This document shows, in pieces, positions 1 to 64,000 of a stretch of 64,000 nt of DNA. The notes under the pieces are model-generated. The model was not told the origin of the DNA. It did no database searches and saw only the letters and a list, made by a program, of their open reading frames with translations. Source of the stretch: Nocardioides sp. Root140 (GTDB taxonomy: Bacteria > Actinomycetota > Actinomycetes > Propionibacteriales > Nocardioidaceae); contig NZ_LMFI01000002.1 in assembly GCF_001426745.1 (NCBI RefSeq), positions 95,706-159,705 of the forward strand. The letters are read 5' to 3'. The translations under genes and the position numbers were made by a program. How positions within the stretch are numbered: position 1 is the stretch's first letter; the number at the start of each line of letters is the position of its first letter.

Positions 1-2138
1 GCGTCGTCGACGTTCATGCCACCGGTCGGCGGGATGTCGACGAGCACGCCGGAGATCTCGGTCGAGGACGGCGGGGTGAACGTCTCGTCGTCGAGCCACT
101 GCTCGATGACGTGCATGGCGTCGCCCCACATCGGGCCTGCCGTGCCGGAGCCGGACGCAGAGTAGAGGGTGCTGCCGCCGATGGTCTTGCCGATCAGGGA
201 GTCGGGGCCGCCGTCCTCCTTGACGCCGGCGATCATCGACGCACCGGCCAGGTTGGGCGTGTAGCCGACGAACCACACCGAGTTGGCACTGTTCGTCGTA
301 CCGGTCTTGCCGGCCGACTGCTGGCCGAGGGCGAGACCGTTGATGGCACCGAAGCCGTCGCCTTCCTGCACGCCGCGCAGGACGTCGTTGACGGCGTCGG
401 CGACCGCGCTGGGCAGCACCTGCGTGCACTTGCGCGGGTAGTCCTTGAGCAGGGTGCCGTTGGCGTCCTCGATCTTGGTGACCGGTCGCGCGTCACAGTG
501 CAGGCCGCGGGCGGCGAACGTCGCGTAGGCCTCGGCCATCTCGAGCGGGGTGGCGTCGGCAACGCCGAGGGTGAAGGTCGGCACTCGCTCGGCCGAACCG
601 GAGCTGCTGTCGACCGGGTTGGTCAGGTTGACGCCCATCTGCTTGGCCAGGCGGTACGGCGTGCAGATGCCGGTGAGCTGTTCAAGGGCCATGTAGAAGG
701 TGTTCACGGACTCGCGCGTGCCGGTGTAGAGGTTCTTCGGACCGGAGGTCGTGGAGTTCGGGATGGAGAAGCTGCCGTAGCCGTAGGGCTGGCCGTCACA
801 GTTCTTGTAGTCGGCCTCCTGGAACGTGCGTTCCTTGGGCGAGTCGATCGTGGTGTTGAGGGAGATCTTCTGCCGGATCGCATCGGCGAGCACGAACGCC
901 TTGAACGTCGAGCCGGCCTGGAAGCCCCGGGCGCCGCCCTCTTCCTTGGGCACCGCATAGTTGATGGACGTCTCGCCCATCTTCTCCTTGAGCCCCAGGG
1001 GCCTGGACTGGGAGATCGCCTTGACGTTGCCGGTCCGGGGCTGGATCAGGGCCAGGGACCCGATGGCCGACTCGTTCTGGCGCACGTGGTTGCGCACCGA
1101 CGCGTCGGCGGCGTCCTGGAACCGGAGGTCGAGGGACGTGCGGATGGTCAGGCCGCCGGACTTCAGCAGGGTGAGGCGGTCCTCGGGGGTCTTGCCCAAC
1201 GCGGGGTCACGCGTGAGGTAGTTGACCACGTAGTCGCAGTAGATCGGTGCCCGCGCCAGCAGGCAGCCGTTGCGGCTGGACGTGATCTTGAGACGCAGGC
1301 CCTGGGACTTGATCTTCTCGGCCCGCTCCTCGCTGATCACCTTCAGCTGGGCCATGCGGTCGAGCACGACGTTGCGACGCGAGAGCGCCTTGTCGGGGAA
1401 CGTGATCGGGTCGTAGCCGACCGGGTTCTTCACCAGCCCGGCCAGGGTGGCCGCCTCGCGGAGGTTCAGCTTGCGGGCGTCCTTGCTGAAGTAGTGCTTG
1501 GCCGCCGCCTGTACGCCGTACACGCCGTCACCGAAGTAGGCGATGTTGAGGTAGCGCTCGAGGATCCAGTCCTTGGAGTAGTTCTCCTCGAAGGCGATCG
1601 CGTAGCGCAGCTCGCGCAGCTTGCGGGCGATCGTCTCGGCCTGGGCGGCCTTGCGCTCGTCGTCGTCCTTGGCCTGGCTGATCAGGGTCAGCTTGACCAT
1701 CTGCTGGGTGATCGAGGAGCCACCCTGGCGGGTCGAGCCCGAGGCCTGGTTGGTGATGAACGCGCGCAGCGTGCCCTTCACGTCGAGGGCGCCGTGCTGG
1801 TAGAAGCGGTAGTCCTCGATCGAGACGATCGCCTGGCGCATGACCTTGGCCATCTGGCGCAGCGGCACGTTCACCCGGTTCTCGTCGTACAGGGTGGCGA
1901 TCGTGGTGCCGTCGCTGGCGAGGATGCGGGACGACTGGGCCAGCGCCTCGGTCTCGAGCTCGTCGGGCAGCTCCTGCAGGGAGTCCGAGACGTTGCCCGC
2001 GGTGAGCCCGGCGACCGCGGCGAACGGGATGGCCAGCCCGGCGGCGACGACTCCCAGGATCACCGAGACAGCGAGCATCGAGCCGAGGTGGGAGAGCACG
2101 GAAACCGGGCGGGAGCGGCCGTCATCGGGGGCGGACAT
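1..2138 (-). CDS. Class A penicillin-binding protein (transglycosylase/transpeptidase), C-terminus outside window
   Basis: Bifunctional peptidoglycan synthase, membrane-anchored and acting outside the membrane. A short cytoplasmic N-terminus and one membrane segment (about residues 15-45) precede a GT51 glycosyltransferase domain with the motifs EDYRFYQHGALD and QGGSSITQQ. The transpeptidase domain shows all three active-site motifs: STFK at 410-413 (nucleophile S410), SVN at 477-479 and KTGT at 611-614. The gene reads off the left edge after about 712 codons, so the C-terminus is missing. The start is ATG at 2138. A TATCCT hexamer lies 7 nt upstream with no Shine-Dalgarno sequence, suggesting a leaderless transcript. 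It is divergent from the WhiB gene, as ponA2 and whiB4 are in M. tuberculosis (recalled). Confidence 0.95.
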   Translation of the reverse strand, partial: MSAPDDGRSRPVSVLSHLGSMLAVSVILGVVAAGLAIPFAAVAGLTAGNVSDSLQELPDELETEALAQSSRILASDGTTIATLYDENRVNVPLRQMAKVMRQAIVSIEDYRFYQHGALDVKGTLRAFITNQASGSTRQGGSSITQQMVKLTLISQAKDDDERKAAQAETIARKLRELRYAIAFEENYSKDWILERYLNIAYFGDGVYGVQAAAKHYFSKDARKLNLREAATLAGLVKNPVGYDPITFPDKALSRRNVVLDRMAQLKVISEERAEKIKSQGLRLKITSSRNGCLLARAPIYCDYVVNYLTRDPALGKTPEDRLTLLKSGGLTIRTSLDLRFQDAADASVRNHVRQNESAIGSLALIQPRTGNVKAISQSRPLGLKEKMGETSINYAVPKEEGGARGFQAGSTFKAFVLADAIRQKISLNTTIDSPKERTFQEADYKNCDGQPYGYGSFSIPNSTTSGPKNLYTGTRESVNTFYMALEQLTGICTPYRLAKQMGVNLTNPVDSSSGSAERVPTFTLGVADATPLEMAEAYATFAARGLHCDARPVTKIEDANGTLLKDYPRKCTQVLPSAVADAVNDVLRGVQEGDGFGAINGLALGQQSAGKTGTTNSANSVWFVGYTPNLAGASMIAGVKEDGGPDSLIGKTIGGSTLYSASGSGTAGPMWGDAMHVIEQWLDDETFTPPSSTEISGVLVDIPPTGGMNVDD

Positions 2139-2184
2139 GCACCTCAGGATACGTGACAGGGCCATATCACCCGCATTGGTGCGG

Positions 2185-2224
2185 GTTGGCGACTAGTCCT
2201 TTCTGACTAGACGAAGTGGCCAAC
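2185..2224. promoter_or_regulatory. Nested inverted repeats in the divergent pbp/whiB promoter region
   Basis: An outer pair GTTGGC (2185-2190) and GCCAAC (2219-2224) encloses an inner pair CTAGTC (2193-2198) and GACTAG (2205-2210). The two pairs are not centred on the same base, so this may be an imperfect hairpin or two operator half-site pairs. It sits between two divergent genes and could serve either. No binding protein is assigned. The rest of 2139-2332 is a lower-GC promoter and leader region for whiB. Confidence 0.35.
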
Positions 2225-2332
2225 TCGTGTCTGTTTCAACCACCGATCATTGCCTACCTTTACTTGTGGGGATTGGCCCGTGGTGAGTTTCAGATTGGAG
2301 CTCATCCATCTCGGTTTGGATGTGGGGACATC

Positions 2333-2614
2333 ATGTGGGTTGAAGACTGGGCGCCGGCAGCGGCGTGTCGACAGGCGCAGCCGGACGAACTCTTCGTCCG
2401 TGGTGCGGAGCAGAACAAGGCCAAGCAGGTCTGCGCGGGTTGTCCCGTGCGCACCGAGTGCCTGGCCGAAGCGCTGGACAACCAGATCGAGTGGGGTGTG
2501 TGGGGAGGCATGACCGAGCGCGAGCGCCGGGCACTGCTTCGTCGTAGCCCCGCCGCGTCCTGGCGCAGCGTGCTGGAAGCCGCCAAGGCCGGCCACTCGG
2601 GCGCACTCGTCTGA
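2333..2614 (+). CDS. wblA: WhiB-family iron-sulfur regulator, WhiB4/WblA type
   Basis: A 93-residue WhiB-like transcription regulator. The four cluster-binding cysteines are C12, C34, C37 and C43 (C-x21-C-x2-C-x5-C), followed by the family turn GVWGG at 55-59 and a basic helix (TERERRALLRR) expected to contact DNA. The short C-terminus and its place between a class A PBP and two Get3-like ATPases match M. tuberculosis whiB4 and Streptomyces wblA, regulators linked to redox response and to development/antibiotic control. ATG at 2333 is chosen because it begins directly at the conserved MWVEDW start. The upstream in-frame extension to 2216 has no family similarity. Confidence 0.9.
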   Translation: MWVEDWAPAAACRQAQPDELFVRGAEQNKAKQVCAGCPVRTECLAEALDNQIEWGVWGGMTERERRALLRRSPAASWRSVLEAAKAGHSGALV

Positions 2615-2662
2615 GCGACTGACCACTGGGGTCGACCCGGTCCTGACTGACTACTTCGGACG

Positions 2663-3844
2663 TCAGGCCGCCGGGCCGGCCAGCAGCGAGCCGATTCGAC
2701 GGAGCCCGTCGAGGTCGTGCACGTCGGTGGCCAGTGCCGGGACGACCGCCGTGGCGACCCTGGGGTTGGCCGCGGCGAACCTGGCCCGCAACCCGGTCTC
2801 ACGCTCGACGATCCGCACCCGGTCGGCGTGCAGCCGCAACAGGCCTGCCGTGACTTCGGCCCCGCCGTCACGTCTGGCGAGCCGCTCGACGGCGGCCATC
2901 GCCTCGTCGGCGCTGAGCTCGCTCTCCGGCCTGATGCCGGCCCGGTTGACCACCAACCCGGCGAGCGGCATGTTCTCCCCGCTGAGCCGGTCGACGAAGT
3001 ACGCCGCCTCGCGCAGCGCGTCGGGCTCCGGAGCCGCGATGACAAGGAACGCCGTACCTTCGGCCTGCAACAGCTCATAGGTCTTCTGGGCCCGCTGGCG
3101 GAAGCCGCCGAAGAGGGTGTCGAACGCGGCGACGAACATCTGGAGGTCCTGGAGCACGGTCGCCCCGAGGATCTTGGTCAACGCGTTCGTGATCAACCCG
3201 AAGCCGGCGGTCATGATGCGTGCCGGGCCCCGCGCCGGCGCCAGCAGCAGCCGAATGAACTTGCCGTCGAGGAAGCTGCTCAGCCGCTCGGGAGCGTCGA
3301 GGAAGTCCAGCGCCGAACGCGACGGGGGCGTGTCGACGACGATCAGGTCGTAGGCCCCCGACTGCTTCGCGTCGCGGTAGAGCTGCCCGAGCTTCTCCAT
3401 CGCCATGTATTCCTGGGTGCCCGCGAACGAGCTGGACAACGCGATGTAGAAGGGGTTCTCCAGGATCTGCTTCGCCTTCTCGGGGCTGGCCTGGCTCTCG
3501 ACCACCTCGTCGAAGGTGCGCTTCATGTCGAGCATCATCGCGTCGAGCGACCCGGTGCCATCGGCGACGCCGGCCACCGGCCGGGGCGTGTTGTCGAGGG
3601 CCTCGATGCCCATCGACTGCGCCAGCCGTCGGGCCGGGTCGATGGTGAGTACGACGACCTTGCGGCCACGCTCGGCCGCCCGCAGTGCGAGGGATGCCGA
3701 CGTGGTGGTCTTGCCGACCCCGCCGGACCCGCAGCACACGATGATCTCGGTGGCCGGGTTGTCGAGCAGTGCGTCGATGTCGAGGGTCGGGGCGACCTCG
3801 CCCGTCGAGGCCAGCGGGCCGACCCGCGTGCGTTGCCGGCTCAT
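2663..3844 (-). CDS. Get3/ArsA-like ATPase, second of a pair (Rv3680/BagB-like)
   Basis: A 393-residue soluble P-loop ATPase of the ArsA/Get3 family. The deviant Walker A GSGGVGKTT is at 39-47, followed by the family segment TIDPARRLAQSMG and a switch region VVDTPPS. It lacks the cysteines used for arsenite binding in ArsA, so an arsenic role is not supported. The start codon overlaps the stop of the upstream paralogue by 4 nt (ATGA), so the two are translationally coupled and probably form a heteromer. Their mycobacterial counterparts Rv3679-Rv3680 are described as bacterial Get3-like proteins. The client or cargo here is unknown. Confidence 0.85.
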   Translation of the reverse strand: MSRQRTRVGPLASTGEVAPTLDIDALLDNPATEIIVCCGSGGVGKTTTSASLALRAAERGRKVVVLTIDPARRLAQSMGIEALDNTPRPVAGVADGTGSLDAMMLDMKRTFDEVVESQASPEKAKQILENPFYIALSSSFAGTQEYMAMEKLGQLYRDAKQSGAYDLIVVDTPPSRSALDFLDAPERLSSFLDGKFIRLLLAPARGPARIMTAGFGLITNALTKILGATVLQDLQMFVAAFDTLFGGFRQRAQKTYELLQAEGTAFLVIAAPEPDALREAAYFVDRLSGENMPLAGLVVNRAGIRPESELSADEAMAAVERLARRDGGAEVTAGLLRLHADRVRIVERETGLRARFAAANPRVATAVVPALATDVHDLDGLRRIGSLLAGPAA

Positions 3845-4857
3845 GCCATCCCTTGCTCTCGCAGCGTCGCGGCCAGTTGGTAGAGGCCGCCCATGTCGAC
3901 TCCGGACGGGAGTCGGGGCAGCTCGTAGATGGGGACGCCGATCTCATGGACCAGGGCCCGTTGGCTCTCCTCGAGGGCGCGCCGCTCGGCGTGGTCGTGG
4001 GCCTCGGTGAGCAGCCCGTCGACGAGCACCTTGTCGACCTCGACGCCGGCCGAGCGGAGGTCCGCCTCGATGCCGTCACGGTCGAGGGTGCCGTTGCGGG
4101 CCGCGTCGAGCTGCTCCGCGCTCAGGTCGCGTGGCCGGACCAGGTTCACGATCACCCCGCCGACGGGGAGCTTGGCCTGATGCAGCTCGCCCACGCCGTC
4201 GGCGGTCTCCTGGACCGGCATCTCCTCGAGCACGGTGACCAGGTGGATGGCGGTGCGGGGAGAGCGGAAGAGCGTCATCACGGTGTCGGCCTGCTTCTTG
4301 ATCGGCCCGGCCTTGGCCAGCCCGGCCAGCTCGCCGTTGACGTTGAGGAACTGGGCGATCCGGCCGGTCGGAGGAGCGTCGAGCACGATCGCGTCGTACT
4401 GCTGGCCGGCCTTGCTGGAGGTGCCCTTCTTGCGGCCGTCCTTGGCGGCCTCGAAGACCTTGCCGGTGAGCAGTACGTCGCGTACGCCGGGGGCGACCGT
4501 GGTGGCGAAGTCGATGACGCCGAAGCGGTCGAGCGCCCGCCCGGCACGACCGAGCTTGTAGTACATCGCGAGGTATTCGAGTAGGGCGGACTCGGCGTCG
4601 ATGTGCAGGGCGTAGACCTCGCCGGCGCTGCCCTCGGAACCGGGGAGCCCCGACGCGATGCGGCGCTCCTCGTAGGGCAGGGGCGAGACGTCGAACATCT
4701 GGGCGATGCCCTGGCGACCCTCGACCTCGCAGAGCAGCACGCTCTTGCCACGGCTGGCCAGGGCAAGTGCCAGTGCAGCGGCGACCGTCGACTTGCCGGT
4801 TCCGCCCTTGCCGGTGACGACGTGCAGCTGGACCTTCGGCCAGTCGGTGGTGCTCAC
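3841..4857 (-). CDS. Get3/ArsA-like ATPase, first of a pair (Rv3679/BagA-like)
   Basis: A 338-residue ArsA/Get3-family ATPase, shorter than its neighbour. Walker A GKGGTGKST lies close to the N-terminus, followed by LLCEVEGRQGIAQMF where canonical members have a DPA motif. It then has VLDAPPTGRIAQFL. The in-frame extension to 4926 would run into the IclR gene. GTG at 4857 is preferred because it follows a TAGGCT hexamer by 8 nt and begins just before the conserved strand. It is first in a two-gene operon and overlaps the second ATPase by 4 nt. Confidence 0.85.
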   Translation of the reverse strand: MSTTDWPKVQLHVVTGKGGTGKSTVAAALALALASRGKSVLLCEVEGRQGIAQMFDVSPLPYEERRIASGLPGSEGSAGEVYALHIDAESALLEYLAMYYKLGRAGRALDRFGVIDFATTVAPGVRDVLLTGKVFEAAKDGRKKGTSSKAGQQYDAIVLDAPPTGRIAQFLNVNGELAGLAKAGPIKKQADTVMTLFRSPRTAIHLVTVLEEMPVQETADGVGELHQAKLPVGGVIVNLVRPRDLSAEQLDAARNGTLDRDGIEADLRSAGVEVDKVLVDGLLTEAHDHAERRALEESQRALVHEIGVPIYELPRLPSGVDMGGLYQLAATLREQGMA

Positions 4858-4885
4858 GGGACGAGAGCCTAACCGGGCGGTCGGA

Positions 4886-5653
4886 CTACTGGGAACGGAA
4901 CCGGCGGATGCGACGCGACAGGTCATGGGCCTCCTGGAGCAGGAGCCGGCCGAGCTCGGGACGCCGGTCGTCGGCGAACCGGTGGTCGATCCCGGTCAGG
5001 CTCAGCGCCCACTGGGGTGACTCGTCGGAGTCGAAGACCGCGGCACCTATGCCCCAGCTGCCGCGCACGATCAGCCCGGGGTTGAACGCGTAGCCCTGGC
5101 GCTGCGTCTCGGCGATGCGTTGCTCCACCGCCTTGCGGGCGTGGGTGGCGCCGTACCGCTCGGTGAGGTCGTGGTCGTCGAGGTACTCGGTGATCTCCCG
5201 CTCCGGCAGGTAGGACAGGATCACCTGGCCGGCCGAGGCGACGCCGAGCGGGAACCGGATGCCCTCGTGCAGCACGTGGGAGCGGATCGGGAAGCTGCCG
5301 TCCTCGCGGACCAGGCAGATCGTCTCGTCGCCGCGCCGGGCCGAGAAGAACGCGCTCTCGCCGGTGGCCTCGCTCAGCCTGCGCAGGCTGGCGCCGGCCA
5401 GGTGGCTGACGTCGTAGCGTGCGGCCGCGGCGCTGCCGAGCAGGAACGTCTCGGGCCCGAGCTGCCACAGGCCGGCCGGCGTCCGGTCGACCAGACCCTC
5501 CTGCTGCAGCGCGACCAGCAACCGGTGGGCGGTCGGCCGGGCGAGATCGGCGGCGACCCCCGCAGCGGTGGTCGTGACACCGTCGGGCTCGTGCTGGGAG
5601 ACCGCACGCAGCACCCGCCCGATGCGCGCGACCACCTGGTGTGAGGCCTGCAT
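4886..5653 (-). CDS. IclR-family transcriptional regulator
   Basis: A 255-residue regulator. The N-terminal winged helix (about 5-65, with DLARPTAHRLLVALQQEGLV as recognition region) precedes a C-terminal effector domain with the family pattern GIRFPLGVASAGQVILSYLP. It is divergent from a two-subunit 3-oxoacid CoA-transferase, the usual layout for an IclR protein controlling an aromatic or keto-acid pathway. The effector is probably a pathway intermediate (inference). ATG at 5653 follows a TATCGT hexamer by 6 nt. A perfect 8-3-8 palindrome at 5670-5688 covers the expected -35 position, suggesting autorepression. A longer open frame continues upstream but crosses the divergent promoter. Confidence 0.9.
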   Translation of the reverse strand: MQASHQVVARIGRVLRAVSQHEPDGVTTTAAGVAADLARPTAHRLLVALQQEGLVDRTPAGLWQLGPETFLLGSAAAARYDVSHLAGASLRRLSEATGESAFFSARRGDETICLVREDGSFPIRSHVLHEGIRFPLGVASAGQVILSYLPEREITEYLDDHDLTERYGATHARKAVEQRIAETQRQGYAFNPGLIVRGSWGIGAAVFDSDESPQWALSLTGIDHRFADDRRPELGRLLLQEAHDLSRRIRRFRSQ

Positions 5654-5669
5654 GGGACGACGATACTGC

Positions 5670-5688
5670 GCGTTCACCCAGTGAACGC
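5670..5688. promoter_or_regulatory. Candidate IclR operator (8-3-8 perfect palindrome)
   Basis: GCGTTCAC-CCA-GTGAACGC: two perfect 8-bp arms around a 3-nt centre. It lies 17 nt upstream of the iclR start, over the likely -35 region of its -10 hexamer (TATCGT at 5665-5660 on the minus strand), and upstream of scoA. Size and position fit an IclR-family dimer site. The assignment to this regulator is inferred from adjacency. Confidence 0.6.
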
Positions 5689-5824
5689 ATCCGCTCGAAT
5701 GTGTGCGTCGTACGAGAGATCCGCGTCCATCTCCCGACCGGACGTTGACGCCGTCCCCCGGGTGCGGCAGAACAGGGGGTGGGCCTTCCGGATCGGTGGG
5801 CACGTCGAGGAGGAGGAGACCTTC

Positions 5825-6631
5825 GTGGACAAGGTGATGGCCAACGCCGCCGAGGCGGTCGCCGACATCGGCTCGGGGGCGACCCTGGCCGTGGGCGGCT
5901 TCGGACTGTGCGGCATCCCGTCGGTGCTGATCGACGCCCTGCTGACCCAGGGGGCCGACGAGCTCGAGGCGGTCTCGAACAACTGCGGCGTCGACGACTG
6001 GGGTCTCGGCCGGCTGCTGATGGCCCGACGCCTGCGCCGGATGATCGCGTCGTACGTCGGGGAGAACAAGGAGTTCGCCCGGCAGTACCTCTCCGGTGAG
6101 CTCGAGGTCGAGCTCACGCCGCAGGGCACCCTGGCCGAGCGCATGCGCGCCGGCGGCTCGGGCATCCCGGGCTTCTACACCGCCACCGGCGTCGGCACCC
6201 AGGTCGCGGACGGCGGCCTCCCCTGGAGGTACGACGACGCCGGCAACGTCGTGGTGGCCTCGCCGCCCAAGGAGGTGCGCAGCTTCGGGGGTCGTGACTT
6301 CGTGCTCGAGGAGGCGATCGTCGCCGACTTCGGGCTGGTCCGGGCCTGGAAGGGCGACCGGCACGGCAATCTCGTCTTCCGCGACTCCGCCCGCAACTTC
6401 AACCCGCTCGCTGCGATGTGCGGTCGCCTCACGATCGCCGAGGTCGAGGAGCTCGTCGAGCCGGGCGAGCTGAACCCCAACGACGTGCACACCCCCGGGG
6501 TCTACGTGCAGCGCGTGGTCGCGCTGACTCCCGAGCAGGCTGCCGACAAGCGGATCGAGAAGAGGACTGTCTCTGCTCCGTTGGTTGAGGAGGTTGCGCA
6601 GCAACCATCTCGAAACCAGGAAGGACACTGA
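5825..6631 (+). CDS. scoA: 3-oxoacid CoA-transferase subunit A
   Basis: A 268-residue alpha subunit of a family I CoA-transferase (succinyl-CoA:3-oxoacid or 3-oxoadipate type), which moves CoA between succinyl-CoA and a keto acid in the cytoplasm. The N-terminal glycine-rich segment GGFGLCGIP, the SNNCGVD strand and the [11 protein letters not shown] region are characteristic. GTG at 5825 is chosen over the upstream in-frame GTG at 5681 because it follows a strong AGGAGGAG site and starts at the conserved region. Subunit B starts 1 nt after its stop. Acetoacetate and 3-oxoadipate cannot be separated from the sequence alone. Confidence 0.9.
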
Positions 6632-6632
6632 C

Positions 6633-7271
6633 ATGGCATGGACACGCGAGCAGATGGCGGCCCGGGCGGCCGGGGAGCTGAGCGACGGCTCCTACGTCAA
6701 CCTCGGGATCGGCCTGCCGACCCTGGTGCCGAACTACGTGCCCGAGGGCACCGAGCTGGTGCTGCAGTCCGAGAACGGCATCCTCGGCGTCGGGCCCTAC
6801 CCGACCGAGGAGAACGTCGACGCCGACCTGATCAACGCCGGCAAGGAGACCGTCACGCTCAACCGTGGCGCGTCGTTCTTCGACTCCGCCACCTCGTTCG
6901 GGATGATCCGCGGCGGCAAGATCGACGCCGCGATCCTCGGTGCGATGCAGGTGTCGGTGAAGGGTGACATCGCCAACTGGATGATCCCCGGCAAGATGGT
7001 CAAGGGCATGGGCGGCGCGATGGACCTCGTGCACGGCGCCAAGAAGGTGATCGTGCTGATGGAGCACGTGGCCCGCGACGGCTCCTACAAGATCGTCAAC
7101 GAGTGCTCGCTGCCCTACACCGGCCTCGGCGTCGTACAACGCATCATCACCGACCTCGGCGTCATGGACATCCTCCCGGCAGCCGAGGGAGGCGGGCTGA
7201 AGCTGGTCGAGCTGGCTCCCGGCGTGACCGAGGACGAGATCCGCGAGAAGACCGAGCCCGAGCTGCTCTGA
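6633..7271 (+). CDS. scoB: 3-oxoacid CoA-transferase subunit B
   Basis: A 212-residue beta subunit with the catalytic glutamate in the SENG motif (S46-E47-N48-G49), which forms the glutamyl-CoA thioester intermediate. The [14 protein letters not shown] segment and the [20 protein letters not shown] stretch are typical of the family. ATG at 6633 follows an AGGAAGG ribosome site that overlaps the end of scoA, so the two subunits are co-translated. The gene ends against a large palindromic element that separates it from a convergent ABC permease gene. Confidence 0.92.
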
Positions 7272-7275
7272 CCTG

Positions 7276-7470
7276 CTCGTCGGTCGAGTGGCCTTCTCGG
7301 TGGTCGAGTGGCGAGCGCTGCCCTCGGTGGTCGAGTGGCGAGCGCTGCCCTCGGTGGTCGAGTAGCGAGCGCCAGCGAGCGTATCGAGGCCAGGGCCAGT
7401 TGCCGAAGGTCTCGATACGCCGCTCGTTCCTCGCGGCTACTCGACCAGCGAGAGGCACTCGACCGACGAG
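7276..7470. repeat. Nested palindromic intergenic element between convergent genes
   Basis: Outer perfect 15-bp inverted repeats (7276-7290 and 7456-7470) flank an inner, longer imperfect pair of about 35 bp (7355-7389 and 7411-7447) containing GGTCGAGTAGCGAGCG and its complement. Two further copies of GGTGGTCGAGTGGCGAGC lie on the left side (about 7300 and 7326). It could fold into a large hairpin and act as a two-way terminator for scoB and the ABC permease. The GGTCGAGTAGCGAGCG theme is one I associate with dispersed repeats in Nocardioides genomes. Confidence 0.75.
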
Positions 7471-7480
7471 GAGGGCGCGC

Positions 7481-9919
7481 TCACTCCATCGTCAGGCCCG
7501 CGGCCGGCGTCACCCGTGCCGCGCGGCGGGCAGGCAGCACACAGGCCAGGAGCCCGGCTGCAGCGGACACGAGTACGACGATCGCGAGCTGGCCCAGCGG
7601 CAGGGTCATGGACGCGTTCTCGACGTACTTCGCCAGCATGGTCTGGACGCCGACCCAGGCGAAGCCGATGCCCAGGGTGGTGCCGAGCAGGGTCGCCACC
7701 ACGGAGAGCAGCACCGCCTCGGTGGCCAGGGTGGCCCGCAACTGGCGACGGGTCAGGCCGAGGGCCCGCAGCAGGGCGTTCTCGCGTCCTCGTTCGAGCA
7801 CCGAGAGACCGAGCGTGTTGGCGATGCCGATCAGCGCGATGACCACGGCGATGCCGAGCAGGCCGACGATCGCGCCGGTCATCACGTCGAGCTGGAGGTC
7901 GACGAAGGCCCACTTGCCCAGGGTCGAGACCACGTCGGCGTCGGAGGCCGCGGCCACGGCGGACAGGTCGCCGCTGAAGTCCTCGGCGTCGGTGTCGAGA
8001 TCGGCCCGCACCCAGATCGCCTGCGTGGACGGTGCCGCGTCGAGCCCGGCCAGCGTCTGCGGGGCGACGACGGCGACGTTGCCCCAGTCCTCCCCGGCGT
8101 TCACCCGCAGGGTCTCCGTGCGCTCGCCGACGGTGACCGTGACCGTGCGTGGCACGTTGCCGTTCTCCAGTGCGTCGATCGGCAGGTAGATCTCCCCGGC
8201 GCGGGGCGCGGCGAAGTCCGGCGTGCTCCGCATCAGCCCGGCAGCGTCCGGGCCGGGGGCGACGACCCGCATCCGGCCGATCCCGCGGTCGAGGGTGCCG
8301 ACCGTTCCGGGGACCTCCACGGCACTCTCGACGGCGGGCAGGTCGCGCACGCCGGTGAGCACCTCCGGTGCCAGTCCGGCCCCCGTGGTCGCCGAGACGG
8401 TGGCGTCGAGGGGATGGTCGGTGGCCATCTCGTCGTCGATGATGCTGCGTCCACTGGCCAGCCCGGTCAGGACGGCGGTCGTGAGGGTGACCCCGACGAG
8501 CAACGAGGCGGTCGTGGCCGCCGTACGCCGTGGGTTGCGGACTGCGTTGGAGGTGGCCAGTCGTCCGGGCGGGCCCATGACGCGGGCGGTGAGCGATCCG
8601 GCGACCCGGATCAGGGCGGGAACGATCGTCGGCCCGAGCAGGACCACCCCGAAGAACGTGGTGCCTCCGCCCACCACCATCAGTGGGACCGCGGCTCCGG
8701 CGATGGCCGCGGCCATCGCCAGCACCCCGGCGGCGACGACGAGGATGCCGAACCCGATGCGGAGACGGCCGGCCGTCGTGCGTACGTCGACACCGGTGTC
8801 CGGACGAAGTGCGGCGAGCGGGCTGACCCGGGTGACCCGGCGGGTGGGAAGCCAGGACGCCATGACCGTGACGGCGGTGCCGACAAGGAAGGCGCCGGCG
8901 AACCAGACGGGGGAGAAGGACGCCTCGCCCAGTCGAGCGCTCGGGGCGAGGTCACGGATCAGTGCGACCAGGCCGAGTCCGAGTCCAGCGCCGGCCACCA
9001 GGCCGACCAGGGCGGAGACGACACCGAGCGCGAGGGCCTCGAGGCGGATCGAGCGAAGCACCTGCCGCCGGGTGGCGCCGACGCAGCGCAGCAGGGCGAA
9101 GTCGCGGGTCCGCTGCGCGAACAGGATCGAGAACGTGTTGGCGATGACCATCACCGAGGTGCCGATGGCGATCGCCGCGAAGAGCAGCAGGATGAACGCG
9201 ATGACGTCGACGCCGTTGGTGGCCGCCTTCTGCTGGTCGGCCACGAAGTCGTCGGTGGTCTGCACGGTCGCGTCCGGGTAGGCGCTCTCGAGGGCCCGGA
9301 TCTGCTCGTCCGCGGAGCCGGCGCCGTTCCAGGCGACGCTGTTGATCATGCTCTGGTCGAGCCACCGGTCCTGGGCGTCCTGGGTGAGGTAGACCGCGGA
9401 CCAGACCATCGACGACGGGCTGTCGACGCTGCCGACGACCTTCACGTCGAGGGCCTGCTTGCCGGTTCCGATGGTGAGGGTGTCGCCGATCCCGACGTCA
9501 TTGGCCTTGGCCGCGTTCGCGTCGACGACTGCCTCGTGGTCGGTGGAGGGGAAGCGGCCGTCGACCAGCTCCTGCCAACGCATCGCGTTGTCGCGGGGGA
9601 GGGCGCCGACGTCGGCGCCGTCGGTGATCTCGGTGCCGTCGCGTGACACGGAGAGCCACGCCCAGCCCAGCACGGAGGCCGAGGCGCCCTCCTTCTCGGC
9701 GCGGTCCAGCAGTCGGGCCGCGTCGGGGCCGTCGATCCCGGAGACCACCACGTCGGCATGTGCGAACGGCGCGTCGAGGCCCGAGGTCAGGCCGTCGCGG
9801 GCCGCGGAGGAGAGCGCGTTGGTGACGATGATGAAGGTGACCCCGATGACCACGGCCAGGCTCGCGGCGACGTACCGCCGGGTGTGCCGCCGCATCGAGG
9901 CGAGCAGGACGGTGCGCAT
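7481..9919 (-). CDS. ABC transporter permease with two FtsX-like domains
   Basis: About 812 residues. An N-terminal membrane segment is followed by a large extracytoplasmic region, a three-helix FtsX/MacB-type domain, a linker, a second such segment, another extracytoplasmic loop, and a C-terminal three-helix FtsX domain ending LACVLPARRAARVTPAAGL. This duplicated architecture is typical of actinobacterial permeases for lipoprotein, peptide or lipid export. The substrate cannot be told. ATG at 9919 shares its A with the TGA of the upstream ATP-binding gene; GTG at 9922 is the alternative. It forms an operon with that ATPase, and the gene 3' end meets the palindromic element at 7276-7470. Confidence 0.88.
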   Translation of the reverse strand: MRTVLLASMRRHTRRYVAASLAVVIGVTFIIVTNALSSAARDGLTSGLDAPFAHADVVVSGIDGPDAARLLDRAEKEGASASVLGWAWLSVSRDGTEITDGADVGALPRDNAMRWQELVDGRFPSTDHEAVVDANAAKANDVGIGDTLTIGTGKQALDVKVVGSVDSPSSMVWSAVYLTQDAQDRWLDQSMINSVAWNGAGSADEQIRALESAYPDATVQTTDDFVADQQKAATNGVDVIAFILLLFAAIAIGTSVMVIANTFSILFAQRTRDFALLRCVGATRRQVLRSIRLEALALGVVSALVGLVAGAGLGLGLVALIRDLAPSARLGEASFSPVWFAGAFLVGTAVTVMASWLPTRRVTRVSPLAALRPDTGVDVRTTAGRLRIGFGILVVAAGVLAMAAAIAGAAVPLMVVGGGTTFFGVVLLGPTIVPALIRVAGSLTARVMGPPGRLATSNAVRNPRRTAATTASLLVGVTLTTAVLTGLASGRSIIDDEMATDHPLDATVSATTGAGLAPEVLTGVRDLPAVESAVEVPGTVGTLDRGIGRMRVVAPGPDAAGLMRSTPDFAAPRAGEIYLPIDALENGNVPRTVTVTVGERTETLRVNAGEDWGNVAVVAPQTLAGLDAAPSTQAIWVRADLDTDAEDFSGDLSAVAAASDADVVSTLGKWAFVDLQLDVMTGAIVGLLGIAVVIALIGIANTLGLSVLERGRENALLRALGLTRRQLRATLATEAVLLSVVATLLGTTLGIGFAWVGVQTMLAKYVENASMTLPLGQLAIVVLVSAAAGLLACVLPARRAARVTPAAGLTME

Positions 9920-10683
9920 CACGCCGCCCGGTGGCGCAGCGCCGCGACGAGCTCGTCGCGGGTGGGCGTGGTGAGGTGGGTGCGGATGGCGCCGTCGGCG
10001 ATGACGAGTACGTCGTCGGCATAGGCGGCCGCGTCCAGCTCGTGGGTGACCATGACGACGGTCTGGCCGAGCTCGCGCACCGAGTGGCGCAGGAAGTCGA
10101 GGACCTCGGCGCTCGCGGTCGAGTCGAGGTTGCCGGTCGGCTCGTCGGCGAAGACGATCGCGGGCTGGGCGACCAGGGCGCGGGCGATCGCCACGCGCTG
10201 CTGCTGTCCGCCGGAGAGCTGGCTGGGGAGGTGGCCGGTGCGGTCGGCGAGTCCGAGCACGTCGACGACCATCTCGAACCTGGCCCGCTCCTCGCGCCCG
10301 ACCTTGCGACCGGCGAGCTCCAGCGGGAGCAGGATGTTCTGGCCAGCGGTCAGCATCGGCAGCAGGTTGAACGACTGGAAGACGAAGCCGACGTGGTCGC
10401 GCCGGAACTTCGTCAGCGCGGTGTCGTCGAGCGACTCCAACGTCACGCCCGCCACCTCGACCGTGCCGGGGGTCGGCTGGTCGAGCCCGGCCAGGCAGTG
10501 CATCAGTGTCGACTTCCCGGAGCCCGAGGGGCCCATGATCGCGGTGAACCGGCCGGCCGGGAGGTCGAGGTCGACACCGCGAAGCGCATGCACCTCGGCG
10601 TGGGTTCCGACGCCGTAGGTCTTGGTCAGGCCGCGGGCAGTCGCGGCGGTTCGGAGGGCGTTGGGGGCGGTGGTCTCGATCAT
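9919..10683 (-). CDS. ABC transporter ATP-binding protein (MacB/LolD type)
   Basis: A 254-residue ATPase with Walker A GPSGSGKST, Q-loop FVFQSFNLLP, signature LSGGQQQR, Walker B VFADEPTGNLDS and H-loop VMVTHE. The NLLP and PTGNLDS variants are those of the MacB/LolD group, which pairs with FtsX-type permeases such as its downstream neighbour. ATG at 10683 lies 7 nt after a TAGCGT hexamer (leaderless pattern). The longer frame to 10815 is non-family sequence. Its upstream region carries two GTCGTACGAC palindromes and a 32-bp tandem array. Confidence 0.92.
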   Translation of the reverse strand: MIETTAPNALRTAATARGLTKTYGVGTHAEVHALRGVDLDLPAGRFTAIMGPSGSGKSTLMHCLAGLDQPTPGTVEVAGVTLESLDDTALTKFRRDHVGFVFQSFNLLPMLTAGQNILLPLELAGRKVGREERARFEMVVDVLGLADRTGHLPSQLSGGQQQRVAIARALVAQPAIVFADEPTGNLDSTASAEVLDFLRHSVRELGQTVVMVTHELDAAAYADDVLVIADGAIRTHLTTPTRDELVAALRHRAA

Positions 10684-10738
10684 GACCCCCACGCTAGGAA
10701 TTCTGCGGCTCCCGAACGTCAGGCCGGCGGTGGAACCC

Positions 10739-10779
10739 GTCGTACGACCTGGGGATGACGCGGGCGTTCGTCGTACGAC
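10739..10779. promoter_or_regulatory. Paired 10-bp palindromes upstream of the ABC operon
   Basis: Two exact copies of the palindrome GTCGTACGAC, at 10739-10748 and 10770-10779, lie 31 bp apart (about three helical turns), 56 bp upstream of the ABC ATP-binding gene start. Position and spacing suit a cooperative operator. The same word occurs elsewhere in the window (12555, 22019, 30371), so it may instead be a genome-wide word. Confidence 0.4.
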
Positions 10780-10837
10780 CCGTGGGGTGCCGCGCCCGCC
10801 ACCGGGGCTGCTCACCGGCCCTAGGTGGTCCGGCCCG

Positions 10838-11029
10838 GTCGGACCGAGTGGGCCCCGGTACTGCGTCCGGTCGGACCGAGTGGGCCCCGGGACTGCGTCC
10901 GGTCGGACCGAGTGGGCCCCGGTACTGCGTCCGGTCGGACCGAGTGGGCCCCGGTACTGCGTCCGATCGGACCGAGTAGGCCCCGGTACTGCGTCCGGTC
11001 GGACCGAGTGGGCCCCGGTACTCGGCCCG
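10838..11029. repeat. Tandem array of six 32-bp units
   Basis: Six head-to-tail copies with an exact 32-bp period begin at 10838, 10870, 10902, 10934, 10966 and 10998. Each contains GTCGGACCGAGTGGGCCCC followed by GGTACTGCGTCCG. The copies differ at only a few positions (for example 10966, and the TGG to TAG change near 10978). A partial seventh unit fades into GTACTCGGCCC. There are no unique spacers. The array occupies the middle of a 423-bp non-coding gap (10684-11106) between the ABC operon and a response regulator gene. The period is not a multiple of three, so it is unlikely to be coding. Confidence 0.9.
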
Positions 11030-11106
11030 ACCGGGCCGGAGTCCCGAGTGCCGGCCCGGTCCTGTTCCAGCGCCGGTGCTTCCGGGCGCTGGTCACGCCC
11101 CGGGCC

Positions 11107-11763
11107 TCAGCCGACCAGGCCGGACTCGTAGGCAAGCACGACGAGCTGCACGCGGTCGCGGGAGCCGGTCTTGGCCAGGACCCGGCCGACGTGCGTCTTC
11201 ACCGTCGCCTCGGCGACCACCAGGTCGGCGGCGATCTCGGTGTTGGAGAGCCCGCGCCCGATCAGGGTGAGGACTTCGTGCTCGCGCTCGGTGAGCACGG
11301 CGAGGCGGGAGTCGCGCGAGCGTTCAGCGCCGGGCTCGGGCAGCGTCGAGGCGAAGTGGTCGAGCAGCCGCCGGGTGGTGCTCGGGGCGACGACGGAGTC
11401 GCCGGAGTGCACCGAGCGGATGGCGTCGAGCAGGTCGGCCGGCCGGGCGTCCTTCAGCAGGAACGCGGCCGCGCCGGCCTTGATCGCGGCGAACGTGTAT
11501 TCGTCGAGGTCGAAGGTGGTCAGCACGATCACCCGTGGCGAGTCGGGCCGAGCGGCCAGGAGCCTAGTGGCCTCGACGCCGTCCATGCGCGGCATCCGGA
11601 CGTCCATGAGCACGACGTCCGCCGCGGTCACCGCCAGCTTCTCGCTGGCCTCGGCGCCGTCGCCGGCCTGGCCGACGACCGACATGTCGTCCTGGGACTC
11701 GACCAGCATCTGGAAACCGGCGCGGACCATCTCCTGGTCGTCGACGAGGAAGACCCGGATCAT
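11107..11763 (-). CDS. Two-component response regulator, NarL/LuxR family
   Basis: A 218-residue regulator. The receiver domain has the acidic pair D8-D9, phosphoacceptor D54 (VLMDVRMPRMDG) and the conserved K near 105 (FLLKDARP). The C-terminal LuxR-type helix-turn-helix reads LTEREHEVLTLIGRGLSNTEIA. The start overlaps the stop of the sensor kinase by 4 nt, so the pair is translationally coupled. The adjoining ABC exporter operon on the same strand is a plausible target, a common actinobacterial arrangement, but the tandem array separates them and no site is proven. Confidence 0.92.
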   Translation of the reverse strand: MIRVFLVDDQEMVRAGFQMLVESQDDMSVVGQAGDGAEASEKLAVTAADVVLMDVRMPRMDGVEATRLLAARPDSPRVIVLTTFDLDEYTFAAIKAGAAAFLLKDARPADLLDAIRSVHSGDSVVAPSTTRRLLDHFASTLPEPGAERSRDSRLAVLTEREHEVLTLIGRGLSNTEIAADLVVAEATVKTHVGRVLAKTGSRDRVQLVVLAYESGLVG

Positions 11764-12911
11764 GTGGGAATCCTTGCAGAGACAGCGAATCCGCCACCAT
11801 CGGCCGGGGCCGCGGTCAGGGTCCCCCCGTGCACCGTGACCCGTTCGCGCATGCCCAGCAGGCCGAGCCCCTTGCCGTCGGAACGCGCCGCGGCTCCGCG
11901 GCCGTCGTCGATCACGTCGAGGCGCAGCTCGCCGTTTCGATGGGCCAGGTCGAGCCGGACGTGCGCGACCCCGGCGTGCTTGCGCACGTTCGTCAGTGCC
12001 TCCTGCGCGATGCGGTAGACGGTCAGGCCCACGCCTTCGGGGACCTCGGGCATCGGGTCGGGCAGGTGGGCCACGAGGTCCATGCCACTGGCGCGGGTCT
12101 CCTCGACGAGGTGGAGCAGGTCGACCAGGCCGGGCTGCGGGGCGGTGCCGGATCCGCCGTCGGAGCGCAGCAGACCCAGCATGCGGCGCATCTCCGTGAG
12201 CGCGTCACGCCCGGTCTCAGAGATCGTCTGGAGCGCCGTGGTCGCAGCGCCAGGGTCCTTGGCGGAGGCGTAGCGGGCACCGTCGGCCTGCACCACGATC
12301 ACCGAGAGGCCGTGCGCCACGACGTCGTGCATCTCGCGGGCGATGCGGGCGCGTTCGTCCTGTGCGGCCAGCTGCGCCTGCTGGACGGCCTCGCGCTCGA
12401 GTCGTTCGCCGCGCTCGACCAACGAGGCGACGTACGCCGCCCGGGTGCGACCGAGGGTGCCGAGGGCCCAGGCTGCCGCGACGATGGCGGCGATGGACAG
12501 GAAGTACGCCGTGTAGGCGGTGGGCGTCCCGGCGGTGGGGTAGGGGCTCAGCCAGTCGTACGACGACACGCCCGCACCGATCACGCCGACCGCCAACACG
12601 GCGAATCCCCAACGTGCACTGGCGAAACGCGCCACCGAGTAGACCGCGACCGGGAAGGCGACCTGGCCCCAGATCGGCTCGTCGAGCACCACCGCCTGCA
12701 GCAGCGACGCCGCCACCACCACCGTGGCCGAGGCGACCGGATGGTGCCGGCGCCAGAACAGGGGCACGAACTGGATCAGGCACAACAGGCCGACCGCGGG
12801 ATCGAAGCCGCCGAGCAGGGTGCCGGCGACGGCGGTGAAGACGAGGAACCCGGCCAGCGAGGCGTCGAGGACGCGCTGTCCGCGCTCGTCGAGTCGCCAC
12901 GGCTGCCGCAT
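11760..12911 (-). CDS. Two-component sensor histidine kinase, NarL-partner (HisKA_3) type
   Basis: 383 residues with an N-terminal block of several membrane helices (about 15-160) and no large extracellular domain. A short coiled linker precedes the HisKA_3 box ERARIAREMHDVVAHGLSV, carrying the phosphorylated histidine, and a C-terminal HATPase (VYRIAQEALTNVRKHA, DDGRG, GLLGMRERV). The intramembrane-sensing layout suggests detection of membrane or envelope stress. ATG at 12911 follows TAGTCT by 6 nt (leaderless pattern). It is divergent from the AlkD-like gene, with a 16-bp palindrome between them. Confidence 0.92.
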   Translation of the reverse strand: MRQPWRLDERGQRVLDASLAGFLVFTAVAGTLLGGFDPAVGLLCLIQFVPLFWRRHHPVASATVVVAASLLQAVVLDEPIWGQVAFPVAVYSVARFASARWGFAVLAVGVIGAGVSSYDWLSPYPTAGTPTAYTAYFLSIAAIVAAAWALGTLGRTRAAYVASLVERGERLEREAVQQAQLAAQDERARIAREMHDVVAHGLSVIVVQADGARYASAKDPGAATTALQTISETGRDALTEMRRMLGLLRSDGGSGTAPQPGLVDLLHLVEETRASGMDLVAHLPDPMPEVPEGVGLTVYRIAQEALTNVRKHAGVAHVRLDLAHRNGELRLDVIDDGRGAAARSDGKGLGLLGMRERVTVHGGTLTAAPADGGGFAVSARIPT

Positions 12912-12945
12912 GGCCAGAGACTATGCGGCGCCAGCCCGTCGTACG

Positions 12946-12961
12946 TCAGACCGTGGTCTGA
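12946..12961. promoter_or_regulatory. Inverted repeat in the kinase/AlkD divergent promoter region
   Basis: TCAGACC-GT-GGTCTGA: a perfect 7-2-7 inverted repeat about 35 bp upstream of the kinase start and 49 bp upstream of the AlkD-like start. The position suits an operator or autoregulatory site for the neighbouring two-component system. The binding protein is not known. Confidence 0.4.
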
Positions 12962-13009
12962 TCCTCGGTGGCGTCGGGCGGGCGGTGTGTGCACAACTAC
13001 GCTGACGGC

Positions 13010-13744
13010 GTGCCGCACGCGATCCGACCCGACGAGCTCGTCGCGATGGTGCGCGACCAGATCGCCGCCGCGGCCGACCCGGAGAAGGCGCCGGCCATGC
13101 AGGCCTACATGAAGTCGACGATGCCCTACCGCGGCGTGACCTCGCAGCCACTCACCCGCCTGTGTCGCGAGGTGTACGCCGACTGGGTGCTGCCCGACGA
13201 GGAGTCGTGGCGTGAAGCCGTCCTGGCGCTCTGGGACGACGCGGAGTTCCGTGAGGAGCGGTACGCCGCGACGACGCTGGCCGGCCACCGGCTCTACCGC
13301 GAGCACCGGCAGCCCTGCACGATGGGCCTGTGGCGGCACCTGGTCGTGACGGGCGCGTGGTGGGACCACGTCGACGACGTCGCGACCCACCGGGTCCGTG
13401 AGCTCCTGGAGCGCTTCCCGGACACGGTCACGCCCACACTGCGTGACTGGGCCGTCGACGACGACCTGTGGCTGCGGCGTACGGCGATCATCTGCCAGGT
13501 CGGCCTGCGCGAGCGCATCGACCGCGAGCTCCTCACGCACGCGATCGACGCCAACCTCGACGGCTCCACGCGCACCAGCCCGCCGGAGTCGCCGTACGGC
13601 CGGGAGTTCTTCGTGCGCAAGGCGATCGGGTGGGCGCTCCGCGACTATTTCCGAACCGACCCGGACTGGGTGCGCGCGTTCGTCACCGAGCGCGAGGGCC
13701 GGCTCTCGGGGCTGTCGCGGCGCGAGGCCCTCAAGCATGCGTGA
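13010..13744 (+). CDS. DNA alkylation repair protein, AlkD-like HEAT-repeat fold
   Basis: About 244 residues matching the AlkD family: the early segment YMKSTMPYRGVTSQPL, then helical repeats with WVLPDEESWREAVLALWD, VDDVATHRVRELLERFP and LRDWAVDDDLWLRRTAI, and a C-terminal FFVRKAIGWALRDYFRTDP. AlkD enzymes are glycosylases that release bulky or cationic alkylated bases without flipping them. The DLWLRR segment carries the conserved acid and aromatic positions. GTG at 13010 lies 7 nt after TACGCT, so a leaderless start is chosen over the longer frame at 12968. Confidence 0.85.
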   Translation: MPHAIRPDELVAMVRDQIAAAADPEKAPAMQAYMKSTMPYRGVTSQPLTRLCREVYADWVLPDEESWREAVLALWDDAEFREERYAATTLAGHRLYREHRQPCTMGLWRHLVVTGAWWDHVDDVATHRVRELLERFPDTVTPTLRDWAVDDDLWLRRTAIICQVGLRERIDRELLTHAIDANLDGSTRTSPPESPYGREFFVRKAIGWALRDYFRTDPDWVRAFVTEREGRLSGLSRREALKHA

Positions 13745-13790
13745 CAGGGCTGCTCGATGACGTCGGGCGGGCGCGAGTAGGGTGCCGAGC

Positions 13791-13943
13791 ATGACGAAGT
13801 GGGAATACCAGGTGGCGCCGATTCCGCTCCACAACGAGGCCCTGATGCTGAACAACTTCGGCCAGGACGGCTGGGAGCTGGTTCAGCTGCAGACCAGCGC
13901 GCAGGGCGGCACCGTCGCCTTCTTCAAGAGGCCGATCGCATGA
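13791..13943 (+). CDS. Small DUF4177-like protein
   Basis: A 50-residue protein beginning MTKWEYQVAPIPLHNEALM and containing the DUF4177 signature GQDGWELVQLQ, ending in AFFKRPIA. It is predicted to be a small beta-rich cytoplasmic protein of unknown function. ATG at 13791 lies 7 nt after TAGGGT, so it probably heads a leaderless operon. Its stop overlaps the start of the RidA gene by 4 nt (ATGA). I recall an equally small gene at this place in mycobacteria and streptomycetes, which supports it being real. Confidence 0.8.
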   Translation: MTKWEYQVAPIPLHNEALMLNNFGQDGWELVQLQTSAQGGTVAFFKRPIA

Positions 13944-14398
13944 GCGCCGTAGAGGACCGCCTCGCCGAACTGGGCCTGGCCGTTCCGGAGGTGGCCAAGC
14001 CGGTCGCCGCCTACGTGCCCGCCGTGCGCTCCGGCAACCACATCTTCACCTCGGGCCAGCTGCCGATGCAGTCCGGTGAGCTGATGGTCACCGGCAAGGT
14101 CGGCGGCGAGGTCTCCGAGGAGGAGGCGCTCGCCTGCGCCCAGCAGTGCGCGCTGAACGCGATCGCCGCGGTGAAGTCCGAGATCGGCGACCTCGACCAG
14201 GTCAAGCGCATCGTGAAGGTCGTCGCGTTCATCGCCTCGACGCCCGACTTCACCGGGCAGCCGCGGGTGGCCAACGGTGCCTCCGAGCTGTTCGGCAAGG
14301 TCTTCGGCGACGCGGGTGTGCACGCGCGCTCGGCGGTCGGCGTACCCGTCCTGCCGCTGGACGCACCGGTCGAGGTCGAAGTCATCGTCGAGGTCTGA
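13940..14398 (+). CDS. RidA/YjgF-family protein
   Basis: A 152-residue RidA-superfamily protein of the longer branch that starts VEDRLAELGLAVPEVAKPVA. Core signatures are FTSGQLP, ALNAIAAVKSEIGDLDQV and a C-terminal RSAVGVPVLPLDAPVEVE. Classic RidA enzymes hydrolyse reactive enamine/imine intermediates. This branch lies at the same place in M. tuberculosis (Rv3678c), where its substrate is unclear. It is translationally coupled to the DUF4177 gene, and 3 nt separate its stop from the next gene. Confidence 0.88.
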   Translation: MSAVEDRLAELGLAVPEVAKPVAAYVPAVRSGNHIFTSGQLPMQSGELMVTGKVGGEVSEEEALACAQQCALNAIAAVKSEIGDLDQVKRIVKVVAFIASTPDFTGQPRVANGASELFGKVFGDAGVHARSAVGVPVLPLDAPVEVEVIVEV

Positions 14399-14401
14399 TC
14401 C

Positions 14402-15274
14402 GTGGATCCCACACGCACCCTGCCGCCCGGCTTCCTCGAGCAGGCCCGGGAGTTCATGGACGGCACTCGTGAGCCGGCTGCGCCGCGGTCGGCCTCGACG
14501 GTCGTGCTGCTGCGCGACGGCGACGGTCGCCCCGGCGGCCTGGAGTCCTACCTGCTGCGCCGTCACGTCGGCATGAAGTTCGCCGCCGGCATGAGCGTCT
14601 TCCCCGGCGGCGGCGTCGACCCGCGCGACTCGGAGGTCGACCCCTCGCTGTGGGCCGGGCCCTCCCCGGAGGAGTGGGCCTCACGCATGGGCTGCACGCC
14701 GGTCGAGGCGCGCGAGCTGGTCTGTGCCGCCGTGCGCGAGACGTTCGAGGAGTCCGGCGTCCTCCTCGCCGGCACCGCCGACACCGTCGTCGCCGACACC
14801 ACCGGCGACGACTGGGAGCGCGACCGGGCGGCGCTCGAGGCGCACGAGCTGGCCTTCTCCGACTTCCTGACCGCGCGCGGACTCGTGCTGCGCACCGACC
14901 TGCTCGCGGTGCTCGGCGGCTGGCTGACCCCGGTGTTCGAGCCCAAGCGGTTCCTCACCTGGTTCTTCGTGGCCGCGCTGCCCGAGGGACAGGTCACCCG
15001 CGACGTCTCCACGGAGTCCGACAAGGTGGCCTGGTTCAGCGTGCGTGACGCGCTCCGGCTGGCCGACGACGGGCAGATGATGCTGATGCCGCCGACCTAC
15101 GCGACCCTCTGCGACATGTACGACGCCACGTCGCCGGCCGCGGCGCTGGAGCACGCGACGTCGGTGCCGTTCGAGATGATCACGCCCACGTTCAACCCGG
15201 AGACGAACCGCCTCGAGAGCAACGACCGCATCGTGCAGCTGGGCACCCGGGTCGGCGAGGCACTCGCCCGATGA
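14402..15274 (+). CDS. Nudix hydrolase with long insertion in the Nudix box (NUDT19-like)
   Basis: 290 residues. The Nudix box is split: GGGVDPRDSE at 69-78 and RETFEESG at 112-119 are separated by more than 30 residues rather than the usual 7. An expanded box of this kind is known in NUDT19-type enzymes, which cleave CoA and acyl-CoA to phosphopantetheine products. The substrate is therefore probably a CoA derivative (inference). GTG start at 14402. It sits in a tight run from DUF4177 to the metallo-beta-lactamase-fold gene. No typical ribosome site is visible, so it may rely on coupling. Confidence 0.85.
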   Translation: MDPTRTLPPGFLEQAREFMDGTREPAAPRSASTVVLLRDGDGRPGGLESYLLRRHVGMKFAAGMSVFPGGGVDPRDSEVDPSLWAGPSPEEWASRMGCTPVEARELVCAAVRETFEESGVLLAGTADTVVADTTGDDWERDRAALEAHELAFSDFLTARGLVLRTDLLAVLGGWLTPVFEPKRFLTWFFVAALPEGQVTRDVSTESDKVAWFSVRDALRLADDGQMMLMPPTYATLCDMYDATSPAAALEHATSVPFEMITPTFNPETNRLESNDRIVQLGTRVGEALAR

Positions 15275-15284
15275 GCTGGTCGCG

Positions 15285-16091
15285 TTGAGCTGGGCCGGCG
15301 GGTCGTTCGGCGAGCGGGCGGAGTGCGTGCTCGCTCCCAACGCGAACATGATGACGCTCGACGGCACCAACACCTGGGTGCTGCGCGAGCCCGACGCCCG
15401 GCGCTCGGTGGTCATCGACCCCGGGCCGTCGATCATGAGCCACCTCGACGCCATCGAGGCCGCCTCCGGGCCGGTGGCCGCCGTACTCCTCACCCATCAC
15501 CACCACGACCACTCCGAGGCCGCGCGCGAGTTCGCCGAGCGCATGGGGTGCGGGGTGCGCGCGCTCGACCCGGCGTACCAGCTGGGCAGTGAGGGCCTGG
15601 GCGACGGAGACGTGGTCGCCGTCGACGGGCTCGAGGTGCACGTGGTCGCCACCCCCGGCCACACCGCCGACTCGCTCTCCTTCCTGGTGCCGGCCGAAGG
15701 CGCGGTGCTCACCGGCGACACCGTGCTCGGCCGCGGTACGACGGTCGTGGCACACCCCGACGGGCAGCTCGGCGCCTACCTCGACTCCCTCGACAGACTG
15801 CATCGGCTGGCCGCAGAGCACTCGATCACCTCGATCTGGCCCGGACACGGGCCGGTGATCGACGACGCCCTCGCGGCGCTCGACTTCTACCTCGCCCACC
15901 GGCGCGAACGGCTGGCGCAGGTCGAGGCCGCCGTCGCCGCGCTCGAGGCGCGGCCCCATCCCGAGGGCGTGGCTGCCGACGACGTGCCCCGCCAGGTCGT
16001 CGAGATCGTCTACGCCGACGTCGACCCGGTCCTGTGGGGGGCCGCCGAGCTGAGCGTCCGCGCCCAGCTCGCCTACCTCGCCGCGACCTGA
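15285..16091 (+). CDS. Metallo-beta-lactamase-fold hydrolase (Rv3677c/LACTB2-like)
   Basis: 268 residues with the metal motif THHHHDHSEA, a downstream VVATPGHTADSLSF histidine, TGDTVLG aspartate and WPGHGPVI histidine: a complete dinuclear site. The opening LAPNANMMTLDGTNTWVL is typical of the LACTB2/Rv3677c group, often linked to nuclease or thioesterase-like activities. TTG at 15285 is the only in-frame start close to the family N-terminus; GTG at 15327 would cut into the conserved block. It ends a five-gene backbone operon. Confidence 0.85.
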   Translation: MSWAGGSFGERAECVLAPNANMMTLDGTNTWVLREPDARRSVVIDPGPSIMSHLDAIEAASGPVAAVLLTHHHHDHSEAAREFAERMGCGVRALDPAYQLGSEGLGDGDVVAVDGLEVHVVATPGHTADSLSFLVPAEGAVLTGDTVLGRGTTVVAHPDGQLGAYLDSLDRLHRLAAEHSITSIWPGHGPVIDDALAALDFYLAHRRERLAQVEAAVAALEARPHPEGVAADDVPRQVVEIVYADVDPVLWGAAELSVRAQLAYLAAT

Positions 16092-16208
16092 AGGACGCGA
16101 ACGTCAGGGAGTATCGGTAGGGTGGGTTCTGGTGAGCCGGGAAGTCTGGTCGGCCCGTCGCGCGCAACTGCCGGCGGAAGCTCTGCAACCGACTCCTGAA
16201 CGAGGACC

Positions 16209-17423
16209 ATGTCCAAGCTCACCCGCCTGAGGTTCCTGCCCGACCCGACCACCCGCGAAGACACCTTCGTCGGCGACTTCCTGCGTCGCGAGACGGTCGG
16301 CGGAGCGGTCGCCCTCATCGCCGCCCTTGTCGCCGTGGTCTGGGCCAACTCGACGTTCGGCGACGGCTACGAACACCTTCGAGCGTTCGAGATCGGTCCG
16401 CTCAACGTCGAGCAGTGGGCGGCCGACGGTGCCCTGACGCTCTTCTTCTTCGTCACCGGGCTCGAGCTCAAGCGCGAGTTCCTGATCGGCTCGCTCAGCA
16501 AGATCTCCGACGCCATCGTCCCGGTCGTGGCGGCCGCCTGCGGGGTCGCCGTACCGGCGCTGATCTACACCATCGTCAACGTCGTGGGCGACGGGCACCG
16601 CGGCGGTTGGGCGATCCCGTCGGCCACCGACATCGCGTTCGCCCTTGCCGTGCTGGCGATCGTCGGTTCGTCGCTGCCCGGACAGCTGCGCGCCTTCCTG
16701 CTGACCCTCGCGGTCGTCGACGACCTGATCGTCATCGTGATCATCGCCGCCTTCTACGCCCACGGCTTCGACTTCGGGGCCCTCGTGCTCGCGGTCCTGT
16801 GCTGCGCCGCGTACGCCGCACTCCAGTACCTGCGCGTGCCCAACGTCCTGGTCTACCTTCCGTTCGCCGTGGGAGCCTGGTGGTTCACCCACGAGAGCGG
16901 CATCCACGCCACCATCGCCGGTGTGGTGCTCGGCCTCCTGACCCGCGTGCGCACCGACAACGCCGAGGACAGCAGCCCGGCAGAGCGGATTGAGCACGTG
17001 CTCTCGCCCTGGTCCTCCGGGGTGGCGGTGCCGTTCTTCGCCCTCATGTCGGCGGGCGTCGTCATCGGTGGTGGAGCAGAGCTGGTCGGCGACCCGGTGG
17101 TGATCGGCGTCGTGCTCGGCCTGGTCCTCGGCAAGCCGATCGGCGTGTTCGGCGGCTCCTGGCTGCTGACCAAGCTGACCCGCGCGGAGATCGACGAGGA
17201 CATCAACTGGGTCGACGTCTTCGGCATCGCCGTCCTGGCCGGGGTGGGATTCACCGTCTCGCTCCTGGTCTCCGATCTCTCCTTCACCGGAGCCGAACGT
17301 GAGGCCGCCAAGACGGCCGTGCTGTTCGGTTCACTGATCGCCGCATGCCTCGGCGCGACGATCCTGGTCGGGCGCAATCGCGTGCACCGTAGGGTCGCCG
17401 AGCAGGCCCGTGGTGACGTGTAG
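16209..17423 (+). CDS. nhaA: Na+/H+ antiporter NhaA
   Basis: A 404-residue inner-membrane antiporter with about 12 membrane segments. The ion-site double aspartate is in AVVDDLIVIVII, and the TM4 assembly motif reads PSATDIAFALAVLA. The N-terminal FLRRETVGGAVALIAALVA also matches NhaA. It exchanges Na+ (or Li+) for protons in pH and salt homeostasis. ATG at 16209 follows a GAGGA site. A TAGGGT hexamer about 90 nt upstream may be its promoter. The C-terminal tail is a short basic, cytoplasmic segment. Confidence 0.93.
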   Translation: MSKLTRLRFLPDPTTREDTFVGDFLRRETVGGAVALIAALVAVVWANSTFGDGYEHLRAFEIGPLNVEQWAADGALTLFFFVTGLELKREFLIGSLSKISDAIVPVVAAACGVAVPALIYTIVNVVGDGHRGGWAIPSATDIAFALAVLAIVGSSLPGQLRAFLLTLAVVDDLIVIVIIAAFYAHGFDFGALVLAVLCCAAYAALQYLRVPNVLVYLPFAVGAWWFTHESGIHATIAGVVLGLLTRVRTDNAEDSSPAERIEHVLSPWSSGVAVPFFALMSAGVVIGGGAELVGDPVVIGVVLGLVLGKPIGVFGGSWLLTKLTRAEIDEDINWVDVFGIAVLAGVGFTVSLLVSDLSFTGAEREAAKTAVLFGSLIAACLGATILVGRNRVHRRVAEQARGDV

Positions 17424-17470
17424 AGTCCGCAACGGACTGACTGACCGCGAGACACCAGGGAGCAAACCGC

Positions 17471-17872
17471 ATGTCCCTCGACGAGGTGAAGGGCGAAGAG
17501 CCGACCATCGGAAAGCTGGTCGTCGACGCGCAACGTGACATCTCGAGCCTCATCTCCAACGAGATCAAGCTCGCGAAGTCTGAGCTCAAGGTCAGCGTCA
17601 AGGCCGGTGGCATGGGCATCGGGCTCTTCGCTGCCGCCGGCTTCATGCTGGTGCTCGCCGTCATCATCTTCTCGATCTTCCTGGCCGAGCTGATCCACTG
17701 GAACGGCGACGGCCTCGACCGCCACTGGGCCTACCTGATCGTGTTCGTCCTCTACGTCCTGATCGCCGCACTGCTCGGCTTCCTCGGCGTGCGCTCGGTG
17801 AAGAAGGTCAAGGGTCCCGAGAAGGCGATCGCCCAGGCCCAGGCCACCAAGTCCGCGCTCAAGCGCTCCTGA
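17471..17872 (+). CDS. Holin-like membrane protein (DUF1469 / phage holin family)
   Basis: 133 residues. The amphipathic N-terminus TIGKLVVDAQRDISSLISNE precedes two membrane helices (about 52-78 and 92-115) and a charged C-terminus rich in lysine. This matches the actinobacterial holin-X/DUF1469 group found next to MarP in M. tuberculosis (Rv3669, recalled). A lysis role is not implied; the name reflects topology. A GGGAG site precedes ATG at 17471. A strong hairpin follows and separates it from the convergent MarP gene. Confidence 0.8.
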   Translation: MSLDEVKGEEPTIGKLVVDAQRDISSLISNEIKLAKSELKVSVKAGGMGIGLFAAAGFMLVLAVIIFSIFLAELIHWNGDGLDRHWAYLIVFVLYVLIAALLGFLGVRSVKKVKGPEKAIAQAQATKSALKRS

Positions 17873-17889
17873 CGGGCCGGCGCTTCGGC

Positions 17890-17917
17890 CAGTTTCACAG
17901 GTGAGCCTGTGAAACTG
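17890..17917. terminator. Bidirectional hairpin terminator
   Basis: A perfect 12-bp stem (CAGTTTCACAGG and CCTGTGAAACTG) with a TGAG loop lies between the convergent holin-like and MarP genes. There is no T-tract, as is common for actinobacterial terminators. Confidence 0.8.
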
Positions 17918-17952
17918 CCCAGACGACACGATTCTGCCGCGTGGGCTGGCCT

Positions 17953-19128
17953 TCAGCCGGCGCAGTCGCCGGTGCTGACCTCGTTGTTGCTGGTCAGACC
18001 CTGGGCGGCGGCCTCGGTCACCGCGCCGGCGGTGAGTGCGTAGCCGGTCTGCTCGTCGGTCACCGACGCCGCGAAGATCACTCCGGTCACCTGCCCCTTG
18101 GAGTTGACCATCGGCCCACCGGAGTTGCCCGGCCGGATCAGCGCACGCAACGAGTAGACGTCGCGGATCACCGAACCGTGGCCGTAGATGTCGGGTGAGC
18201 GCAGGCGTTGCTCGGCGCGCACACGCGCCGGCTGGACGTCGTAGGGGCCGTCCTGCGGGTAGCCCAGGACGGCGGCATCGTCGTTGGACTCGGCGTTCGT
18301 CGCGAAGTCGAGCTTGGGCCGGTCGAGGCCGTCGACGCTGAGCACCGCCACGTCGAGGTCGCTGTTGTAGTAGACGACGTCGGCGTCGACAGTGTCGTCA
18401 CCGACCACCAGCTCGGGGTCGGAGACGCCGGCCACCACGTGGGCGTTGGTCATCACGCGGCCGGGCGCGTAGACGAAGCCGGTGCCCTCGACGCCACGGC
18501 CACAGCTGTTGTCGCCGTGGATCTTGAGCACGCTCTCCTGGGCGTCGGCGACGTCGGGGTCGCGCGCGATGCGTGCGTTCGGCGGGCCGACCTCGACGAT
18601 GCGCTCCGGTGCGAACGGCTCGAGGTAGCGCGGGAAGAACGTCGTGCCGACCACGTTGTTGAAGGCGTTGAGCGTCTCGTAGGCGCGGGCGGGCAGCACG
18701 CTGTCGACCTTGGCCAGCACCACGGACTCGCGCACCATCGGCGTCACCGAGCCGATGCGCGAGCCGGAGACGGCCACGCCCAGCGCCCACGCGACGAGGA
18801 GTACGGCGACCGCACTGAGCGCGGCACCGCCCACGGCGTCGACCGCGCGCACGGGTTGCCAGGTGATCTGGTCGCGCACCTTCGCGCCGGCGTACTGGAG
18901 CAGCGCCTGGCCGAGGGTGGCCGACAGGACCACGATGAACAGGGCACCCATCGAGACCCACACCGACGGGTCGGCGTTGCCCAGGGCGATCGGCGCCAGC
19001 CAGATGCCGAAGAGGCCCCCGAGCAGCAGGCCGGCCGTCGCGAACGCGCCGGTGACGAAGCCCTGCCAGTAGCCCGAGAGCGCGTAGGCGAGAACGAGGA
19101 GGACGAGGATCCAGTCGAGGGCGTTCAT
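17953..19128 (-). CDS. marP: MarP-type membrane serine protease
   Basis: 391 residues. Four N-terminal membrane helices form a CvpA-like domain (1-125). A periplasmic chymotrypsin-fold protease follows, with H230 (TNAHVV), D259 (NSDLDVAVL) and S336 (PGNSGGP). C209 and C389 are placed like the regulatory disulfide of the M. tuberculosis enzyme, so oxidative activation may be conserved. MarP cleaves cell-wall hydrolases and protects against acid and oxidative stress in mycobacteria. Its start overlaps the stop of the upstream Nudix gene, and it ends an operon running nth-tlpA-nudix-marP. Confidence 0.93.
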   Translation of the reverse strand: MNALDWILVLLVLAYALSGYWQGFVTGAFATAGLLLGGLFGIWLAPIALGNADPSVWVSMGALFIVVLSATLGQALLQYAGAKVRDQITWQPVRAVDAVGGAALSAVAVLLVAWALGVAVSGSRIGSVTPMVRESVVLAKVDSVLPARAYETLNAFNNVVGTTFFPRYLEPFAPERIVEVGPPNARIARDPDVADAQESVLKIHGDNSCGRGVEGTGFVYAPGRVMTNAHVVAGVSDPELVVGDDTVDADVVYYNSDLDVAVLSVDGLDRPKLDFATNAESNDDAAVLGYPQDGPYDVQPARVRAEQRLRSPDIYGHGSVIRDVYSLRALIRPGNSGGPMVNSKGQVTGVIFAASVTDEQTGYALTAGAVTEAAAQGLTSNNEVSTGDCAG

Positions 19129-19826
19129 CGGCCGGGTCCTTCCTGGAAGCGGGTGTTCGGCGGGATCTCCGAACGTGCGGGTTCACCTTGCAGCATGTAG
19201 GCGGGCAACTCGCGCACCACGCCGGTGTCCCACTCGCTGGACCACCCGACGTGCTCGAAGAGCCGCGAGATGATGCCGGCGGTGAAGCCCCACAGGATGA
19301 CGTCGCGGCCGTCGCCGATCAGGAAGCCCGGGCCCAGCCAGCCGCTGGGGTGGCGCACCATGATGCGGTGCGTGGGCTCGACCAGGTCGGAGATCAGCAC
19401 CCGGTGGATCGCGTGCACCTCCTCGACCGAGTGAGTGGTGACCGGCGACGGGTCGGCCCACCAGGCCAGCACCGGCGTCACTGCGTAGTTGCTCGGCGGC
19501 AGCCACAGCTCGGGCAGCTCGGCGAACACCTCGACGCCGTCGGGGTCGAGGCCGGTCTCCTCCCAGGCCTCACGCAGCGCCGCGTCGTGGGCGCTCTCGC
19601 CGGCGTCGATGCCGCCGCCGGGGAACGACACCTGACCGGGGTGGCTGCGCATCGTGTGGGACCGCTCGGTCAGCAGCAGCTCACGGCCCTGCTCACCCTC
19701 GCCGAAGAGCATGAGGACGGCGCCACGCCGCGGGTCGCTGCCCTCGGGCGGCATGAAGCGGGTCAGGTCGTGCACGGTGATGGACTGCGCGCCCTCGCGG
19801 AGCGGTTCGAGCCACTGCGGGATCAC
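19125..19826 (-). CDS. CoA pyrophosphatase-type Nudix hydrolase (Rv3672c-like)
   Basis: 233 residues. The CoA-specific signature LLLTERSHTMRSHPGQVSFP runs directly into an intact Nudix box GGGIDAGES...REAWEETGL. This pairing marks the NudL/PCD1 group, which hydrolyses CoA, oxidised CoA or acyl-CoA. GTG at 19826 overlaps the upstream stop by 4 nt (GTGA), and the longer frame upstream is the shadow of the TlpA gene. The operon context with a thioredoxin-like lipoprotein and MarP is the same as I recall in mycobacteria. Confidence 0.9.
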   Translation of the reverse strand: MIPQWLEPLREGAQSITVHDLTRFMPPEGSDPRRGAVLMLFGEGEQGRELLLTERSHTMRSHPGQVSFPGGGIDAGESAHDAALREAWEETGLDPDGVEVFAELPELWLPPSNYAVTPVLAWWADPSPVTTHSVEEVHAIHRVLISDLVEPTHRIMVRHPSGWLGPGFLIGDGRDVILWGFTAGIISRLFEHVGWSSEWDTGVVRELPAYMLQGEPARSEIPPNTRFQEGPGR

Positions 19827-20437
19827 AGGGTGACCCCGAGGTGCTTCTCGACGAGGTCCTCGAGCTGGCGGAGCTTCGTGATCTTCTCGAAGCGCTGGTC
19901 GACGACCGTGCCGTCCTCGTCGATGAGGATGATGTAGGGCAGCCCGGCGATGTTGGGCAGCGGCTCCTTCAGGCTCAGGTCGGTCTGCGGGTCGGCCAGC
20001 TGCGGATAGGTGACCCCCGAGTCGCGGATCAGCTCGAGCGCCGGGCCCGGCTGGGTGTCCTGGAAGTCGATGCCGAGCACCGACACCCGGTCGCCGTACT
20101 TCTCGTGGAACTGCTGGTAGATCGGCAGCTCGCGACGGCACGGCTCGCACCAGACCGCCCACAGGTTGACCACCATCGGCCCGCGCAGGCTGGAGACGTC
20201 GACGTCCTCGCCGCCGCCCAGGCAGGGCAACGTGACCTCGGGGAGGCCGCCGTCGACGTGGTCGCCGGGACCGGGCGCACACGGAGCGATGTCGGCCCGG
20301 GCCTTGAGCGTGCGCAGCGCCGGAGTGTCGACGTCGACGTCGGACTTGCCGGCCCGGTCGATCTCGGGCGGCGAGATCTTGTCGCACCCCTGCAACGCCA
20401 GGAGGACCAGCAGGGAAGCGGCCAGCGCCCTTCTCAT
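19823..20437 (-). CDS. TlpA-like thioredoxin-fold lipoprotein
   Basis: 204 residues with a signal peptide ending in a probable lipobox (ALQGC, lipidated C18). A periplasmic thioredoxin fold follows with the redox motif WCEPC (C97, C100) and the cis-proline loop AGLPYIILID. Extra cysteines C53 and C72 precede the fold. This suits a membrane-anchored oxidoreductase for cytochrome or envelope disulfide handling. ATG at 20437 overlaps the nth stop by 4 nt, and its own stop overlaps the Nudix start. Confidence 0.88.
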   Translation of the reverse strand: MRRALAASLLVLLALQGCDKISPPEIDRAGKSDVDVDTPALRTLKARADIAPCAPGPGDHVDGGLPEVTLPCLGGGEDVDVSSLRGPMVVNLWAVWCEPCRRELPIYQQFHEKYGDRVSVLGIDFQDTQPGPALELIRDSGVTYPQLADPQTDLSLKEPLPNIAGLPYIILIDEDGTVVDQRFEKITKLRQLEDLVEKHLGVTL

Positions 20438-21138
20438 GCGCGGCCCTCGGTGCGGACCAGCTTGGCCGCCTCGTCGGCGTCGGTCGGGCCCTCGCCGTAC
20501 GCCGGGCACCAGCGCGCGATCGGGCATGCGCCGCAGGCGGGCTTGCGGGCATGGCAGATGCGGCGGCCGTGCCAGATGACGTGGTGCGACAGCATCGTCC
20601 AGTCGCGCTTGGGGAACAGGGCGCCGATGGCGTGCTCGACCTTCACCGGGTCGGTCTCGTCGGTCCAGCCGAAGCGGCGGACCAGCCGGCCGAAGTGGGT
20701 GTCGACGGTGATGCCAGGGATGTCGAAGGCGTTGCCCAGCACGACGTTGGCGGTCTTGCGTCCCACGCCGGGCAGCTTCACGAGGTCGTCGAGGCGGGGC
20801 GGCACCTGGCCGCCGTGGTGCTCGACGAGCGCGCTGCTGAGCTTGAGGAGCGACTCGGTCTTGGCCCGGAAGAAGCCGAGCGGACCGATGATCTGCTCCA
20901 TCTTCTCGCGCTCGGCGCCGGCCATGGCAGCGGCGTCGGGATAGGCCGCGAACAGCGTCGGACGCACGGCGTTGACCCGCTTGTCGGTGGTCTGCGCGCT
21001 GAGCACGGTGACCACGAGAAGCTCGAAGGGGTTGGCGAAGTCGAGTTCGCACTTGGCCTCAGGGTAGGTTTCGCCAAGGACCCGATCGATCTTGCGGGCC
21101 CGTCGAACCAGGACCGTCTGCGATGGAGTCTGGGGCAC
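20434..21138 (-). CDS. nth: Endonuclease III
   Basis: A 234-residue base-excision repair glycosylase/AP lyase for oxidised pyrimidines. The helix-hairpin-helix LPGVGRKTANVVL carries the catalytic lysine (K128) and is followed by the catalytic aspartate (D146, ITVDTHFGR). The C-terminal 4Fe-4S loop has C195, C202, C205 and C211 with the canonical 6-2-5 spacing. GTG at 21138 is 6 nt after TAGGGT, favouring a leaderless start there; GTG at 21144 abuts the hexamer. First gene of the nth-tlpA-nudix-marP operon, divergent from crp. Confidence 0.95.
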   Translation of the reverse strand: MPQTPSQTVLVRRARKIDRVLGETYPEAKCELDFANPFELLVVTVLSAQTTDKRVNAVRPTLFAAYPDAAAMAGAEREKMEQIIGPLGFFRAKTESLLKLSSALVEHHGGQVPPRLDDLVKLPGVGRKTANVVLGNAFDIPGITVDTHFGRLVRRFGWTDETDPVKVEHAIGALFPKRDWTMLSHHVIWHGRRICHARKPACGACPIARWCPAYGEGPTDADEAAKLVRTEGRA

Positions 21139-21274
21139 AGCCACACCCTACGTGGAGACGCCGACAGGGCCCGGATCCTGGTCGCGTTCGGCCTTTTCGC
21201 CACCCATGGTTGATGATGTGACGTGGGCCACGGCTAGGATCGGCTCGGAACCCGCTACTACATGGGAGGAACTT

Positions 21275-21952
21275 GTGGACAACGACGTGCTTCGTCAGGC
21301 CCCGCTGTTCAGCGCGCTCGACGACGAGGCAGCGACGGCGCTCCGGTCGTCGATGGCCGAGTCCAGGCTTCGCCGAGGCGAGGTGCTCTTCCATGAGGGC
21401 GACTCCGGCGACAAGTGCTACGTCGTACTCGAGGGCAAGGTGAAGCTGGGTCGCACGTCTTCCGACGGCCGCGAGAACCTGCTCGCGATCCTCGGCCCGG
21501 GCCAGATGTTCGGTGAGCTCTCGCTCTTCGACCCCGGTCCGCGCTCGGCCACCGTCACCACGGTCACCGACGCCACCTTCGCCTCGCTCTCCCACGAGGA
21601 CCTGCTCAAGTGGCTCGAGGGTCGCCCGATCGTGGCGCACAGCCTCCTCGGCCAGATCGCGGCCCGGCTGCGCAAGGCCAACGACGTCAACGCCGACCTG
21701 GTCTTCTCCGACGTGCCCGGTCGCGTGGCCAAGGCGCTGCTCGACCTCGCCGACCGCTTCGGCCGAACCGCCGACGACGGCGTGCACGTGCACCACGACC
21801 TCACCCAGGAGGAGCTCGCCCAGCTGGTCGGCGCCTCCCGCGAGACGGTCAACAAGGCCCTGGCCGATTTCGCCTCCCGTGGCTGGCTGCGCCTCGAGCC
21901 CCGCTCCGTGGTCATCATGGACATCGAGCGGCTCTCCCGCCGCGCACGCTGA
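21275..21952 (+). CDS. crp: CRP/FNR-family transcription regulator (GlxR/Crp type)
   Basis: 225 residues. The cyclic-nucleotide domain contains GEVLFHEGDSGDKCYVVLEG and the phosphate-binding cassette GELSLFDPGPRSATV with its conserved E and R. The C-terminal winged helix has LTQEELAQLVGASRETVNKAL. This is the cAMP-responsive global regulator of actinobacteria (Crp in mycobacteria, GlxR in corynebacteria), which often controls acetate genes. acs lies immediately convergent. GTG at 21275 follows GGGAGGA. The 183-nt in-frame extension upstream covers the nth promoter and is rejected. Confidence 0.93.
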   Translation: MDNDVLRQAPLFSALDDEAATALRSSMAESRLRRGEVLFHEGDSGDKCYVVLEGKVKLGRTSSDGRENLLAILGPGQMFGELSLFDPGPRSATVTTVTDATFASLSHEDLLKWLEGRPIVAHSLLGQIAARLRKANDVNADLVFSDVPGRVAKALLDLADRFGRTADDGVHVHHDLTQEELAQLVGASRETVNKALADFASRGWLRLEPRSVVIMDIERLSRRAR

Positions 21953-21972
21953 CGCCACACGCCGTACGACGA

Positions 21973-22015
21973 CGAAACGGCCGCCACTCCCGTGAGGGAC
22001 GTGGCGGCCGTTTCG
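21973..22015. terminator. Bidirectional terminator, 15-bp stem
   Basis: A perfect stem CGAAACGGCCGCCAC / GTGGCGGCCGTTTCG with a 13-nt loop lies downstream of crp. Outer flanks extend the pairing imperfectly (CCACAC and GTGTGG). Confidence 0.8.
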
Positions 22016-22057
22016 TGCGTCGTACGACGAGTGTGGCCCGATTACCGCGCCGGTGTT

Positions 22058-22093
22058 GACGCTTTGCACCCCGCCAGCAGGGTGCAAAGCGTC
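22058..22093. terminator. Second bidirectional terminator, 14-bp stem
   Basis: A perfect stem GACGCTTTGCACCC / GGGTGCAAAGCGTC with an 8-nt loop lies 32 bp upstream of the acs stop on the plus map. Together with the preceding hairpin it insulates crp from acs. Confidence 0.8.
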
Positions 22094-22125
22094 ATGGACG
22101 GCGCGTTACCCGGGAGGGGGCGGGA

Positions 22126-24108
22126 CTACTCGTCGGAGCCTCCGCCGGACAGGCCGGTCTGGATCAGGCTCATCACCGACGAGTCGGCCAGCGTGGTGAC
22201 GTCGCCGATCTCGCGGTTCTCGGCCACGTCGCGCAGCAGGCGACGCATGATCTTGCCCGAGCGGGTCTTGGGCAGCTCGGGGACGATCATGATCTGGCGC
22301 GGCTTGGCGATCGCGCCGATCTCCTTGGCGACGTGGTTGCGCAGCTCCTGGACGAGGGCGTCACCGGACTCGCCGCCGGCGCTCTCACGCAGGATCACGA
22401 ACGCACAGACGGCCTGGCCGGTCATCTCGTCGGTGGCACCGACCACTGCCGCCTCGGCGACCTTCGGGTGCGACACCAGCGCGGACTCGATCTCGGTGGT
22501 GGAGAGGCGGTGGCCGGAGACGTTCATGACGTCGTCGACGCGCCCGAGCACCCAGATGTCGCCGTCCTCGTCCTTCTTGGCACCGTCGCCGGCGAAGTAG
22601 ACGCCGGGCCAGCGCGACCAGTAGGTGTCCTTGTAGCGCTCGTCGTCGCCCCAGATGGTGCGCAGCATGGCGGGCCACGGCTTGCGCAGGATCAGGTAGC
22701 CGCCCGAGCCGTCGGGCACGGACTCACCCTCGTCGTTGACCACGTCGGCGCTGATGCCGGGCAGGGCCTTCATCGCCGAGCCGGGCTTGCCGTGGGTGAC
22801 GCCGGGCAGCGGCGAGATCAGGATCTGCCCGGTCTCGGTCTGCCACCACGTGTCGACCACGGGCGTCTTGCCGGCGCCGATGGTGTCGCGGTACCAGATG
22901 TAGGCCTCGGGGTTGATCGGCTCGCCGACCGATCCGAGCAGCCGGATCGAGGAGAGGTCGTGCTGGTCGGGGATCTCGCTGCCCTGCTTCATGAACGTGC
23001 GGATCGCGGTGGGCGCCGTGTAGAAGATCGTGACGCCGTACTTCGCGACGATCTCCCACCAACGGCCCTTGCGAGGTGCGTCGGGCGTGCCTTCGTACAT
23101 CACCTGGGTGGCACCGTTGGCGAGCGGGCCGTAGACCAGGTAGGAGTGGCCGGTCACCCAGCCCACGTCGGCGGTGCACCAGTAGACGTCGGTCTCGGGC
23201 TTGAGGTCGAAGACCGACCAGTGCGTGTAGGACGTGCCGACCAGGTAGCCGCCGGTGGTGTGCAGGATGCCCTTGGGCTTGCCGGTCGTGCCGGAGGTGT
23301 ACATGACGTAGAGCGGGTGCTCCGCGTCGTGCATCTCGGCCTCGTGCTCGGTCGACTGCGAGTCGACCAGCTCGTGCCACCACACGTCGACGTCGTCGTT
23401 CCACGCGACGTCCTGGCCGGTACGGCGCACCACCAGCACGTTGTCCACGAGCCCGTCGACCTTGGTGACCGCCTCGTCGACCGCGGGCTTCAACGCGGAG
23501 GGGGCGCCCCGGCGGTAGCCGCCGTCGGAGGTGACGACCAGCTTCGCGCCGCAGTCGGTGATGCGGGACGCCAGCGCGTCGGCCGAGAAGCCGCCGAAGA
23601 TCACGGTGTGCGGCGCACCGAGACGGGCGCAGGCCAGCATCGTGAAGACGCACTCGGGGATCATCGGCAGGTAGATCGCGACCCGGTCGCCCTTCTGGAC
23701 GCCGAGCGAGATGAGCGCGTTCGTGGCCTTGTTGACCTCCTCGCCCAGCTGCGCGTAGGTGATGTCGCGGAAGTCCTCCTCGGGCTCACCGACCCAGTGG
23801 ATGGCGACCTTGTCGCCGTTGCCGGCCTCGATGTGCCGGTCCACGCAGTTGACGGCCGCGTTGATCGTGCCGCCGGTGAACCACTTGGCGAACGGTGGGT
23901 TGTCCCAGTCGAGGACGCGGTCCCACTTCTGGCCCCAGTCGAGGCGCTCGGCCTGCGTGGCCCAGAAGCCCTCGAAGTCCTCGTCCGCGGCGGCGTAGGC
24001 GTCTGCCTTCACGTTGGCGGCGGCGGCCAGCTCCTCGGGGGGAGCGAAGCGTCGCTCCTCGTGGCTCAGGTTGGACAGGGTCTCGCTGGACGTTGGACGC
24101 TCGCTCAC
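22126..24108 (-). CDS. acs: Acetyl-CoA synthetase
   Basis: A 660-residue AMP-forming ligase that makes acetyl-CoA from acetate and ATP. The adenylation P-loop is [11 protein letters not shown], the acetate-pocket WWQTETGQ follows, and the C-terminal RSGKIMRR carries the catalytic, acetylation-controlled lysine at about K619. GTG at 24108 follows an AGGAG site by 6 nt; the longer frame crosses the promoter. The sodium:acetate-type symporter genes upstream on the same strand and crp downstream suggest a shared acetate regulon. Confidence 0.96.
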
Positions 24109-24205
24109 ATTCACTCCTGATTTGATTCGCTCTTCTGTGCCGGCCGTCACATGCAGCCTAGGCCGGTATCCGCTGTGCGACGAGAGCGGTCTCGGCACAA
24201 AGCAG

Positions 24206-24257
24206 GATTCCGGTCCGGAGGTTGCGGCCACGTTGCAGCGACCCCCGGACCGGAATC
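24206..24257. terminator. Hairpin downstream of the symporter gene
   Basis: A 13-bp perfect stem GATTCCGGTCCGG (24206-24218) / CCGGACCGGAATC (24245-24257) with a 26-nt loop lies just past the symporter stop on the minus strand and upstream of acs. It probably ends the symporter transcript. Confidence 0.65.
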
Positions 24258-24266
24258 AGGTGGATC

Positions 24267-25895
24267 TCACTCCTTGACGGCCGCCTCGGCGCCCGCGCCG
24301 GTCAGCGCACGCACCTCCAGCTCGTCGTACGCCGCCTCCGAGTCCGTCTCCTTCGACAGCACCGTGCCGAGCCAGCCGAAGAAGAAGCCGAGCGGGATCG
24401 AGACGATGCCGGGGTTGTCCAGTGGGAACCAGGAGAAGTCGACGCTCTTCGGCAGCAGCGCGGCATTGGTCCCGTCGGCGTTCAGCTTCCCCGACACGAC
24501 CGGCGAGGAGATCACCAGAACCAGGCAGGAGATCAGGCCGCCGTAGATCGCCCACGTCGCGCCCTGGGTGTTGAACCGCCTCCAGAACAGGTTGTAGATG
24601 ATCGACGGCAGGTTCGCCGAGGCCGCCACCGCGAACGCCAGGGCCACCAGGAAGGCGATGTTCAGCTTCTGGGCCGGGATCGCCAGCGCGATGGCCACAC
24701 CACCGATCACGAACGCGGAGATGCGGGCCACGTGGACCTCCTGGGTCTCCGTCGCGGTGCCCTTCTTCCACACGTTGGCGTAGAGGTCGTGCGCCACCGA
24801 CGACGCGGAGGTCAGGGTCAGCCCGGCCACGACCGCGAGGATCGTCGCGAAGGCGACCGCCGAGATCAGGGCCAGCAGTACGGCGCCTCCGGTGGTGCCG
24901 GCTCCACCGCCCACGGCTTCGGCCAGAAGTGGTGAGGCCAGGTTTCCGCCGCTCTCCGCGACCTTGCTGCCCGGACCGGTGTCCAGCAGGGCAGCCGCAC
25001 CGAACCCGAGGGCAAGGGTCATCAGGTAGAACGTGCCGATCAGGCCGATCGCCCACATCACTGAGGTGCGGGCCGCCTTGGCGGTCGGCACCGTGTAGAA
25101 GCGGATCAGGATGTGCGGCAGGCCGGCGGTGCCGAGCACCAACGCGATGCCGAGCGAGATGAAGTCGAGCTTGCTGGTCATGTCGATGCCGTACTTCAGG
25201 CCGGGCTGGAGGAACGCCTCGCCCTTGCCGGTGTTGTCCGAGGCGGCACCGAGAAGCTCGGAGAAGTTGAAGTCGAACTTCGCCAGGACCAGGAAGGTGA
25301 TCAGGACGGTGCCGGCCATCAGCAGCACGGCCTTGACGATCTGCACCCAGGTGGTGCCCTTCATGCCGCCGACGGTGACGTAGAAGATCATCAGCAGGCC
25401 GACTCCGACGATCACGAGGGCCTTCATGAGCTCGCTCTCGACACCGAGGAGGAGGGTCACGAGTGCACCCGCACCGACCATCTGGGCGAGCAGGTAGAAG
25501 ATCGAGACGACGACGGTCGACGTGGCAGCCGCCGTACGCACGGGCCGCTGCTTCATGCGGTAGGCCAGCTGGTCGGCCATCGTGTAGCGGCCGGAGTTCC
25601 GGAGCAGTTCGGCGACCAGCAACAGGGCCACCAGCCAGGCGACCAGGAACCCGATCGAGTAGAGGAAGCCGTCGTAGCCGTTGAGGGCGATCAGCCCGGA
25701 GATGCCGAGGAACGAGGCGGCCGACATGTAGTCGCCCGAGACCGCCATCCCGTTCTGGAAGCCGCTGAACTGGCGCCCTCCGGCGTAGAAGTTCGCCGTG
25801 CCCGAGGTCTGTCGGCTGGCCCAGAAGGTGATCGCCACCGTGATCAGGACGACGCCGACGAAGAGGACGGCGGTGAGGAGCTCGGTGCCGTTCAT
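24267..25895 (-). CDS. Sodium:solute symporter, acetate/monocarboxylate type (ActP/MctC-like)
   Basis: A 542-residue membrane transporter with about 13 helices of the SSS family. The first helices carry FYAGGRQFSGFQNGMAVSGDYMSAASFLG, typical of ActP/MctC proteins, and LPHILIRFYTVP is the conserved middle loop. Corynebacterial MctC takes up acetate, propionate and pyruvate. ATG at 25895 overlaps the upstream DUF485 stop by 4 nt, the usual small-subunit/symporter pairing. It lies directly upstream of acs on the same strand. Confidence 0.92.
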   Translation of the reverse strand: MNGTELLTAVLFVGVVLITVAITFWASRQTSGTANFYAGGRQFSGFQNGMAVSGDYMSAASFLGISGLIALNGYDGFLYSIGFLVAWLVALLLVAELLRNSGRYTMADQLAYRMKQRPVRTAAATSTVVVSIFYLLAQMVGAGALVTLLLGVESELMKALVIVGVGLLMIFYVTVGGMKGTTWVQIVKAVLLMAGTVLITFLVLAKFDFNFSELLGAASDNTGKGEAFLQPGLKYGIDMTSKLDFISLGIALVLGTAGLPHILIRFYTVPTAKAARTSVMWAIGLIGTFYLMTLALGFGAAALLDTGPGSKVAESGGNLASPLLAEAVGGGAGTTGGAVLLALISAVAFATILAVVAGLTLTSASSVAHDLYANVWKKGTATETQEVHVARISAFVIGGVAIALAIPAQKLNIAFLVALAFAVAASANLPSIIYNLFWRRFNTQGATWAIYGGLISCLVLVISSPVVSGKLNADGTNAALLPKSVDFSWFPLDNPGIVSIPLGFFFGWLGTVLSKETDSEAAYDELEVRALTGAGAEAAVKE

Positions 25896-26254
25896 GCGGG
25901 CCTCCCCTCGCCCTCGATGACCGCGTCGTAGCGGGCCTCGAGCTGGCGGGCGACCGGGTCCACGTTGCGGTTCATGTGCCGCGCGTAGAGCCAGGCGATC
26001 AGGAACGTCGAGGCGAACTGCAGCAGCCCGAAGACCAGGGCCACGTTGATGTGCCCGACGAGCTTGGTGTTCATGAAGTCGTTCGCCCAGTTCGACATGA
26101 TCACGTAGAGCAGGTACCAGGCCAGGAAGGCCACGGTCCACGGGATGACGAAGCTGCGGTAGCGCCGACGCAGGTCGGCGAACTCGGCCGAGTCGTGGAG
26201 CTCTTGGTAGATCGGATGTTGCGAGCGTCGGTGTACGCCGTGTGCATCGGTCAC
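25892..26254 (-). CDS. DUF485 small membrane protein, symporter partner
   Basis: About 120 residues with two membrane helices in the DUF485 pattern: the soluble lead-in HPIYQELHDSAEFADLRRRYRSFV, then FLAWYLLYVIMSNWANDFM and VALVFGLLQFASTFLIAWLY. These proteins are co-encoded with ActP/MctC symporters (YjcH, MctB) and may aid assembly or activity. GTG at 26254 has an AGAGG site upstream. A GTG at 26284, 5 nt after TAGCGT, is an alternative leaderless start that adds 10 residues. Confidence 0.88.
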   Translation of the reverse strand: MTDAHGVHRRSQHPIYQELHDSAEFADLRRRYRSFVIPWTVAFLAWYLLYVIMSNWANDFMNTKLVGHINVALVFGLLQFASTFLIAWLYARHMNRNVDPVARQLEARYDAVIEGEGRPA

Positions 26255-26389
26255 GGGATCGCCTCTCGTGCGGGGGTGTGACACCAGTCACGCTAGGAAC
26301 TACGGCGCCGCAGCATCAGGGGTGCGACCAGACTGCGCGGCCAGTGGAACGGCCGAATCGGCGGGCGGTGCGATCGGTGCGACGAACGG

Positions 26390-27880
26390 TCAGCCGCGGT
26401 CGAGCGCCACGGCTTCCGGCGTGTGCAGTCGCACCATGAACCGGCGCACGTGTGGCGGCACACGAGAGGCGGTGGCCCGCGAGACGACGTACATGGTGAC
26501 GAAGGCCAGCGGCACCGACCACGCGGCCGGTTGGCTCAGCAGTGCGTCGACCCAGCCGGTGGTCGAGTAGGGGCTCAGGGAGTAGGTGACGCCGATGCCG
26601 GACGAGACGAAGCCGGCGCCGAGCCCCGCCAGGGCGCCGACGTCGGTCAGCCCGCGCCACCAGATGCCCAGCACCAGCAGGGGACAGAACGTCGAGGCGG
26701 CGACCGCGAAGGCCAACCCGACCGCCTTCGCGATACCGAGGTCCGGCGCCGAGACGGCGGCCACGCACGGGGTCACCACGGCGACCACGGCCGCGACGCG
26801 GAAGGCGCGTACGCCGGTGAGGCGCGTGCCGCGGAAGACGTCCTGGGTGAGCACGCCGGTCACCGCCAGGGACAGCCCCGACGAGGTCGAGAGGAACGCC
26901 GCGAACGCGCCGGCGGTGACCAGTGCCGAGAGCAGCTCGCCGGCCGCGCCCGGGACCATCAGCCTCGGCAGCTCGAGCACCAACACGTCGGAGTGGGTCG
27001 TGTCGCCGTACACCCGGCCGAGTGCGGCGTACACCGGTGGCAGCAGGTAGAACGCGCTGAGCAGGGCCAGCACCACCACCGTCGTACGTCGAGCCGCCCG
27101 GCCGTCGGGGTTCGTGTAGAACCGCACCACGACGTGGGGGAGGCCCATGGTGCCGAGGAACGTGGCGATGATCAGGGACCAGGTCAGGTAGAGGCCCTGC
27201 CCGCCGCCCTCGCCGAGGGGGAGGGACCAGTCGCCGCCGGACCCGGCGCCCGGGCCGGGCCGTCCGTCGCCGAGCCACACGCCGACCATCACCACCGCCG
27301 GCACCAGGAGGGCGGTCAGCTTGAGCCAGTACTGGAAGGCCTGCACGAACGTGATGCTGCGCATGCCTCCGGAGAGCACGTTGACCAGCACGACGCCCGC
27401 CACGACCATGGCACCGAGCCAGGGCGGCGCCCCGGTCGTCGACTCGAGCGTGATGCCGGCGCCCTGGAACTGGGGGACGAGGTAGAGCCAGCCGATGGCC
27501 ACCACCAACAGGGTGCACGTGGTGCGGACCCGCGCCGAGGCCAGCCGGGCCTCGGCGAAGTCGGGCAGTGTGTAGGCGCCCGAGCGACGCAACGGCGCGG
27601 CCACCAGCACCAGCAGCACCAGGTAGCCGGCCGTCCAGCCGACGGGGTACCAGAGCATGTCGGCGCCGAAGACCAGCACCAGCCCGGCGACGCCGAGGAA
27701 CGACGCCGCGGAGAGGTACTCGCCGCCGATCGCCGAGGCGTTGAGCGCCGGTCGCACCGACCGGGAGGCGACGAAGAAGTCGCTGGTGGTGCGCGAGAAG
27801 CGCAGTCCCCATGTGCCGATGGCCAGCGTGGCGACGGCGACCAGTGCCACCGCGACGACGCTCGGCACCGAGGTGATCAT
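26390..27880 (-). CDS. Second sodium:solute symporter (SSS family)
   Basis: A 496-residue transporter with about 13 helices. It is related to but clearly different from the symporter at 24267: FFVASRSVRPALNASAIGGEYLSAASFLG and LPHVVVRFYTNPDGRAARRT are the family blocks. It is the last gene of an operon coding a LytS-type kinase, a LytTR regulator and a small membrane protein. Co-transcription with that sensor pair suggests regulated uptake of a monocarboxylate such as pyruvate or acetate (inference from E. coli BtsSR-BtsT and related layouts). Translation starts after a duplicated 14-bp element. Confidence 0.9.
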   Translation of the reverse strand: MITSVPSVVAVALVAVATLAIGTWGLRFSRTTSDFFVASRSVRPALNASAIGGEYLSAASFLGVAGLVLVFGADMLWYPVGWTAGYLVLLVLVAAPLRRSGAYTLPDFAEARLASARVRTTCTLLVVAIGWLYLVPQFQGAGITLESTTGAPPWLGAMVVAGVVLVNVLSGGMRSITFVQAFQYWLKLTALLVPAVVMVGVWLGDGRPGPGAGSGGDWSLPLGEGGGQGLYLTWSLIIATFLGTMGLPHVVVRFYTNPDGRAARRTTVVVLALLSAFYLLPPVYAALGRVYGDTTHSDVLVLELPRLMVPGAAGELLSALVTAGAFAAFLSTSSGLSLAVTGVLTQDVFRGTRLTGVRAFRVAAVVAVVTPCVAAVSAPDLGIAKAVGLAFAVAASTFCPLLVLGIWWRGLTDVGALAGLGAGFVSSGIGVTYSLSPYSTTGWVDALLSQPAAWSVPLAFVTMYVVSRATASRVPPHVRRFMVRLHTPEAVALDRG

Positions 27881-27908
27881 GGCTGCCCCGTCATGGCTGC
27901 CCCGTCAT
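27878..27908 (-). other. Two tandem 5-codon micro-ORFs linking the small membrane gene to the symporter
   Basis: A 14-bp sequence is duplicated exactly (27878-27891 and 27892-27905), followed by a third ATG complement at 27906-27908. Read on the minus strand, each repeat gives ATG ACG GGG CAG CCA TGA, a five-residue peptide MTGQP. Each stop overlaps the next ATG (ATGA). The upstream gene's TGA overlaps the first ATG, and the second micro-ORF's TGA overlaps the symporter ATG. The result is an unbroken chain of four termination-reinitiation junctions' worth of overlapping starts and stops. It may lower or tune symporter translation, or may simply be a recent slippage duplication. Confidence 0.75.
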
Positions 27909-28279
27909 GACTCGGCGATCTCGACGAGCTCGGCGAAGTCGCGTTCGTGGCGCTCGGCCCGCCGTACGTAGGACCAGCCGAGCAGGACCAGCACGGGGTA
28001 GATGAGGACGCCGAGCAGCAGGATCGCCACCGGGACCCCGGCCACCCGGAGGTCCGAGAACCGCGGGAAGAGGTGGAAGGTCAGCGGCAGCGCGACCGCG
28101 AACGCGAAGAGCGGCGCCAGGGTGAGTACGGCGAGCCGCAGCTGGGCGCGCAGCAGCGACTGGATCATCACCGCTCCGAGGAGGGTCTGGTCGTCGATCT
28201 CGTGGGCCCTGGTCCGGCGACTCGTCGTACGCCGTGGAGGCCCGGTGACCCGGACCCGCTCGGGGGGACCGATGCTCAT
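27905..28279 (-). CDS. Small two-helix membrane protein in symporter operon
   Basis: 124 residues: a basic N-terminus of about 45 residues, then two hydrophobic helices (LAVLTLAPLFAFAVALPLTF and VAILLLGVLIYPVLVLLGWSYV) and a charged tail RRAERHERDFAELVEIAES. Size, topology and place directly before an SSS symporter parallel DUF485 proteins, though similarity to DUF485 is weak. It probably assists the symporter. ATG at 28279 overlaps the response regulator stop by 4 nt. Confidence 0.75.
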   Translation of the reverse strand: MSIGPPERVRVTGPPRRTTSRRTRAHEIDDQTLLGAVMIQSLLRAQLRLAVLTLAPLFAFAVALPLTFHLFPRFSDLRVAGVPVAILLLGVLIYPVLVLLGWSYVRRAERHERDFAELVEIAES

Positions 28280-28995
28280 GGCCGGCCCCGGTTGAGCAGT
28301 TCGCGCAACGCCGGGGTGTGCCGCCGGCTCACGACCAGGTCGATGCCCTCACCGACCCGCACGGTGCACCGGCCGCTCTCCATGCGCACCTCGCTGATGT
28401 GCGCGAGCGCGACCAGCAGGGAACGGTGGACCCGCACGAAGCCGGCCGGGCCCCACTGCTCCTCGAGCACGGTCAGGGGAGTGCGCAACAGGTAGGAGTC
28501 GTGCGGGGTGTGCAGTCGCGCGTAGTCGCCCTGCGCCTCGACGTGCGTGATGTCGCTGCGGTTGATGAAACGGGTCACGCCGCCGCGTTCGACCGGGATC
28601 TGCTCGTCGCCGCTGGCCGCCGGCTGGGCCACGCCCTCGACCACGCGGCGTACCGCCTCGGCGAGGCGCTCCTCCCGCACCGGCTTGAGCACGTAGTCGA
28701 CGGCCCGCAGCTCGAAGGCGTCGACGGCATGCTGCTCGTGGGCGGTCACGAACACGATCGGGGGAGGGTTGCGGAAGCGGCTCAGCACCTGGGCCAGCTC
28801 CACCCCGGTCAGGCCGGGCATCTGGATGTCGAGGAAGACCGCGTCGATGGTCGTGTCCTGGAGCAGCCGGAGCCCCTCGGTGGCGGAGTCGACGGCCACC
28901 ACCGAGGCCACGTCTGGGTGGCGCTCCAGCAGGAACGTGAGCTCGTCCAGGGCCGGGCGTTCGTCGTCGACGACGAGGACTCTCAGGGCGGTCAT
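28276..28995 (-). CDS. LytTR-family response regulator
   Basis: 239 residues. The receiver domain has phosphoacceptor D56 (VFLDIQMPG), an acidic pair at D10-D11 and K105-region LKPVREERL. The C-terminal LytTR DNA-binding domain shows THVEAQGDYARLHT and FVRVHRSLLVAL. It is partner of the LytS-like kinase upstream, with ATGA overlaps on both sides. It probably controls this operon's symporter. Confidence 0.92.
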   Translation of the reverse strand: MTALRVLVVDDERPALDELTFLLERHPDVASVVAVDSATEGLRLLQDTTIDAVFLDIQMPGLTGVELAQVLSRFRNPPPIVFVTAHEQHAVDAFELRAVDYVLKPVREERLAEAVRRVVEGVAQPAASGDEQIPVERGGVTRFINRSDITHVEAQGDYARLHTPHDSYLLRTPLTVLEEQWGPAGFVRVHRSLLVALAHISEVRMESGRCTVRVGEGIDLVVSRRHTPALRELLNRGRP

Positions 28996-30101
28996 GGGTG
29001 CACTCCCGGGGCGAACTTGGGCACCCGGACGATCACTCTCGTCCCGGCGCCGGGGGCGGTCTCGACGATCAGGCCGTAGTCGTCGCCGAAGGTGTCACGC
29101 AGCCGGACGTCGACGTTGCCGAGGCCGACCGAGTCGAGGTCGGCGTCGCCGGCCAGCGCCCGGCGTACCCGCTCGGGATCCTCGCCCGCGCCGTTGTCCT
29201 CGACCTCGATCACGCAGTCGGCGTCGTGGTCGCGGGCGGTGATCGTGATGTGGCCGTCCCCCTTCTCCGCCAGGCCGTGGCGTACGGCGTTCTCGACGAG
29301 CGGCTGGATGCAGAGGAAGGGTACGGCGACCGGCAGCACCTCCGGCGCGATCCGGAGGGTGACGCCGAGCCGGTCACCGAACCGGGCCTGTTCGAGCAGC
29401 AGGTAGCGCTCGACGGACCGGAGCTCCTCGGCGAGGGTGGTGAACTCGCCGTGCCTGCGGAACGAGTAGCGGGTGAAGTCGGCGAACTCCAGCAGCAGCT
29501 CACGGGCCCGGTCGGGATCGGTGCGCACGAACGACGCGATCGCGCCCAGCGAGTTGTAGATGAAGTGCGGGCTGATCTGGGCGCGCAGGGCCCGCACCTC
29601 GGCCTCCATCAACCGGGTGCGCGACGCGTCGAGCTCAGCCAGCTCGAGCTGCCCCGAGACCCATGTGGCGACCTCGTCGGCGGCGCGCACCAGGCCGGCG
29701 GTGGCGCTGGGGGTGAACGCCTGCAGGGTGCCGACGATCAGGTCGTCCACGACGAGTGGGGAGACGACGGCGTAGCGGATCGGGCAGTTCGGCACGTGGC
29801 ACGTGACACTGCGCTGCGCCACGTGCGTGCGGCCCTCCTCGACGGCGATCGCGGCGAGCTCGGGGCAGTGGGTGGAGTGGTGGTCGCCGGTGCCGTCCCA
29901 CGCCAGCAGGCCGGCGGTGTCGGTGAGGGCCAGCGCCGGGGCGCCCAGCAGGGCCCGCAGGTGGCGCACGCTGCGCTCGGCGCTGGCACTCGTCAGGCCC
30001 TCACGCAGTGCGGGCGAGGCCCGTGATGCGGTGTGCAGGGTGCGGAACGTCGCCCGATCAGCCTCTGTGACGAGGTGGGAACGCCGCCAGCCGAACGCCA
30101 T
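28992..30101 (-). CDS. LytS/YehU-type sensor histidine kinase with cysteine-bearing GAF-like domain
   Basis: About 369 residues with no membrane helices. The N-terminal GAF-like region (about 40-150) contains HCPELAAIA and VTCHVPNCPIRYAV, giving cysteines at about 79, 101 and 106 with nearby histidines. The His_kinase box LRAQISPHFIYNSLGAI has its phospho-histidine at about H179. The HATPase part includes PFLCIQPLVENAVRHGL. ATG at 30101 lies 6 nt after TAGTGT (leaderless); GTG at 30107 abuts the hexamer. It heads a four-gene operon with regulator, small membrane protein and symporter. A soluble kinase implies cytoplasmic sensing. Confidence 0.9.
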   Translation of the reverse strand: MAFGWRRSHLVTEADRATFRTLHTASRASPALREGLTSASAERSVRHLRALLGAPALALTDTAGLLAWDGTGDHHSTHCPELAAIAVEEGRTHVAQRSVTCHVPNCPIRYAVVSPLVVDDLIVGTLQAFTPSATAGLVRAADEVATWVSGQLELAELDASRTRLMEAEVRALRAQISPHFIYNSLGAIASFVRTDPDRARELLLEFADFTRYSFRRHGEFTTLAEELRSVERYLLLEQARFGDRLGVTLRIAPEVLPVAVPFLCIQPLVENAVRHGLAEKGDGHITITARDHDADCVIEVEDNGAGEDPERVRRALAGDADLDSVGLGNVDVRLRDTFGDDYGLIVETAPGAGTRVIVRVPKFAPGVHP

Positions 30102-30126
30102 GGCCACACACTAGGGCGTAACCGCG

Positions 30127-30882
30127 CTAGCGGAAGTCGATCAGCAGCAGATCGGACTCCGAGCCGTCCTGCGGTGTGGGCGGCCGCTGGTCGGTGTCGT
30201 CACCGGAGTCGTCTGCCTGGTCCGTCGCGTCGGGGTCGTGCTGCTCGTCGAGCCCGTGTGGCGGCGCCCAGGCGTTCTCGACCACGGTCGCCTTGAAGCA
30301 CCGGCTCAGCCACGGCATCTGCATCCCGTCGGCGCCCCGACCGTAGTCGTCGTACAGGGCGAGTGCGGCCGTCGTACGACGCTCGATCTCGGTGTCACCA
30401 CGCCCGGAGAGCTCCACGCGCACCATCGCCTCGAGGGACTCGCGGTTGACCACCTGCCAGTAGCGGAAGGGGGAGTCGCTCACGAAGCCGAAGAGGGTGG
30501 AGTTGACCAGGCCGACTGCAGGGGCGTCGCCAGCGGGGGTGTTGCCGAGCACGCCGTCGAGCTTGCGGGCCCACGGGATGCGCTGGTCGCGCTCGTTGCA
30601 GACCAGGGCGACCTGGCCACCGGGACGCAGCACCCGCGCGATCGCCTCGAGGTCGTCGGGCACGCCGTGTGTGGAGAGGACGACGTCGATGCTGCGGTCG
30701 GGGAACGGAAGCGGCTCGCCGGTGCCCTCGACGTCGGTGACGTCGTGGCCGTCGACGGCGATCGCCTCGGCGACGTCCGCGTCACCCAGCACCACGACGG
30801 TGCGCGGCGAGGAGCCCAGCAACCACTGCACGGCCTCGGCCGGGAAGGCGGGTCGGTCCTGGGGAGCGCGCTGGTGGTCCAT
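30127..30882 (-). CDS. Class I SAM-dependent methyltransferase
   Basis: 251 residues. The Rossmann-like methyltransferase core runs RTVVVLGDADVAEAIAVDG, VTDVEGTGEPLPFPDRSIDVVLSTHG and IARVLRPGGQVALVCNERD. The glycine-rich motif I is degenerate (VVLGDADVAE). The C-terminal 50 residues are acidic and low in complexity. The substrate is unknown; the closest look is to UbiE/Methyltransf_11 proteins. ATG at 30882 lies 7 nt after TAGCCT (leaderless). It is divergent from the Fic-like gene. Confidence 0.82.
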   Translation of the reverse strand: MDHQRAPQDRPAFPAEAVQWLLGSSPRTVVVLGDADVAEAIAVDGHDVTDVEGTGEPLPFPDRSIDVVLSTHGVPDDLEAIARVLRPGGQVALVCNERDQRIPWARKLDGVLGNTPAGDAPAVGLVNSTLFGFVSDSPFRYWQVVNRESLEAMVRVELSGRGDTEIERRTTAALALYDDYGRGADGMQMPWLSRCFKATVVENAWAPPHGLDEQHDPDATDQADDSGDDTDQRPPTPQDGSESDLLLIDFR

Positions 30883-31009
30883 TGATCCGAGGCTACCTGC
30901 TGGACCCGCCGGAGCTGCGTAGCACGAGGTCCCGCGGACAGGGCGAATGTCGGCTGCCCGCAGCCCCGCTCGACAGCCCCCACCCGCGGCACCTCTAACG
31001 TTGCGAGGC

Positions 31010-31744
31010 ATGAGCAGTGTCACGAACGGCGATCCGCTGGCCTCCCTCGCTGCGCTCGAGGGCGTGCCGTCGGCCTTCGCCGGCACCAGGGACGGCGTCG
31101 ACGCGATGCTGCGGGATCGCGGCCTGCGCAAGACGGCGCCCGAGCTGACCACCGAGTCGCTGCTCCGAGGCGCCTGTGCCAGCGGCGTGCTGGAAGGCTC
31201 CGGCTCCAGCCTGGACGAGATCCGCGCCGGAGACGGCGACGAGACCGCACAGGCGGCGATCAGGGTCTCGACCCAGGCGCTCTCGCTGGTGCCGACGCTG
31301 AAGACCGCGCCCCTGCAGGCCTTTGCCCGCCTGCACGCCCTGGCCGGCAAGGGCATCCTGGCCGACGAGCAGCTGGGCCGCCCGCGGGACGGCGACGCGG
31401 CGGAGCGGCTGAGGATCCTCGGCCAGAGGTTGCTGGCACCCACCACCGCGCCGGCGATGCTGGTCGCGGCCGTCGTACACGCCGAGCTGGCGACGGCGGC
31501 ACCGTTCGCCTCGCACAACGGCATCGTCGCCCGGGCCGCCGAACGCCTCGTGCTGGTGGCCCGCGGGGTCGACGAGAAGTCGCTGCTGGTGCCCGAGGCG
31601 GGCCACCTGGCCCTGCGCGCGGAGTACGAGTCGAACCTGCGCGCCTATGCGAACGCCAGCGGCAGCAGCGGAGTGCACGCGTGGTTGCTCTACGCGGCGG
31701 AGGCCTACGCGGCGGCGGCCGAGGCCAGCCCCGTGCGCGGCTGA
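31010..31744 (+). CDS. Fic-like protein with degenerate active site (Rv3662c-type)
   Basis: A 244-residue, alanine-rich helical protein. Residues 163-176 (AAPFASHNGIVARA) align by eye with the Fic motif HPFxxGNGRxxR but lack the catalytic histidine (A164 here) and the GNGR arginine, so AMP transfer is unlikely. Homologues beside the Ms1/HAD locus are usually labelled oxidoreductase or hypothetical; no redox motif is visible. ATG at 31010 follows TAACGT by 8 nt, with a weak GCGAGG site. A hairpin follows the stop. Confidence 0.65.
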   Translation: MSSVTNGDPLASLAALEGVPSAFAGTRDGVDAMLRDRGLRKTAPELTTESLLRGACASGVLEGSGSSLDEIRAGDGDETAQAAIRVSTQALSLVPTLKTAPLQAFARLHALAGKGILADEQLGRPRDGDAAERLRILGQRLLAPTTAPAMLVAAVVHAELATAAPFASHNGIVARAAERLVLVARGVDEKSLLVPEAGHLALRAEYESNLRAYANASGSSGVHAWLLYAAEAYAAAAEASPVRG

Positions 31745-31768
31745 GTCTGCATCGGTCCGGACATGCGA

Positions 31769-31801
31769 GCGGCACCCGACTCGCATGGATTCGGGTGCCG
31801 C
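31769..31801. terminator. Hairpin terminator after the Fic-like gene / end of small RNA locus
   Basis: A perfect 11-bp stem GCGGCACCCGA (31769-31779) / TCGGGTGCCGC (31791-31801) with an 11-nt loop. It could end the Fic-like transcript on the plus strand and the proposed small RNA on the minus strand. No T-tract. Confidence 0.7.
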
Positions 31802-32000
31802 CGCTGACACGCGAAACCCGGGTAACAAGCGTGCACTATCTAACTACTGCCCTCGGGGTCAGACCCGATCTTGGCAAGCGCCCTGAAGAAGGGTAGATCG
31901 CCGCGTGGGTACCTGGTTCACGTGCAAACTCTTGAGTTGTATCTCCATGTGTACGCCGGTTCCGGATGCACTTCAAGGGTTGACTTACGGGTCCATTGAT
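31769..32000 (-). ncRNA. Candidate Ms1-type RNA polymerase-associated small RNA
   Basis: A 282-bp gap separates two convergent genes (Fic-like and HAD phosphatase), far longer than needed for termination, and has lower GC than its flanks with no reading frame. The same gene pair flanks the abundant ~300-nt Ms1/MTS2823 RNA in mycobacteria (Rv3661-Rv3662c) and its Streptomyces counterpart. The minus strand carries TTGAAG-17 nt-TACACA (31976-31948) as a possible promoter, a GC-rich stem with CCC/GGG pairing near 31850-31865, and the 11-bp hairpin at 31769-31801 at its end. Strand follows the mycobacterial layout (same as HAD). Ends are estimates. Confidence 0.5.
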
Positions 32001-32026
32001 GTGTGCCGCGGGGCCACGTGGAGCGG

Positions 32027-32854
32027 TCAGGCGGGGCCACGCCTGCGCAGGTTCACCGCGATCGCCCCACCGGCCACCATCAGGCCTCCGACCGCCAGTG
32101 CGGCCAGTGTCGGCTTGGCCGGAGGCAGCTTCACCCGGCGGCCGAGGTTGACCGGCTTGGTGAAGACCAGCACCGGCCACTCGTGTTCCACGGCCGCCTT
32201 GCGCAGCTCCTTGTCGGGGTTCACCGCGTGCGGGTGCCCCACCGCCTCGAGCATGGGCAGGTCGGTGATCGAGTCGCTGTAGGCGTAGCAGTGGGAGAGG
32301 TCGAAGCCTTCCTCCGCGGCGAGCTCGCGGATCGCCTCGGCCTTCGTCTCCGCGTAGGCGTAGTAGTCGATCTCGCCGGTGTACTTGCCGTCCACGATCT
32401 CCAGGCGCGTGGCGATGACCCGGTCGGCGCCGAGCATCTCTCCGATCGGGCCGACCACCTCGGCACCCGAGGTCGACACGATGATCACCTCGCGGCCGGC
32501 CAGGTGGTGCTCCTCGATCAGGCTGACCGCCTCGTCGTAGACCAGCGGGTCGACGATGTTGTGCAGTGTCTCGGCGACGATCTCCCGCACGGTGGCGACG
32601 TTCCAGCCGGCGCACAGCTGCGACATGAACTGCCGCAGCTTCTCCATCTGGTCGTGGTCGGCGCCCCCGACGAGGTAGACGAACTGGGCATAGGCGCTGC
32701 GCAGCACGGCCCGCCGCGAGATCAGGCCACCGGCCTGGAAGGGCTTGCTGAACGCGAGCGTGCTCGACTTGGCGATGATCGTCTTGTCGAGGTCGAAGAA
32801 GGCGGCTTCGCGAGAGCCGCCCGGATGGTGCGGGCGCTGGGCCGATGCAGGCAT
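32027..32854 (-). CDS. HAD-IB family phosphatase (SerB-like, Rv3661-type)
   Basis: 275 residues. HAD motif I is FFDLDKT (nucleophile D21, acid D23), motif II VSTSGAEVV, and motif III/IV runs ETKAEAIRELAAEEG with YAYSDSITDLPML. A C-terminal hydrophobic segment (ALAVGGLMVAGGAIAVNL) with a basic end suggests a membrane tail. The family dephosphorylates small phospho-metabolites; the true substrate is unknown. ATG at 32854 follows TAGGAT by 6 nt (leaderless). Divergent from ssd, as in mycobacteria. Confidence 0.88.
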   Translation of the reverse strand: MPASAQRPHHPGGSREAAFFDLDKTIIAKSSTLAFSKPFQAGGLISRRAVLRSAYAQFVYLVGGADHDQMEKLRQFMSQLCAGWNVATVREIVAETLHNIVDPLVYDEAVSLIEEHHLAGREVIIVSTSGAEVVGPIGEMLGADRVIATRLEIVDGKYTGEIDYYAYAETKAEAIRELAAEEGFDLSHCYAYSDSITDLPMLEAVGHPHAVNPDKELRKAAVEHEWPVLVFTKPVNLGRRVKLPPAKPTLAALAVGGLMVAGGAIAVNLRRRGPA

Positions 32855-32974
32855 GGCCACATCCTAGGCAGGCAGCCGGCCGGTTTCCGTGCACAGGCGC
32901 GGTCGCGACCGGGTTATCCACAGATGCCGTACGACGAGGAGTCGACCGCCCCTCGTGCGGGCAACTCTGGTGGC

Positions 32975-34039
32975 ATGACGAATCCCCTCATCATCACGCG
33001 CGACCAGGCCCTCCACGACGAGCTCCAGCGACTGGCTGCGGCGGCCGGTGTGGTTCCCGACGTCACCTCCGACCCGGCCGCCGCCCTGCGGTCCTGGTCG
33101 ACGGCGTCCGTCGTCCTCCTCGGTGCCGACGTGGCCGACGAGCTGGCCGCGATCGAACCGCCGAGACGCGTGGGCGTCCATCTCGTGGCCTGGGGCCACC
33201 TGCCCGACGAGGCGTTCCGCACCGCCCTGGCCCTCGGCATCGAGAACGTCGTCGAGCTGCCGGGCTGCGACTCCTGGGTCCTCGAGGTGCTGGCCGACTC
33301 CTCGGAGCGCTTCGACGTCGACGGCGTGACCATCGGCGTGGTCGGCGGGTCGGGCGGTGCCGGAGCCACCACGTTCTCCTGTGCCCTGGCGATGATGGCC
33401 GCCCGTGAGGGCCCGGCCTGCCTGATCGACACCGATCCGCTCGGGCCCGGTGCCGACCAGGTGCTCGGCATGGAGCGCCTCGACGGCGTCCGGTGGGACG
33501 CGTTGCAGCAGACCACCGGCCGGCTCGGTGCGCGGGCGCTGCGCGATGCCCTGCCCCGGCGAGGTGATCTGGGTGTGCTGACCTTCGGCGCCGGTGGCCC
33601 GAGTGGCGTCGAGACCCTGCAGCCGTTCGCTGCCCGGGCGGCCGTGGCGGCGGCGACCCGGGGCCATCGTGTGGTGGTGCTCGACCTGCCGCGCGCCGGG
33701 GGCGACCTTGCCGAGGAGCTGATGGCGCGGTGCCAGTCGCTGGTCGTCGTGACCCGGGCGACCCTGCCCGGCCTGTCGTCCGCGGCTCGCTTCGCGGAGC
33801 TGGCCCGCAGGTCTGGGCCCTTGGCCCTCGTGGTCCGCGGGTCGGGGGTCGACGCGGCCGAGGCCCAGCGACTGGTCGGTGCGCCGGTGCTTGCGGCGAT
33901 GCCCGACCAACGCGGCCTCGACGAGGCGATCGACCTCGGCCAGGGGCCGGTGAAGTCGCGCCGCGGAGTCCTCGCGAAGGCTGCCCGGGACGTGTTGCGG
34001 GCGGTGGGCCCGGCGGCCGCGGCCAGGTCGGCCGCGTGA
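32975..34039 (+). CDS. ssd: Ssd/CpaE-like P-loop protein of the tad locus
   Basis: 354 residues. An N-terminal receiver-like region (1-115) is followed by a MinD/ParA-like fold. The P-loop reads GGSGGAGATTFS: the lysine of the usual GK(T/S) is replaced by alanine, so ATP hydrolysis is doubtful. DTDPLGPGADQVLG and VVLDLPRAGG are switch-like segments. The family (Rv3660c, Ssd) affects septation in mycobacteria and corresponds to TadZ/CpaE, which places the pilus machine. GTGA overlap with tadA shows coupling. ATG at 32975 starts at the conserved PLIITRD. Confidence 0.87.
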   Translation: MTNPLIITRDQALHDELQRLAAAAGVVPDVTSDPAAALRSWSTASVVLLGADVADELAAIEPPRRVGVHLVAWGHLPDEAFRTALALGIENVVELPGCDSWVLEVLADSSERFDVDGVTIGVVGGSGGAGATTFSCALAMMAAREGPACLIDTDPLGPGADQVLGMERLDGVRWDALQQTTGRLGARALRDALPRRGDLGVLTFGAGGPSGVETLQPFAARAAVAAATRGHRVVVLDLPRAGGDLAEELMARCQSLVVVTRATLPGLSSAARFAELARRSGPLALVVRGSGVDAAEAQRLVGAPVLAAMPDQRGLDEAIDLGQGPVKSRRGVLAKAARDVLRAVGPAAAARSAA

Positions 34040-35208
34040 TCGGTGAGGTGCCCGAGGAGCTCCTCGACGAGGTCCGCGAACGCCTGGCCCGCGACGGGCA
34101 CCTGCTCACCCCGCAGCGGGTGGCGGAGGCACTGCGGTCGGCGGGGCGACCGGTCGGCGACGCCACGGTGCTCGCGGTGCACGAGTCGTTGCGCGCCGAC
34201 GTGGTCGGCGTGGGCATCCTCGAGCCGCTGCTGCGACAGGAGGGCGTGACCGACGTCCTGGTGAACAGCCCCGACTCGGTCTGGTTCGACCGTGGCCGCG
34301 GCCTCGAGTCGGCCGGAGTCCGGTTCCCGAACGAGGAGGCCGTACGCCGACTCGCGCAACGGCTGGCCTCGTCCGGTGGGCGTCGCCTCGACGACGCCAC
34401 CCCCTACGTCGACGTGCGCCTGCGCGACGGCACCCGCTGCCATGCCGTGCTCGCTCCGGTCGCCCGCCCCGGCACGGTGATCTCGCTCCGGGTGCCGCGG
34501 CCGGCCGGCTGGTCCCTCGACGAGCTCGCCGACCGCGGAATGCTGGGTGACGACGCGCTCACGTTGATCCGCCGGGTGCTGGCCGCGCGCCTCTCGTTCC
34601 TGGTCTCGGGCGGCACGGGCAGCGGCAAGACGACCCTCCTGGCCGCGATGCTGGGCGAGGTCGACCCGGCGCACCGGCTGGTCCTCGTCGAGGACTCCAG
34701 TGAGCTCCGCCCCGACCACCCCCACGTGGTGGGGCTGGAGGCACGGGTGGCCAACGTCGAGGGCGCCGGCGAGATCCCGATGCGCACCCTCGTGCGCCAG
34801 GCCCTGCGCATGCGGCCCGACCGGCTGGTCGTGGGCGAGGTCCGTGGCATCGAGGTGGTCGACCTGCTGGCCGCCCTCAACACCGGGCACGAGGGCGGCT
34901 GCGGCACGCTCCACGCCAACTCCGCCGCCGACGTACCCGCCCGCGTCGAGGCGCTGGCCCTGCCCGCCGGGCTCGGGCGGGACGCCGTGCACAGCCAACT
35001 GGCGTCGGCGATAGACGTCTTCCTGCACCTCGGTCGCGACCGCGCGGGCGAGCGCCGGCTGGCAGAGATCGCCGTGCCCGCCCGCGGACCGACCGGCTTC
35101 GTCGACGCGCTCACCGCCGTCAGCTTCCCGGTCGACGGCCGGGTGCGTGAGGGGCCGGGCATCGAGCGCCTGGCCGACCGCCTGACCGACCGCCTGGCGG
35201 AGCCGTGA
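34036..35208 (+). CDS. tadA: TadA-type secretion ATPase
   Basis: A 390-residue VirB11/TadA hexameric ATPase that powers Flp-type pilus assembly. Walker A is GGTGSGKTT, followed by VEDSSELRP, the Asp box and the His box GCGTLHANSA; RTLVRQALRMRPDRLVVGEVRG is the family hallmark. The N-terminal domain includes ILEPLLRQEGVTDVLVNSPDSVWFD-type sequence of this family. GTG at 34036 overlaps the ssd stop; the 102-codon frame upstream is the shadow of ssd. Confidence 0.94.
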   Translation: MIGEVPEELLDEVRERLARDGHLLTPQRVAEALRSAGRPVGDATVLAVHESLRADVVGVGILEPLLRQEGVTDVLVNSPDSVWFDRGRGLESAGVRFPNEEAVRRLAQRLASSGGRRLDDATPYVDVRLRDGTRCHAVLAPVARPGTVISLRVPRPAGWSLDELADRGMLGDDALTLIRRVLAARLSFLVSGGTGSGKTTLLAAMLGEVDPAHRLVLVEDSSELRPDHPHVVGLEARVANVEGAGEIPMRTLVRQALRMRPDRLVVGEVRGIEVVDLLAALNTGHEGGCGTLHANSAADVPARVEALALPAGLGRDAVHSQLASAIDVFLHLGRDRAGERRLAEIAVPARGPTGFVDALTAVSFPVDGRVREGPGIERLADRLTDRLAEP

Positions 35209-35972
35209 GTGCCCTGGTCGCGGCGGGCCTCGCCGGAGTCGCCGTGCTCCTGGTCCGGCCGCTACCGCGGTGTCGTCCGCTCGCCAGGCACGTCTGGGTC
35301 GCGGGCCTGGTCGTCGCTGTCTGTGCCGTCGCCCTCTCGGGTGGAGTGCCGTGGAGGTTCGCGGCACCCGCGGTGATCGGCGTCGGTGCCGTTGCCGGCC
35401 TCGGCTCCCTGCGCACCAAGCGCCGTCGGTCCGTCGAGGCGGCCCGCACCGGCGCGCACATCCAGGAGGTGTGCGAGCTGATCAGCGGTGAGCTCCAGGC
35501 CGGCATGCCGGTGGGTCGGTGTCTCTCCGAGGCCGCCTCGGTGTGGCCTCCCATGTCAGCCGTGACGTCTGCCCACACCCTCGGCGGCTCGGTGCCCGAC
35601 GCGTTGCGTGAGCTGGCGGTGCGCCCCGGAGCGGGTGACCTGCGGCTGGTGGCGGCGGCCTGGCAGGTCGCGGTCCGGTCGGGGAGCGGCCTGGCGGAGG
35701 CACTCGCCGGGGTCGCCGAGACCGTCCGGGCCCGCGAGGCGACCCGGCGGCTGGTCCGCTCGGAGCTGGCCTCGGCGCGCTCGACGGCGAGGTTGATGGC
35801 AGCCCTCCCGGCGCTCACCCTGGCCATGGGATCCGGTGCCGGCGGCGACCCGTTCCGGTTCCTGGTCGGCACTCCTCTGGGCCTGGGCTGCCTGGCCGTC
35901 GGCGTCCTGCTGACCGTGGTGGGGCTGCGCTGGATCGAGTCCATCGCGTCCGGAGTCGAGGCGGCGGCGTGA
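35205..35972 (+). CDS. tadB: TadB-like type II secretion F-domain membrane protein
   Basis: 255 residues with two N-terminal helices, a cytoplasmic helical F-domain (EVCELISGELQAGMPVGRCL, LAVRPGAGDLRLVAAAWQVA) and two C-terminal helices. It is the inner-membrane platform of the pilus, with TadC as partner. Shorter than Gram-negative TadB, as usual in actinobacteria. GTG overlaps the tadA stop by 4 nt, and its end overlaps tadC. Confidence 0.88.
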   Translation: MSALVAAGLAGVAVLLVRPLPRCRPLARHVWVAGLVVAVCAVALSGGVPWRFAAPAVIGVGAVAGLGSLRTKRRRSVEAARTGAHIQEVCELISGELQAGMPVGRCLSEAASVWPPMSAVTSAHTLGGSVPDALRELAVRPGAGDLRLVAAAWQVAVRSGSGLAEALAGVAETVRAREATRRLVRSELASARSTARLMAALPALTLAMGSGAGGDPFRFLVGTPLGLGCLAVGVLLTVVGLRWIESIASGVEAAA

Positions 35973-36691
35973 CCCCCGCGGTGATGACGGCGCTGCTGGC
36001 GGCTGCCGCGGTGTTCCTCGTGTTCCCGCCGCGACGCACCGTGCGTCGACCAGACCGACACGACCCGGCGGGCCTGCAGCGGGAGGCTTCGCTCCTGGTG
36101 CGGTTCCGGCCCCTGGTGAGTGCGTGCGCCGCACTCGGCGGAGTGACGTTCTTCTCGATGCCGCTGGGAGGCGTGGTGGCCGTCGTCGGGTTCGTGGCCG
36201 CGTGGGTGACCATCGGCCGCTCGGAGCCGGCCGCCGTACGCCGACAACGCGAGGCCGCCGTGCGTGAGCTGCCGCAGGTCGTGCACCTGCTGGGACTCGT
36301 GCTGGCCGCCGGCGGCTCCCTGCCCGAGGCGGTGCGACAGGTGTCCCGGGCGCTTCCCGGCCCCGGGGCCGAACCACTGCGTCGGGCCGAGGCCAGGCTC
36401 GGCATCGGGATGGCGCCGGTCGACGTGTGGCGCGAGCTGTCCGCCGTGCCGGCGTACGACCGGGTGGGGCGCGCGCTCCTGCGTGCGGAGGCGTCCGGTG
36501 TTCCCATCGCCGATGTCGTACGCCGACTCGGCAACGACCTCGAACGCGAGGAGAGGGCCCGGGTCGAGGACCGTGCCCGCACGGTCGGCGTCCGCGCGGC
36601 GGTGCCCCTCGGCCTGTTCCTGCTGCCCGCGTTCCTGGTGATCGGCATCGTGCCGGTGATCGCCGCGGCGTTGGGGTCGCTGTCGTGGTGA
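35969..36691 (+). CDS. tadC: TadC-like type II secretion F-domain membrane protein
   Basis: 240 residues, paralogous in layout to tadB: N-terminal helices, the F-domain with VHLLGLVLAAGGSLPEAVRQV and GRALLRAEASGVPIADVVRRL, and a C-terminal hydrophobic hairpin PLGLFLLPAFLVIGIVPVI. Second half of the platform. A 138-bp gap follows before the pilin-like gene, which has its own strong ribosome site. Confidence 0.88.
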   Translation: MTPAVMTALLAAAAVFLVFPPRRTVRRPDRHDPAGLQREASLLVRFRPLVSACAALGGVTFFSMPLGGVVAVVGFVAAWVTIGRSEPAAVRRQREAAVRELPQVVHLLGLVLAAGGSLPEAVRQVSRALPGPGAEPLRRAEARLGIGMAPVDVWRELSAVPAYDRVGRALLRAEASGVPIADVVRRLGNDLEREERARVEDRARTVGVRAAVPLGLFLLPAFLVIGIVPVIAAALGSLSW

Positions 36692-36829
36692 TCCCACCGG
36701 TTTCCGTGCACAGGAAGGTTGCTGCAGGTGTTCTCCACAGGGCGGGTCGGGGCGTCCACGAGGGGACCCGGAAACGGCGAGGGTGGAAGCACCGGCCGCG
36801 CCCGTGGCCGGAGAAGAAGGAGGTTGTCC

Positions 36830-37012
36830 ATGACAGTGACAGGCACGACGCGCCGCGACGAGCGGGGTATCACCACGGCCGAATATGCGGTGGGCACGGC
36901 GGCCGGGGCGGGCCTGGCCGGTGTGCTCTACCAACTGGTGACCGGCGGCTTCGGCGACCAGATGCTGCGGCAGATGTTCAACCATGTGCTCGGGATGCTC
37001 GGCATCGGATGA
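36830..37012 (+). CDS. Flp pilin-like DUF4244 protein
   Basis: A 60-residue prepilin-like protein. A charged leader RRDERG precedes ITTAEYAVGTAAGAGLAGVLY, a hydrophobic helix with the glutamate at +5 expected after processing at G. This is the major-pilin position of the tad locus (Rv3656c-like). ATG at 36830 has an AAGGAGG site. No prepilin peptidase is visible in this window. Its stop overlaps the TadE-like start. Confidence 0.87.
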   Translation: MTVTGTTRRDERGITTAEYAVGTAAGAGLAGVLYQLVTGGFGDQMLRQMFNHVLGMLGIG

Positions 37013-37368
37013 GGCGCGACGAGCGGGGGGCGGTGACCGCGGAGACGGCGCTCGCCCTCCCGCTCCTGGTCGCGGTGACCCTGGCGATGGTGTGGCTGCT
37101 GACCTTCGGCGTCGCCCAGATGAAGTCGACCGATGCCGCGCGTGAGGCCGCTCGTGCGCTGGCCCGTGGTGAGACCGCCGACCGGGCCGTCGCGCTCGCG
37201 CACGAGGTCGCTCCCGGTGCGTCGGTGAGCATCAGCGAGGGCGACGGCACGGTGACCGTGGTGGTCAGCGACCAGGTGCCGTCGCCCGGAGGCGTGTTCG
37301 ACGGGCTGAGCGGCGACACCCACGGCGAGGCGACTGCCCTGCGGGAGGAGTCCGACGATGCGGGGTGA
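37009..37368 (+). CDS. TadE-like pseudopilin
   Basis: 119 residues: a short charged leader RRDERGAVTAETALALPLL with E at +5, one membrane helix, then an extracytoplasmic domain starting MKSTDAAREAARALARGE, the standard TadE pattern. Overlaps its upstream gene by 4 nt and the next by 11 nt, so all three pilin-like proteins are co-translated. The long in-frame extension upstream is the shadow of tadC. Confidence 0.87.
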   Translation: MRRDERGAVTAETALALPLLVAVTLAMVWLLTFGVAQMKSTDAAREAARALARGETADRAVALAHEVAPGASVSISEGDGTVTVVVSDQVPSPGGVFDGLSGDTHGEATALREESDDAG

Positions 37369-37705
37369 ACGCGGCTCGGCGTCCCTGCTCGTGGTCTCGC
37401 TGATCGGCGTGGTCGTGCTGCTCGGGCTCGCCGCCGCGTTCATGACGGCGACGGCGGCCGCCCACCGCCGGGCCCAGGCCGGGGCAGACCTGGCGGCGCT
37501 CGCGGGTGCGGTGACCCTGCAGGACGCCGGCGATGCCTGCGCGGCCGCGTCCGGAGTGGCGGCGGCCAACGAGGCCGAGCTGACCACGTGTGACCTGTTC
37601 GGCGAGGACGTGGTGGTCTCCGTGCGGGTCGAGGGCCCCGAGTTCCTGGGCCACACCTTCGAGATCACCGGCCACTCGCGTGCCGGCCCTCAACCCACCG
37701 GGTGA
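37358..37705 (+). CDS. TadE/TadG-like helicase-neighbourhood membrane protein (Rv3654c-type)
   Basis: 115 residues. GERGSASLLVVSLIGVVVLLGL is the leader and helix of Rv3654c-like proteins, followed by HRRAQAGADLAALAGA. Two cysteines (in GDACAAA and TTCDLFG) may form an external disulfide. Last gene of the tad operon. In M. tuberculosis, as here, the DEAD/DEAH helicase lies nearby, which gave the family its name. Confidence 0.83.
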   Translation: MRGERGSASLLVVSLIGVVVLLGLAAAFMTATAAAHRRAQAGADLAALAGAVTLQDAGDACAAASGVAAANEAELTTCDLFGEDVVVSVRVEGPEFLGHTFEITGHSRAGPQPTG

Positions 37706-37794
37706 GATCGCCGAGCGGGTGTCGGGTTTCCCCGACAACAGGTGTGGTGCTGGCAGGATCGTTTCCGGACGCCCGAATTCCTAGCGTTGACGAC

Positions 37795-39159
37795 ATGAGC
37801 CACGCACTGACAGAGCACCCCGCCGAGCCCGCCGTCCCCGGCGAGGACACCACGACCTGGATCGAGCCGATCGCCACCCCGTCAGCACCCCACGACACCG
37901 CACGACGTTCGCCGTCGTGGGGGCGCCGCGTGCTGCTCGACTCGGCCTACAACGTGAGCGCCCTCGCGCTCGCCGTACCTGCCTTCGTGCTGATGGTCAC
38001 CGGGCTGGCCGTCGGCGTGGCGCTGGCGGTCACCCTGTTCGGGCTCCCGGTCCTGGCCCTGACGGCGTACGTCGCCCGTGGCTTCGCCCACGTCGAGCGC
38101 CGCCGCGTGCGCACCCTGTTGTACGCCGACGCGCCGACGCCGCACTACCGCCGGGCCCGTGACGAGTCGGGCTGGCTGCGACGGGCCGTCGCGCCCCTGA
38201 CCGATCCGCAGTCGTGGCTCGACATCGTCTGGTCCGTGGTCGGCTTCGCGACCTCGATCCTCGCGTTCGTCGCCACGGTGGTCTGGTGGTCCGTGACCGC
38301 CGGCGGCCTGACCTACTGGTTCTGGCAGCGCTACATCCCCTTCGACGACGAGGGCAACCAGACGCTCGCCGAGCTGCTCGGCTTCGGTGACGGGCGCCGG
38401 GCCGAGAGCGTGCTGATGCTGATCATCGGCGTCGTGGCCCTGCTGACCCTGCCGTTCGTGATGCGCCTGGTCGCGCTGGTGCAGTCCAGCCTGAGTCGTG
38501 TGATGCTCTCGAGCCGCGGCGTGCTGCAGCAGGAGATGACCAGGCTCGAGGACACCCGCCACGCCGCTCGCCTCGCCGAGGCCGGGTCGCTGCGCCGCCT
38601 CGAACGCGACATCCACGACGGTCCCCAGCAGCGCCTGGTCCGCCTCGGGATGGACCTCGGTCGGGCTCGCAAACAGCTCGACACCGACCCCGCCCTGGCC
38701 CGCACCACCATCGACACCGCCCTGAAGCAGGCGCGTGAAGCCGTGGAGGAGCTGCGATCACTCTCCCGCGGGATCGCGCCACCGATCCTCGTCGACCGCG
38801 GCCTGGCCGCTGCCCTCCAGGAGCTGGCCGGACGCGCCGCGGTGCCGGTCACGGCGGCCATCGACGACCTGGGTGAGGTGCCGCCCCACGTCGAGACCGC
38901 CGCCTACTACGTCGCCTCCGAGGCGCTGACCAACGTCGCCAAGCACAGCGGGGCCGACCACGCCCGCCTCGACGTCCGCCGCGACGGCGACCTGCTCGCG
39001 GTCGAGGTCGTCGACCACGGCGTCGGTGGTGCCGCATCGGGCAAGGGGCACGGCCTGGCCGGGCTCGAACAGCGGGTGCGTGCCGCCGACGGTGTGCTCC
39101 GGATCGACTCGCCGGCCGGCGGTCCGACCACGATCAGGGCGGAGCTTCCGTGCGCATAG
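37795..39159 (+). CDS. Sensor histidine kinase with putative-sensor membrane domain
   Basis: About 454 residues. A 40-residue cytoplasmic lead is followed by a four-helix membrane domain (VPAFVLMVTGLAVGVALAV, SVVGFATSILAFVATVVWW and a later ESVLMLIIGVVALLTL pair) of the PF13796-like putative sensor type. The HisKA_3 box ERDIHDGPQQRLVRLGM and an HATPase with ASEALTNVAKHSGA follow. ATG at 37795 lies 7 nt after TAGCGT (leaderless). Overlaps the response regulator gene by 10 nt. Confidence 0.9.
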   Translation: MSHALTEHPAEPAVPGEDTTTWIEPIATPSAPHDTARRSPSWGRRVLLDSAYNVSALALAVPAFVLMVTGLAVGVALAVTLFGLPVLALTAYVARGFAHVERRRVRTLLYADAPTPHYRRARDESGWLRRAVAPLTDPQSWLDIVWSVVGFATSILAFVATVVWWSVTAGGLTYWFWQRYIPFDDEGNQTLAELLGFGDGRRAESVLMLIIGVVALLTLPFVMRLVALVQSSLSRVMLSSRGVLQQEMTRLEDTRHAARLAEAGSLRRLERDIHDGPQQRLVRLGMDLGRARKQLDTDPALARTTIDTALKQAREAVEELRSLSRGIAPPILVDRGLAAALQELAGRAAVPVTAAIDDLGEVPPHVETAAYYVASEALTNVAKHSGADHARLDVRRDGDLLAVEVVDHGVGGAASGKGHGLAGLEQRVRAADGVLRIDSPAGGPTTIRAELPCA

Positions 39160-39785
39160 TCATCGCCGACGACTCCCTGCTGCTCCGCGAGGGGCTGCAG
39201 CTGTTGCTCACCGAGGCCGGCCACGACGTGGTCTCCTCTGTGGGCGACGGTCCGTCCTTCGTCGAGGCTGCCCTGGCTGAACGCCCCGACGTGAGCATCG
39301 TCGACATCCGGATGCCGCCCTCACACACCGACGAGGGCCTCCGCGCCGCGGTCGACGTACGCCGCGCCTGGCCGGCCGCACCGGTGATGGTGCTCTCGCA
39401 GTACGTCGAGGTCTCCTACGCCGACGAGCTGATCGCCGGCGGCCAGGGCAGCATCGGCTACCTGCTCAAGGACCGGGTCAGCGACATCGACGACTTCCTC
39501 GACTCGCTCCAGCGGGTCGCCGAGGGCGGCACGGTGATGGACCCGTTGGTCATCTCCCAGCTGATGGGCCGCCGGCCGGACCCGCTCGAGTCGCTGACGC
39601 GGCGAGAGCGCGAGGTGCTCGGGCTGATGGCCGAGGGGCTCTCCAACACCTCGATCGCGGAGCGCCTCATGGTCACGCTCGGCGGGGTCGAGAAGCACAC
39701 CCAGCGCATCTTCGCCAAGCTCGGCCTGCTGCCCGACGAGTCCGCACACCGGCGGGTGCTGGCCGTGCTCCGCTTCCTCCGCTGA
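39150..39785 (+). CDS. LuxR-family response regulator
   Basis: 211 residues. The receiver domain has D7-D8 and phosphoacceptor D52 (VSIVDIRMPP), with the conserved lysine in YLLKDRV. The LuxR helix-turn-helix is LTRREREVLGLMAEGLSNTSIAERLMV. Translation is coupled to the kinase. The target is unknown; neighbouring genes are oppositely oriented or have their own promoters. Confidence 0.92.
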   Translation: MRIVIADDSLLLREGLQLLLTEAGHDVVSSVGDGPSFVEAALAERPDVSIVDIRMPPSHTDEGLRAAVDVRRAWPAAPVMVLSQYVEVSYADELIAGGQGSIGYLLKDRVSDIDDFLDSLQRVAEGGTVMDPLVISQLMGRRPDPLESLTRREREVLGLMAEGLSNTSIAERLMVTLGGVEKHTQRIFAKLGLLPDESAHRRVLAVLRFLR

Positions 39786-39813
39786 GGTCTCGCTGAAGCC
39801 GTTGAGGTCTCGC

Positions 39814-40101
39814 TCAGGCCTCGCGACCCGGGTCGGCATCGGCCTGACGCTGCTCGGCGAGCTTCTCGAGCTGCTTGTGCTCGCGACGGGCCTGGATGCT
39901 GCGCTTGGTGCCCGAGGCCATCAACTTGGCGCCCAGGCCGATGAACACGACGCTGAGCGCGCCGACCACGAAGAGCGTCACCGGCGGCACGTCCATGCCG
40001 AAGTACTCGACGTTGCCGCCGTCGACGAGGAAGACGCCACCGAGGATCGCGATGACCGCGAGGGCGATGAGCAGAAGACCGAGAATCACCATGTCGGTCA
40101 C
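39814..40101 (-). CDS. Small two-helix membrane protein
   Basis: 95 residues with two hydrophobic segments (MVILGLLLIALAVIAILGGVFL and VTLFVVGALSVVFIGLGAKLM) and a highly charged C-terminal tail, ARREHKQLEKLAEQRQADAD. The length and short periplasmic loop suggest a membrane anchor or stress protein. I do not recognise a named family. Start ATG at 40101 or the methionine 3 codons later. It is convergent to the response regulator gene; a short direct repeat (TGAGGTCTCGCT) lies in the 28-bp gap. Confidence 0.65.
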   Translation of the reverse strand: MTDMVILGLLLIALAVIAILGGVFLVDGGNVEYFGMDVPPVTLFVVGALSVVFIGLGAKLMASGTKRSIQARREHKQLEKLAEQRQADADPGREA

Positions 40102-40214
40102 GCTACTCCCCGCAACGGTGCAAACCAGATCGATGCAACCGGATCAGCGCGCCATCGCTCTTGTGTTCAGGACTCCGGACACCGTGGAGTCAACACCAAC
40201 CCGGAGGGAGCACC

Positions 40215-40715
40215 GTGGACGAGGCGGACTTCGACGACTTCTACGCGGCGTCGTTCTCGAGGCTGGTCGGACATCTCTATGTGATGACCGGCAACTTCAC
40301 CGAGGCCCAGGACTGCGTCCAGGAGGCGTTCGTCCGTGCCTGGGACCACCGACGCACGCTCCGGAACGTCGGTTCGCCCGAGGCCTGGGTGCGCACGGTC
40401 GCCTGGCGGATCGCGATCAGCCGCTTCAACCGGGCGAGACGCGGTCGCGAGCTGAACCGGCTCAACGAAGGGCACGCGCCACCCGTGGTCCCCGACGTCG
40501 AACACACGGCTTTGGTCACGGCCCTGCGCGGCATCACGGCCGACCAGCGCCGGGCGATCGTCCTCCACCACCTCTGCGACCTCTCCGTCGCGGACGTGGC
40601 CCGCGAGACCGGCGTACCGACGGGCACCGTCAAGGCACGGCTGGCCCGCGGACGCGCCGCCCTCGCCGAACTCCTCACAGACAAGTCCGACCAGACGGAG
40701 GCACACCATGGCTGA
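40215..40715 (+). CDS. ECF sigma factor, SigE-family type
   Basis: 166 residues. Region 2 (FDDFYAASFSRLVGHLYVMTGNFTEAQDCVQEAFVRAW) and region 4 (AIVLHHLCDLSVADVARETGVPTGTVKARLARGR) are intact and separated by a short linker. The start VDEADFDDFY and small size match the actinobacterial SigE-like ECF group that pairs with a one-helix membrane protein. GTG at 40215 follows GGAGGGAG. The stop lies inside the next gene (8-bp overlap), so partner protein and sigma factor are made together. Confidence 0.92.
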   Translation: MDEADFDDFYAASFSRLVGHLYVMTGNFTEAQDCVQEAFVRAWDHRRTLRNVGSPEAWVRTVAWRIAISRFNRARRGRELNRLNEGHAPPVVPDVEHTALVTALRGITADQRRAIVLHHLCDLSVADVARETGVPTGTVKARLARGRAALAELLTDKSDQTEAHHG

Positions 40716-41355
40716 CGACGAACTCGGCGCGCTGCTCACCCTCGCGCGCACCGCGCAGGACCGGGCCACACCGGTCAACCCCGGGCTGGTCCGTCGGTCG
40801 GGTGCGCAGAGGCGCCACCGGCGCACCGCGGCCATCGGCGGACTCGCCGCCGCAGTGCTGATCGGCGGTGCCGGAGCGACCGCCTGGCTGGCCTCGCCCG
40901 ACGACCACGGTGGCGACAAGGACCAGGTCGTGGCGGCCGAGGCCGACGTGCTCGGACCCGACGGGTACGGCGACCTCAAGCTCGGCATGGGGCTCGACGA
41001 GGCCGAGGCGACCGGCGTGGTCGACATCGGCGGGGGCGGTCCGGGACAGACGTGTCGCACGATGTCGCTGACCGCCCACCCGCCGGCCAGGAACACGACG
41101 TCCGGCTACTACTCCGAGAAGTACGGCGTCGCGGCGGTCTTCGCGGCCGACGACATGGAGACTCCCGAGGGCATCGGCCTCGGGTCGACCCTCGACCAGG
41201 TGCGCGCCGCCTATCCGACGGTGGAGGAAGCACCCAACGGTTGGTACGTGCCGGTGGCCGGCCAGAAGGGAACGTCGTACTACTTCGGCGTGGAACAGGA
41301 CGGACGCGTCGGCGAGCTGGCCGTCGAGCTCGACAGTCAGGACTGCTTCGGCTGA
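40708..41355 (+). CDS. Single-pass membrane protein, putative partner of the ECF sigma factor
   Basis: 215 residues: a cytoplasmic N-terminus of about 50 residues (ELGALLTLARTAQDRATPVNPGLV), one helix (AAIGGLAAAVLIGGAGATAWL) and an extracytoplasmic domain with YGDLKLGMGLDEAEATG and two cysteines (TCRTMS and the terminal DCFG) that could pair. There is no zinc-binding HxxxCxxC anti-sigma motif. Overlap with the sigma gene makes an anti-sigma or sensor role plausible, not shown. The YGDLKLGMGLDEAEATG region resembles ligand-binding modules of unknown function in actinobacterial lipoproteins. Confidence 0.7.
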   Translation: MADDELGALLTLARTAQDRATPVNPGLVRRSGAQRRHRRTAAIGGLAAAVLIGGAGATAWLASPDDHGGDKDQVVAAEADVLGPDGYGDLKLGMGLDEAEATGVVDIGGGGPGQTCRTMSLTAHPPARNTTSGYYSEKYGVAAVFAADDMETPEGIGLGSTLDQVRAAYPTVEEAPNGWYVPVAGQKGTSYYFGVEQDGRVGELAVELDSQDCFG

Positions 41356-41359
41356 CGGA

Positions 41360-43678
41360 TCACCCCAGCAGCACGTCGAGCAACCGGACCGCCCCCGGCT
41401 TGTCGAGGGGGTGGTTCTGGTTGCCGCACTTGGGTGACTGGACGCACGACGGGCAGCCCTCGGTGCAGGCGCAGCTCGCGATCGCCTCGCGGGTGGCGGC
41501 CAGCCACTCGCGTGCCACCGTGAAGCCGCGCTCGGCGAAGCCCGCGCCGCCCGGGTGGCCGTCGTAGACGAAGACGGTCAGCTGGCCGGTGTCGGCGTGC
41601 AGGGCCGTGGAGACGCCGCCGATGTCCCACCGGTCGCACGTCGCGAAGAGCGGCAGCAGGCCGATGGAGGCGTGCTCGGCCGCGTGTGCCGATCCCGGCA
41701 GGTCGGCCTCGGCGAGTCCGGCGTCCTCGAGCACCGCGGCCGGGACGGTCCACCACACCGCAGCGGTGCGCAGCGTGCGCTCGGGCAGGTCGAGCGGCTC
41801 CTCCGAGATCACCTCGCCACTGGGGACGCGCCGCTTCAGGAACGAGACCACCTGGTGGGAGACGTCGACCTCACCGAACGACATGCGACAGCGCCCCCAC
41901 GGCTCGTGGCGCCGCTCCTGGGCGATGCGGACGTCGGTGGTCTCGCGGGCCGACGTGGAGTACGACGGGTCGGCGCGGTCCATCATCGCGACGTTGTCCT
42001 CGACGTCGAGCGAGGAGACCAGCCACGTCTCTCCTAGGTGCACGTAGACGGCGCCGGCGTGGGCGGTGCCGTGGGCCGACCCCGCATCGACGGTGCCGAT
42101 CACGCGACCCGTTGAGCCCTCGATGAGCTGCACGGGCGACCCGCCGGCCGAGCGGATGTCGGCGAAGTCGCTGGCCCGCCGCCGGTCGGTCCAGAACCAG
42201 TCCCGGCCGCGCCGGCGCAGGAGGCCGGCCTCGGTCAGCGCGTCGACCGCTTCGCGCGCCGTCTCGCCGAACAGCCCGAGCTCGTCCGGCGAGAGCGGCA
42301 ACTCCTCGGCGGCGGCCAGCAGGTGCGGGCCCAGGATGTAGTGGTTCGACGGGTCGAAGACGCACGCCTCGACCGGACGACCGATCAGGGCCTCGGGGTG
42401 GGTGACCAGGTAGGTGTCGAGCGGGTCGTCGCGCGCCACGAGGATGCCGAGCGCGTCCTGGCCCTCACGTCCGGCGCGGCCGACCTGCTGCCAGAGGGCG
42501 GCCCGGGTGCCCGGGAAACCGGCGAGCAGCACGGCGTCGAGTCCGCTCACGTCGATGCCGAGCTCGAGGGCGTTGGTGGCAGCCAGCCCGACCAGGTCGC
42601 CGGAGCGGAGCCGCTGCTCGAGGGCGCGGCGCTCCTCGGGCAGGTAGCCCCCGCGGTACGGCGCCACCCGGCCGGCCAGCTCGGGGGCGACCTCGCCGAG
42701 CGATTCGGCGGCGATGGCCGCGACGGACTCCGCGCCACGGCGGGAGCGCACGAACGCGAGCGTGCGCACTCCCGCGACGACGAGGTCGGTGAGCAGGTCG
42801 GCGACCTCGGAGGTCGCGGCCCGGCGTACGGGTGCGCCGTTCTCGCCGAGGTGGGAGACGAACGGCGGCTCCCACAGCGCCAGCGCCACCTGGCCGCGGG
42901 GCGAGGTGTCGTCGGTGACCGCGACCATCTCGTGACCGGTCAGGCGCAGGCCGAGCTCGGCGGGTGAGGCGACCGTGGCCGAGGCGAGCACGAACGTCGG
43001 GGACGCGCCGTAGAGCGCGCACACCCGGCGCAGCCGGCGCAGCACGTGGGAGACGTGGGCGCCGAAGACCCCGCGGTAGTGGTGGCACTCGTCGATGACC
43101 ACGTAACGCAGGGACCGCCAGAACCTGGCCCAGCGGGCGTGCCCGGGCAGCATCGAGCGGTGCAGCATGTCGGGGTTGGTGAGGAGGTACTCGCCGTGGT
43201 CGCGGGCCCAGTCGCGCTGCTCGCGGGAGCTGTCGCCGTCGTGCGTGGCCGCCCGGACGTCGAGTCCCAGCGCATGCAGGGAGGCCAGCTGGTCCTGGGC
43301 CAGCGCCTTGGTCGGGGCGACGTACAGCGCGGTCGCGCCCCGCTCGCCGCGCGGCCCGCGCTGCTCCAGGCAGGCCGTGAGGGCAGGCGCCTGGTAGACC
43401 AGCGACTTGCCGGACGCGGTGCCGGTGGCCACCACCACGTGTCGCCCGGAGTGCGCCGCCTCGGCGCCCTCGACCTGGTGCTGCCACGGGCGTACGACGC
43501 CCCGAGCGGTGAACGCCTCGCGCACCGGCGCGGCCACCCACGCCGGCCATTCGGCGTACGTCGGGGCGCGCGGGGGCAGCACCTCGACATGACGGAGCCG
43601 GTCGGCGCGGGACGGGGTCGCCACGGCGTCGATCAGGCCCCGCACCTCAGGCCGTGAGGGAGGGTGGAGTGGGGGCAC
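41360..43678 (-). CDS. DEAD/DEAH-box helicase with C-terminal DUF1998 zinc module (Rv3649-type)
   Basis: About 772 residues. Motif I is [12 protein letters not shown], motif II is DECH ([10 protein letters not shown]), and the helicase C domain has [35 protein letters not shown] sequence and [10 protein letters not shown]. The C-terminal third carries the DUF1998 cysteine set: [25 protein letters not shown]. Family members (Hrq1/MrfA-like) act in DNA repair; bacterial MrfA repairs mitomycin lesions. GTG at 43678 avoids overlap with the divergent STAS gene, whose start lies at 43825. Confidence 0.9.
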
Positions 43679-43824
43679 GGGACCAGTGTGGCAAGGGCCT
43701 CCGACAGCCCGGATTCGCGCCACCACATGCGCGAGGCGGATGTGCATGGTTTGATATGGCGAGAAGTGTCGGGGCAACTGGGGGCTCCGGCGCGCAATGG
43801 CCAGCCGGCCCTCGGAGGAGAGAC

Positions 43825-44160
43825 GTGGACCTGACGCTTGTGACACGCGAGGTCGATGGCGCGACCATCGTCGCGGTCGAGGGCGAGATCGATGTCTACA
43901 CCGCTCCCAAGTTGCGCGACAAGATCACCGAGCTCGTCGCCGACGGGTCCTACCACCTGATCATCGACATGGAGGGCGTCGAGTTCCTCGACTCCACCGG
44001 TCTCGGTGTCCTGGTCGGCGGCCTCAAGAAGGTGCGCGCCCACGACGGGTCGCTCCAGCTGGTGTGCAACCAGGACCGCCTCCTGAAGATCTTCCGGATC
44101 ACCGGCCTGGCGAAGGTGTTCGCGATCCACGCGTCGGCCGACGCCGCCACCTCGGCCTGA
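43825..44160 (+). CDS. Anti-sigma factor antagonist with STAS domain, BldG-like
   Basis: A 111-residue single STAS domain: [15 protein letters not shown], then [19 protein letters not shown] with the phosphorylatable S57, the same residue number as in Streptomyces BldG. When dephosphorylated such proteins bind anti-sigma kinases and free a sigma factor. In Streptomyces bldG is followed by an anti-sigma gene; here the next gene is hppA and no RsbW-like kinase is present in the window. GTG at 43825 follows GGAGGAGAG. The helicase gene is divergent, as SCO3550 is from bldG (recalled). Confidence 0.92.
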
Positions 44161-44175
44161 CCTTTCGTCCCTTCC

Positions 44176-44197
44176 CACCGGTTCGTCCCGGTGTTTT
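44176..44197 (+). terminator. Intrinsic terminator after the STAS gene
   Basis: CACCGG / CCGGTG stem with a TTCGTC loop, followed directly by TTTT, 16 bp after the stop codon. One of few T-tract terminators in the window. Confidence 0.7.
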
Positions 44198-44301
44198 CGC
44201 GCGCCCTCACGACGAATGTGGCGGGGGTCACATGCAGGTCCCGGCGTCATGCGTAGACTCCGGGCCACTCGTGTTACCCGCGTCACACTCAAAGGAGAGC
44301 C

Positions 44302-46611
44302 ATGCCCGGGATCTACCCCGCTGCTGTGGATGTCTCCGGAGGCAACCTCGTCCTGGTGATCGTGGTCGGAGCCATTGCGCTTGTCGCACTTGGCCTGGCC
44401 GCGATGTTCCGGGCCGAGGTGTTGGCCGCCGGTGAAGGCACCGACAACATGAAGCGGATCGCTCAGGCCGTCCAGGAAGGCGCCAACGCCTACCTCACCC
44501 GCCAGTTCCGCACCCTCGGCATCTTTGCCGTGGTTGCGTTCTTCTTCCTCCTCGCCCTGCCAGCAGATGACACTGCGGTCAGGATCGGGCGCTCGATCTT
44601 CTTCCTGGTCGGTGCCGGATTCTCTGCCGCGGTCGGTTATCTCGGCATGTCGCTGGCGGTGAAGGCGAACCTCCGGGTGGCCGCCGCCGCGGAGGAGACC
44701 GGTCGAGAACCGGCGATGAAGATCGGCTTCCGCACCGGCGCGACGGTGGGCATGCTGACCGTCGGGCTCGGCCTCCTCGGTGCCAGCGTCGTCGTCCTCC
44801 TCTACAAGGACGAGGCGCCCCACGTGCTCGAGGGCTTCGGCTTCGGCGCCGCCCTGCTCGCGATGTTCATGCGAGTCGGTGGCGGCATCTTCACCAAGGC
44901 CGCCGACGTCGGTGCCGACCTGGTCGGCAAGGTCGAGCAGGGCATCCCCGAGGACGACCCCCGCAATGCCGCCACGATCGCCGACAACGTCGGCGACAAC
45001 GTGGGCGACTGTGCGGGCATGGCCGCCGACCTCTTCGAGTCGTACGCCGTGACGCTGGTCGCCGCGCTGATCCTCGGCTCCCAGGCCTTCGGTGACAAGG
45101 GCCTGGTCTACCCGCTGCTGATTCCCGCCATCGGGGCCCTGACCGCCGTACTCGGTGTCTACCTGTGCAAGCCCAAGGTCGGTGAGAACGGCCTCAAGAC
45201 GATCAACCGGGCCTTCTACATCTCCGCGGCCGTCGGCGCGCTCGGCTCCGTGATCCTCTCGTACGCCTACCTGCCCGGCGACTTCGCCGACTTCAAGAAC
45301 GCCACCGGCCTCGACATGGCCGACGCGTCCGGCGACCCGCGTCTGATCGCCTCGGCCGCGGTCGTCATCGGCATCGTGATGGCGGCCGGCATCCTCGCGC
45401 TGACCGGCTACTACACCGGCACCGAGCACCGTCCGGTGAAGGACGTCGGCAAGACGTCGCTGACCGGCGCCGCGACCGTGATCCTGTCGGGTCTCTCCGT
45501 CGGGTTCGAGTCGGCGGTCTACACCACGCTGGTCATCGGCGCCGCAGTGTTCGGGGCGTTCCTGCTCGGTGGCGCCACCGTCACGGTGTCCCTGTTCGCG
45601 GTGGCGCTCGCCGGTTGTGGCCTTCTCACCACCGTCGGCGTGATCGTGGCGATGGACACCTTCGGTCCGGTCTCCGACAACGCCCAGGGCATCGCCGAGA
45701 TGTCCGGTGACGTCAGCGAGGAGGGCGCGCAGATCCTCACCGAGCTCGACGCCGTCGGCAACACCACGAAGGCGATCACCAAGGGCATCGCGATCGCCAC
45801 GGCGGTGCTCGCGGCAACGGCGCTGTTCGGCTCCTACTCGACGTCGGTCGCAGAGGCCGTCGACGACGCGGGCGACCTGACCAAGGGTGACGAGACCCTG
45901 CTGAACTTCCTCGTCTACAACCCCGGCGTCCTGGTCGGTGTCCTGCTCGGTGCAGCGGTCGTCTTCCTGTTCTCCGGCCTGGCCATCAACGCCGTCGGCC
46001 GGGCCGCCGGTGCGGTGGTCTACGAGGTGCGCCGCCAGTTCCGCGAGATCCCCGGGATCATGGAGGGCACCGGACGTCCGGAGTACGGCAAGGTCGTCGA
46101 CATCGTCACCAAGGACTCGCTGCGTGAGCTGGTGACACCCGGACTCCTCGCGGTCCTGGCGCCGATCGCGGTCGGCTTCGGACTCGGTGCGGCCTCGTTG
46201 GCCGGCTTCCTGGCCGGAGCGATCGGCACCGGAACCCTGATGGCGGTCTTCCTGGCCAACGCCGGTGGGGCCTGGGACAACGCCAAGAAGCTCGTCGAGG
46301 ACGGCAACCACGGTGGCAAGGGTTCCCCTGCCCACGAGGCGACGATCATCGGCGACACCGTCGGTGACCCGTTCAAGGACACTGCCGGCCCGGCGATCAA
46401 CCCGCTGATCAAGGTGATGAACCTGGTCTCGCTGCTGATCGCCAGTGCCGTCGTCTCGATGAGCGTCGGCGAGGATCAGAACGACGCATTGCGGATCACC
46501 ATCGCCCTGGTGGCCGTGGCGATCATCGCGGTCGCTGTCTACATCGCCAAGCGGCGTCCGATCGCGATCGGCGACGACGCCACGGCGTCGGAGGTCTCCG
46601 CCAGCGCCTGA
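44302..46611 (+). CDS. hppA: Proton-translocating membrane pyrophosphatase
   Basis: A 769-residue integral membrane protein with about 16 helices that couples PPi hydrolysis to H+ export. Substrate-site motifs are ADVGADLVGKVE and EDDPRNAATIADNVGDNVGD with CAGMAADLFESY. A second cluster at the C-terminus has GDTVGDPFKDT. The sequence GNTTKA, with lysine at the K+-determining position, marks the K+-independent H+-pumping class. ATG at 44302 follows AAAGGAGAG. Monocistronic: a T-tract terminator before it and a 16-bp hairpin after. Confidence 0.96.
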   Translation: MPGIYPAAVDVSGGNLVLVIVVGAIALVALGLAAMFRAEVLAAGEGTDNMKRIAQAVQEGANAYLTRQFRTLGIFAVVAFFFLLALPADDTAVRIGRSIFFLVGAGFSAAVGYLGMSLAVKANLRVAAAAEETGREPAMKIGFRTGATVGMLTVGLGLLGASVVVLLYKDEAPHVLEGFGFGAALLAMFMRVGGGIFTKAADVGADLVGKVEQGIPEDDPRNAATIADNVGDNVGDCAGMAADLFESYAVTLVAALILGSQAFGDKGLVYPLLIPAIGALTAVLGVYLCKPKVGENGLKTINRAFYISAAVGALGSVILSYAYLPGDFADFKNATGLDMADASGDPRLIASAAVVIGIVMAAGILALTGYYTGTEHRPVKDVGKTSLTGAATVILSGLSVGFESAVYTTLVIGAAVFGAFLLGGATVTVSLFAVALAGCGLLTTVGVIVAMDTFGPVSDNAQGIAEMSGDVSEEGAQILTELDAVGNTTKAITKGIAIATAVLAATALFGSYSTSVAEAVDDAGDLTKGDETLLNFLVYNPGVLVGVLLGAAVVFLFSGLAINAVGRAAGAVVYEVRRQFREIPGIMEGTGRPEYGKVVDIVTKDSLRELVTPGLLAVLAPIAVGFGLGAASLAGFLAGAIGTGTLMAVFLANAGGAWDNAKKLVEDGNHGGKGSPAHEATIIGDTVGDPFKDTAGPAINPLIKVMNLVSLLIASAVVSMSVGEDQNDALRITIALVAVAIIAVAVYIAKRRPIAIGDDATASEVSASA

Positions 46612-46625
46612 CCTCATCACCCATC

Positions 46626-46662
46626 GACCCGTCGCCAGTTCGTGGAGAACTGGCGACGGGTC
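46626..46662. terminator. Terminator after hppA, 16-bp stem
   Basis: A perfect stem GACCCGTCGCCAGTTC / GAACTGGCGACGGGTC with a 5-nt GTGGA loop, 15 bp after the hppA stop. Confidence 0.85.
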
Positions 46663-46705
46663 GCTCGTTTCCGCCACGGTCGGAGCCACGAACTAGGCTC
46701 GGCGC

Positions 46706-48187
46706 GTGCCTTCCTCGAACCCTCCCGCCTCCGACCTGCCGACCCGACTGCGTACGGCGCTCGCCGCGGCGGACTACACCTACGACGGTGTCGCCGACCT
46801 GCTCGGGCCCACGGCCCACGGCGCACTGTCCCGCAACGAGACCGTGCCGGGCCTGCAGCGCACCCGAGGTGGCACACCCCTCGAGACCCTGACCCGGCTG
46901 TTCCTCCTGCAGACCCCGGTGTCGCTGGCCGATGCCGAGAAGGCACTGCCCGGCTTGGTCGACCGGATGGCGGTCGAGGGCCTCCTCGAGCAGAGCGTCA
47001 GCGAGGTGGCGGCTCGCCTCGACGTACGCCCGTACGCCGACGAGGAGCGCGACCTCTGGGTGGTCAGCGACCTGACCCCCGGCCTGGACGGCACACCGAA
47101 CAAGGTCGGCGCCGACCACGTGCTCGGGATCAGCTCGGCCTCCACGTCCCTTGCCCAGTTGACGATTCGCGAGCCCGTGGGCAGCGCACTCGACCTCGGC
47201 ACCGGCTGCGGCGTCCAGGCCCTGCATCTCGCCGGGCACGCCGAACGCGTGGTCGCCACCGACGTCAACCAACGTGCGCTGTGGATGACCCGCCTCAACG
47301 CCGAGCTCAATGAGGTCGCGAGCCGGGTCGACGTCCGCGAGGGGTCGTTCTTCGAGCCGGTCCGTGGCGAGCAGTTCGACCTGATCTCCACCAACCCGCC
47401 GTTCGTGATCTCGCCGGCGACGGGGGAGCGGCTGGTCTACCGCGACTCCGGGCTCCCCGGCGACCGCGTCGTCGAGGACATCGTCCGGGCCGCGCCGGCG
47501 CACCTGACCACCGGTGGGTGGTGCCAGGTGCTGGCCAACTGGGTGATCGCCGACGACCGTTCCTGGGACGAGCGACTGGCCGAGTGGGTCACCGACTGCG
47601 ACGCGTGGGTCGTGCAGCGCGAGGTGGTCGACCCGGCGACGTACGTCGAGCTGTGGCTCAAGGACGCCGGCCTCCAGGGGTCGCCCGACTACGTCCGCCG
47701 CTACGACACCTGGCTGGGCTGGTTCGACGAACAGGGCATCGAGGCCGTCGGGTTCGGCTGGATCAACCTTCGCCGCACCGACAGTGCTCCCACCGTGCGA
47801 CTCGAGGAGTGGCCCTACGACGTGGAGCAGCCGATCGCGCCCACGGTCCACGACTGGGGCGTCGCCGTCGACCGGCTGGCCGGCCTCGACGACGAGGCAC
47901 TGCTCGCCGCGCGGCTCGTCGTACGCACGGACGTGCAGCAGGAGACCGTCGGTGCCCCGGGTGCGGAGGACCCGCACACGGTGGTGCTCCGCCAGCAGCG
48001 CGGCCTGCGCCGGGCCCGGCAGGCCGACACCCTGGTGGCCGCGCTGGTCGGCGCCTGCGACGGCGAGCTCACCGTCGGGCAGATCATCGACGCACTGTCG
48101 GTGCTGCTCGAGGTCGACGCGGAGGAGGCCCGTGCGGCGCACCTGCCGACCGTCCGCGAGCTCGTCGCCGAGGGCTTCCTGGCGTAA
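46706..48187 (+). CDS. SAM-dependent methyltransferase with N5-type NPPF motif
   Basis: 493 residues. The N-terminal 150 residues form a helical DUF7059-like region (LPTRLRTALAAADYTYDGVADLLG). The methyltransferase core has LDLGTGCGVQALHLA and the catalytic STNPPFVISP, the amino-methylating signature shared by PrmC and RsmC. The C-terminal domain carries LRRARQADTLVAALVGACDGELTVGQII, seen in related actinobacterial proteins. It probably methylates a protein or RNA nitrogen; the substrate is not known. GTG at 46706 lies 6 nt after TAGGCT (leaderless). Confidence 0.87.
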   Translation: MPSSNPPASDLPTRLRTALAAADYTYDGVADLLGPTAHGALSRNETVPGLQRTRGGTPLETLTRLFLLQTPVSLADAEKALPGLVDRMAVEGLLEQSVSEVAARLDVRPYADEERDLWVVSDLTPGLDGTPNKVGADHVLGISSASTSLAQLTIREPVGSALDLGTGCGVQALHLAGHAERVVATDVNQRALWMTRLNAELNEVASRVDVREGSFFEPVRGEQFDLISTNPPFVISPATGERLVYRDSGLPGDRVVEDIVRAAPAHLTTGGWCQVLANWVIADDRSWDERLAEWVTDCDAWVVQREVVDPATYVELWLKDAGLQGSPDYVRRYDTWLGWFDEQGIEAVGFGWINLRRTDSAPTVRLEEWPYDVEQPIAPTVHDWGVAVDRLAGLDDEALLAARLVVRTDVQQETVGAPGAEDPHTVVLRQQRGLRRARQADTLVAALVGACDGELTVGQIIDALSVLLEVDAEEARAAHLPTVRELVAEGFLA

Positions 48188-48253
48188 GCGCTCCGAGCGC
48201 CGGCCCGACGTCGGCCGGACGAGAGGTCCGGCTTCGTCGTCTACTCTGTGGGC

Positions 48254-49330
48254 GTGTCCCAGCCCGCTTGGTATCCCGACCCCTCCGGCCAGCCGAATTC
48301 CTACCGTTACTGGAACGGCCAGTCGTGGAGCGCGGAGACCACCTCCAACCCGTACGCCGACCCGCCGCCCAGCGCGCAGGGTCAGGCTCCGGGCGCGCCA
48401 CAGCAGCCCCAGTCGTCGGCACAGCAGCCGCAGCAGCAGTGGTCGCCGCAGGGGCAGCAGTCCCAGGGGTGGCCCGGCCAGGAGCCGACGTCGGGTCAGC
48501 AGTGGTCGCCGATGCCCAGCGCCAGCGGGGGCAACGGCGGTGGCGGCAAGGGCAAGCTCTGGGTGCTGATCGGCGGTGTGCTGGCCGTGCTGATCCTGAT
48601 CGGCGGCGGCATCGCCGCGGTGCTGACGCTCGGTGACGACGACTCCGATGACAAGAAGGCCTCCGACGACTCGTCGCAGACCGACGATCCCACCGACGAG
48701 CCGACCACCGACCAGACCGACGAGCCGACCGACGGGCCCACGGACACCGAGACGTCCGGCGCCCCCGTCCTGGAGACCTGCCCGACCGCCGGGCCGGCCG
48801 CCAAGGGCGTGTCGAAGCCCGGTCAGGTCAGCGGCGGCGGCATCTCGTTCCCGCTGACCAACGGCTACAGCGATGGCGCCGACGCCGACCAGAACGAGGA
48901 CGCGTTCGACTTCCTGAGCGCTCCCAACGGGCAGATGAAGGTCATCGAGAAGACCAAGGACTCCGGCTGGATCTCGATGGTCGTGGTCGGCAGCGTGAAG
49001 AGGTCTGACGGCTACACCGACGTGCAACAGGCCGCCGAGAGCATCGCCGGCTGCATGGCCAGGTCCACGCGGCTCTACCGCAACGTGACCGACATCCGTC
49101 CGGGCGCCTCCGAGGCGCTCGACGTGGGTGGCCACGACGCCTGGCGGGTCGACACCGAGATCGAGATCAACGAGCCCAAGGTCAAGGCGACCGGTGACAC
49201 GGCGGTCGTGGTGGCGGTCGACACCGGCGACCCGGAGACCTTCGCGATCTTCGCGGGAGTGGTCCCGATCGGTGACACCCAGCTCCTCGAGCAGCTCAAC
49301 GCCGCAGTGGCCGGCATCACCGTGGACTGA
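48254..49330 (+). CDS. DUF2510 membrane protein with proline/glutamine linker
   Basis: About 358 residues. A DUF2510 module opens the protein (PAWYPDPSGQPNSYRYWNG...W). A Q/P/S-rich linker (40-95), one membrane helix (LWVLIGGVLAVLILIGGGIAAV), an acidic D/T/E-rich stalk (about 130-175) and an external domain with two cysteines (ETCPTAG, IAGCMAR) follow. This is a cell-surface protein of unknown function. GTG at 48254 lies 6 nt after TACTCT, so a leaderless start is preferred over GTG at 48248. Confidence 0.82.
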   Translation: MSQPAWYPDPSGQPNSYRYWNGQSWSAETTSNPYADPPPSAQGQAPGAPQQPQSSAQQPQQQWSPQGQQSQGWPGQEPTSGQQWSPMPSASGGNGGGGKGKLWVLIGGVLAVLILIGGGIAAVLTLGDDDSDDKKASDDSSQTDDPTDEPTTDQTDEPTDGPTDTETSGAPVLETCPTAGPAAKGVSKPGQVSGGGISFPLTNGYSDGADADQNEDAFDFLSAPNGQMKVIEKTKDSGWISMVVVGSVKRSDGYTDVQQAAESIAGCMARSTRLYRNVTDIRPGASEALDVGGHDAWRVDTEIEINEPKVKATGDTAVVVAVDTGDPETFAIFAGVVPIGDTQLLEQLNAAVAGITVD

Positions 49331-49444
49331 CCACCCGTTGGCCGGTCCGGGTCGGCCCGATTGCTGCACGCGCTACCGTAAGCCGCCGAGAGCCCTGTTC
49401 GATTCCCGACGGAGCTCTGCTTCGAGAAGGAGACAACGAGTTCA

Positions 49445-52171
49445 GTGGCACACAAGTTGGTGATCGTCGAGTCCCCCGCCAAGGCCCGCACCATTGCGGG
49501 TTACCTCGGCGCGGGATACGTCGTCGAGTCGTCGATCGGCCACATCCGTGACCTTCCGAACAACGCGGCCGACACCCCGGCGAAGATCAAGGACAAGCCG
49601 TGGGGCCGCCTGGCGGTCGACGTCGAGCACGACTTCACGCCCTACTACGTCGTCCCGCGTGACAAGAAGAGCCACATCACCAAGCTCAAGGGCTTGCTGA
49701 AGGACGCCGACGAGCTCTTCCTCGCCACCGATGAGGACCGCGAGGGCGAGGCCATCGCGTGGCACCTCCTCGACGAGCTGAAGCCGAAGAACATCCCGGT
49801 CAAGCGGATGGTCTTCCACGAGATCACCAAGGCCGCGATCCTGGCCGCCGTCGAGAACCCCCGCGAGATCGCGATGGACCTCGTCGAGGCCCAGGAGACC
49901 CGCCGCATCCTCGACCGCCTCTACGGCTACGAGGTCTCGCCGGTCCTGTGGCGCAAGGTGATGAGCGGTCTCTCCGCCGGCCGCGTGCAGTCGGTGGCCA
50001 CCCGCCTCGTGGTGGACCGCGAGAAGGAGCGGATGGCCTTCCGCTCCGCGTCCTACTGGGACATCGACGGCTCCTTCGACGCCGGCGCCGGTCTCGACCC
50101 GCGCATCTTCCCGGGCAAGCTGCACTCCATCGACGGTTCGCGGGTCGCCCGCGGCTCCGACTTCGGCGACGACGGCCAGCTCAAGGCGTCCAGTGCCAGC
50201 AAGTCCGTCGTACACCTCGACCGCGCCCGTGCCGAGGCCCTGGTCTCGGGTCTCCAGGACACGACGTACGACGTCCGTTCGGTCGAGTCCAAGCCCTACA
50301 AGCGGTCGCCGTACGCCCCGTTCCGCACGACCACGCTCCAGCAGGAGGCCAGCCGCAAGCTCGGCATGAGCGCCTCCGGCACCATGTCGGTGGCGCAGCG
50401 CCTCTACGAGAACGGCTTCATCACCTACATGCGTACCGACTCCACGACGCTGTCGGGGTCGGCGATCGGTGCCGCCCGCGACCAGGTCCGCGAGCTGTAC
50501 GGCGCCGAGTACCTCCCCGACAAGCCGCGGGTCTATGCCTCGAAGGTCAAGAACGCCCAGGAGGCGCACGAGGCGATCCGTCCCGCCGGCGAGAGCTTCC
50601 GTACCCCGGCGCAGACCGGCCTGACCGGTGAGCAGTTCCGGCTCTACGAGCTGATCTGGATGCGCACAGTCGCCTCCCAGATGAAGGACGCCGTCGGCAA
50701 CTCGGTCTCGATCCGCTACGGCGGGGCCGCCACCTCGGGCGAGGACGTCGTGTTCTCCTCGAGCGGCCGAGTGATCACCTTCCACGGCTTCCTCAAGGCG
50801 TACGTCGAGGGCACCGACGACAAGGCCGCCGCACGTGACGACCAGGAGACCCGCCTGCCGCTGCTCGTGGAGGGCAACCGGGTCACCGCGGCGTCGCTGC
50901 AGGCCCAGGGCCACGACACGAAGCCGCCGGCCCGCTTCACCGAGGCCACGCTGATCAAGGAGCTCGAGGAGCGCGAGATCGGCCGCCCGTCGACGTACGC
51001 CTCGATCATCGGCACGATCCTGAACCGCGGCTACGTCTACAAGAAGGGCACCGCGCTGGTGCCGGCCTGGCTGGCGTTCTCCGTGGTGCGGCTGCTGACC
51101 GACCACTTCACCCGGCTGATCTCCTACGAGTTCACCGCCGGCATGGAAGACATCCTCGACGACATCGCCGGTGGCCGCCGCGACCGCAACACCGAGCTGG
51201 CCGAGTTCTACTACGGCTCCGACAAGGTCGCCGGGCTGCACCCGCTGGTCAACGGCCTCGGTGACATCGACGCCAAGGAGCTGGCGACCTTCCCGGTCGG
51301 CGGACCCGACAGCGGCATCGCGCTGCGCGTCGGCCGCTACGGCCCCTACCTCGAGGGCCCCGGCGACGACGGGGCGCCGGCCGGCAAGCGGGCCAACGTG
51401 CCCGACGACCTGCCGCCCGACGAGCTGACCATGGAGAAGGCCAAGGAGCTCCTGGCCAACCCGGCCGGCGAGGAGATCCACCTCGGCGAGCACCCCGAGA
51501 CCGGCCTGACCGTGGTCGCCAAGAACGGTCGCTACGGCCCGTTCGTCACCGAGGTGCTGCCCGAGGACGCTCCGAAGAAGGCCAAGCCGCGCACCGGCTC
51601 GCTCTTCAAGTCGATGTCGCTCGACACCATCTCGCTCGACGACGCGGTCAAGCTGCTCTCACTGCCGCGGGTGGTCGGCGAGGACGCCGAGGGTGTCGAG
51701 ATCACCGCGCAGAACGGTCGCTACGGTCCCTACCTGAAGAAGGGCACCGACTCCCGGTCGATCGACTCCGAGGAGAAGCTGCTCTCGATCACGCTCGACG
51801 AGGCGCTGGCGATCTACGCCCAGCCCAAGCAGCGTGGTCGCGCCGCGGCCGCCCCGCCGCTCAAGGAGCTCGGGCCCGACCCGGTCTCGGGCCAGCCCGT
51901 GGTGGTGAAGTCCGGTCGTTTCGGTGACTACGTGACCGACGGCGAGTACAACGCCACCCTGCGCAAGGACGACACCGTCGAGGCGATCACCATCGAGCGC
52001 GCGGCCGAGCTGCTGGCCGAGCGTCGCGAGAAGGGCCCGGCGAAGAAGACGGCCAAGAAGGGCGCGAAGAAGGCCCCGGCGAAGAAGACCGCCAAGACCT
52101 CCGCCAAGAAGGCTGCGGCCAAGAAGACGACGAAGAAGGCTGCGGCGAAGAAGACTGCCAAGAAGGCGTGA
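49445..52171 (+). CDS. topA: DNA topoisomerase I
   Basis: A 908-residue type IA topoisomerase that relaxes negative supercoils. The TOPRIM domain has E9 and the DxD of ATDEDREGE (D96, D98). The catalytic tyrosine is Y328 in FITYMRTDST. Four topoisomerase C-terminal repeats (GRYGPYL, GRYGPFV, GRYGPYL, GRFGDYV) replace zinc fingers. A lysine/alanine-rich tail of about 45 residues (AKKTAKK repeats) is typical of actinobacterial TopA and aids processivity. GTG at 49445 follows AAGGAGA. Confidence 0.97.
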   Translation: MAHKLVIVESPAKARTIAGYLGAGYVVESSIGHIRDLPNNAADTPAKIKDKPWGRLAVDVEHDFTPYYVVPRDKKSHITKLKGLLKDADELFLATDEDREGEAIAWHLLDELKPKNIPVKRMVFHEITKAAILAAVENPREIAMDLVEAQETRRILDRLYGYEVSPVLWRKVMSGLSAGRVQSVATRLVVDREKERMAFRSASYWDIDGSFDAGAGLDPRIFPGKLHSIDGSRVARGSDFGDDGQLKASSASKSVVHLDRARAEALVSGLQDTTYDVRSVESKPYKRSPYAPFRTTTLQQEASRKLGMSASGTMSVAQRLYENGFITYMRTDSTTLSGSAIGAARDQVRELYGAEYLPDKPRVYASKVKNAQEAHEAIRPAGESFRTPAQTGLTGEQFRLYELIWMRTVASQMKDAVGNSVSIRYGGAATSGEDVVFSSSGRVITFHGFLKAYVEGTDDKAAARDDQETRLPLLVEGNRVTAASLQAQGHDTKPPARFTEATLIKELEEREIGRPSTYASIIGTILNRGYVYKKGTALVPAWLAFSVVRLLTDHFTRLISYEFTAGMEDILDDIAGGRRDRNTELAEFYYGSDKVAGLHPLVNGLGDIDAKELATFPVGGPDSGIALRVGRYGPYLEGPGDDGAPAGKRANVPDDLPPDELTMEKAKELLANPAGEEIHLGEHPETGLTVVAKNGRYGPFVTEVLPEDAPKKAKPRTGSLFKSMSLDTISLDDAVKLLSLPRVVGEDAEGVEITAQNGRYGPYLKKGTDSRSIDSEEKLLSITLDEALAIYAQPKQRGRAAAAPPLKELGPDPVSGQPVVVKSGRFGDYVTDGEYNATLRKDDTVEAITIERAAELLAERREKGPAKKTAKKGAKKAPAKKTAKTSAKKAAAKKTTKKAAAKKTAKKA

Positions 52172-52207
52172 GGCCACCAGTGGGTGGCACCTCATAGGGT
52201 GTACGAC

Positions 52208-52858
52208 GTGACGTCACCGGGCAGTTATTCAAGTGTGGGCGTCTTCGTCTGCTTCGAGGGTGGCGAGGGCGCCGGCAAGTCGACCCAGTCGACGCTGCTG
52301 CGGGCGTGGCTCGAGGAGCAGGGCTACGCCGTCGTCCTCACCTTCGAGCCGGGCGACACCGCGGTCGGTCGCCAGATCCGGCAGATCGTGCTCGACCCGG
52401 CGACCGGCGAGCTGTCCCACCGCACCGAGGCGCTCCTCTATGCGGCCGACAAGGCCGAACACATCGACACCGTGGTCTCGCCGGCGCTGGCCCGCGGCGA
52501 GGTCGTGATCACCGACCGCTACGTCGACTCCGCACTGGCCTACCAGGGCGCCGGCCGTGACCTGGTCGTCGACGAGGTCGAGCAGGTCAATCGTTGGGCC
52601 ACCCACGACCTGCGTCCGCACCTCACCGTCGTGCTCGACCTCGAGCCGCAGCACGGGCTCGGCCGTTTCACCGAGCGCGACCGCATCGAGGGCGAGACCG
52701 ACGACTTCCACCAGCGGGTGCGCGGGGCGTTCCTGCGGATGGCCGAGGCCAACCCCGATCACTACCTCGTGTGTGACGCCCGGCTGCCGATCGACGCGAT
52801 CGCCAAGGCGGTGCGCGAACGCGTCGAGCCGATGCTGGGCCAGGCGGCACGCCGATGA
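52208..52858 (+). CDS. tmk: Thymidylate kinase
   Basis: 216 residues. It phosphorylates dTMP to dTDP. P-loop FEGGEGAGKST, then TFEPGDT, the DR motif TDRYVDSALAYQG and a lid-like RFTERDRIEGE segment. GTG at 52208 lies 7 nt after TAGGGT (leaderless), supporting it over the more upstream frame; GTG at 52235 is less likely. The stop overlaps the holB start by 4 nt. The topA-tmk-holB order is conserved in actinobacteria. Confidence 0.94.
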   Translation: MTSPGSYSSVGVFVCFEGGEGAGKSTQSTLLRAWLEEQGYAVVLTFEPGDTAVGRQIRQIVLDPATGELSHRTEALLYAADKAEHIDTVVSPALARGEVVITDRYVDSALAYQGAGRDLVVDEVEQVNRWATHDLRPHLTVVLDLEPQHGLGRFTERDRIEGETDDFHQRVRGAFLRMAEANPDHYLVCDARLPIDAIAKAVRERVEPMLGQAARR

Positions 52859-54045
52859 CCAGCACGACACAACCCGCGACGCGGCCCGGCGACGTCTGGA
52901 GCAGCCTGGTCGGGCAGCGGCCGGTGATCTCCGCGCTGCGCACGGCCGCCGGGGGCCACGGCATGAGCCAGGCGTTCCTCTTCACCGGCCCTCCAGGCTC
53001 CGGGCGCTCCAACGCCGCGATCGCCTTCGCCGCGGCCCTGCAGTGCGAGAGCGACGCCGGCCCGGGGTGCGGGGTGTGCCACTCCTGCCACACGGTGCTG
53101 GCCGGCTCCCACGCCGACGTCTCGGTGATCCGCACCGAGCGCCTCTCCATCGGCGTCGACGAGGTGCGTGACCTGGTCCGCCGCTCGGCACTCGCCCCGG
53201 TCGGCCGGCGTTGGCAGATCCTGATCGTCGAAGACGCAGACCGGCTCACCGAGCAGGCCTGCAACGCCCTGCTCAAGGCCATCGAGGAGCCGACCGACCG
53301 CACCGTCTGGATGCTCTGCGCGCCCACCGTCGACGACGTGCTGCCGACGATCCGCTCGCGGTGCCGGCTCGTCACGCTGTCGACCCCGTCGACCGCCGAC
53401 GTCGCGTCGTTCCTCGTGCGCACCCTCGGGGTCGGCGAGGCCAAGGCGTCGTACGCCGCACGCGCCAGCCAGGGCCACATCGGGCGGGCCCGAGCGCTGG
53501 CCACCGACGAGGCCACCCTCAACCGGCGACGCGACGTCGTGTCGATGCCGGTGACCCTCACCTCGCTCGGTTCCGCGATGACCGCGGCCACCAACCTGCA
53601 CGAGGTGGCCAAGGAGGAGGCCGAGGCGATCACCGCCGAGCTCGACGTGCGTGAGAAGTCCGACCTCGACACGACGTACGGCGTGGTCGACCGCGGCCGA
53701 CGACCGCGCGAGTACAACCCGGCCCTCTCCGCACTGGAGAAGGGGCAGAAGACCCGGGCCAAGCGCCGGGTCCTCGACGTCATCGACCGTGGGCTCATGG
53801 ACCTCGTCTCGGTCTACCGCGACGCCCTCGTGATCGCCACCGGCGCCGGCACCGACCTGGTCAACGAGGAGCTGCGGCGTGACCTCGACCGACTGGTCCG
53901 GGTGACCACGCCCGAGGAGAACCTCCAGCGGATCACCGCGATCTTCACCGCCCGCGAGCAGATGCTCGAGTTCAACGTGCCGCCCGCCCTGGCGCTGGAG
54001 TCCATGATGGTCGCCCTGCGCCTGCCCGAGGGGACCCGTCCGTGA
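52855..54045 (+). CDS. holB: DNA polymerase III delta-prime subunit
   Basis: 396 residues. Clamp-loader AAA+ fold with GQRPVISALRTA, zinc-binding CESDAGPGCGVCHSC and the trans-acting SRC motif (TIRSRCRLVTL). The P-loop reads GPPGSGRSN, arginine in place of the catalytic lysine, which fits delta-prime being a non-hydrolysing subunit. The C-terminal collar domain is the usual helical part. It is co-translated with tmk. The next gene starts 16 nt downstream. Confidence 0.94.
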   Translation: MTSTTQPATRPGDVWSSLVGQRPVISALRTAAGGHGMSQAFLFTGPPGSGRSNAAIAFAAALQCESDAGPGCGVCHSCHTVLAGSHADVSVIRTERLSIGVDEVRDLVRRSALAPVGRRWQILIVEDADRLTEQACNALLKAIEEPTDRTVWMLCAPTVDDVLPTIRSRCRLVTLSTPSTADVASFLVRTLGVGEAKASYAARASQGHIGRARALATDEATLNRRRDVVSMPVTLTSLGSAMTAATNLHEVAKEEAEAITAELDVREKSDLDTTYGVVDRGRRPREYNPALSALEKGQKTRAKRRVLDVIDRGLMDLVSVYRDALVIATGAGTDLVNEELRRDLDRLVRVTTPEENLQRITAIFTAREQMLEFNVPPALALESMMVALRLPEGTRP

Positions 54046-54061
54046 CCCAGGAGAAGCCAGC

Positions 54062-55630
54062 GTGAAACGAATCGTCGCCATCGTCTGCCTCGCCGTCCTG
54101 GTGCTGTTCGTGGTCGGCACCACGGTGTGGAACCTCGCCCTCGACAACGAGGACGACTCGTCCGGCACGATCGGCGAACCGGCGGTCCCCGACGACGAGA
54201 ACGGTTCGGTGACCGGTGGCGACCAGGCGGCTCCCGATCCCGCGCTCCAGACCTTCTACGACCAGCGGGTCGACTGGTCGGCCTGCGGTGCCCGCAAGTG
54301 CGCGACCATCAAGGTGCCGCTCGACTATGACGACCCGACCGGCGCGACGATCGACCTCAACCTGCTGATGCGCCCGGCCGACGACGACGCCGGCAAGGTC
54401 GGCTACCTGGTCGTCAACCCGGGCGGCCCCGGCGCACCCGGCACCAGCTACGCCGACCAGGCCGACTATGCGTTCGGCGACCCGGTGCGCCAGAAGTTCG
54501 ACATCGTCGGCTTCGACCCGCGCGGCACGGGCAAGAGCTCGCCGGTCGACTGCCTCAGCGACGCCCAGCTCGACCGCTACATCGCCGGGGACCCCGACCC
54601 CGACACCCCCGCCGAGGTGAAGGCGTTCCGGCAGTGGAACCTGCGCATGGGCGCGGGCTGCAAGAGGCTCAGCGGTGACGTCGCGGCCCACGTCTCGACG
54701 GTCGAGGCCGCCCGTGACATGGACGTCCTGCGCGCTGCCCTCGACGAGGACAAGCTGACCTACTTCGGTGCGTCGTACGGCACGAAGCTCGGTGCGACGT
54801 ACGCCGACCTGTTCCCCGACCGCTCCGGCCGGCTCGTGCTCGACGGCGCCGTCGACGTGTCGCTGAGCTCGAAGCAGGCCAGCCTCGGCCAGGCCGAGGG
54901 CTTCCAGCGGGCGCTGACGGCGTACGTCGACGACTGCGTGGACGGCGGCGACTGCTACCTCGGTGACACCCGTGCCGCGGCACTGAAGACGATCAAGGAC
55001 TTCCTGGCCGGGGTCGACCGGAAGCCGATGACGGTGGGCAGCCGACAGCTCGCCATCGGCAACGCGTTCTACGGCATCGTGGCGCCGCTCTACAACGCCG
55101 ACTACTGGACGCTGCTCGACAACGCCCTAGGCGACGCCCTCGACGGCGACGGCACCGGGCTCCTGCAGCTCTCCGACCTCTACTCCTCGCGCAACGCCTC
55201 GGGCGGCTACGACGACAACAGCTCCGAGGCGATCTTCGCGATCAACTGCCAGGACGACCCGTCGTTCACCCCGATCCGCAAGGTGCCCTCCACGTTCGCC
55301 GCGTTCCGCAAGGCGTCGCCGACCTTCGGCGAGGTCTTCGCCTGGGGCATGGCGGGCTGCGAGGGCTATCAGGGACCCAAGCCGGCCAAGCGTCCGCCGC
55401 TCACCGCCGCCGGTGCCGACCCGCTGCTGGTGGTCGGTACGACGCGCGACCCGGCCACGCCCTACGAGTGGGCCCAGGCGCTGGCCAAGCAGCTCGACCC
55501 GGCGATCCTGGTCAGCCGCGACGGTGACGGCCACACCGGCTACAACATGGGCAACGACTGTGTCGACGACGTGATCGAGTCCTACCTGATCGAGGGCGAG
55601 GTCCCCACCGCCGACGTGGAGTGCAAGTAG
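54062..55630 (+). CDS. Secreted/anchored alpha/beta hydrolase, tripeptidyl-aminopeptidase-like
   Basis: 522 residues. An N-terminal signal anchor (MKRIVAIVCLAVLVLFVVGTT-type) precedes an acidic linker and an alpha/beta hydrolase of the SlpD/SlpE/TAP group: oxyanion NPGGPGAPG, nucleophile elbow GASYGTKLG, and a C-terminal TAP-like domain with TRDPATPYEWA and DGHTGYN (aspartate and histidine of the triad). M. tuberculosis Hip1-type relatives process cell-envelope proteins; others are peptidases. It begins 16 nt after holB and is probably co-transcribed. Two hairpins follow. Confidence 0.9.
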   Translation: MKRIVAIVCLAVLVLFVVGTTVWNLALDNEDDSSGTIGEPAVPDDENGSVTGGDQAAPDPALQTFYDQRVDWSACGARKCATIKVPLDYDDPTGATIDLNLLMRPADDDAGKVGYLVVNPGGPGAPGTSYADQADYAFGDPVRQKFDIVGFDPRGTGKSSPVDCLSDAQLDRYIAGDPDPDTPAEVKAFRQWNLRMGAGCKRLSGDVAAHVSTVEAARDMDVLRAALDEDKLTYFGASYGTKLGATYADLFPDRSGRLVLDGAVDVSLSSKQASLGQAEGFQRALTAYVDDCVDGGDCYLGDTRAAALKTIKDFLAGVDRKPMTVGSRQLAIGNAFYGIVAPLYNADYWTLLDNALGDALDGDGTGLLQLSDLYSSRNASGGYDDNSSEAIFAINCQDDPSFTPIRKVPSTFAAFRKASPTFGEVFAWGMAGCEGYQGPKPAKRPPLTAAGADPLLVVGTTRDPATPYEWAQALAKQLDPAILVSRDGDGHTGYNMGNDCVDDVIESYLIEGEVPTADVECK

Positions 55631-55656
55631 CTTCCTCGGTGTGAGGGAGTGGGGAA

Positions 55657-55740
55657 CGAGCGCCCTTCGAGAGGGCTCGTCGCTTCGTTGGTGGATGCTG
55701 GTCGTCTCGGCGCCTTGCAACAGCCATGAGCCACCAACGA
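55657..55740. terminator. Terminator pair between the hydrolase and LysR genes
   Basis: A short hairpin at 55657-55679 (CGAG-C-GCCCT / AGGGCTCG with a TCGAG loop) is followed by a wider perfect 10-bp inverted repeat TCGTTGGTGG (55685-55694) / CCACCAACGA (55731-55740). They separate convergent genes. Confidence 0.6.
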
Positions 55741-55755
55741 GTGTTCCCAGGCTGG

Positions 55756-56673
55756 TCAGATCGGCTCCGCGATCGCCTGGATCCGCGCGGTCGCCAGCTC
55801 GATCATCAGCTTCGCGGCGGGGGAGAGCGTGGCCCCCACCCGGTGCACGATCGCGATGGTGTCGACCTGACGCGGTCGCAGCGACACGAACCCGGCCTTG
55901 GGTGCCAGCCGGGGGAGCAGCGAGTCCGCCGCACCGCGCGGGATCACCGAGTCGGCCAGTCCCATGCCGACCAGCTCGACGGCGGTCTCGACGTCCTCGA
56001 CCTCGATGCGGGTCTGTGGGTTCAGGCCGGTCTCGTGCATCATCCCGCGCAGCACGATCCGGGTGGAGTCGTCGGCGCGCCAGGTCGTCTCGGGCATCAC
56101 CAGTGACGCCTTCGCGAGCCGCTGTGCGGTCACCGGGGTGCGCAGCCGTTCGGGATGGGCGCTGATGTAGACCAGCTCGTCGTGGGCCACCGGGGTCACG
56201 GTCATGCCCTCGCTGCTGACCTGCGGTACGGCGATCATGGCCGCCTCGATGCGACCGCGGCGGAGGTCCTCCTGGACGTCGGAGGAGTTCTGGCCGACGA
56301 GTTCGACGCGGACGCCGGGATGCCGTTCGAGCACGTCGGCGATCAGCGAGGCGCCGGCGTACAACCGGGCGGTGCCGAACATGCCGAAGCGGATCGTGCC
56401 GGTCTCGAGGGCGGTCACCGACTGCACCGCGCGCCTGGCCTCCTCGGCGGACTCGACGGTCCGCTCGGCGTGCGGACGCAGGGTCTCGGCCGCGGCCGTG
56501 GGCGTGACGCCGCGACCGACCCGGGCGAAGAGCTGCACGCCGAGCGTCTTCTCCAGCGTGCGGATCTGCTCGGAGATCGAGGGCTGGGCGTAGCCGAGGT
56601 GCTCGGCGGCCGCGGTCAGTGAGCCGCGTTCATAGACGGTGAGGAAGCAGCGCAGCTGGTGCAGGGAAAGCAT
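55756..56673 (-). CDS. LysR-family transcriptional regulator
   Basis: 305 residues. N-terminal winged helix (LHQLRCFLTVYERGSLTAAAEHLGYAQPSISEQIRTLEK-type) with a 20-residue linker helix, then a type 2 periplasmic-binding-like effector domain beginning GTIRFGMFGTARLYAG. ATG at 56673 follows an AAGGGAG site. It is divergent from a small zinc-ribbon gene; the 117-bp gap holds GGTTG/CAACC inverted elements of the T-N11-A kind. The effector is unknown. Confidence 0.92.
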   Translation of the reverse strand: MLSLHQLRCFLTVYERGSLTAAAEHLGYAQPSISEQIRTLEKTLGVQLFARVGRGVTPTAAAETLRPHAERTVESAEEARRAVQSVTALETGTIRFGMFGTARLYAGASLIADVLERHPGVRVELVGQNSSDVQEDLRRGRIEAAMIAVPQVSSEGMTVTPVAHDELVYISAHPERLRTPVTAQRLAKASLVMPETTWRADDSTRIVLRGMMHETGLNPQTRIEVEDVETAVELVGMGLADSVIPRGAADSLLPRLAPKAGFVSLRPRQVDTIAIVHRVGATLSPAAKLMIELATARIQAIAEPI

Positions 56674-56790
56674 AGGGACTCCCTTGAGGATCTACAGGAA
56701 AGAGAGGCTACCCCTATTGGTTGTTCTGTCGGAGAATTGGTAGTGCCAGTTTCAACCAACCGGCATCAACGAGACCTTGAGGGGGTCACC

Positions 56791-56997
56791 ATGTTCGTCA
56801 ACCACTGCACCGCATGCGACCAGAAGATGCTGATCTTCCCGAGCCAGGTCACGGGCATGGCCCAGATCGACGGCGTCACCGCAATGACCTACACCTGCTG
56901 GTGCGGCTCCGAGCAGCTCTGGCACAACGGCACCACGGGCGGACAGTCCGAGGTCGCTGCCAAGCCCGCCGCCAAGACTGCCGCCAACGCGGCCTGA
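56791..56997 (+). CDS. Small zinc-ribbon-like protein
   Basis: 68 residues. Two cysteine pairs (HCTACDQ near the start and TCWCGSE in the middle) form a probable zinc knuckle, followed by an alanine/lysine-rich tail (AAKPAAKTAANAA). Role unknown; similar short proteins are common in actinobacteria. ATG at 56791 follows GAGGGGG. The upstream in-frame extension crosses the LysR promoter and is rejected. A hairpin terminator follows. Confidence 0.75.
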   Translation: MFVNHCTACDQKMLIFPSQVTGMAQIDGVTAMTYTCWCGSEQLWHNGTTGGQSEVAAKPAAKTAANAA

Positions 56998-57016
56998 TCC
57001 ACCGGATCCTCCCCCT

Positions 57017-57044
57017 CGACGACCGGCTCCGGGGCCGGTCGTCG
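57017..57044. terminator. Terminator after the zinc-ribbon gene
   Basis: A perfect 11-bp stem CGACGACCGGC / GCCGGTCGTCG with a TCCGGG loop, 19 bp after the stop codon. Confidence 0.75.
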
Positions 57045-57051
57045 ATCTGAT

Positions 57052-57113
57052 TTCGACGGGCGGCGCCAGTCACCGTATACTTCCCCGGGTTGTCCGGGAT
57101 CCGTCCCGGACAA
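57052..57113 (+). promoter_or_regulatory. tRNA-Thr promoter and leader hairpin
   Basis: TTCGAC (57052-57057), an 18-nt spacer and TATACT (57076-57081) form a housekeeping-type promoter. A 10-bp hairpin TTGTCCGGGA / TCCCGGACAA (57090-57113) lies between it and the tRNA, probably in the 5' leader removed by RNase P. Confidence 0.65.
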
Positions 57114-57116
57114 CGC

Positions 57117-57192
57117 GCCGCCTTAGCTCAGTCGGTAGAGCGAATCACTCGTAATGATTAGGTCGTCAGTTCGATTCTGACAGGCGGCTCCA
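57117..57192 (+). tRNA. tRNA-Thr (anticodon CGT)
   Basis: A complete cloverleaf of 76 nt. Acceptor GCCGCCT / AGGCGGC, D-arm GCTC / GAGC, anticodon stem AATCA / TGATT with loop CTCGTAA (anticodon CGT, reading ACG), T-arm GTCAG / CTGAC with TTCGATT, discriminator T and an encoded CCA. It has its own promoter and is followed by a palindromic terminator. Confidence 0.96.
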
Positions 57193-57198
57193 CCACGC

Positions 57199-57222
57199 AA
57201 CGACCTCCCTAGGGAGGTCGTT
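57199..57222. terminator. tRNA terminator
   Basis: A fully self-complementary 24-mer AACGACCTCCC-TA-GGGAGGTCGTT, with the pairing extended outward by ACGCA / TGCGT across one bulge. It begins 7 nt after the tRNA 3' end. Confidence 0.8.
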
Positions 57223-57263
57223 CTGCGTTTCCGCGGCACGTTCCACGCCACTAACCTCGGGTC

Positions 57264-58235
57264 ATGCCCTCCCTCGTCGTCTCCCGCAGGCGACTGCTGG
57301 TGACCGGCCTGGTCGCGCCGGCCGCCTGGTCGTTGGCCGGGTGCCTCGGTGACGACTGGTCCGACCTCGCGGACGTCGACCTGACCCTGGCCACCGGCAA
57401 CCCGGGCGGCGTGTTCATGCGGTACGGCGAGGCGCTGGCGACCGTGCTTGCCCGCCGCCTCGACGGGCTCACCGCGAGGACCATCGCGACTGATGCGTCG
57501 GTGGAGAACCTGCGCCTCGTCGCCGAGGGCGGAGCGGACCTCGGGTTCTCGCTCGGCGACACCGCCTCGGACGCCAGCAGAGGCAACGGCAGCTTCGCGG
57601 AACCACTGGACGTGCAGGCGCTGACCCGCTCCTACGACAGCTTCGTGCACCTCGTGGTCAGGGCCGACTCGCGCATCACCGCGGTGAAGCAGCTGGCCGG
57701 ACGCCGCGTCGGTCTGGGTGCGCTGTCGTCGGGAACGCGGGTCACCGCCGAACGCATCCTGGGCCGCAACGGCCTCAGCCTCGACGACGTGTCGGCCTCG
57801 GGCCAGTCACTGCAGGACGACACCGCGGCCCTCGAGGCGGGTGACCTCGACGCGTTCTTCTTCGTCAGCGGGCTGCCGAACGAGGCGGTGCTCGACCTGA
57901 GTCGGCGTACGACGATCCGCCTGGTCGATCTGTCCGAGTCCGTCGACCCGATGGCCGAGACCTACGGCCCGGAGTACGTCGACGGTCTGGTGCCGGCCTC
58001 GACGTACGACCTGCCCGACGTGGTGCCGACGGTCAGCGTGAAGAACTACCTCGTCGTGTCGTCGGGCATGTCGGACGACGTGGCCTACGCCGTCTGCCGG
58101 GTGATCTTCGAGGCGCAGGACGCGATCGACCGGATCGCACCGGGTGTGCCGCAGCCGAACCTGAATGCGGCGATCTTCACCAGCCCGCTCGACCTGCACC
58201 CCGGCGCGCTGCGCTACTTCAGGGAGCGGGGCTGA
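57264..58235 (+). CDS. TAXI-family substrate-binding lipoprotein (first of two)
   Basis: 323 residues. The N-terminus SRRRLLVTGLVAPAAWSLAGC combines a twin-arginine-like motif with a lipobox, so it may be exported folded and lipidated. The TAXI core has LATGNPGGVFMRYGEALA, ATDASVENLRLVAEGGADLGF and VGLGALSSGTRVTAE. It stands apart from the permease, next to a kinase/regulator pair, which suggests a sensing role (inference). ATG at 57264 lies 6 nt after TAACCT (leaderless). Its 3' end overlaps the convergent kinase gene by 22 bp. Confidence 0.9.
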   Translation: MPSLVVSRRRLLVTGLVAPAAWSLAGCLGDDWSDLADVDLTLATGNPGGVFMRYGEALATVLARRLDGLTARTIATDASVENLRLVAEGGADLGFSLGDTASDASRGNGSFAEPLDVQALTRSYDSFVHLVVRADSRITAVKQLAGRRVGLGALSSGTRVTAERILGRNGLSLDDVSASGQSLQDDTAALEAGDLDAFFFVSGLPNEAVLDLSRRTTIRLVDLSESVDPMAETYGPEYVDGLVPASTYDLPDVVPTVSVKNYLVVSSGMSDDVAYAVCRVIFEAQDAIDRIAPGVPQPNLNAAIFTSPLDLHPGALRYFRERG

Positions 58236-59590
58236 GCCCCCGTCCAACGCGGCAGCATCACCTCGGCGACCAGCCCACCGCCCTCGGCCGGACCGATCGC
58301 GAAGTGGCCACCGAAGGTCTCCACGCGCGCCCGCACGATCGCCAGGCCGAGCCCGGTGCCGCCGATGTTCTGGTGCTCGCGGCCCCGGAAGAAGCGGGCA
58401 CCGACCTGCGAGAGGTCATCGGCATGCAGGCCCCGACCGTGGTCGCGCACGCTGAGCACGACGTGGTCGTCGAGCGTGCGCAGCCGCACCTCGACCCGGG
58501 ACCCGGCGGCGAACTTCGCGGCGTTGTCGAGCAGGGCGTCGAGGGCGACGTCGACGATGTCGGGCGTGGCCAGGGCCGTCGCGCTCACGGGCAGGTCGAC
58601 CTCGAGGTGCTCGATCACCGGCGCCCACATCTCGCAGCGGTGCCGGGCCTGCGCGGCCACGTCGACCGGCTGCGCCGTCACCTGGTGGGCACCCACCTGG
58701 CTCAGGTCGAGCAGCGACTCGACGATCGAGTTGAGCCGGTCGGCCTCGTCGAGCGCCAGGTCGGCCTCGCCCTCGTCGCCGGTCGTCGCGCGCAGGTTCT
58801 CCAGGCGCAGCCGTAGGGCGGTCAACGGGTTGCCCAGCTGGTGGGAGGCGTCCGCGATCAGGTCGCGCTGTTGCTGCTGGGAGGTCTCCACGTTGTCGGC
58901 CATCTGGTTGAACGACCGTGCGAGGTGCCGCAGCTCGGGTGGCCCGGCCAGCGCCGGCACCCGGGTGGACAGGTCTCCCTCGGCCAGCTTCAGTGCCGCC
59001 TCGTCCAGGCTGCTGACCGGCCGCAGCACCCAGCGCACGAACGGCCCGACCACGCCCACGGCGGTCAGCACCAGCACGGCCAGACCGGCCAGGACCAGCA
59101 GGCCGAGCCGCACCCCGACGTCGGACCGGATGTCGTCGGTGGGCGTCACGAGGATCACCGAGCCGAGGACCTGGGCGTCGCGGCCCACCGGTGAACCGAG
59201 CACGATCGGGTTGCCCTGCCACGGCCACGCGGTCGGGGGCGGTGAGGTGCCACTGCCGGACAGTGCCTGCTCGACGGCCCGGGCGACGTCCGGGTCCCGG
59301 GCGTCGGCGCCCGGCGTCGATGCGGCGATCACCACCGAGTTGGCGTCGGTGACGACGACGGTGCCGCCGTACACGTCGGCGTAGCGTTCGAGGTCGGTCT
59401 CCAACTCGTTGAAGTGGCCGTCCTCCAACGCCCGCTCGGCAAGCACCGCGAAGCGGGTCACGTCGGTGAGGCGGCGGACGAAGACGTCCTGGGTGCGATC
59501 CTCGGCGTACGCATTGACCAGCGGCACCATCAGCGCGACCAGCAGCATGCCGAGCAGGGCGGCCGCCACCGTGACGAGTCGGCGCCTCAC
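58214..59590 (-). CDS. Sensor histidine kinase, HAMP/HisKA type (TctE-like)
   Basis: About 458 residues: TM1 (RLVTVAAALLGMLLVALMVPLV), an external domain of about 140 residues, TM2 (LLVLAGLAVLVLTAVGVVGPFV), a HAMP linker, HisKA with DASHQLGNPLTALRLRLENL (phospho-H in SHQLGNP) and HATPase (LLDNAAKFAAGS, GTGLGLAIV). GTG at 59590 begins just before TM1; longer frames overlap the response regulator gene. It is transcribed after the regulator. Kinases of this group often sense carboxylates through an external ligand or receptor. Confidence 0.9.
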   Translation of the reverse strand: MRRRLVTVAAALLGMLLVALMVPLVNAYAEDRTQDVFVRRLTDVTRFAVLAERALEDGHFNELETDLERYADVYGGTVVVTDANSVVIAASTPGADARDPDVARAVEQALSGSGTSPPPTAWPWQGNPIVLGSPVGRDAQVLGSVILVTPTDDIRSDVGVRLGLLVLAGLAVLVLTAVGVVGPFVRWVLRPVSSLDEAALKLAEGDLSTRVPALAGPPELRHLARSFNQMADNVETSQQQQRDLIADASHQLGNPLTALRLRLENLRATTGDEGEADLALDEADRLNSIVESLLDLSQVGAHQVTAQPVDVAAQARHRCEMWAPVIEHLEVDLPVSATALATPDIVDVALDALLDNAAKFAAGSRVEVRLRTLDDHVVLSVRDHGRGLHADDLSQVGARFFRGREHQNIGGTGLGLAIVRARVETFGGHFAIGPAEGGGLVAEVMLPRWTGAQPRSLK

Positions 59591-59594
59591 CCGC

Positions 59595-60266
59595 TCACGT
59601 CCCCTCGGCGCGAGCGGGAGCCACCCGGTAGCCGGTGCCGCGCACCGTCTCGATGAGCTCCGGCCGGCCGAGCTTCCCGCGCAGGCTCGCGACATGTACG
59701 TCGATCGTGCGGGAGGCGCCCACCCACGAGGTGTGCCAGATCGCCTCCATGATCGACTCCCGGGTGACCACGTCGCCATTGCCCTGCACCAGCAGGGCAA
59801 GCAGGTCCAGCTCCTTGGGCGCGAGCGCGACCGGCTCGTCGTCGACGTACGCCTGGCGGGCCCCGGTGTCGACCCGGATGCCGCCGAACTCCGCGCGCTC
59901 GGAGACCGTACGCCGACCGCTGCGGCGCATCACCGCCTCGATCCGCGCCATCAGCTCGGCGAGCCGGTAGGGCTTGGTGACGTAGTCGTCGACCCCGGCA
60001 CGCAGTGCGGCCACGACACTGGACTCCTCGCGGCGGGCGGTGACCGCGATGATCGGCACGGGGTTCACCTCGCGGATCTGGCGGCACAGGGCGAAGCCGT
60101 CCTGGTCGGGGAGCCCCATGTCGAGCAGGATCAGGTCGGCGGCCGCATGCATCGTCATCGCCTGGGCCGCGGTCGCCGCCCGGTCGACGATCAGGTTGGC
60201 CCGTTGCAGGGCCGGTTCGAGGGCGGCGACCACTCGGTCGTCGTCCTCGACGAGAAGGATGCGCAT
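59595..60266 (-). CDS. OmpR/PhoB-family response regulator (TctD-like)
   Basis: 223 residues. Receiver with D8-D9 and phosphoacceptor D49 (LILLDMGLPD), conserved lysine in YVTKPYRLAEL, and a C-terminal winged helix (LAPKELDLLALLVQGNGDVVTRE, SRTIDVHVASLRGKLG). It is divergent from the TRAP permease gene, whose promoter region holds a short palindrome, and is likely to control that transporter. ATG at 60266 has a GAGGA site. Confidence 0.92.
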   Translation of the reverse strand: MRILLVEDDDRVVAALEPALQRANLIVDRAATAAQAMTMHAAADLILLDMGLPDQDGFALCRQIREVNPVPIIAVTARREESSVVAALRAGVDDYVTKPYRLAELMARIEAVMRRSGRRTVSERAEFGGIRVDTGARQAYVDDEPVALAPKELDLLALLVQGNGDVVTRESIMEAIWHTSWVGASRTIDVHVASLRGKLGRPELIETVRGTGYRVAPARAEGT

Positions 60267-60335
60267 GGGTCCTCAGGAGGGATCGGAGCGGCGTACCTCA
60301 AGGCTCTGTAAAGTCTCGCAGCCAAGTGTGGATGT

Positions 60336-60350
60336 GACGTGGTTCACGTC
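60336..60350. promoter_or_regulatory. Palindrome in the regulator/TRAP divergent region
   Basis: GACGTG-GTT-CACGTC: a perfect 6-3-6 inverted repeat 16 bp upstream of the TRAP permease start and overlapping the expected -10/-35 zone (TACGTT at 60353-60358). A candidate operator for the adjacent response regulator. Confidence 0.4.
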
Positions 60351-60365
60351 CCTACGTTACCCAGC

Positions 60366-62522
60366 ATGCCTACCCCAACCGCCACCCCCCGCGACCGCAC
60401 GGACGGCCTCGAGCTGTCCGCCGCCGACGCCGAGAAGCTGGCCGCAGAGTTCGACGAGGAGCGGCCCGGCCGACGGCTGTCGCTGCGGGTCGACCGGTTG
60501 GTCAACCTCTGGTGCTTCCTGGTCGCCCTGTTCGTGCTCAAGCAGGTGTTCTGGCCGCTGACCCTGGGCAGCCAGTACTACCTCGTGCTGTTCCTGGCCA
60601 CCACACTCCCGCTGGCCTTCGTCTGCTACCGGTTCCGGGCCTCACGACACGACCCGATCGAGGCGCTCAACGCCACCGAGCGCAACGACAACCCGGGCAT
60701 CGTCGACTGGGCCCTGGCGTTGGTCACCCTGGTGGTCGGGCTCTACCCGGTGCTGCCGATCGCGCAGACGTCGTACGGGTTCGGTGGCTACGAAGGCTTC
60801 CTCGACCGGCAGGGATCACTGCTCGACCTCGACATCGCGGCCGGCCTGCTGCTCATGGTGCTGGTCCTCGAGGCCACGCGCCGCACCACCGGCCTGGTCC
60901 TGCCCGCCGTCTGCCTGGTCTTCTTCGCCTACGCCTACTACGGCGGCTACCTGCCGATCCACTGGACCATCTCGCACATGGGCCTGAACATCGACCAGAT
61001 CGTCAACGCCCTCTACAACGAGGCGAGCGGATTCTTCGGGGTGCCGCTCGACGTCGCCGCGACGTACATCGTGCTGTTCACGATCTACGGCGCCGTCCTC
61101 GAGCGGATGGGCGCCGGCCGGTTCTTCGTCGAGTTCGCGTTCTCGCTCTTCCGCAAGTCCTCCACCGCGCCGGGGCGCACCGTGGCCACCTCGGGCTTCC
61201 TGCTCGGCACCGTCTCCGGCTCCGGTACGGCGACCGCGGTCACCCTCGGCTCGTTCGCCTGGCCGATCCTCAAGCGGGCCGGCTACCCCAAGGAGTCCGC
61301 CGGCGGCATGCTGGCCGCCTCCGGAATCGGCGCGATCCTCTCGCCGCCGACCATGGGTGCTGCCGCGTTCATCATCGCGGAGTATCTCAGCGTCTCCTAC
61401 ATCACCGTGCTCGGCTGGGCGATCGTGCCCACCCTGCTCTACTACGTCGGCATCTTCATCGCCGTCGAGATCGACGCCCGGCGCTTCGGCGCGAAGCGGG
61501 TCGAGCTCGCGATCGGCAGCCCCTGGCAGCTGCTGGCCCGCTCCGGCTACCACTTCCTCAGCCTGGGCGTGATCATCTTCTTCCTCGCCATCGACGTGCC
61601 GCCGTTCAAGGCCGTCGTCTACGCCACGCTGGTGGCCGCGGCCTTCGGCCTGGCCGAGGCGTTCCTCTCCCGCCGCCCGGTGGTCAGCGGGTTCAGTGAG
61701 ACCGACGAGGGCCCCGGTGAGCGGATGGAGCTGAAGGCCTCGCTGGTCAACTTCGTCTCCCGCCTGTACGGCGCCCTGGCCGGCGGCATCCGCTCCGGAC
61801 TGCCGGTGATCGCCGTCTGCGCGGCGGCAGGTGTCATCACCTCCACCATCGCCAAGACCGGTCTCGGCCAGGTCCTGGCCGACTTCCTGGTGCAGGCGGC
61901 CGAGGCGATCGCGCCGAACCACGCCGTGCTGATCCTGCTGTCGGCGATCTTCTCCGCCATCGCGATCCTGATCCTGGGCCTGGCCGTGCCGGTCACCGCG
62001 TCGTTCATCCTCAGCTGGGTGGTCATCGGCCCGGCCCTGATCTCGCTGGGGGTCGGCGCCCCCGAGGTGGCGATGTTCATCTTCTACTACGCCGTGCTCT
62101 CGGAGGTCTCCCCGCCGACGGCGCTGGCCGCGGTCGCCTCCGCCGCCATCACCGGCGGCAAGGTGATCCCGACGATGATGCAGGCCTGCAAGTACACCCT
62201 GCCGGCCTTCCTGGCACCGCTCGCGTTCGTGGTCACCGACAACGGGTCGCTGCTGCTCGGCCGGGGGAGCCTGGCCGGCGTCGTCGGTGCCACGGTGGTC
62301 TGCTGCCTCGCCGTCGCCGGGCTCGCCGTCGCCACCACTGGGTGGATGTTCGGCCCCACCCGCCTGGTCGAACGGCTCCTGTGCCTCGCCGCCGCGCTGC
62401 TGCTGCTCTACCTCGAGCCGCTCTCGATGATCGCCGGCGGCGTCGTGCTGGCCGTCGCCGTACTGCTCCACCTGGCGGTGCGTGGGCGCGACCGCACCGC
62501 AGAGCCCGCCCCACAGTCCTGA
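60366..62522 (+). CDS. TAXI-TRAP transporter fused small/large membrane subunit (DctQM-type)
   Basis: 718 residues with about 17 membrane helices. The first part (about 50-230) resembles the small DctQ subunit; the rest is a DctM-type large subunit with GTVSGSGTATAVTLGSFAWP and GGMLAASGIGAILSPPTMGAAAF, signature loops of the fused TAXI-associated permeases. It moves an organic acid with Na+ or H+, delivered by a TAXI receptor. ATG at 60366 lies 7 nt after TACGTT (leaderless). The second TAXI receptor follows 67 bp downstream. Confidence 0.93.
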   Translation: MPTPTATPRDRTDGLELSAADAEKLAAEFDEERPGRRLSLRVDRLVNLWCFLVALFVLKQVFWPLTLGSQYYLVLFLATTLPLAFVCYRFRASRHDPIEALNATERNDNPGIVDWALALVTLVVGLYPVLPIAQTSYGFGGYEGFLDRQGSLLDLDIAAGLLLMVLVLEATRRTTGLVLPAVCLVFFAYAYYGGYLPIHWTISHMGLNIDQIVNALYNEASGFFGVPLDVAATYIVLFTIYGAVLERMGAGRFFVEFAFSLFRKSSTAPGRTVATSGFLLGTVSGSGTATAVTLGSFAWPILKRAGYPKESAGGMLAASGIGAILSPPTMGAAAFIIAEYLSVSYITVLGWAIVPTLLYYVGIFIAVEIDARRFGAKRVELAIGSPWQLLARSGYHFLSLGVIIFFLAIDVPPFKAVVYATLVAAAFGLAEAFLSRRPVVSGFSETDEGPGERMELKASLVNFVSRLYGALAGGIRSGLPVIAVCAAAGVITSTIAKTGLGQVLADFLVQAAEAIAPNHAVLILLSAIFSAIAILILGLAVPVTASFILSWVVIGPALISLGVGAPEVAMFIFYYAVLSEVSPPTALAAVASAAITGGKVIPTMMQACKYTLPAFLAPLAFVVTDNGSLLLGRGSLAGVVGATVVCCLAVAGLAVATTGWMFGPTRLVERLLCLAAALLLLYLEPLSMIAGGVVLAVAVLLHLAVRGRDRTAEPAPQS

Positions 62523-62589
62523 GCATCCCCATTCCCGCCCACGCGTCACCTTCCCTCCGTCCCACCCCATCAGAGAAACGGTCACTCCC

Positions 62590-63591
62590 ATGAAGAAGCA
62601 GAAGAAGCTCGCCCTCCTCACCGCCGGCATCGCCACCGCCGCCCTGACCCTGGCCGCATGCGGTGGTCAACAGGCCGGGGACGAAGCCGGCAGCGGAGCC
62701 GACGAGTCCAGCTGTGACGCCGGCGAAGGGCGCCTCAGCATCGCCACCGGCAACTCCACGGGCGTCTACTTCGTGGTCGGCGGCGGCCTCGCCAAGCTGA
62801 TCAACGACGAGACCGACGTGCAGGCCACCTCCGCGGAGACCGGGGCGTCGGTGCAGAACATCCAGCAGCTGGTCGAGGGCGACTACGACGTGGCGTTCTC
62901 GCTGGCCGACACCGCTGCCGACGCGGTCAACGGCGAAGGTGACTTCGACTCGGCCGAAGACGTGTCGACGATCGGTCGCATCTACTCCAACTACACCCAG
63001 ATCGTGGTGCGCACGGACTCCGGCATCGACTCGGTGGCCGACTTCAAGGGCAAGCGGATCTCGACAGGCTCGCCGCAGTCCGGCACCGAGGTGATCGCCA
63101 ACAAGCTGATCGAGGCCGCCGGGTTGAAGACCAGCGACGTCAAGGCCCAGCGCCTCGACCTGACCAAGACCATCGACGGCATGAAGGACGGCAGCATCGA
63201 CGGCCTCGTGTGGTCCGGTGGCATCCCGACCCCGGCGCTGACCGACCTGGTCACCTCGGTCGGTGACGACGTGAAGTTCCTCGACGCCACACCGCTGCTG
63301 CCGAAGCTGAAGAAGATCAACCAGGTCTACGAGGCCGGCACCGTGCCCGCCGCCACCTACGAGCTCGACAAGGACGTCCCGTCGATCGTGGTGCCCAACC
63401 TGCTGATGGTCCGCAACGACATGCGCGACAACCTGGCCTGCGCGCTGACCACCCTGGTCTTCGGCGAGACCGACAAGCTGGTCGACGTCCACCCGGCGGC
63501 CAAGGAGATCGCGTTGGAGAACGGTGAGAAGAGCGACCCCGTGCCGGTGCACCCCGGTTCCGAGCGCGCCTTCGCCGACCTCGCGAAGTAG
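62590..63591 (+). CDS. TAXI-family substrate-binding lipoprotein (second)
   Basis: 333 residues. Sec lipoprotein signal with lipobox (LTLAACGG), then the TAXI fold: LSIATGNSTGVYFVVGGGLA, ATSAETGASVQNIQQLVEGDYDVAF and GKRISTGSPQSGTEVIANKL. Expected to deliver substrate to the fused permease just upstream; ATG at 62590 has no close Shine-Dalgarno, and the upstream gap is C-rich. Related to but distinct from the receptor at 57264. The best known TAXI ligands are C5 acids such as glutamate, 2-oxoglutarate and relatives. Confidence 0.93.
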   Translation: MKKQKKLALLTAGIATAALTLAACGGQQAGDEAGSGADESSCDAGEGRLSIATGNSTGVYFVVGGGLAKLINDETDVQATSAETGASVQNIQQLVEGDYDVAFSLADTAADAVNGEGDFDSAEDVSTIGRIYSNYTQIVVRTDSGIDSVADFKGKRISTGSPQSGTEVIANKLIEAAGLKTSDVKAQRLDLTKTIDGMKDGSIDGLVWSGGIPTPALTDLVTSVGDDVKFLDATPLLPKLKKINQVYEAGTVPAATYELDKDVPSIVVPNLLMVRNDMRDNLACALTTLVFGETDKLVDVHPAAKEIALENGEKSDPVPVHPGSERAFADLAK

Positions 63592-63648
63592 CGCCCGGCC
63601 CGACCGTTCCGCATGACCCCCCCACCGATCCCGCCCAGGAGAGACCCC

Positions 63649-64000
63649 GTGAACGACCACCCCACCACCGCCGTGTCGAAGGCATCCATGACGCCGCTCC
63701 AGTTCTTCGACACCGACGCGTTGCTCTCGGAGGAGGATGTCGCGATCCGCGACACGGTGCGCAAGTACGTCGAGTCGAAGGTGAAGCCGCAGCTGGCTGG
63801 TTGGTATGAGTCGGCGTCGATTCCGGCCCGTGAGCTGGCCAAGGAGCTCGGGTCGTTGGGTGTGTTGGGAATGCATCTGGAGGGTTATGGGTGTGCGGGT
63901 ACCAGTGCGACGGCGTACGGGTTGGCCTGCATGGAGCTGGAGGCCGGTGACTCGGGGTTGCGGTCGTTGGTGTCGGTGCAGGGGTCGTTGGCGATGTTCG
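63649..64000 (+). CDS. Acyl-CoA dehydrogenase, glutaryl-CoA dehydrogenase type, C-terminus outside window
   Basis: The first 117 residues of an acyl-CoA dehydrogenase: TPLQFFDTDALLSEEDVAIR, RKYVESKVKPQLAGWYE and LEAGDSGLRSLVSVQGSLAM. The last block is a hallmark of glutaryl-CoA dehydrogenases, which oxidise and decarboxylate glutaryl-CoA to crotonyl-CoA. GTG at 63649 follows AGGAGAG. The gene lies 57 bp after the TAXI receptor, linking that transporter to glutarate-like substrates. From about 63,790 the codons change abruptly to G/T-ending forms (TTG, GGT, TAT), unlike upstream genes. Confidence 0.85.
   Translation, partial: MNDHPTTAVSKASMTPLQFFDTDALLSEEDVAIRDTVRKYVESKVKPQLAGWYESASIPARELAKELGSLGVLGMHLEGYGCAGTSATAYGLACMELEAGDSGLRSLVSVQGSLAMF

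Follow-up and report, generated by a model that had tools for sequence, protein, structure and literature searches.

The window, i.e., the whole stretch of 64,000 nucleotides of Nocardioides sp. Root140 DNA that was analyzed, ends in a module with two TAXI receptors, the first of which (R1) probably serves a GluK/GluR-type two-component system as its ligand-presenting subunit. This system would turn on a divergent TAXI-TRAP/R2/gcdH operon when glutarate, or a C5 dicarboxylate close to it, is present outside the cell. R1-type TAXI genes and one kinase family are reciprocally linked across genomes, as documented below. On a broader scale, we put at about even the chance that R1 represents an Actinomycetes-wide class, in which a TAXI lipoprotein would have given up transport and would now, as a subunit, sense the ligand for the GluK-family kinases, Streptomyces GluK among them; changes in the TAXI pocket would have shifted the class between glutamate and glutarate. 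TAXI proteins, the receptors of TRAP transporters, have been called a 'neglected' group (PMC5812351).

Layout of the two-receptor locus

The first-pass annotation had described two TAXI receptors around a kinase/regulator pair and a fused permease, and every one of these parts is indeed present in the window, as listed here.

57264..58235, + strand: R1, TAXI solute-binding lipoprotein of the kinase-linked branch (TIGR02122, 249.8 bits; PF16868, 199.6 bits)
58214..59590, - strand: HK, GluK-family sensor histidine kinase (Pfam HAMP, HisKA and HATPase_c; GTG start at 59590)
59595..60266, - strand: RR, OmpR/PhoB-type response regulator, GluR-like (PF00072 Response_reg, 88.3 bits; PF00486 Trans_reg_C, 81.5 bits)
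60298..60315, + strand: TCAAGGCTCTGTAAAGTC, candidate RR operator between RR and the permease; single copy in its own genome
60339..62522, + strand: fused TRAP permease, DctQM type (TIGR02123, 399.7 bits; PF06808)
62590..63591, + strand: R2, TAXI solute-binding lipoprotein of the permease-linked branch (TIGR02122, 275.5 bits; tree)
63649..64000, + strand, continuing beyond the window: glutaryl-CoA dehydrogenase-like gene (matches the GCDH of locus L057)

Both receptors and the permease scored above the curated cut-offs (84.35 bits for TIGR02122 and 320.65 bits for TIGR02123), and by Pfam the permease showed DctM and no further domain. Its start codon is either GTG 60339 or ATG 60366, the latter being more likely, while the dehydrogenase may start at GTG 63649 or ATG 63613. 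The last 22 bp of HK overlap the 3' end of R1, and these two genes are therefore convergent; the convergent strands originally proposed for the receptors thus hold for R1 and HK, but not for R2, which lies 67 bp downstream of the permease on the same strand and in the same operon. The five-gene order recurred in 24 of the 186 loci examined (23 of 179 once duplicate records were dropped), with R1 adjoining HK and not the permease in all 24. Since, in addition, a PF16868 profile search of the Root140 genome returned R1 and R2 as its only TAXI genes, the arrangement is beyond chance.

The N-terminus of R1 carries a twin-arginine-like signal (SRRRLL) and a lipobox (LAGC), and its predicted fold (pLDDT 93.5) had 1us4 as the top PDB match (TM 0.83/0.90); the TAXI structures 1us4 and 8s4j were matched by both R1 and R2. 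A loose lipobox pattern matched 102 of the 135 TAXI proteins linked to a kinase and all 60 linked to a permease, so that the lipobox was dropped as a mark of the kinase-linked group and no contrast is claimed; by a crude count, twin arginines occurred in 113/135 and 41/60, respectively.

Between RR and the permease lies a conserved, single-copy element. Its GTAAAG motif precedes RR in 22 of the 33 TRAP-linked rows and in 2 of 70 rows with neither transporter, and was present in 16 of 1770 background windows. Modules linked to gluABCD, and those that stand alone, rarely or never carry the candidate operator in front of RR, which counts against the proposed circuit, and an operator common to the gluABCD loci was rejected, as none of the 29 ABC-linked rows had the motif there.

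Linkage of R1-type TAXI genes to GluK-family kinases

HK scored 566.3 bits with a family HMM whose alignment is headed by HK itself, and the list of kinase scores breaks between 413.8 and 365.6 bits, setting the GluK family apart. In a sample that was not chosen by R1, 66 of 102 TAXI genes had a kinase at 2.5 kb or less (median TAXI-kinase gap, 76.5 bp), and 65 of these 66 kinases exceeded 300 bits with the family model, the remaining one scoring 116 bits. In the other direction, a TAXI gene was found within 2.5 kb of 60 of the 63 family kinases (at least 413 bits) and within 7 kb of 62; among the 27 next-nearest kinases (261-366 bits), none had a TAXI gene within 2.5 kb. Since the HMM was built on TAXI-linked kinases, some of them from the same sample, the 60/63 figure is partly circular; the absence of TAXI-free members in the upper score range is less so. 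The anticipated conserved TAXI-kinase pair without a permease exists, and it is common in the Actinomycetes sampled. Linkage of a solute-binding protein (SBP) gene to a kinase gene across genomes, a trait expected of systems of the BctC/BctE kind, is thus observed, and in two loci (L271 and L272) it persists across 3-6 kb of other genes.

The two receptors are also separated by descent. When 211 TAXI proteins were placed on a tree, the label for kinase linkage required 9 changes, as opposed to 62.0 in shuffles, and the permease-linked label 5, as opposed to 52.6; R1 was placed in the kinase-linked and R2 in the permease-linked part, in agreement with the division of labor first suggested for them. 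Moreover, 35 of 61 TAXI-bearing genomes had no fused TRAP permease (E 1e-20; fused type only), and 32 of these 35 nonetheless had a kinase-linked TAXI gene, at 2.5 kb or less from the kinase in 31 and at 3.1 kb in one (G199). GltS was found in none of the 33 genomes searched and was rejected as a hidden partner. Fused TRAP permeases and GltS therefore fail to explain the TAXI gene in these 32 genomes, and the idea that R1 is an orphan, or a second receptor for transport, was not retained as the main reading. A role of R1 as an additional or reserve receptor for the TRAP permease, outside signaling, would fit its full-length TAXI match over the curated cut-off and the presence of a permease in the same locus; these 32 genomes, the position of R1 in the tree and its place beside HK in the 24 five-gene loci make it very improbable.

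The main rival to R1 as the sensor is direct sensing by the kinase, in which the HK ectodomain would recognize the ligand itself, and R1 would be a co-inherited lipoprotein that, for example, concentrates the ligand or sharpens specificity. Direct binding of glutamate by GluK of Streptomyces coelicolor has been reported from biolayer interferometry (PMC9739842), which speaks against R1 being required, and a functional link between neighboring SBP and kinase genes is reported not to be universal, as neighbors with no detected interaction exist (PMC11113362). The window HK was modeled with a pLDDT of 92.6, and its ectodomain is predicted with confidence to be folded, although the VIA-align fold rows for HK span residues 207-451 and hardly touch the ectodomain. 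In the mirror-tree analysis, the distance correlation of R1 was 0.871 with the ectodomain and 0.877 with the kinase core; with no preference for the ectodomain, it documents co-inheritance and not contact, and co-evolution was dropped as a contact test. On the other side stand the near-obligate TAXI linkage in both directions, even over 3-6 kb, and a Pro-Trp signature in an ectodomain loop (P123-W124 in HK, numbered from the GTG) that tracks it, being present without exception in the 81 TAXI-linked kinases aligned and missing in the four TAXI-free nearest kinases inspected out of the 27. Taken together, direct sensing appears unlikely, and presentation of the ligand by R1 is the reading we prefer.

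The probable ligand

The gene after R2 had been read as glutaryl-CoA dehydrogenase, and this class is upheld by pieces that are 86% and 84% identical to the GCDH of L057, which itself scored 643.6 bits against 3swo, a structure deposited as glutaryl-CoA dehydrogenase. In ten close modules, GCDH lies directly behind R2 in seven, and a CoA-transferase is adjacent in seven, namely to gcdH in six and to R2 in one. The best family of the relatives' CoA-transferase was succinate--glutarate CoA-transferase, albeit under the curated cut-off, and the NCBIfam curated equivalog cut-offs were passed by neither enzyme. The CoA-transferase that was to be looked for past position 64,000 is seen in the relatives; the window's own contig (C2) stops 433 bp beyond the window, within the dehydrogenase; elsewhere in the same genome, a CoA-transferase begins 117 bp from the end of another contig, preceded by a GCDH C-terminus. 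In known pathways, a GCDH and CoA-transferase pair works on glutarate and glutaryl-CoA, and GcdH/GcdG chemistry takes glutarate via glutaryl-CoA to crotonyl-CoA. The CsiD route of glutarate hydroxylation was rejected, since CsiD was not found over the cut-off in any of 20 genomes, which gave two weak matches below it; this absence weighs against the main reading.

The binding pockets were compared with VcGluP, in which Q93 and E125 contact the amino group of glutamate (PMC11574862). The corresponding residues are Leu and Ser/Asn in 12 of 12 R1 and 12 of 12 R2 proteins of the window's own clade, and the R1 pocket residues, judged from sequence, argue against glutamate as the signal. Position 125 is acidic in 28 of 29 gluABCD-linked R1 proteins and non-acidic in 28 of 31 TRAP-linked ones. 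Pocket type and linked transporter nevertheless make one independent switch on the tree, with L058 as an exception and two distant TAXI rows of L189 and L199 left out of the count, and for this reason their match was dropped as independent evidence.

The glutarate reading has thus gained support from GCDH, the CoA-transferase and the pocket changes in both receptors. It is less probable, though worth weighing, that the module works as proposed on another C5 acid, such as 2-oxoglutarate, L-2-hydroxyglutarate or an acid derived from lysine. Loci L057, L163, L168 and L169 continue with a gene resembling L-2-hydroxyglutarate oxidase, the two enzymes fall under the equivalog cut-offs, and the R2 pocket is unchanged in loci without gcdH (e.g., Kribbella, L040-L043); GCDH behind R2 is confined to the close clade, and none was found in the examined flanks of the Kribbella modules. 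Against these points, GCDH and CoA-transferase genes stand right behind R2 in most members of that clade, and the same pair is probably present in the Root140 genome, which leaves glutarate as the favored substrate.

Proposed circuit and comparison with known systems

In the proposed circuit, R1 would be loaded with glutarate, or a similar C5 dicarboxylate, outside the cell and would then dock on the HK ectodomain, for which the invariant Pro-Trp loop is a plausible site. The R1-bound HK would phosphorylate RR, and RR would act at 60298-60315 to turn on the divergent operon of permease, R2 and gcdH. R2 would hand the ligand sensed by R1 over to the permease, and its degradation via glutaryl-CoA to crotonyl-CoA would fall to GCDH and the CoA-transferase. 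If most Actinomycetes TAXI genes sit with a kinase, as they do in our sample, and also serve it, their annotation as transporter subunits misleads, and it should be re-examined which signal reaches the GluK family, a family linked in Streptomyces to the control of antibiotics (PMC9739842). The window would add a version whose ligand is likely glutarate and which could be used as a biosensor part.

The TctC/TctDE system had been offered as the closest precedent, but Streptomyces GluR/GluK, known from S. coelicolor (SCO5778/5779, with gluABCD), is closer, since loci of its type have a kinase of the same family and a TAXI neighbor. The kinases of ABC-operon loci whose genus we take, from their names, to be Streptomyces reached family-HMM scores of about 552-593 bits, and the RR-HK order equals that of the window. 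In the five such loci inspected (L178, L200, L207, L213 and L226), RR is divergent from the ABC operon and the TAXI gene is convergent with HK; the neighbor of S. coelicolor gluK is presumably SCO5780. The two systems differ in that GluR/GluK has a divergent gluABCD, and the window a divergent TAXI-TRAP operon with gcdH, and in that gluABCD-linked R1 is almost always acidic at position 125, whereas the window R1 lacks this acid. GluK is described without a TAXI partner in the review consulted (PMC9739842), and no TAXI protein is described as a kinase partner in the passages of the literature consulted, which did not extend to the primary GluR/GluK paper or to a review of SBP signaling.

In Bordetella BctC/BctDE and in TctC/TctDE, as proposed here, the kinase in charge of a transporter receives its signal from a binding protein, and BctC-BctE contact is reported from two-hybrid analysis (PMC5812351). 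BctC, however, belongs to the TctC family and also transports, whereas R1 is a TAXI protein by TIGR02122, not of the TctC family, and is separate from the transport receptor R2. VcGluP/VcGluQM and TtGluBP share the TAXI fold, and R2 is likewise paired with a fused permease, but both window receptors lack the two amino-group ligands of VcGluP, and the DctM-only Pfam result for the permease contrasts with VcGluQM. Finally, Bordetella BP0403 of the TAXI-GltS type is a TAXI protein that works apart from TRAP permeases (PMC12344293), as R1 would; its partner is still a transporter, whereas the partner of the R1-type proteins, in genomes where GltS was not found, is a kinase.

Gene module in the window and its conservation

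The genes described in the first-pass annotation are all present in the window, namely two TAXI receptors and a fused TRAP permease, together with a kinase, its regulator and a dehydrogenase:

57117-57192: tRNA-Thr, just upstream of R1
57264-58235, plus strand: R1, TAXI solute-binding lipoprotein beside the kinase
58214-59590, minus strand: HK, sensor histidine kinase
59595-60266, minus strand: RR, OmpR/PhoB-type response regulator
60298-60315: TCAAGGCTCTGTAAAGTC, candidate RR site in the RR/permease intergenic region, aligned across modules
60339 or 60366 to 62522, plus strand: fused TRAP permease (DctQM type)
62590-63591, plus strand: R2, TAXI solute-binding lipoprotein behind the permease
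from 63649, plus strand: dehydrogenase

R1 and HK are convergent, their ends overlapping by 22 bp. RR lies on the same strand as HK, 4 bp upstream; the permease diverges from RR, with R2 and then the dehydrogenase behind it. The contig terminates 433 bp beyond the window. A LysR-type regulator gene (55756-56673, minus strand) is also located upstream of R1, and was not seen within the conserved module.

An R1 alignment scanned against named genomes retrieved 175 relatives, and the 80 best were taken further. An HK-model kinase was found in the stretch of 76 of these 80, scoring at least 452 bits in 75 and 339 bits in the other (L061), and lying 4-7 kb distant in two (L109, L127); two of the 80 had the permease only, and in two the TAXI gene was at a contig end. 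The conserved TAXI-kinase pair without a permease, which the earlier annotation had proposed to look for, was seen in 53 of these best 80 of 175 relatives, which carried TAXI, HK and RR genes and no permease in the stretch compared. The complete order, i.e., R1 forward, HK and RR reverse, permease and R2 forward, occurred in 24 of 186 loci (23 of 179 once seven duplicate records were removed), its holders in the named-genome scan being, by name, Nocardioides, Janibacter, Mumia, Streptomyces and Kribbella. In Janibacter indicus (L059, 9002-10022), two additional genes, one transposase-like as judged by eye, separate R1 from HK in a module that is still intact; L189 and L199 have three TAXI genes in series, one adjoining HK and two ahead of the permease.

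Kinase linkage of TAXI genes apart from TRAP transport

For a sample independent of R1, TIGR02122 was searched in 197 genomes drawn from the class, giving a match in 63, above cut-off in 61; 91 regions were taken, excluding the two genes of the window, one locus already included (L044) and eight sub-cut-off places. Among 102 TAXI genes longer than 700 bp, neighbors within 2.5 kb were a kinase only for 53, kinase and permease for 13, permease only for 23, and neither for 13. The 66 kinase-adjacent genes comprised 41 convergent and 25 co-directional with the kinase, the kinase match being weak (116 bits) in one, L187. In the reverse search, whose kinase model was derived from TAXI-linked kinases, part of them from the same sample, 63 kinases scored at least 413 bits; a TAXI gene lay no more than 2.5 kb away for 60 of them and no more than 7 kb away for 62, and the next-ranked 27 kinases (261-366 bits) had none. 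Perhaps another orphan group is formed by the TAXI proteins of L258 and L260-L268, which have a pocket mostly of the Q93/D125/W200/A201 type and lack both kinase and permease in the stretch compared.

The fused TRAP permease was not found at E 1e-20 in 35 of the 61 TAXI-bearing genomes. Since three of these (G168, G198, G252) had no kinase beside the TAXI genes examined, 32 genomes remain with a kinase-linked TAXI gene and no fused permease at this threshold, the distance being within 2.5 kb in 31 and 3.1 kb in G199. GltS, a membrane protein with which TAXI proteins are also known to pair (PMC12344293), was not found in these 32 genomes or in that of the window. In a tree built from 211 TAXI proteins, of which 135 were linked to a kinase, 60 to a permease and 16 classed as other, the kinase- and permease-linked labels were strongly clustered, with several long branches flagged by the program. 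Judged by the fused permease, many genomes thus have R1-type proteins that do not act as receptors for TRAP transport, and the predicted role of these proteins in signaling is well supported by genomics.

The predicted HK structure (pLDDT 92.6) has a long first helix and an ectodomain in which four strands are combined with two helices; for its kinase core, the best solved matches were WalK and CpxA. Pro123 and Trp124, in the loop preceding strand 129-137, are invariant among 81 aligned TAXI-linked kinases; Pro-Trp also occurs in three kinases with a TAXI gene distant or unseen (L270-L272), and is absent from the four nearest TAXI-free kinases (L273-L276; four examined of 27). We take this loop as a candidate R1 contact.

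Ligand pocket and predicted catabolic neighbors

In the TAXI protein VcGluP, the amino group of glutamate is bound by Q93 and E125 (PMC11574862), whereas in the close clade both positions are replaced, by Leu and Ser in R1 (12 of 12) and by Leu and Asn in R2 (12 of 12). Position 125 was acidic in 28 of 29 gluABCD-linked R1 proteins versus 3 of 31 TRAP-linked ones, a difference that rests on one independent switch; L058 is an exception, with a glutarate-type pocket adjoining an ABC operon.

Glutaryl-CoA dehydrogenase (GCDH) follows R2 in 7 of 10 close full modules. An adjacent CoA-transferase is also found in seven of the ten, six behind GCDH and one directly behind R2 (L054); L052 has GCDH without it, and two Mumia loci have neither. 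The best family for the CoA-transferase was succinate--glutarate CoA-transferase, at 335.9 bits, under the cut-off of 750. An L-2-hydroxyglutarate oxidase-like gene comes next in four loci. In one of them, L163 of Nocardioides jiangsuensis, it is succeeded by a gene of the DHDPS family and one for a short-chain dehydrogenase (11330-13010).

In the genome of the window, a CoA-transferase sharing 74% identity with its L049 counterpart starts at a distance of 117 bp from one end of contig C16. Because a GCDH C-terminus is encoded in this terminal stretch, C16 and the window's contig, C2, are probably neighbors, with some doubt since the genome has further GCDH copies. One of these, at C14:76298-77452, is complete (90%), and C10:1720426-1722457 holds several partial GCDH-like stretches (81-87% identical, TGA codons within two), a possible degenerate tandem array. 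Elsewhere, L040-L043 have permease and R2 without the kinase, an R2 pocket identical in type to that of the glutarate modules, and an FAD-linked oxidase from a common gene cluster beside each; L040, L041 and L043 also have a Rieske/DUF5914 protein there.

Regulation and relation to GluK/GluR

OmpR-type regulators often use direct repeats, and TCAAGGCTCTGTAAAGTC contains an apparent 11-bp direct repeat. The pattern derived from it occurred once in the genome at up to two mismatches, and the control gave none. GTAAAG was found upstream of RR in 22 of the 33 rows linked to TRAP, in 0 of the 29 linked to the ABC operon, in 2 of the remaining 70 and in 16 of 1770 background windows. The single-copy pattern and the GTAAAG distribution suggest that RR would have one target, the permease operon, and that the ABC-linked branch would use a different site.

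In five regions, which we take as Streptomyces judging by names, RR is divergent from genes for an ABC ATPase, a family-3 binding protein and permeases, and the TAXI gene is convergent with HK; such an operon was matched, by ATPase or binding protein, at 29 kinase-linked TAXI loci. The available portion of a review (PMC9739842) places GluK/GluR next to gluABCD, with glutamate as the signal and direct binding to GluK reported, and does not mention a TAXI neighbor; SCO5780 was not mentioned in the literature searched. On these grounds, we file the window HK and RR in the GluK/GluR family. The putative TAXI partner of the GluK family is unmentioned in the portions of the literature examined. The arrangement is real and conserved, and would be a variant of SBP-dependent two-component system with a known kinase family, GluK; the predicted target of the window pair is an operon other than gluABCD.
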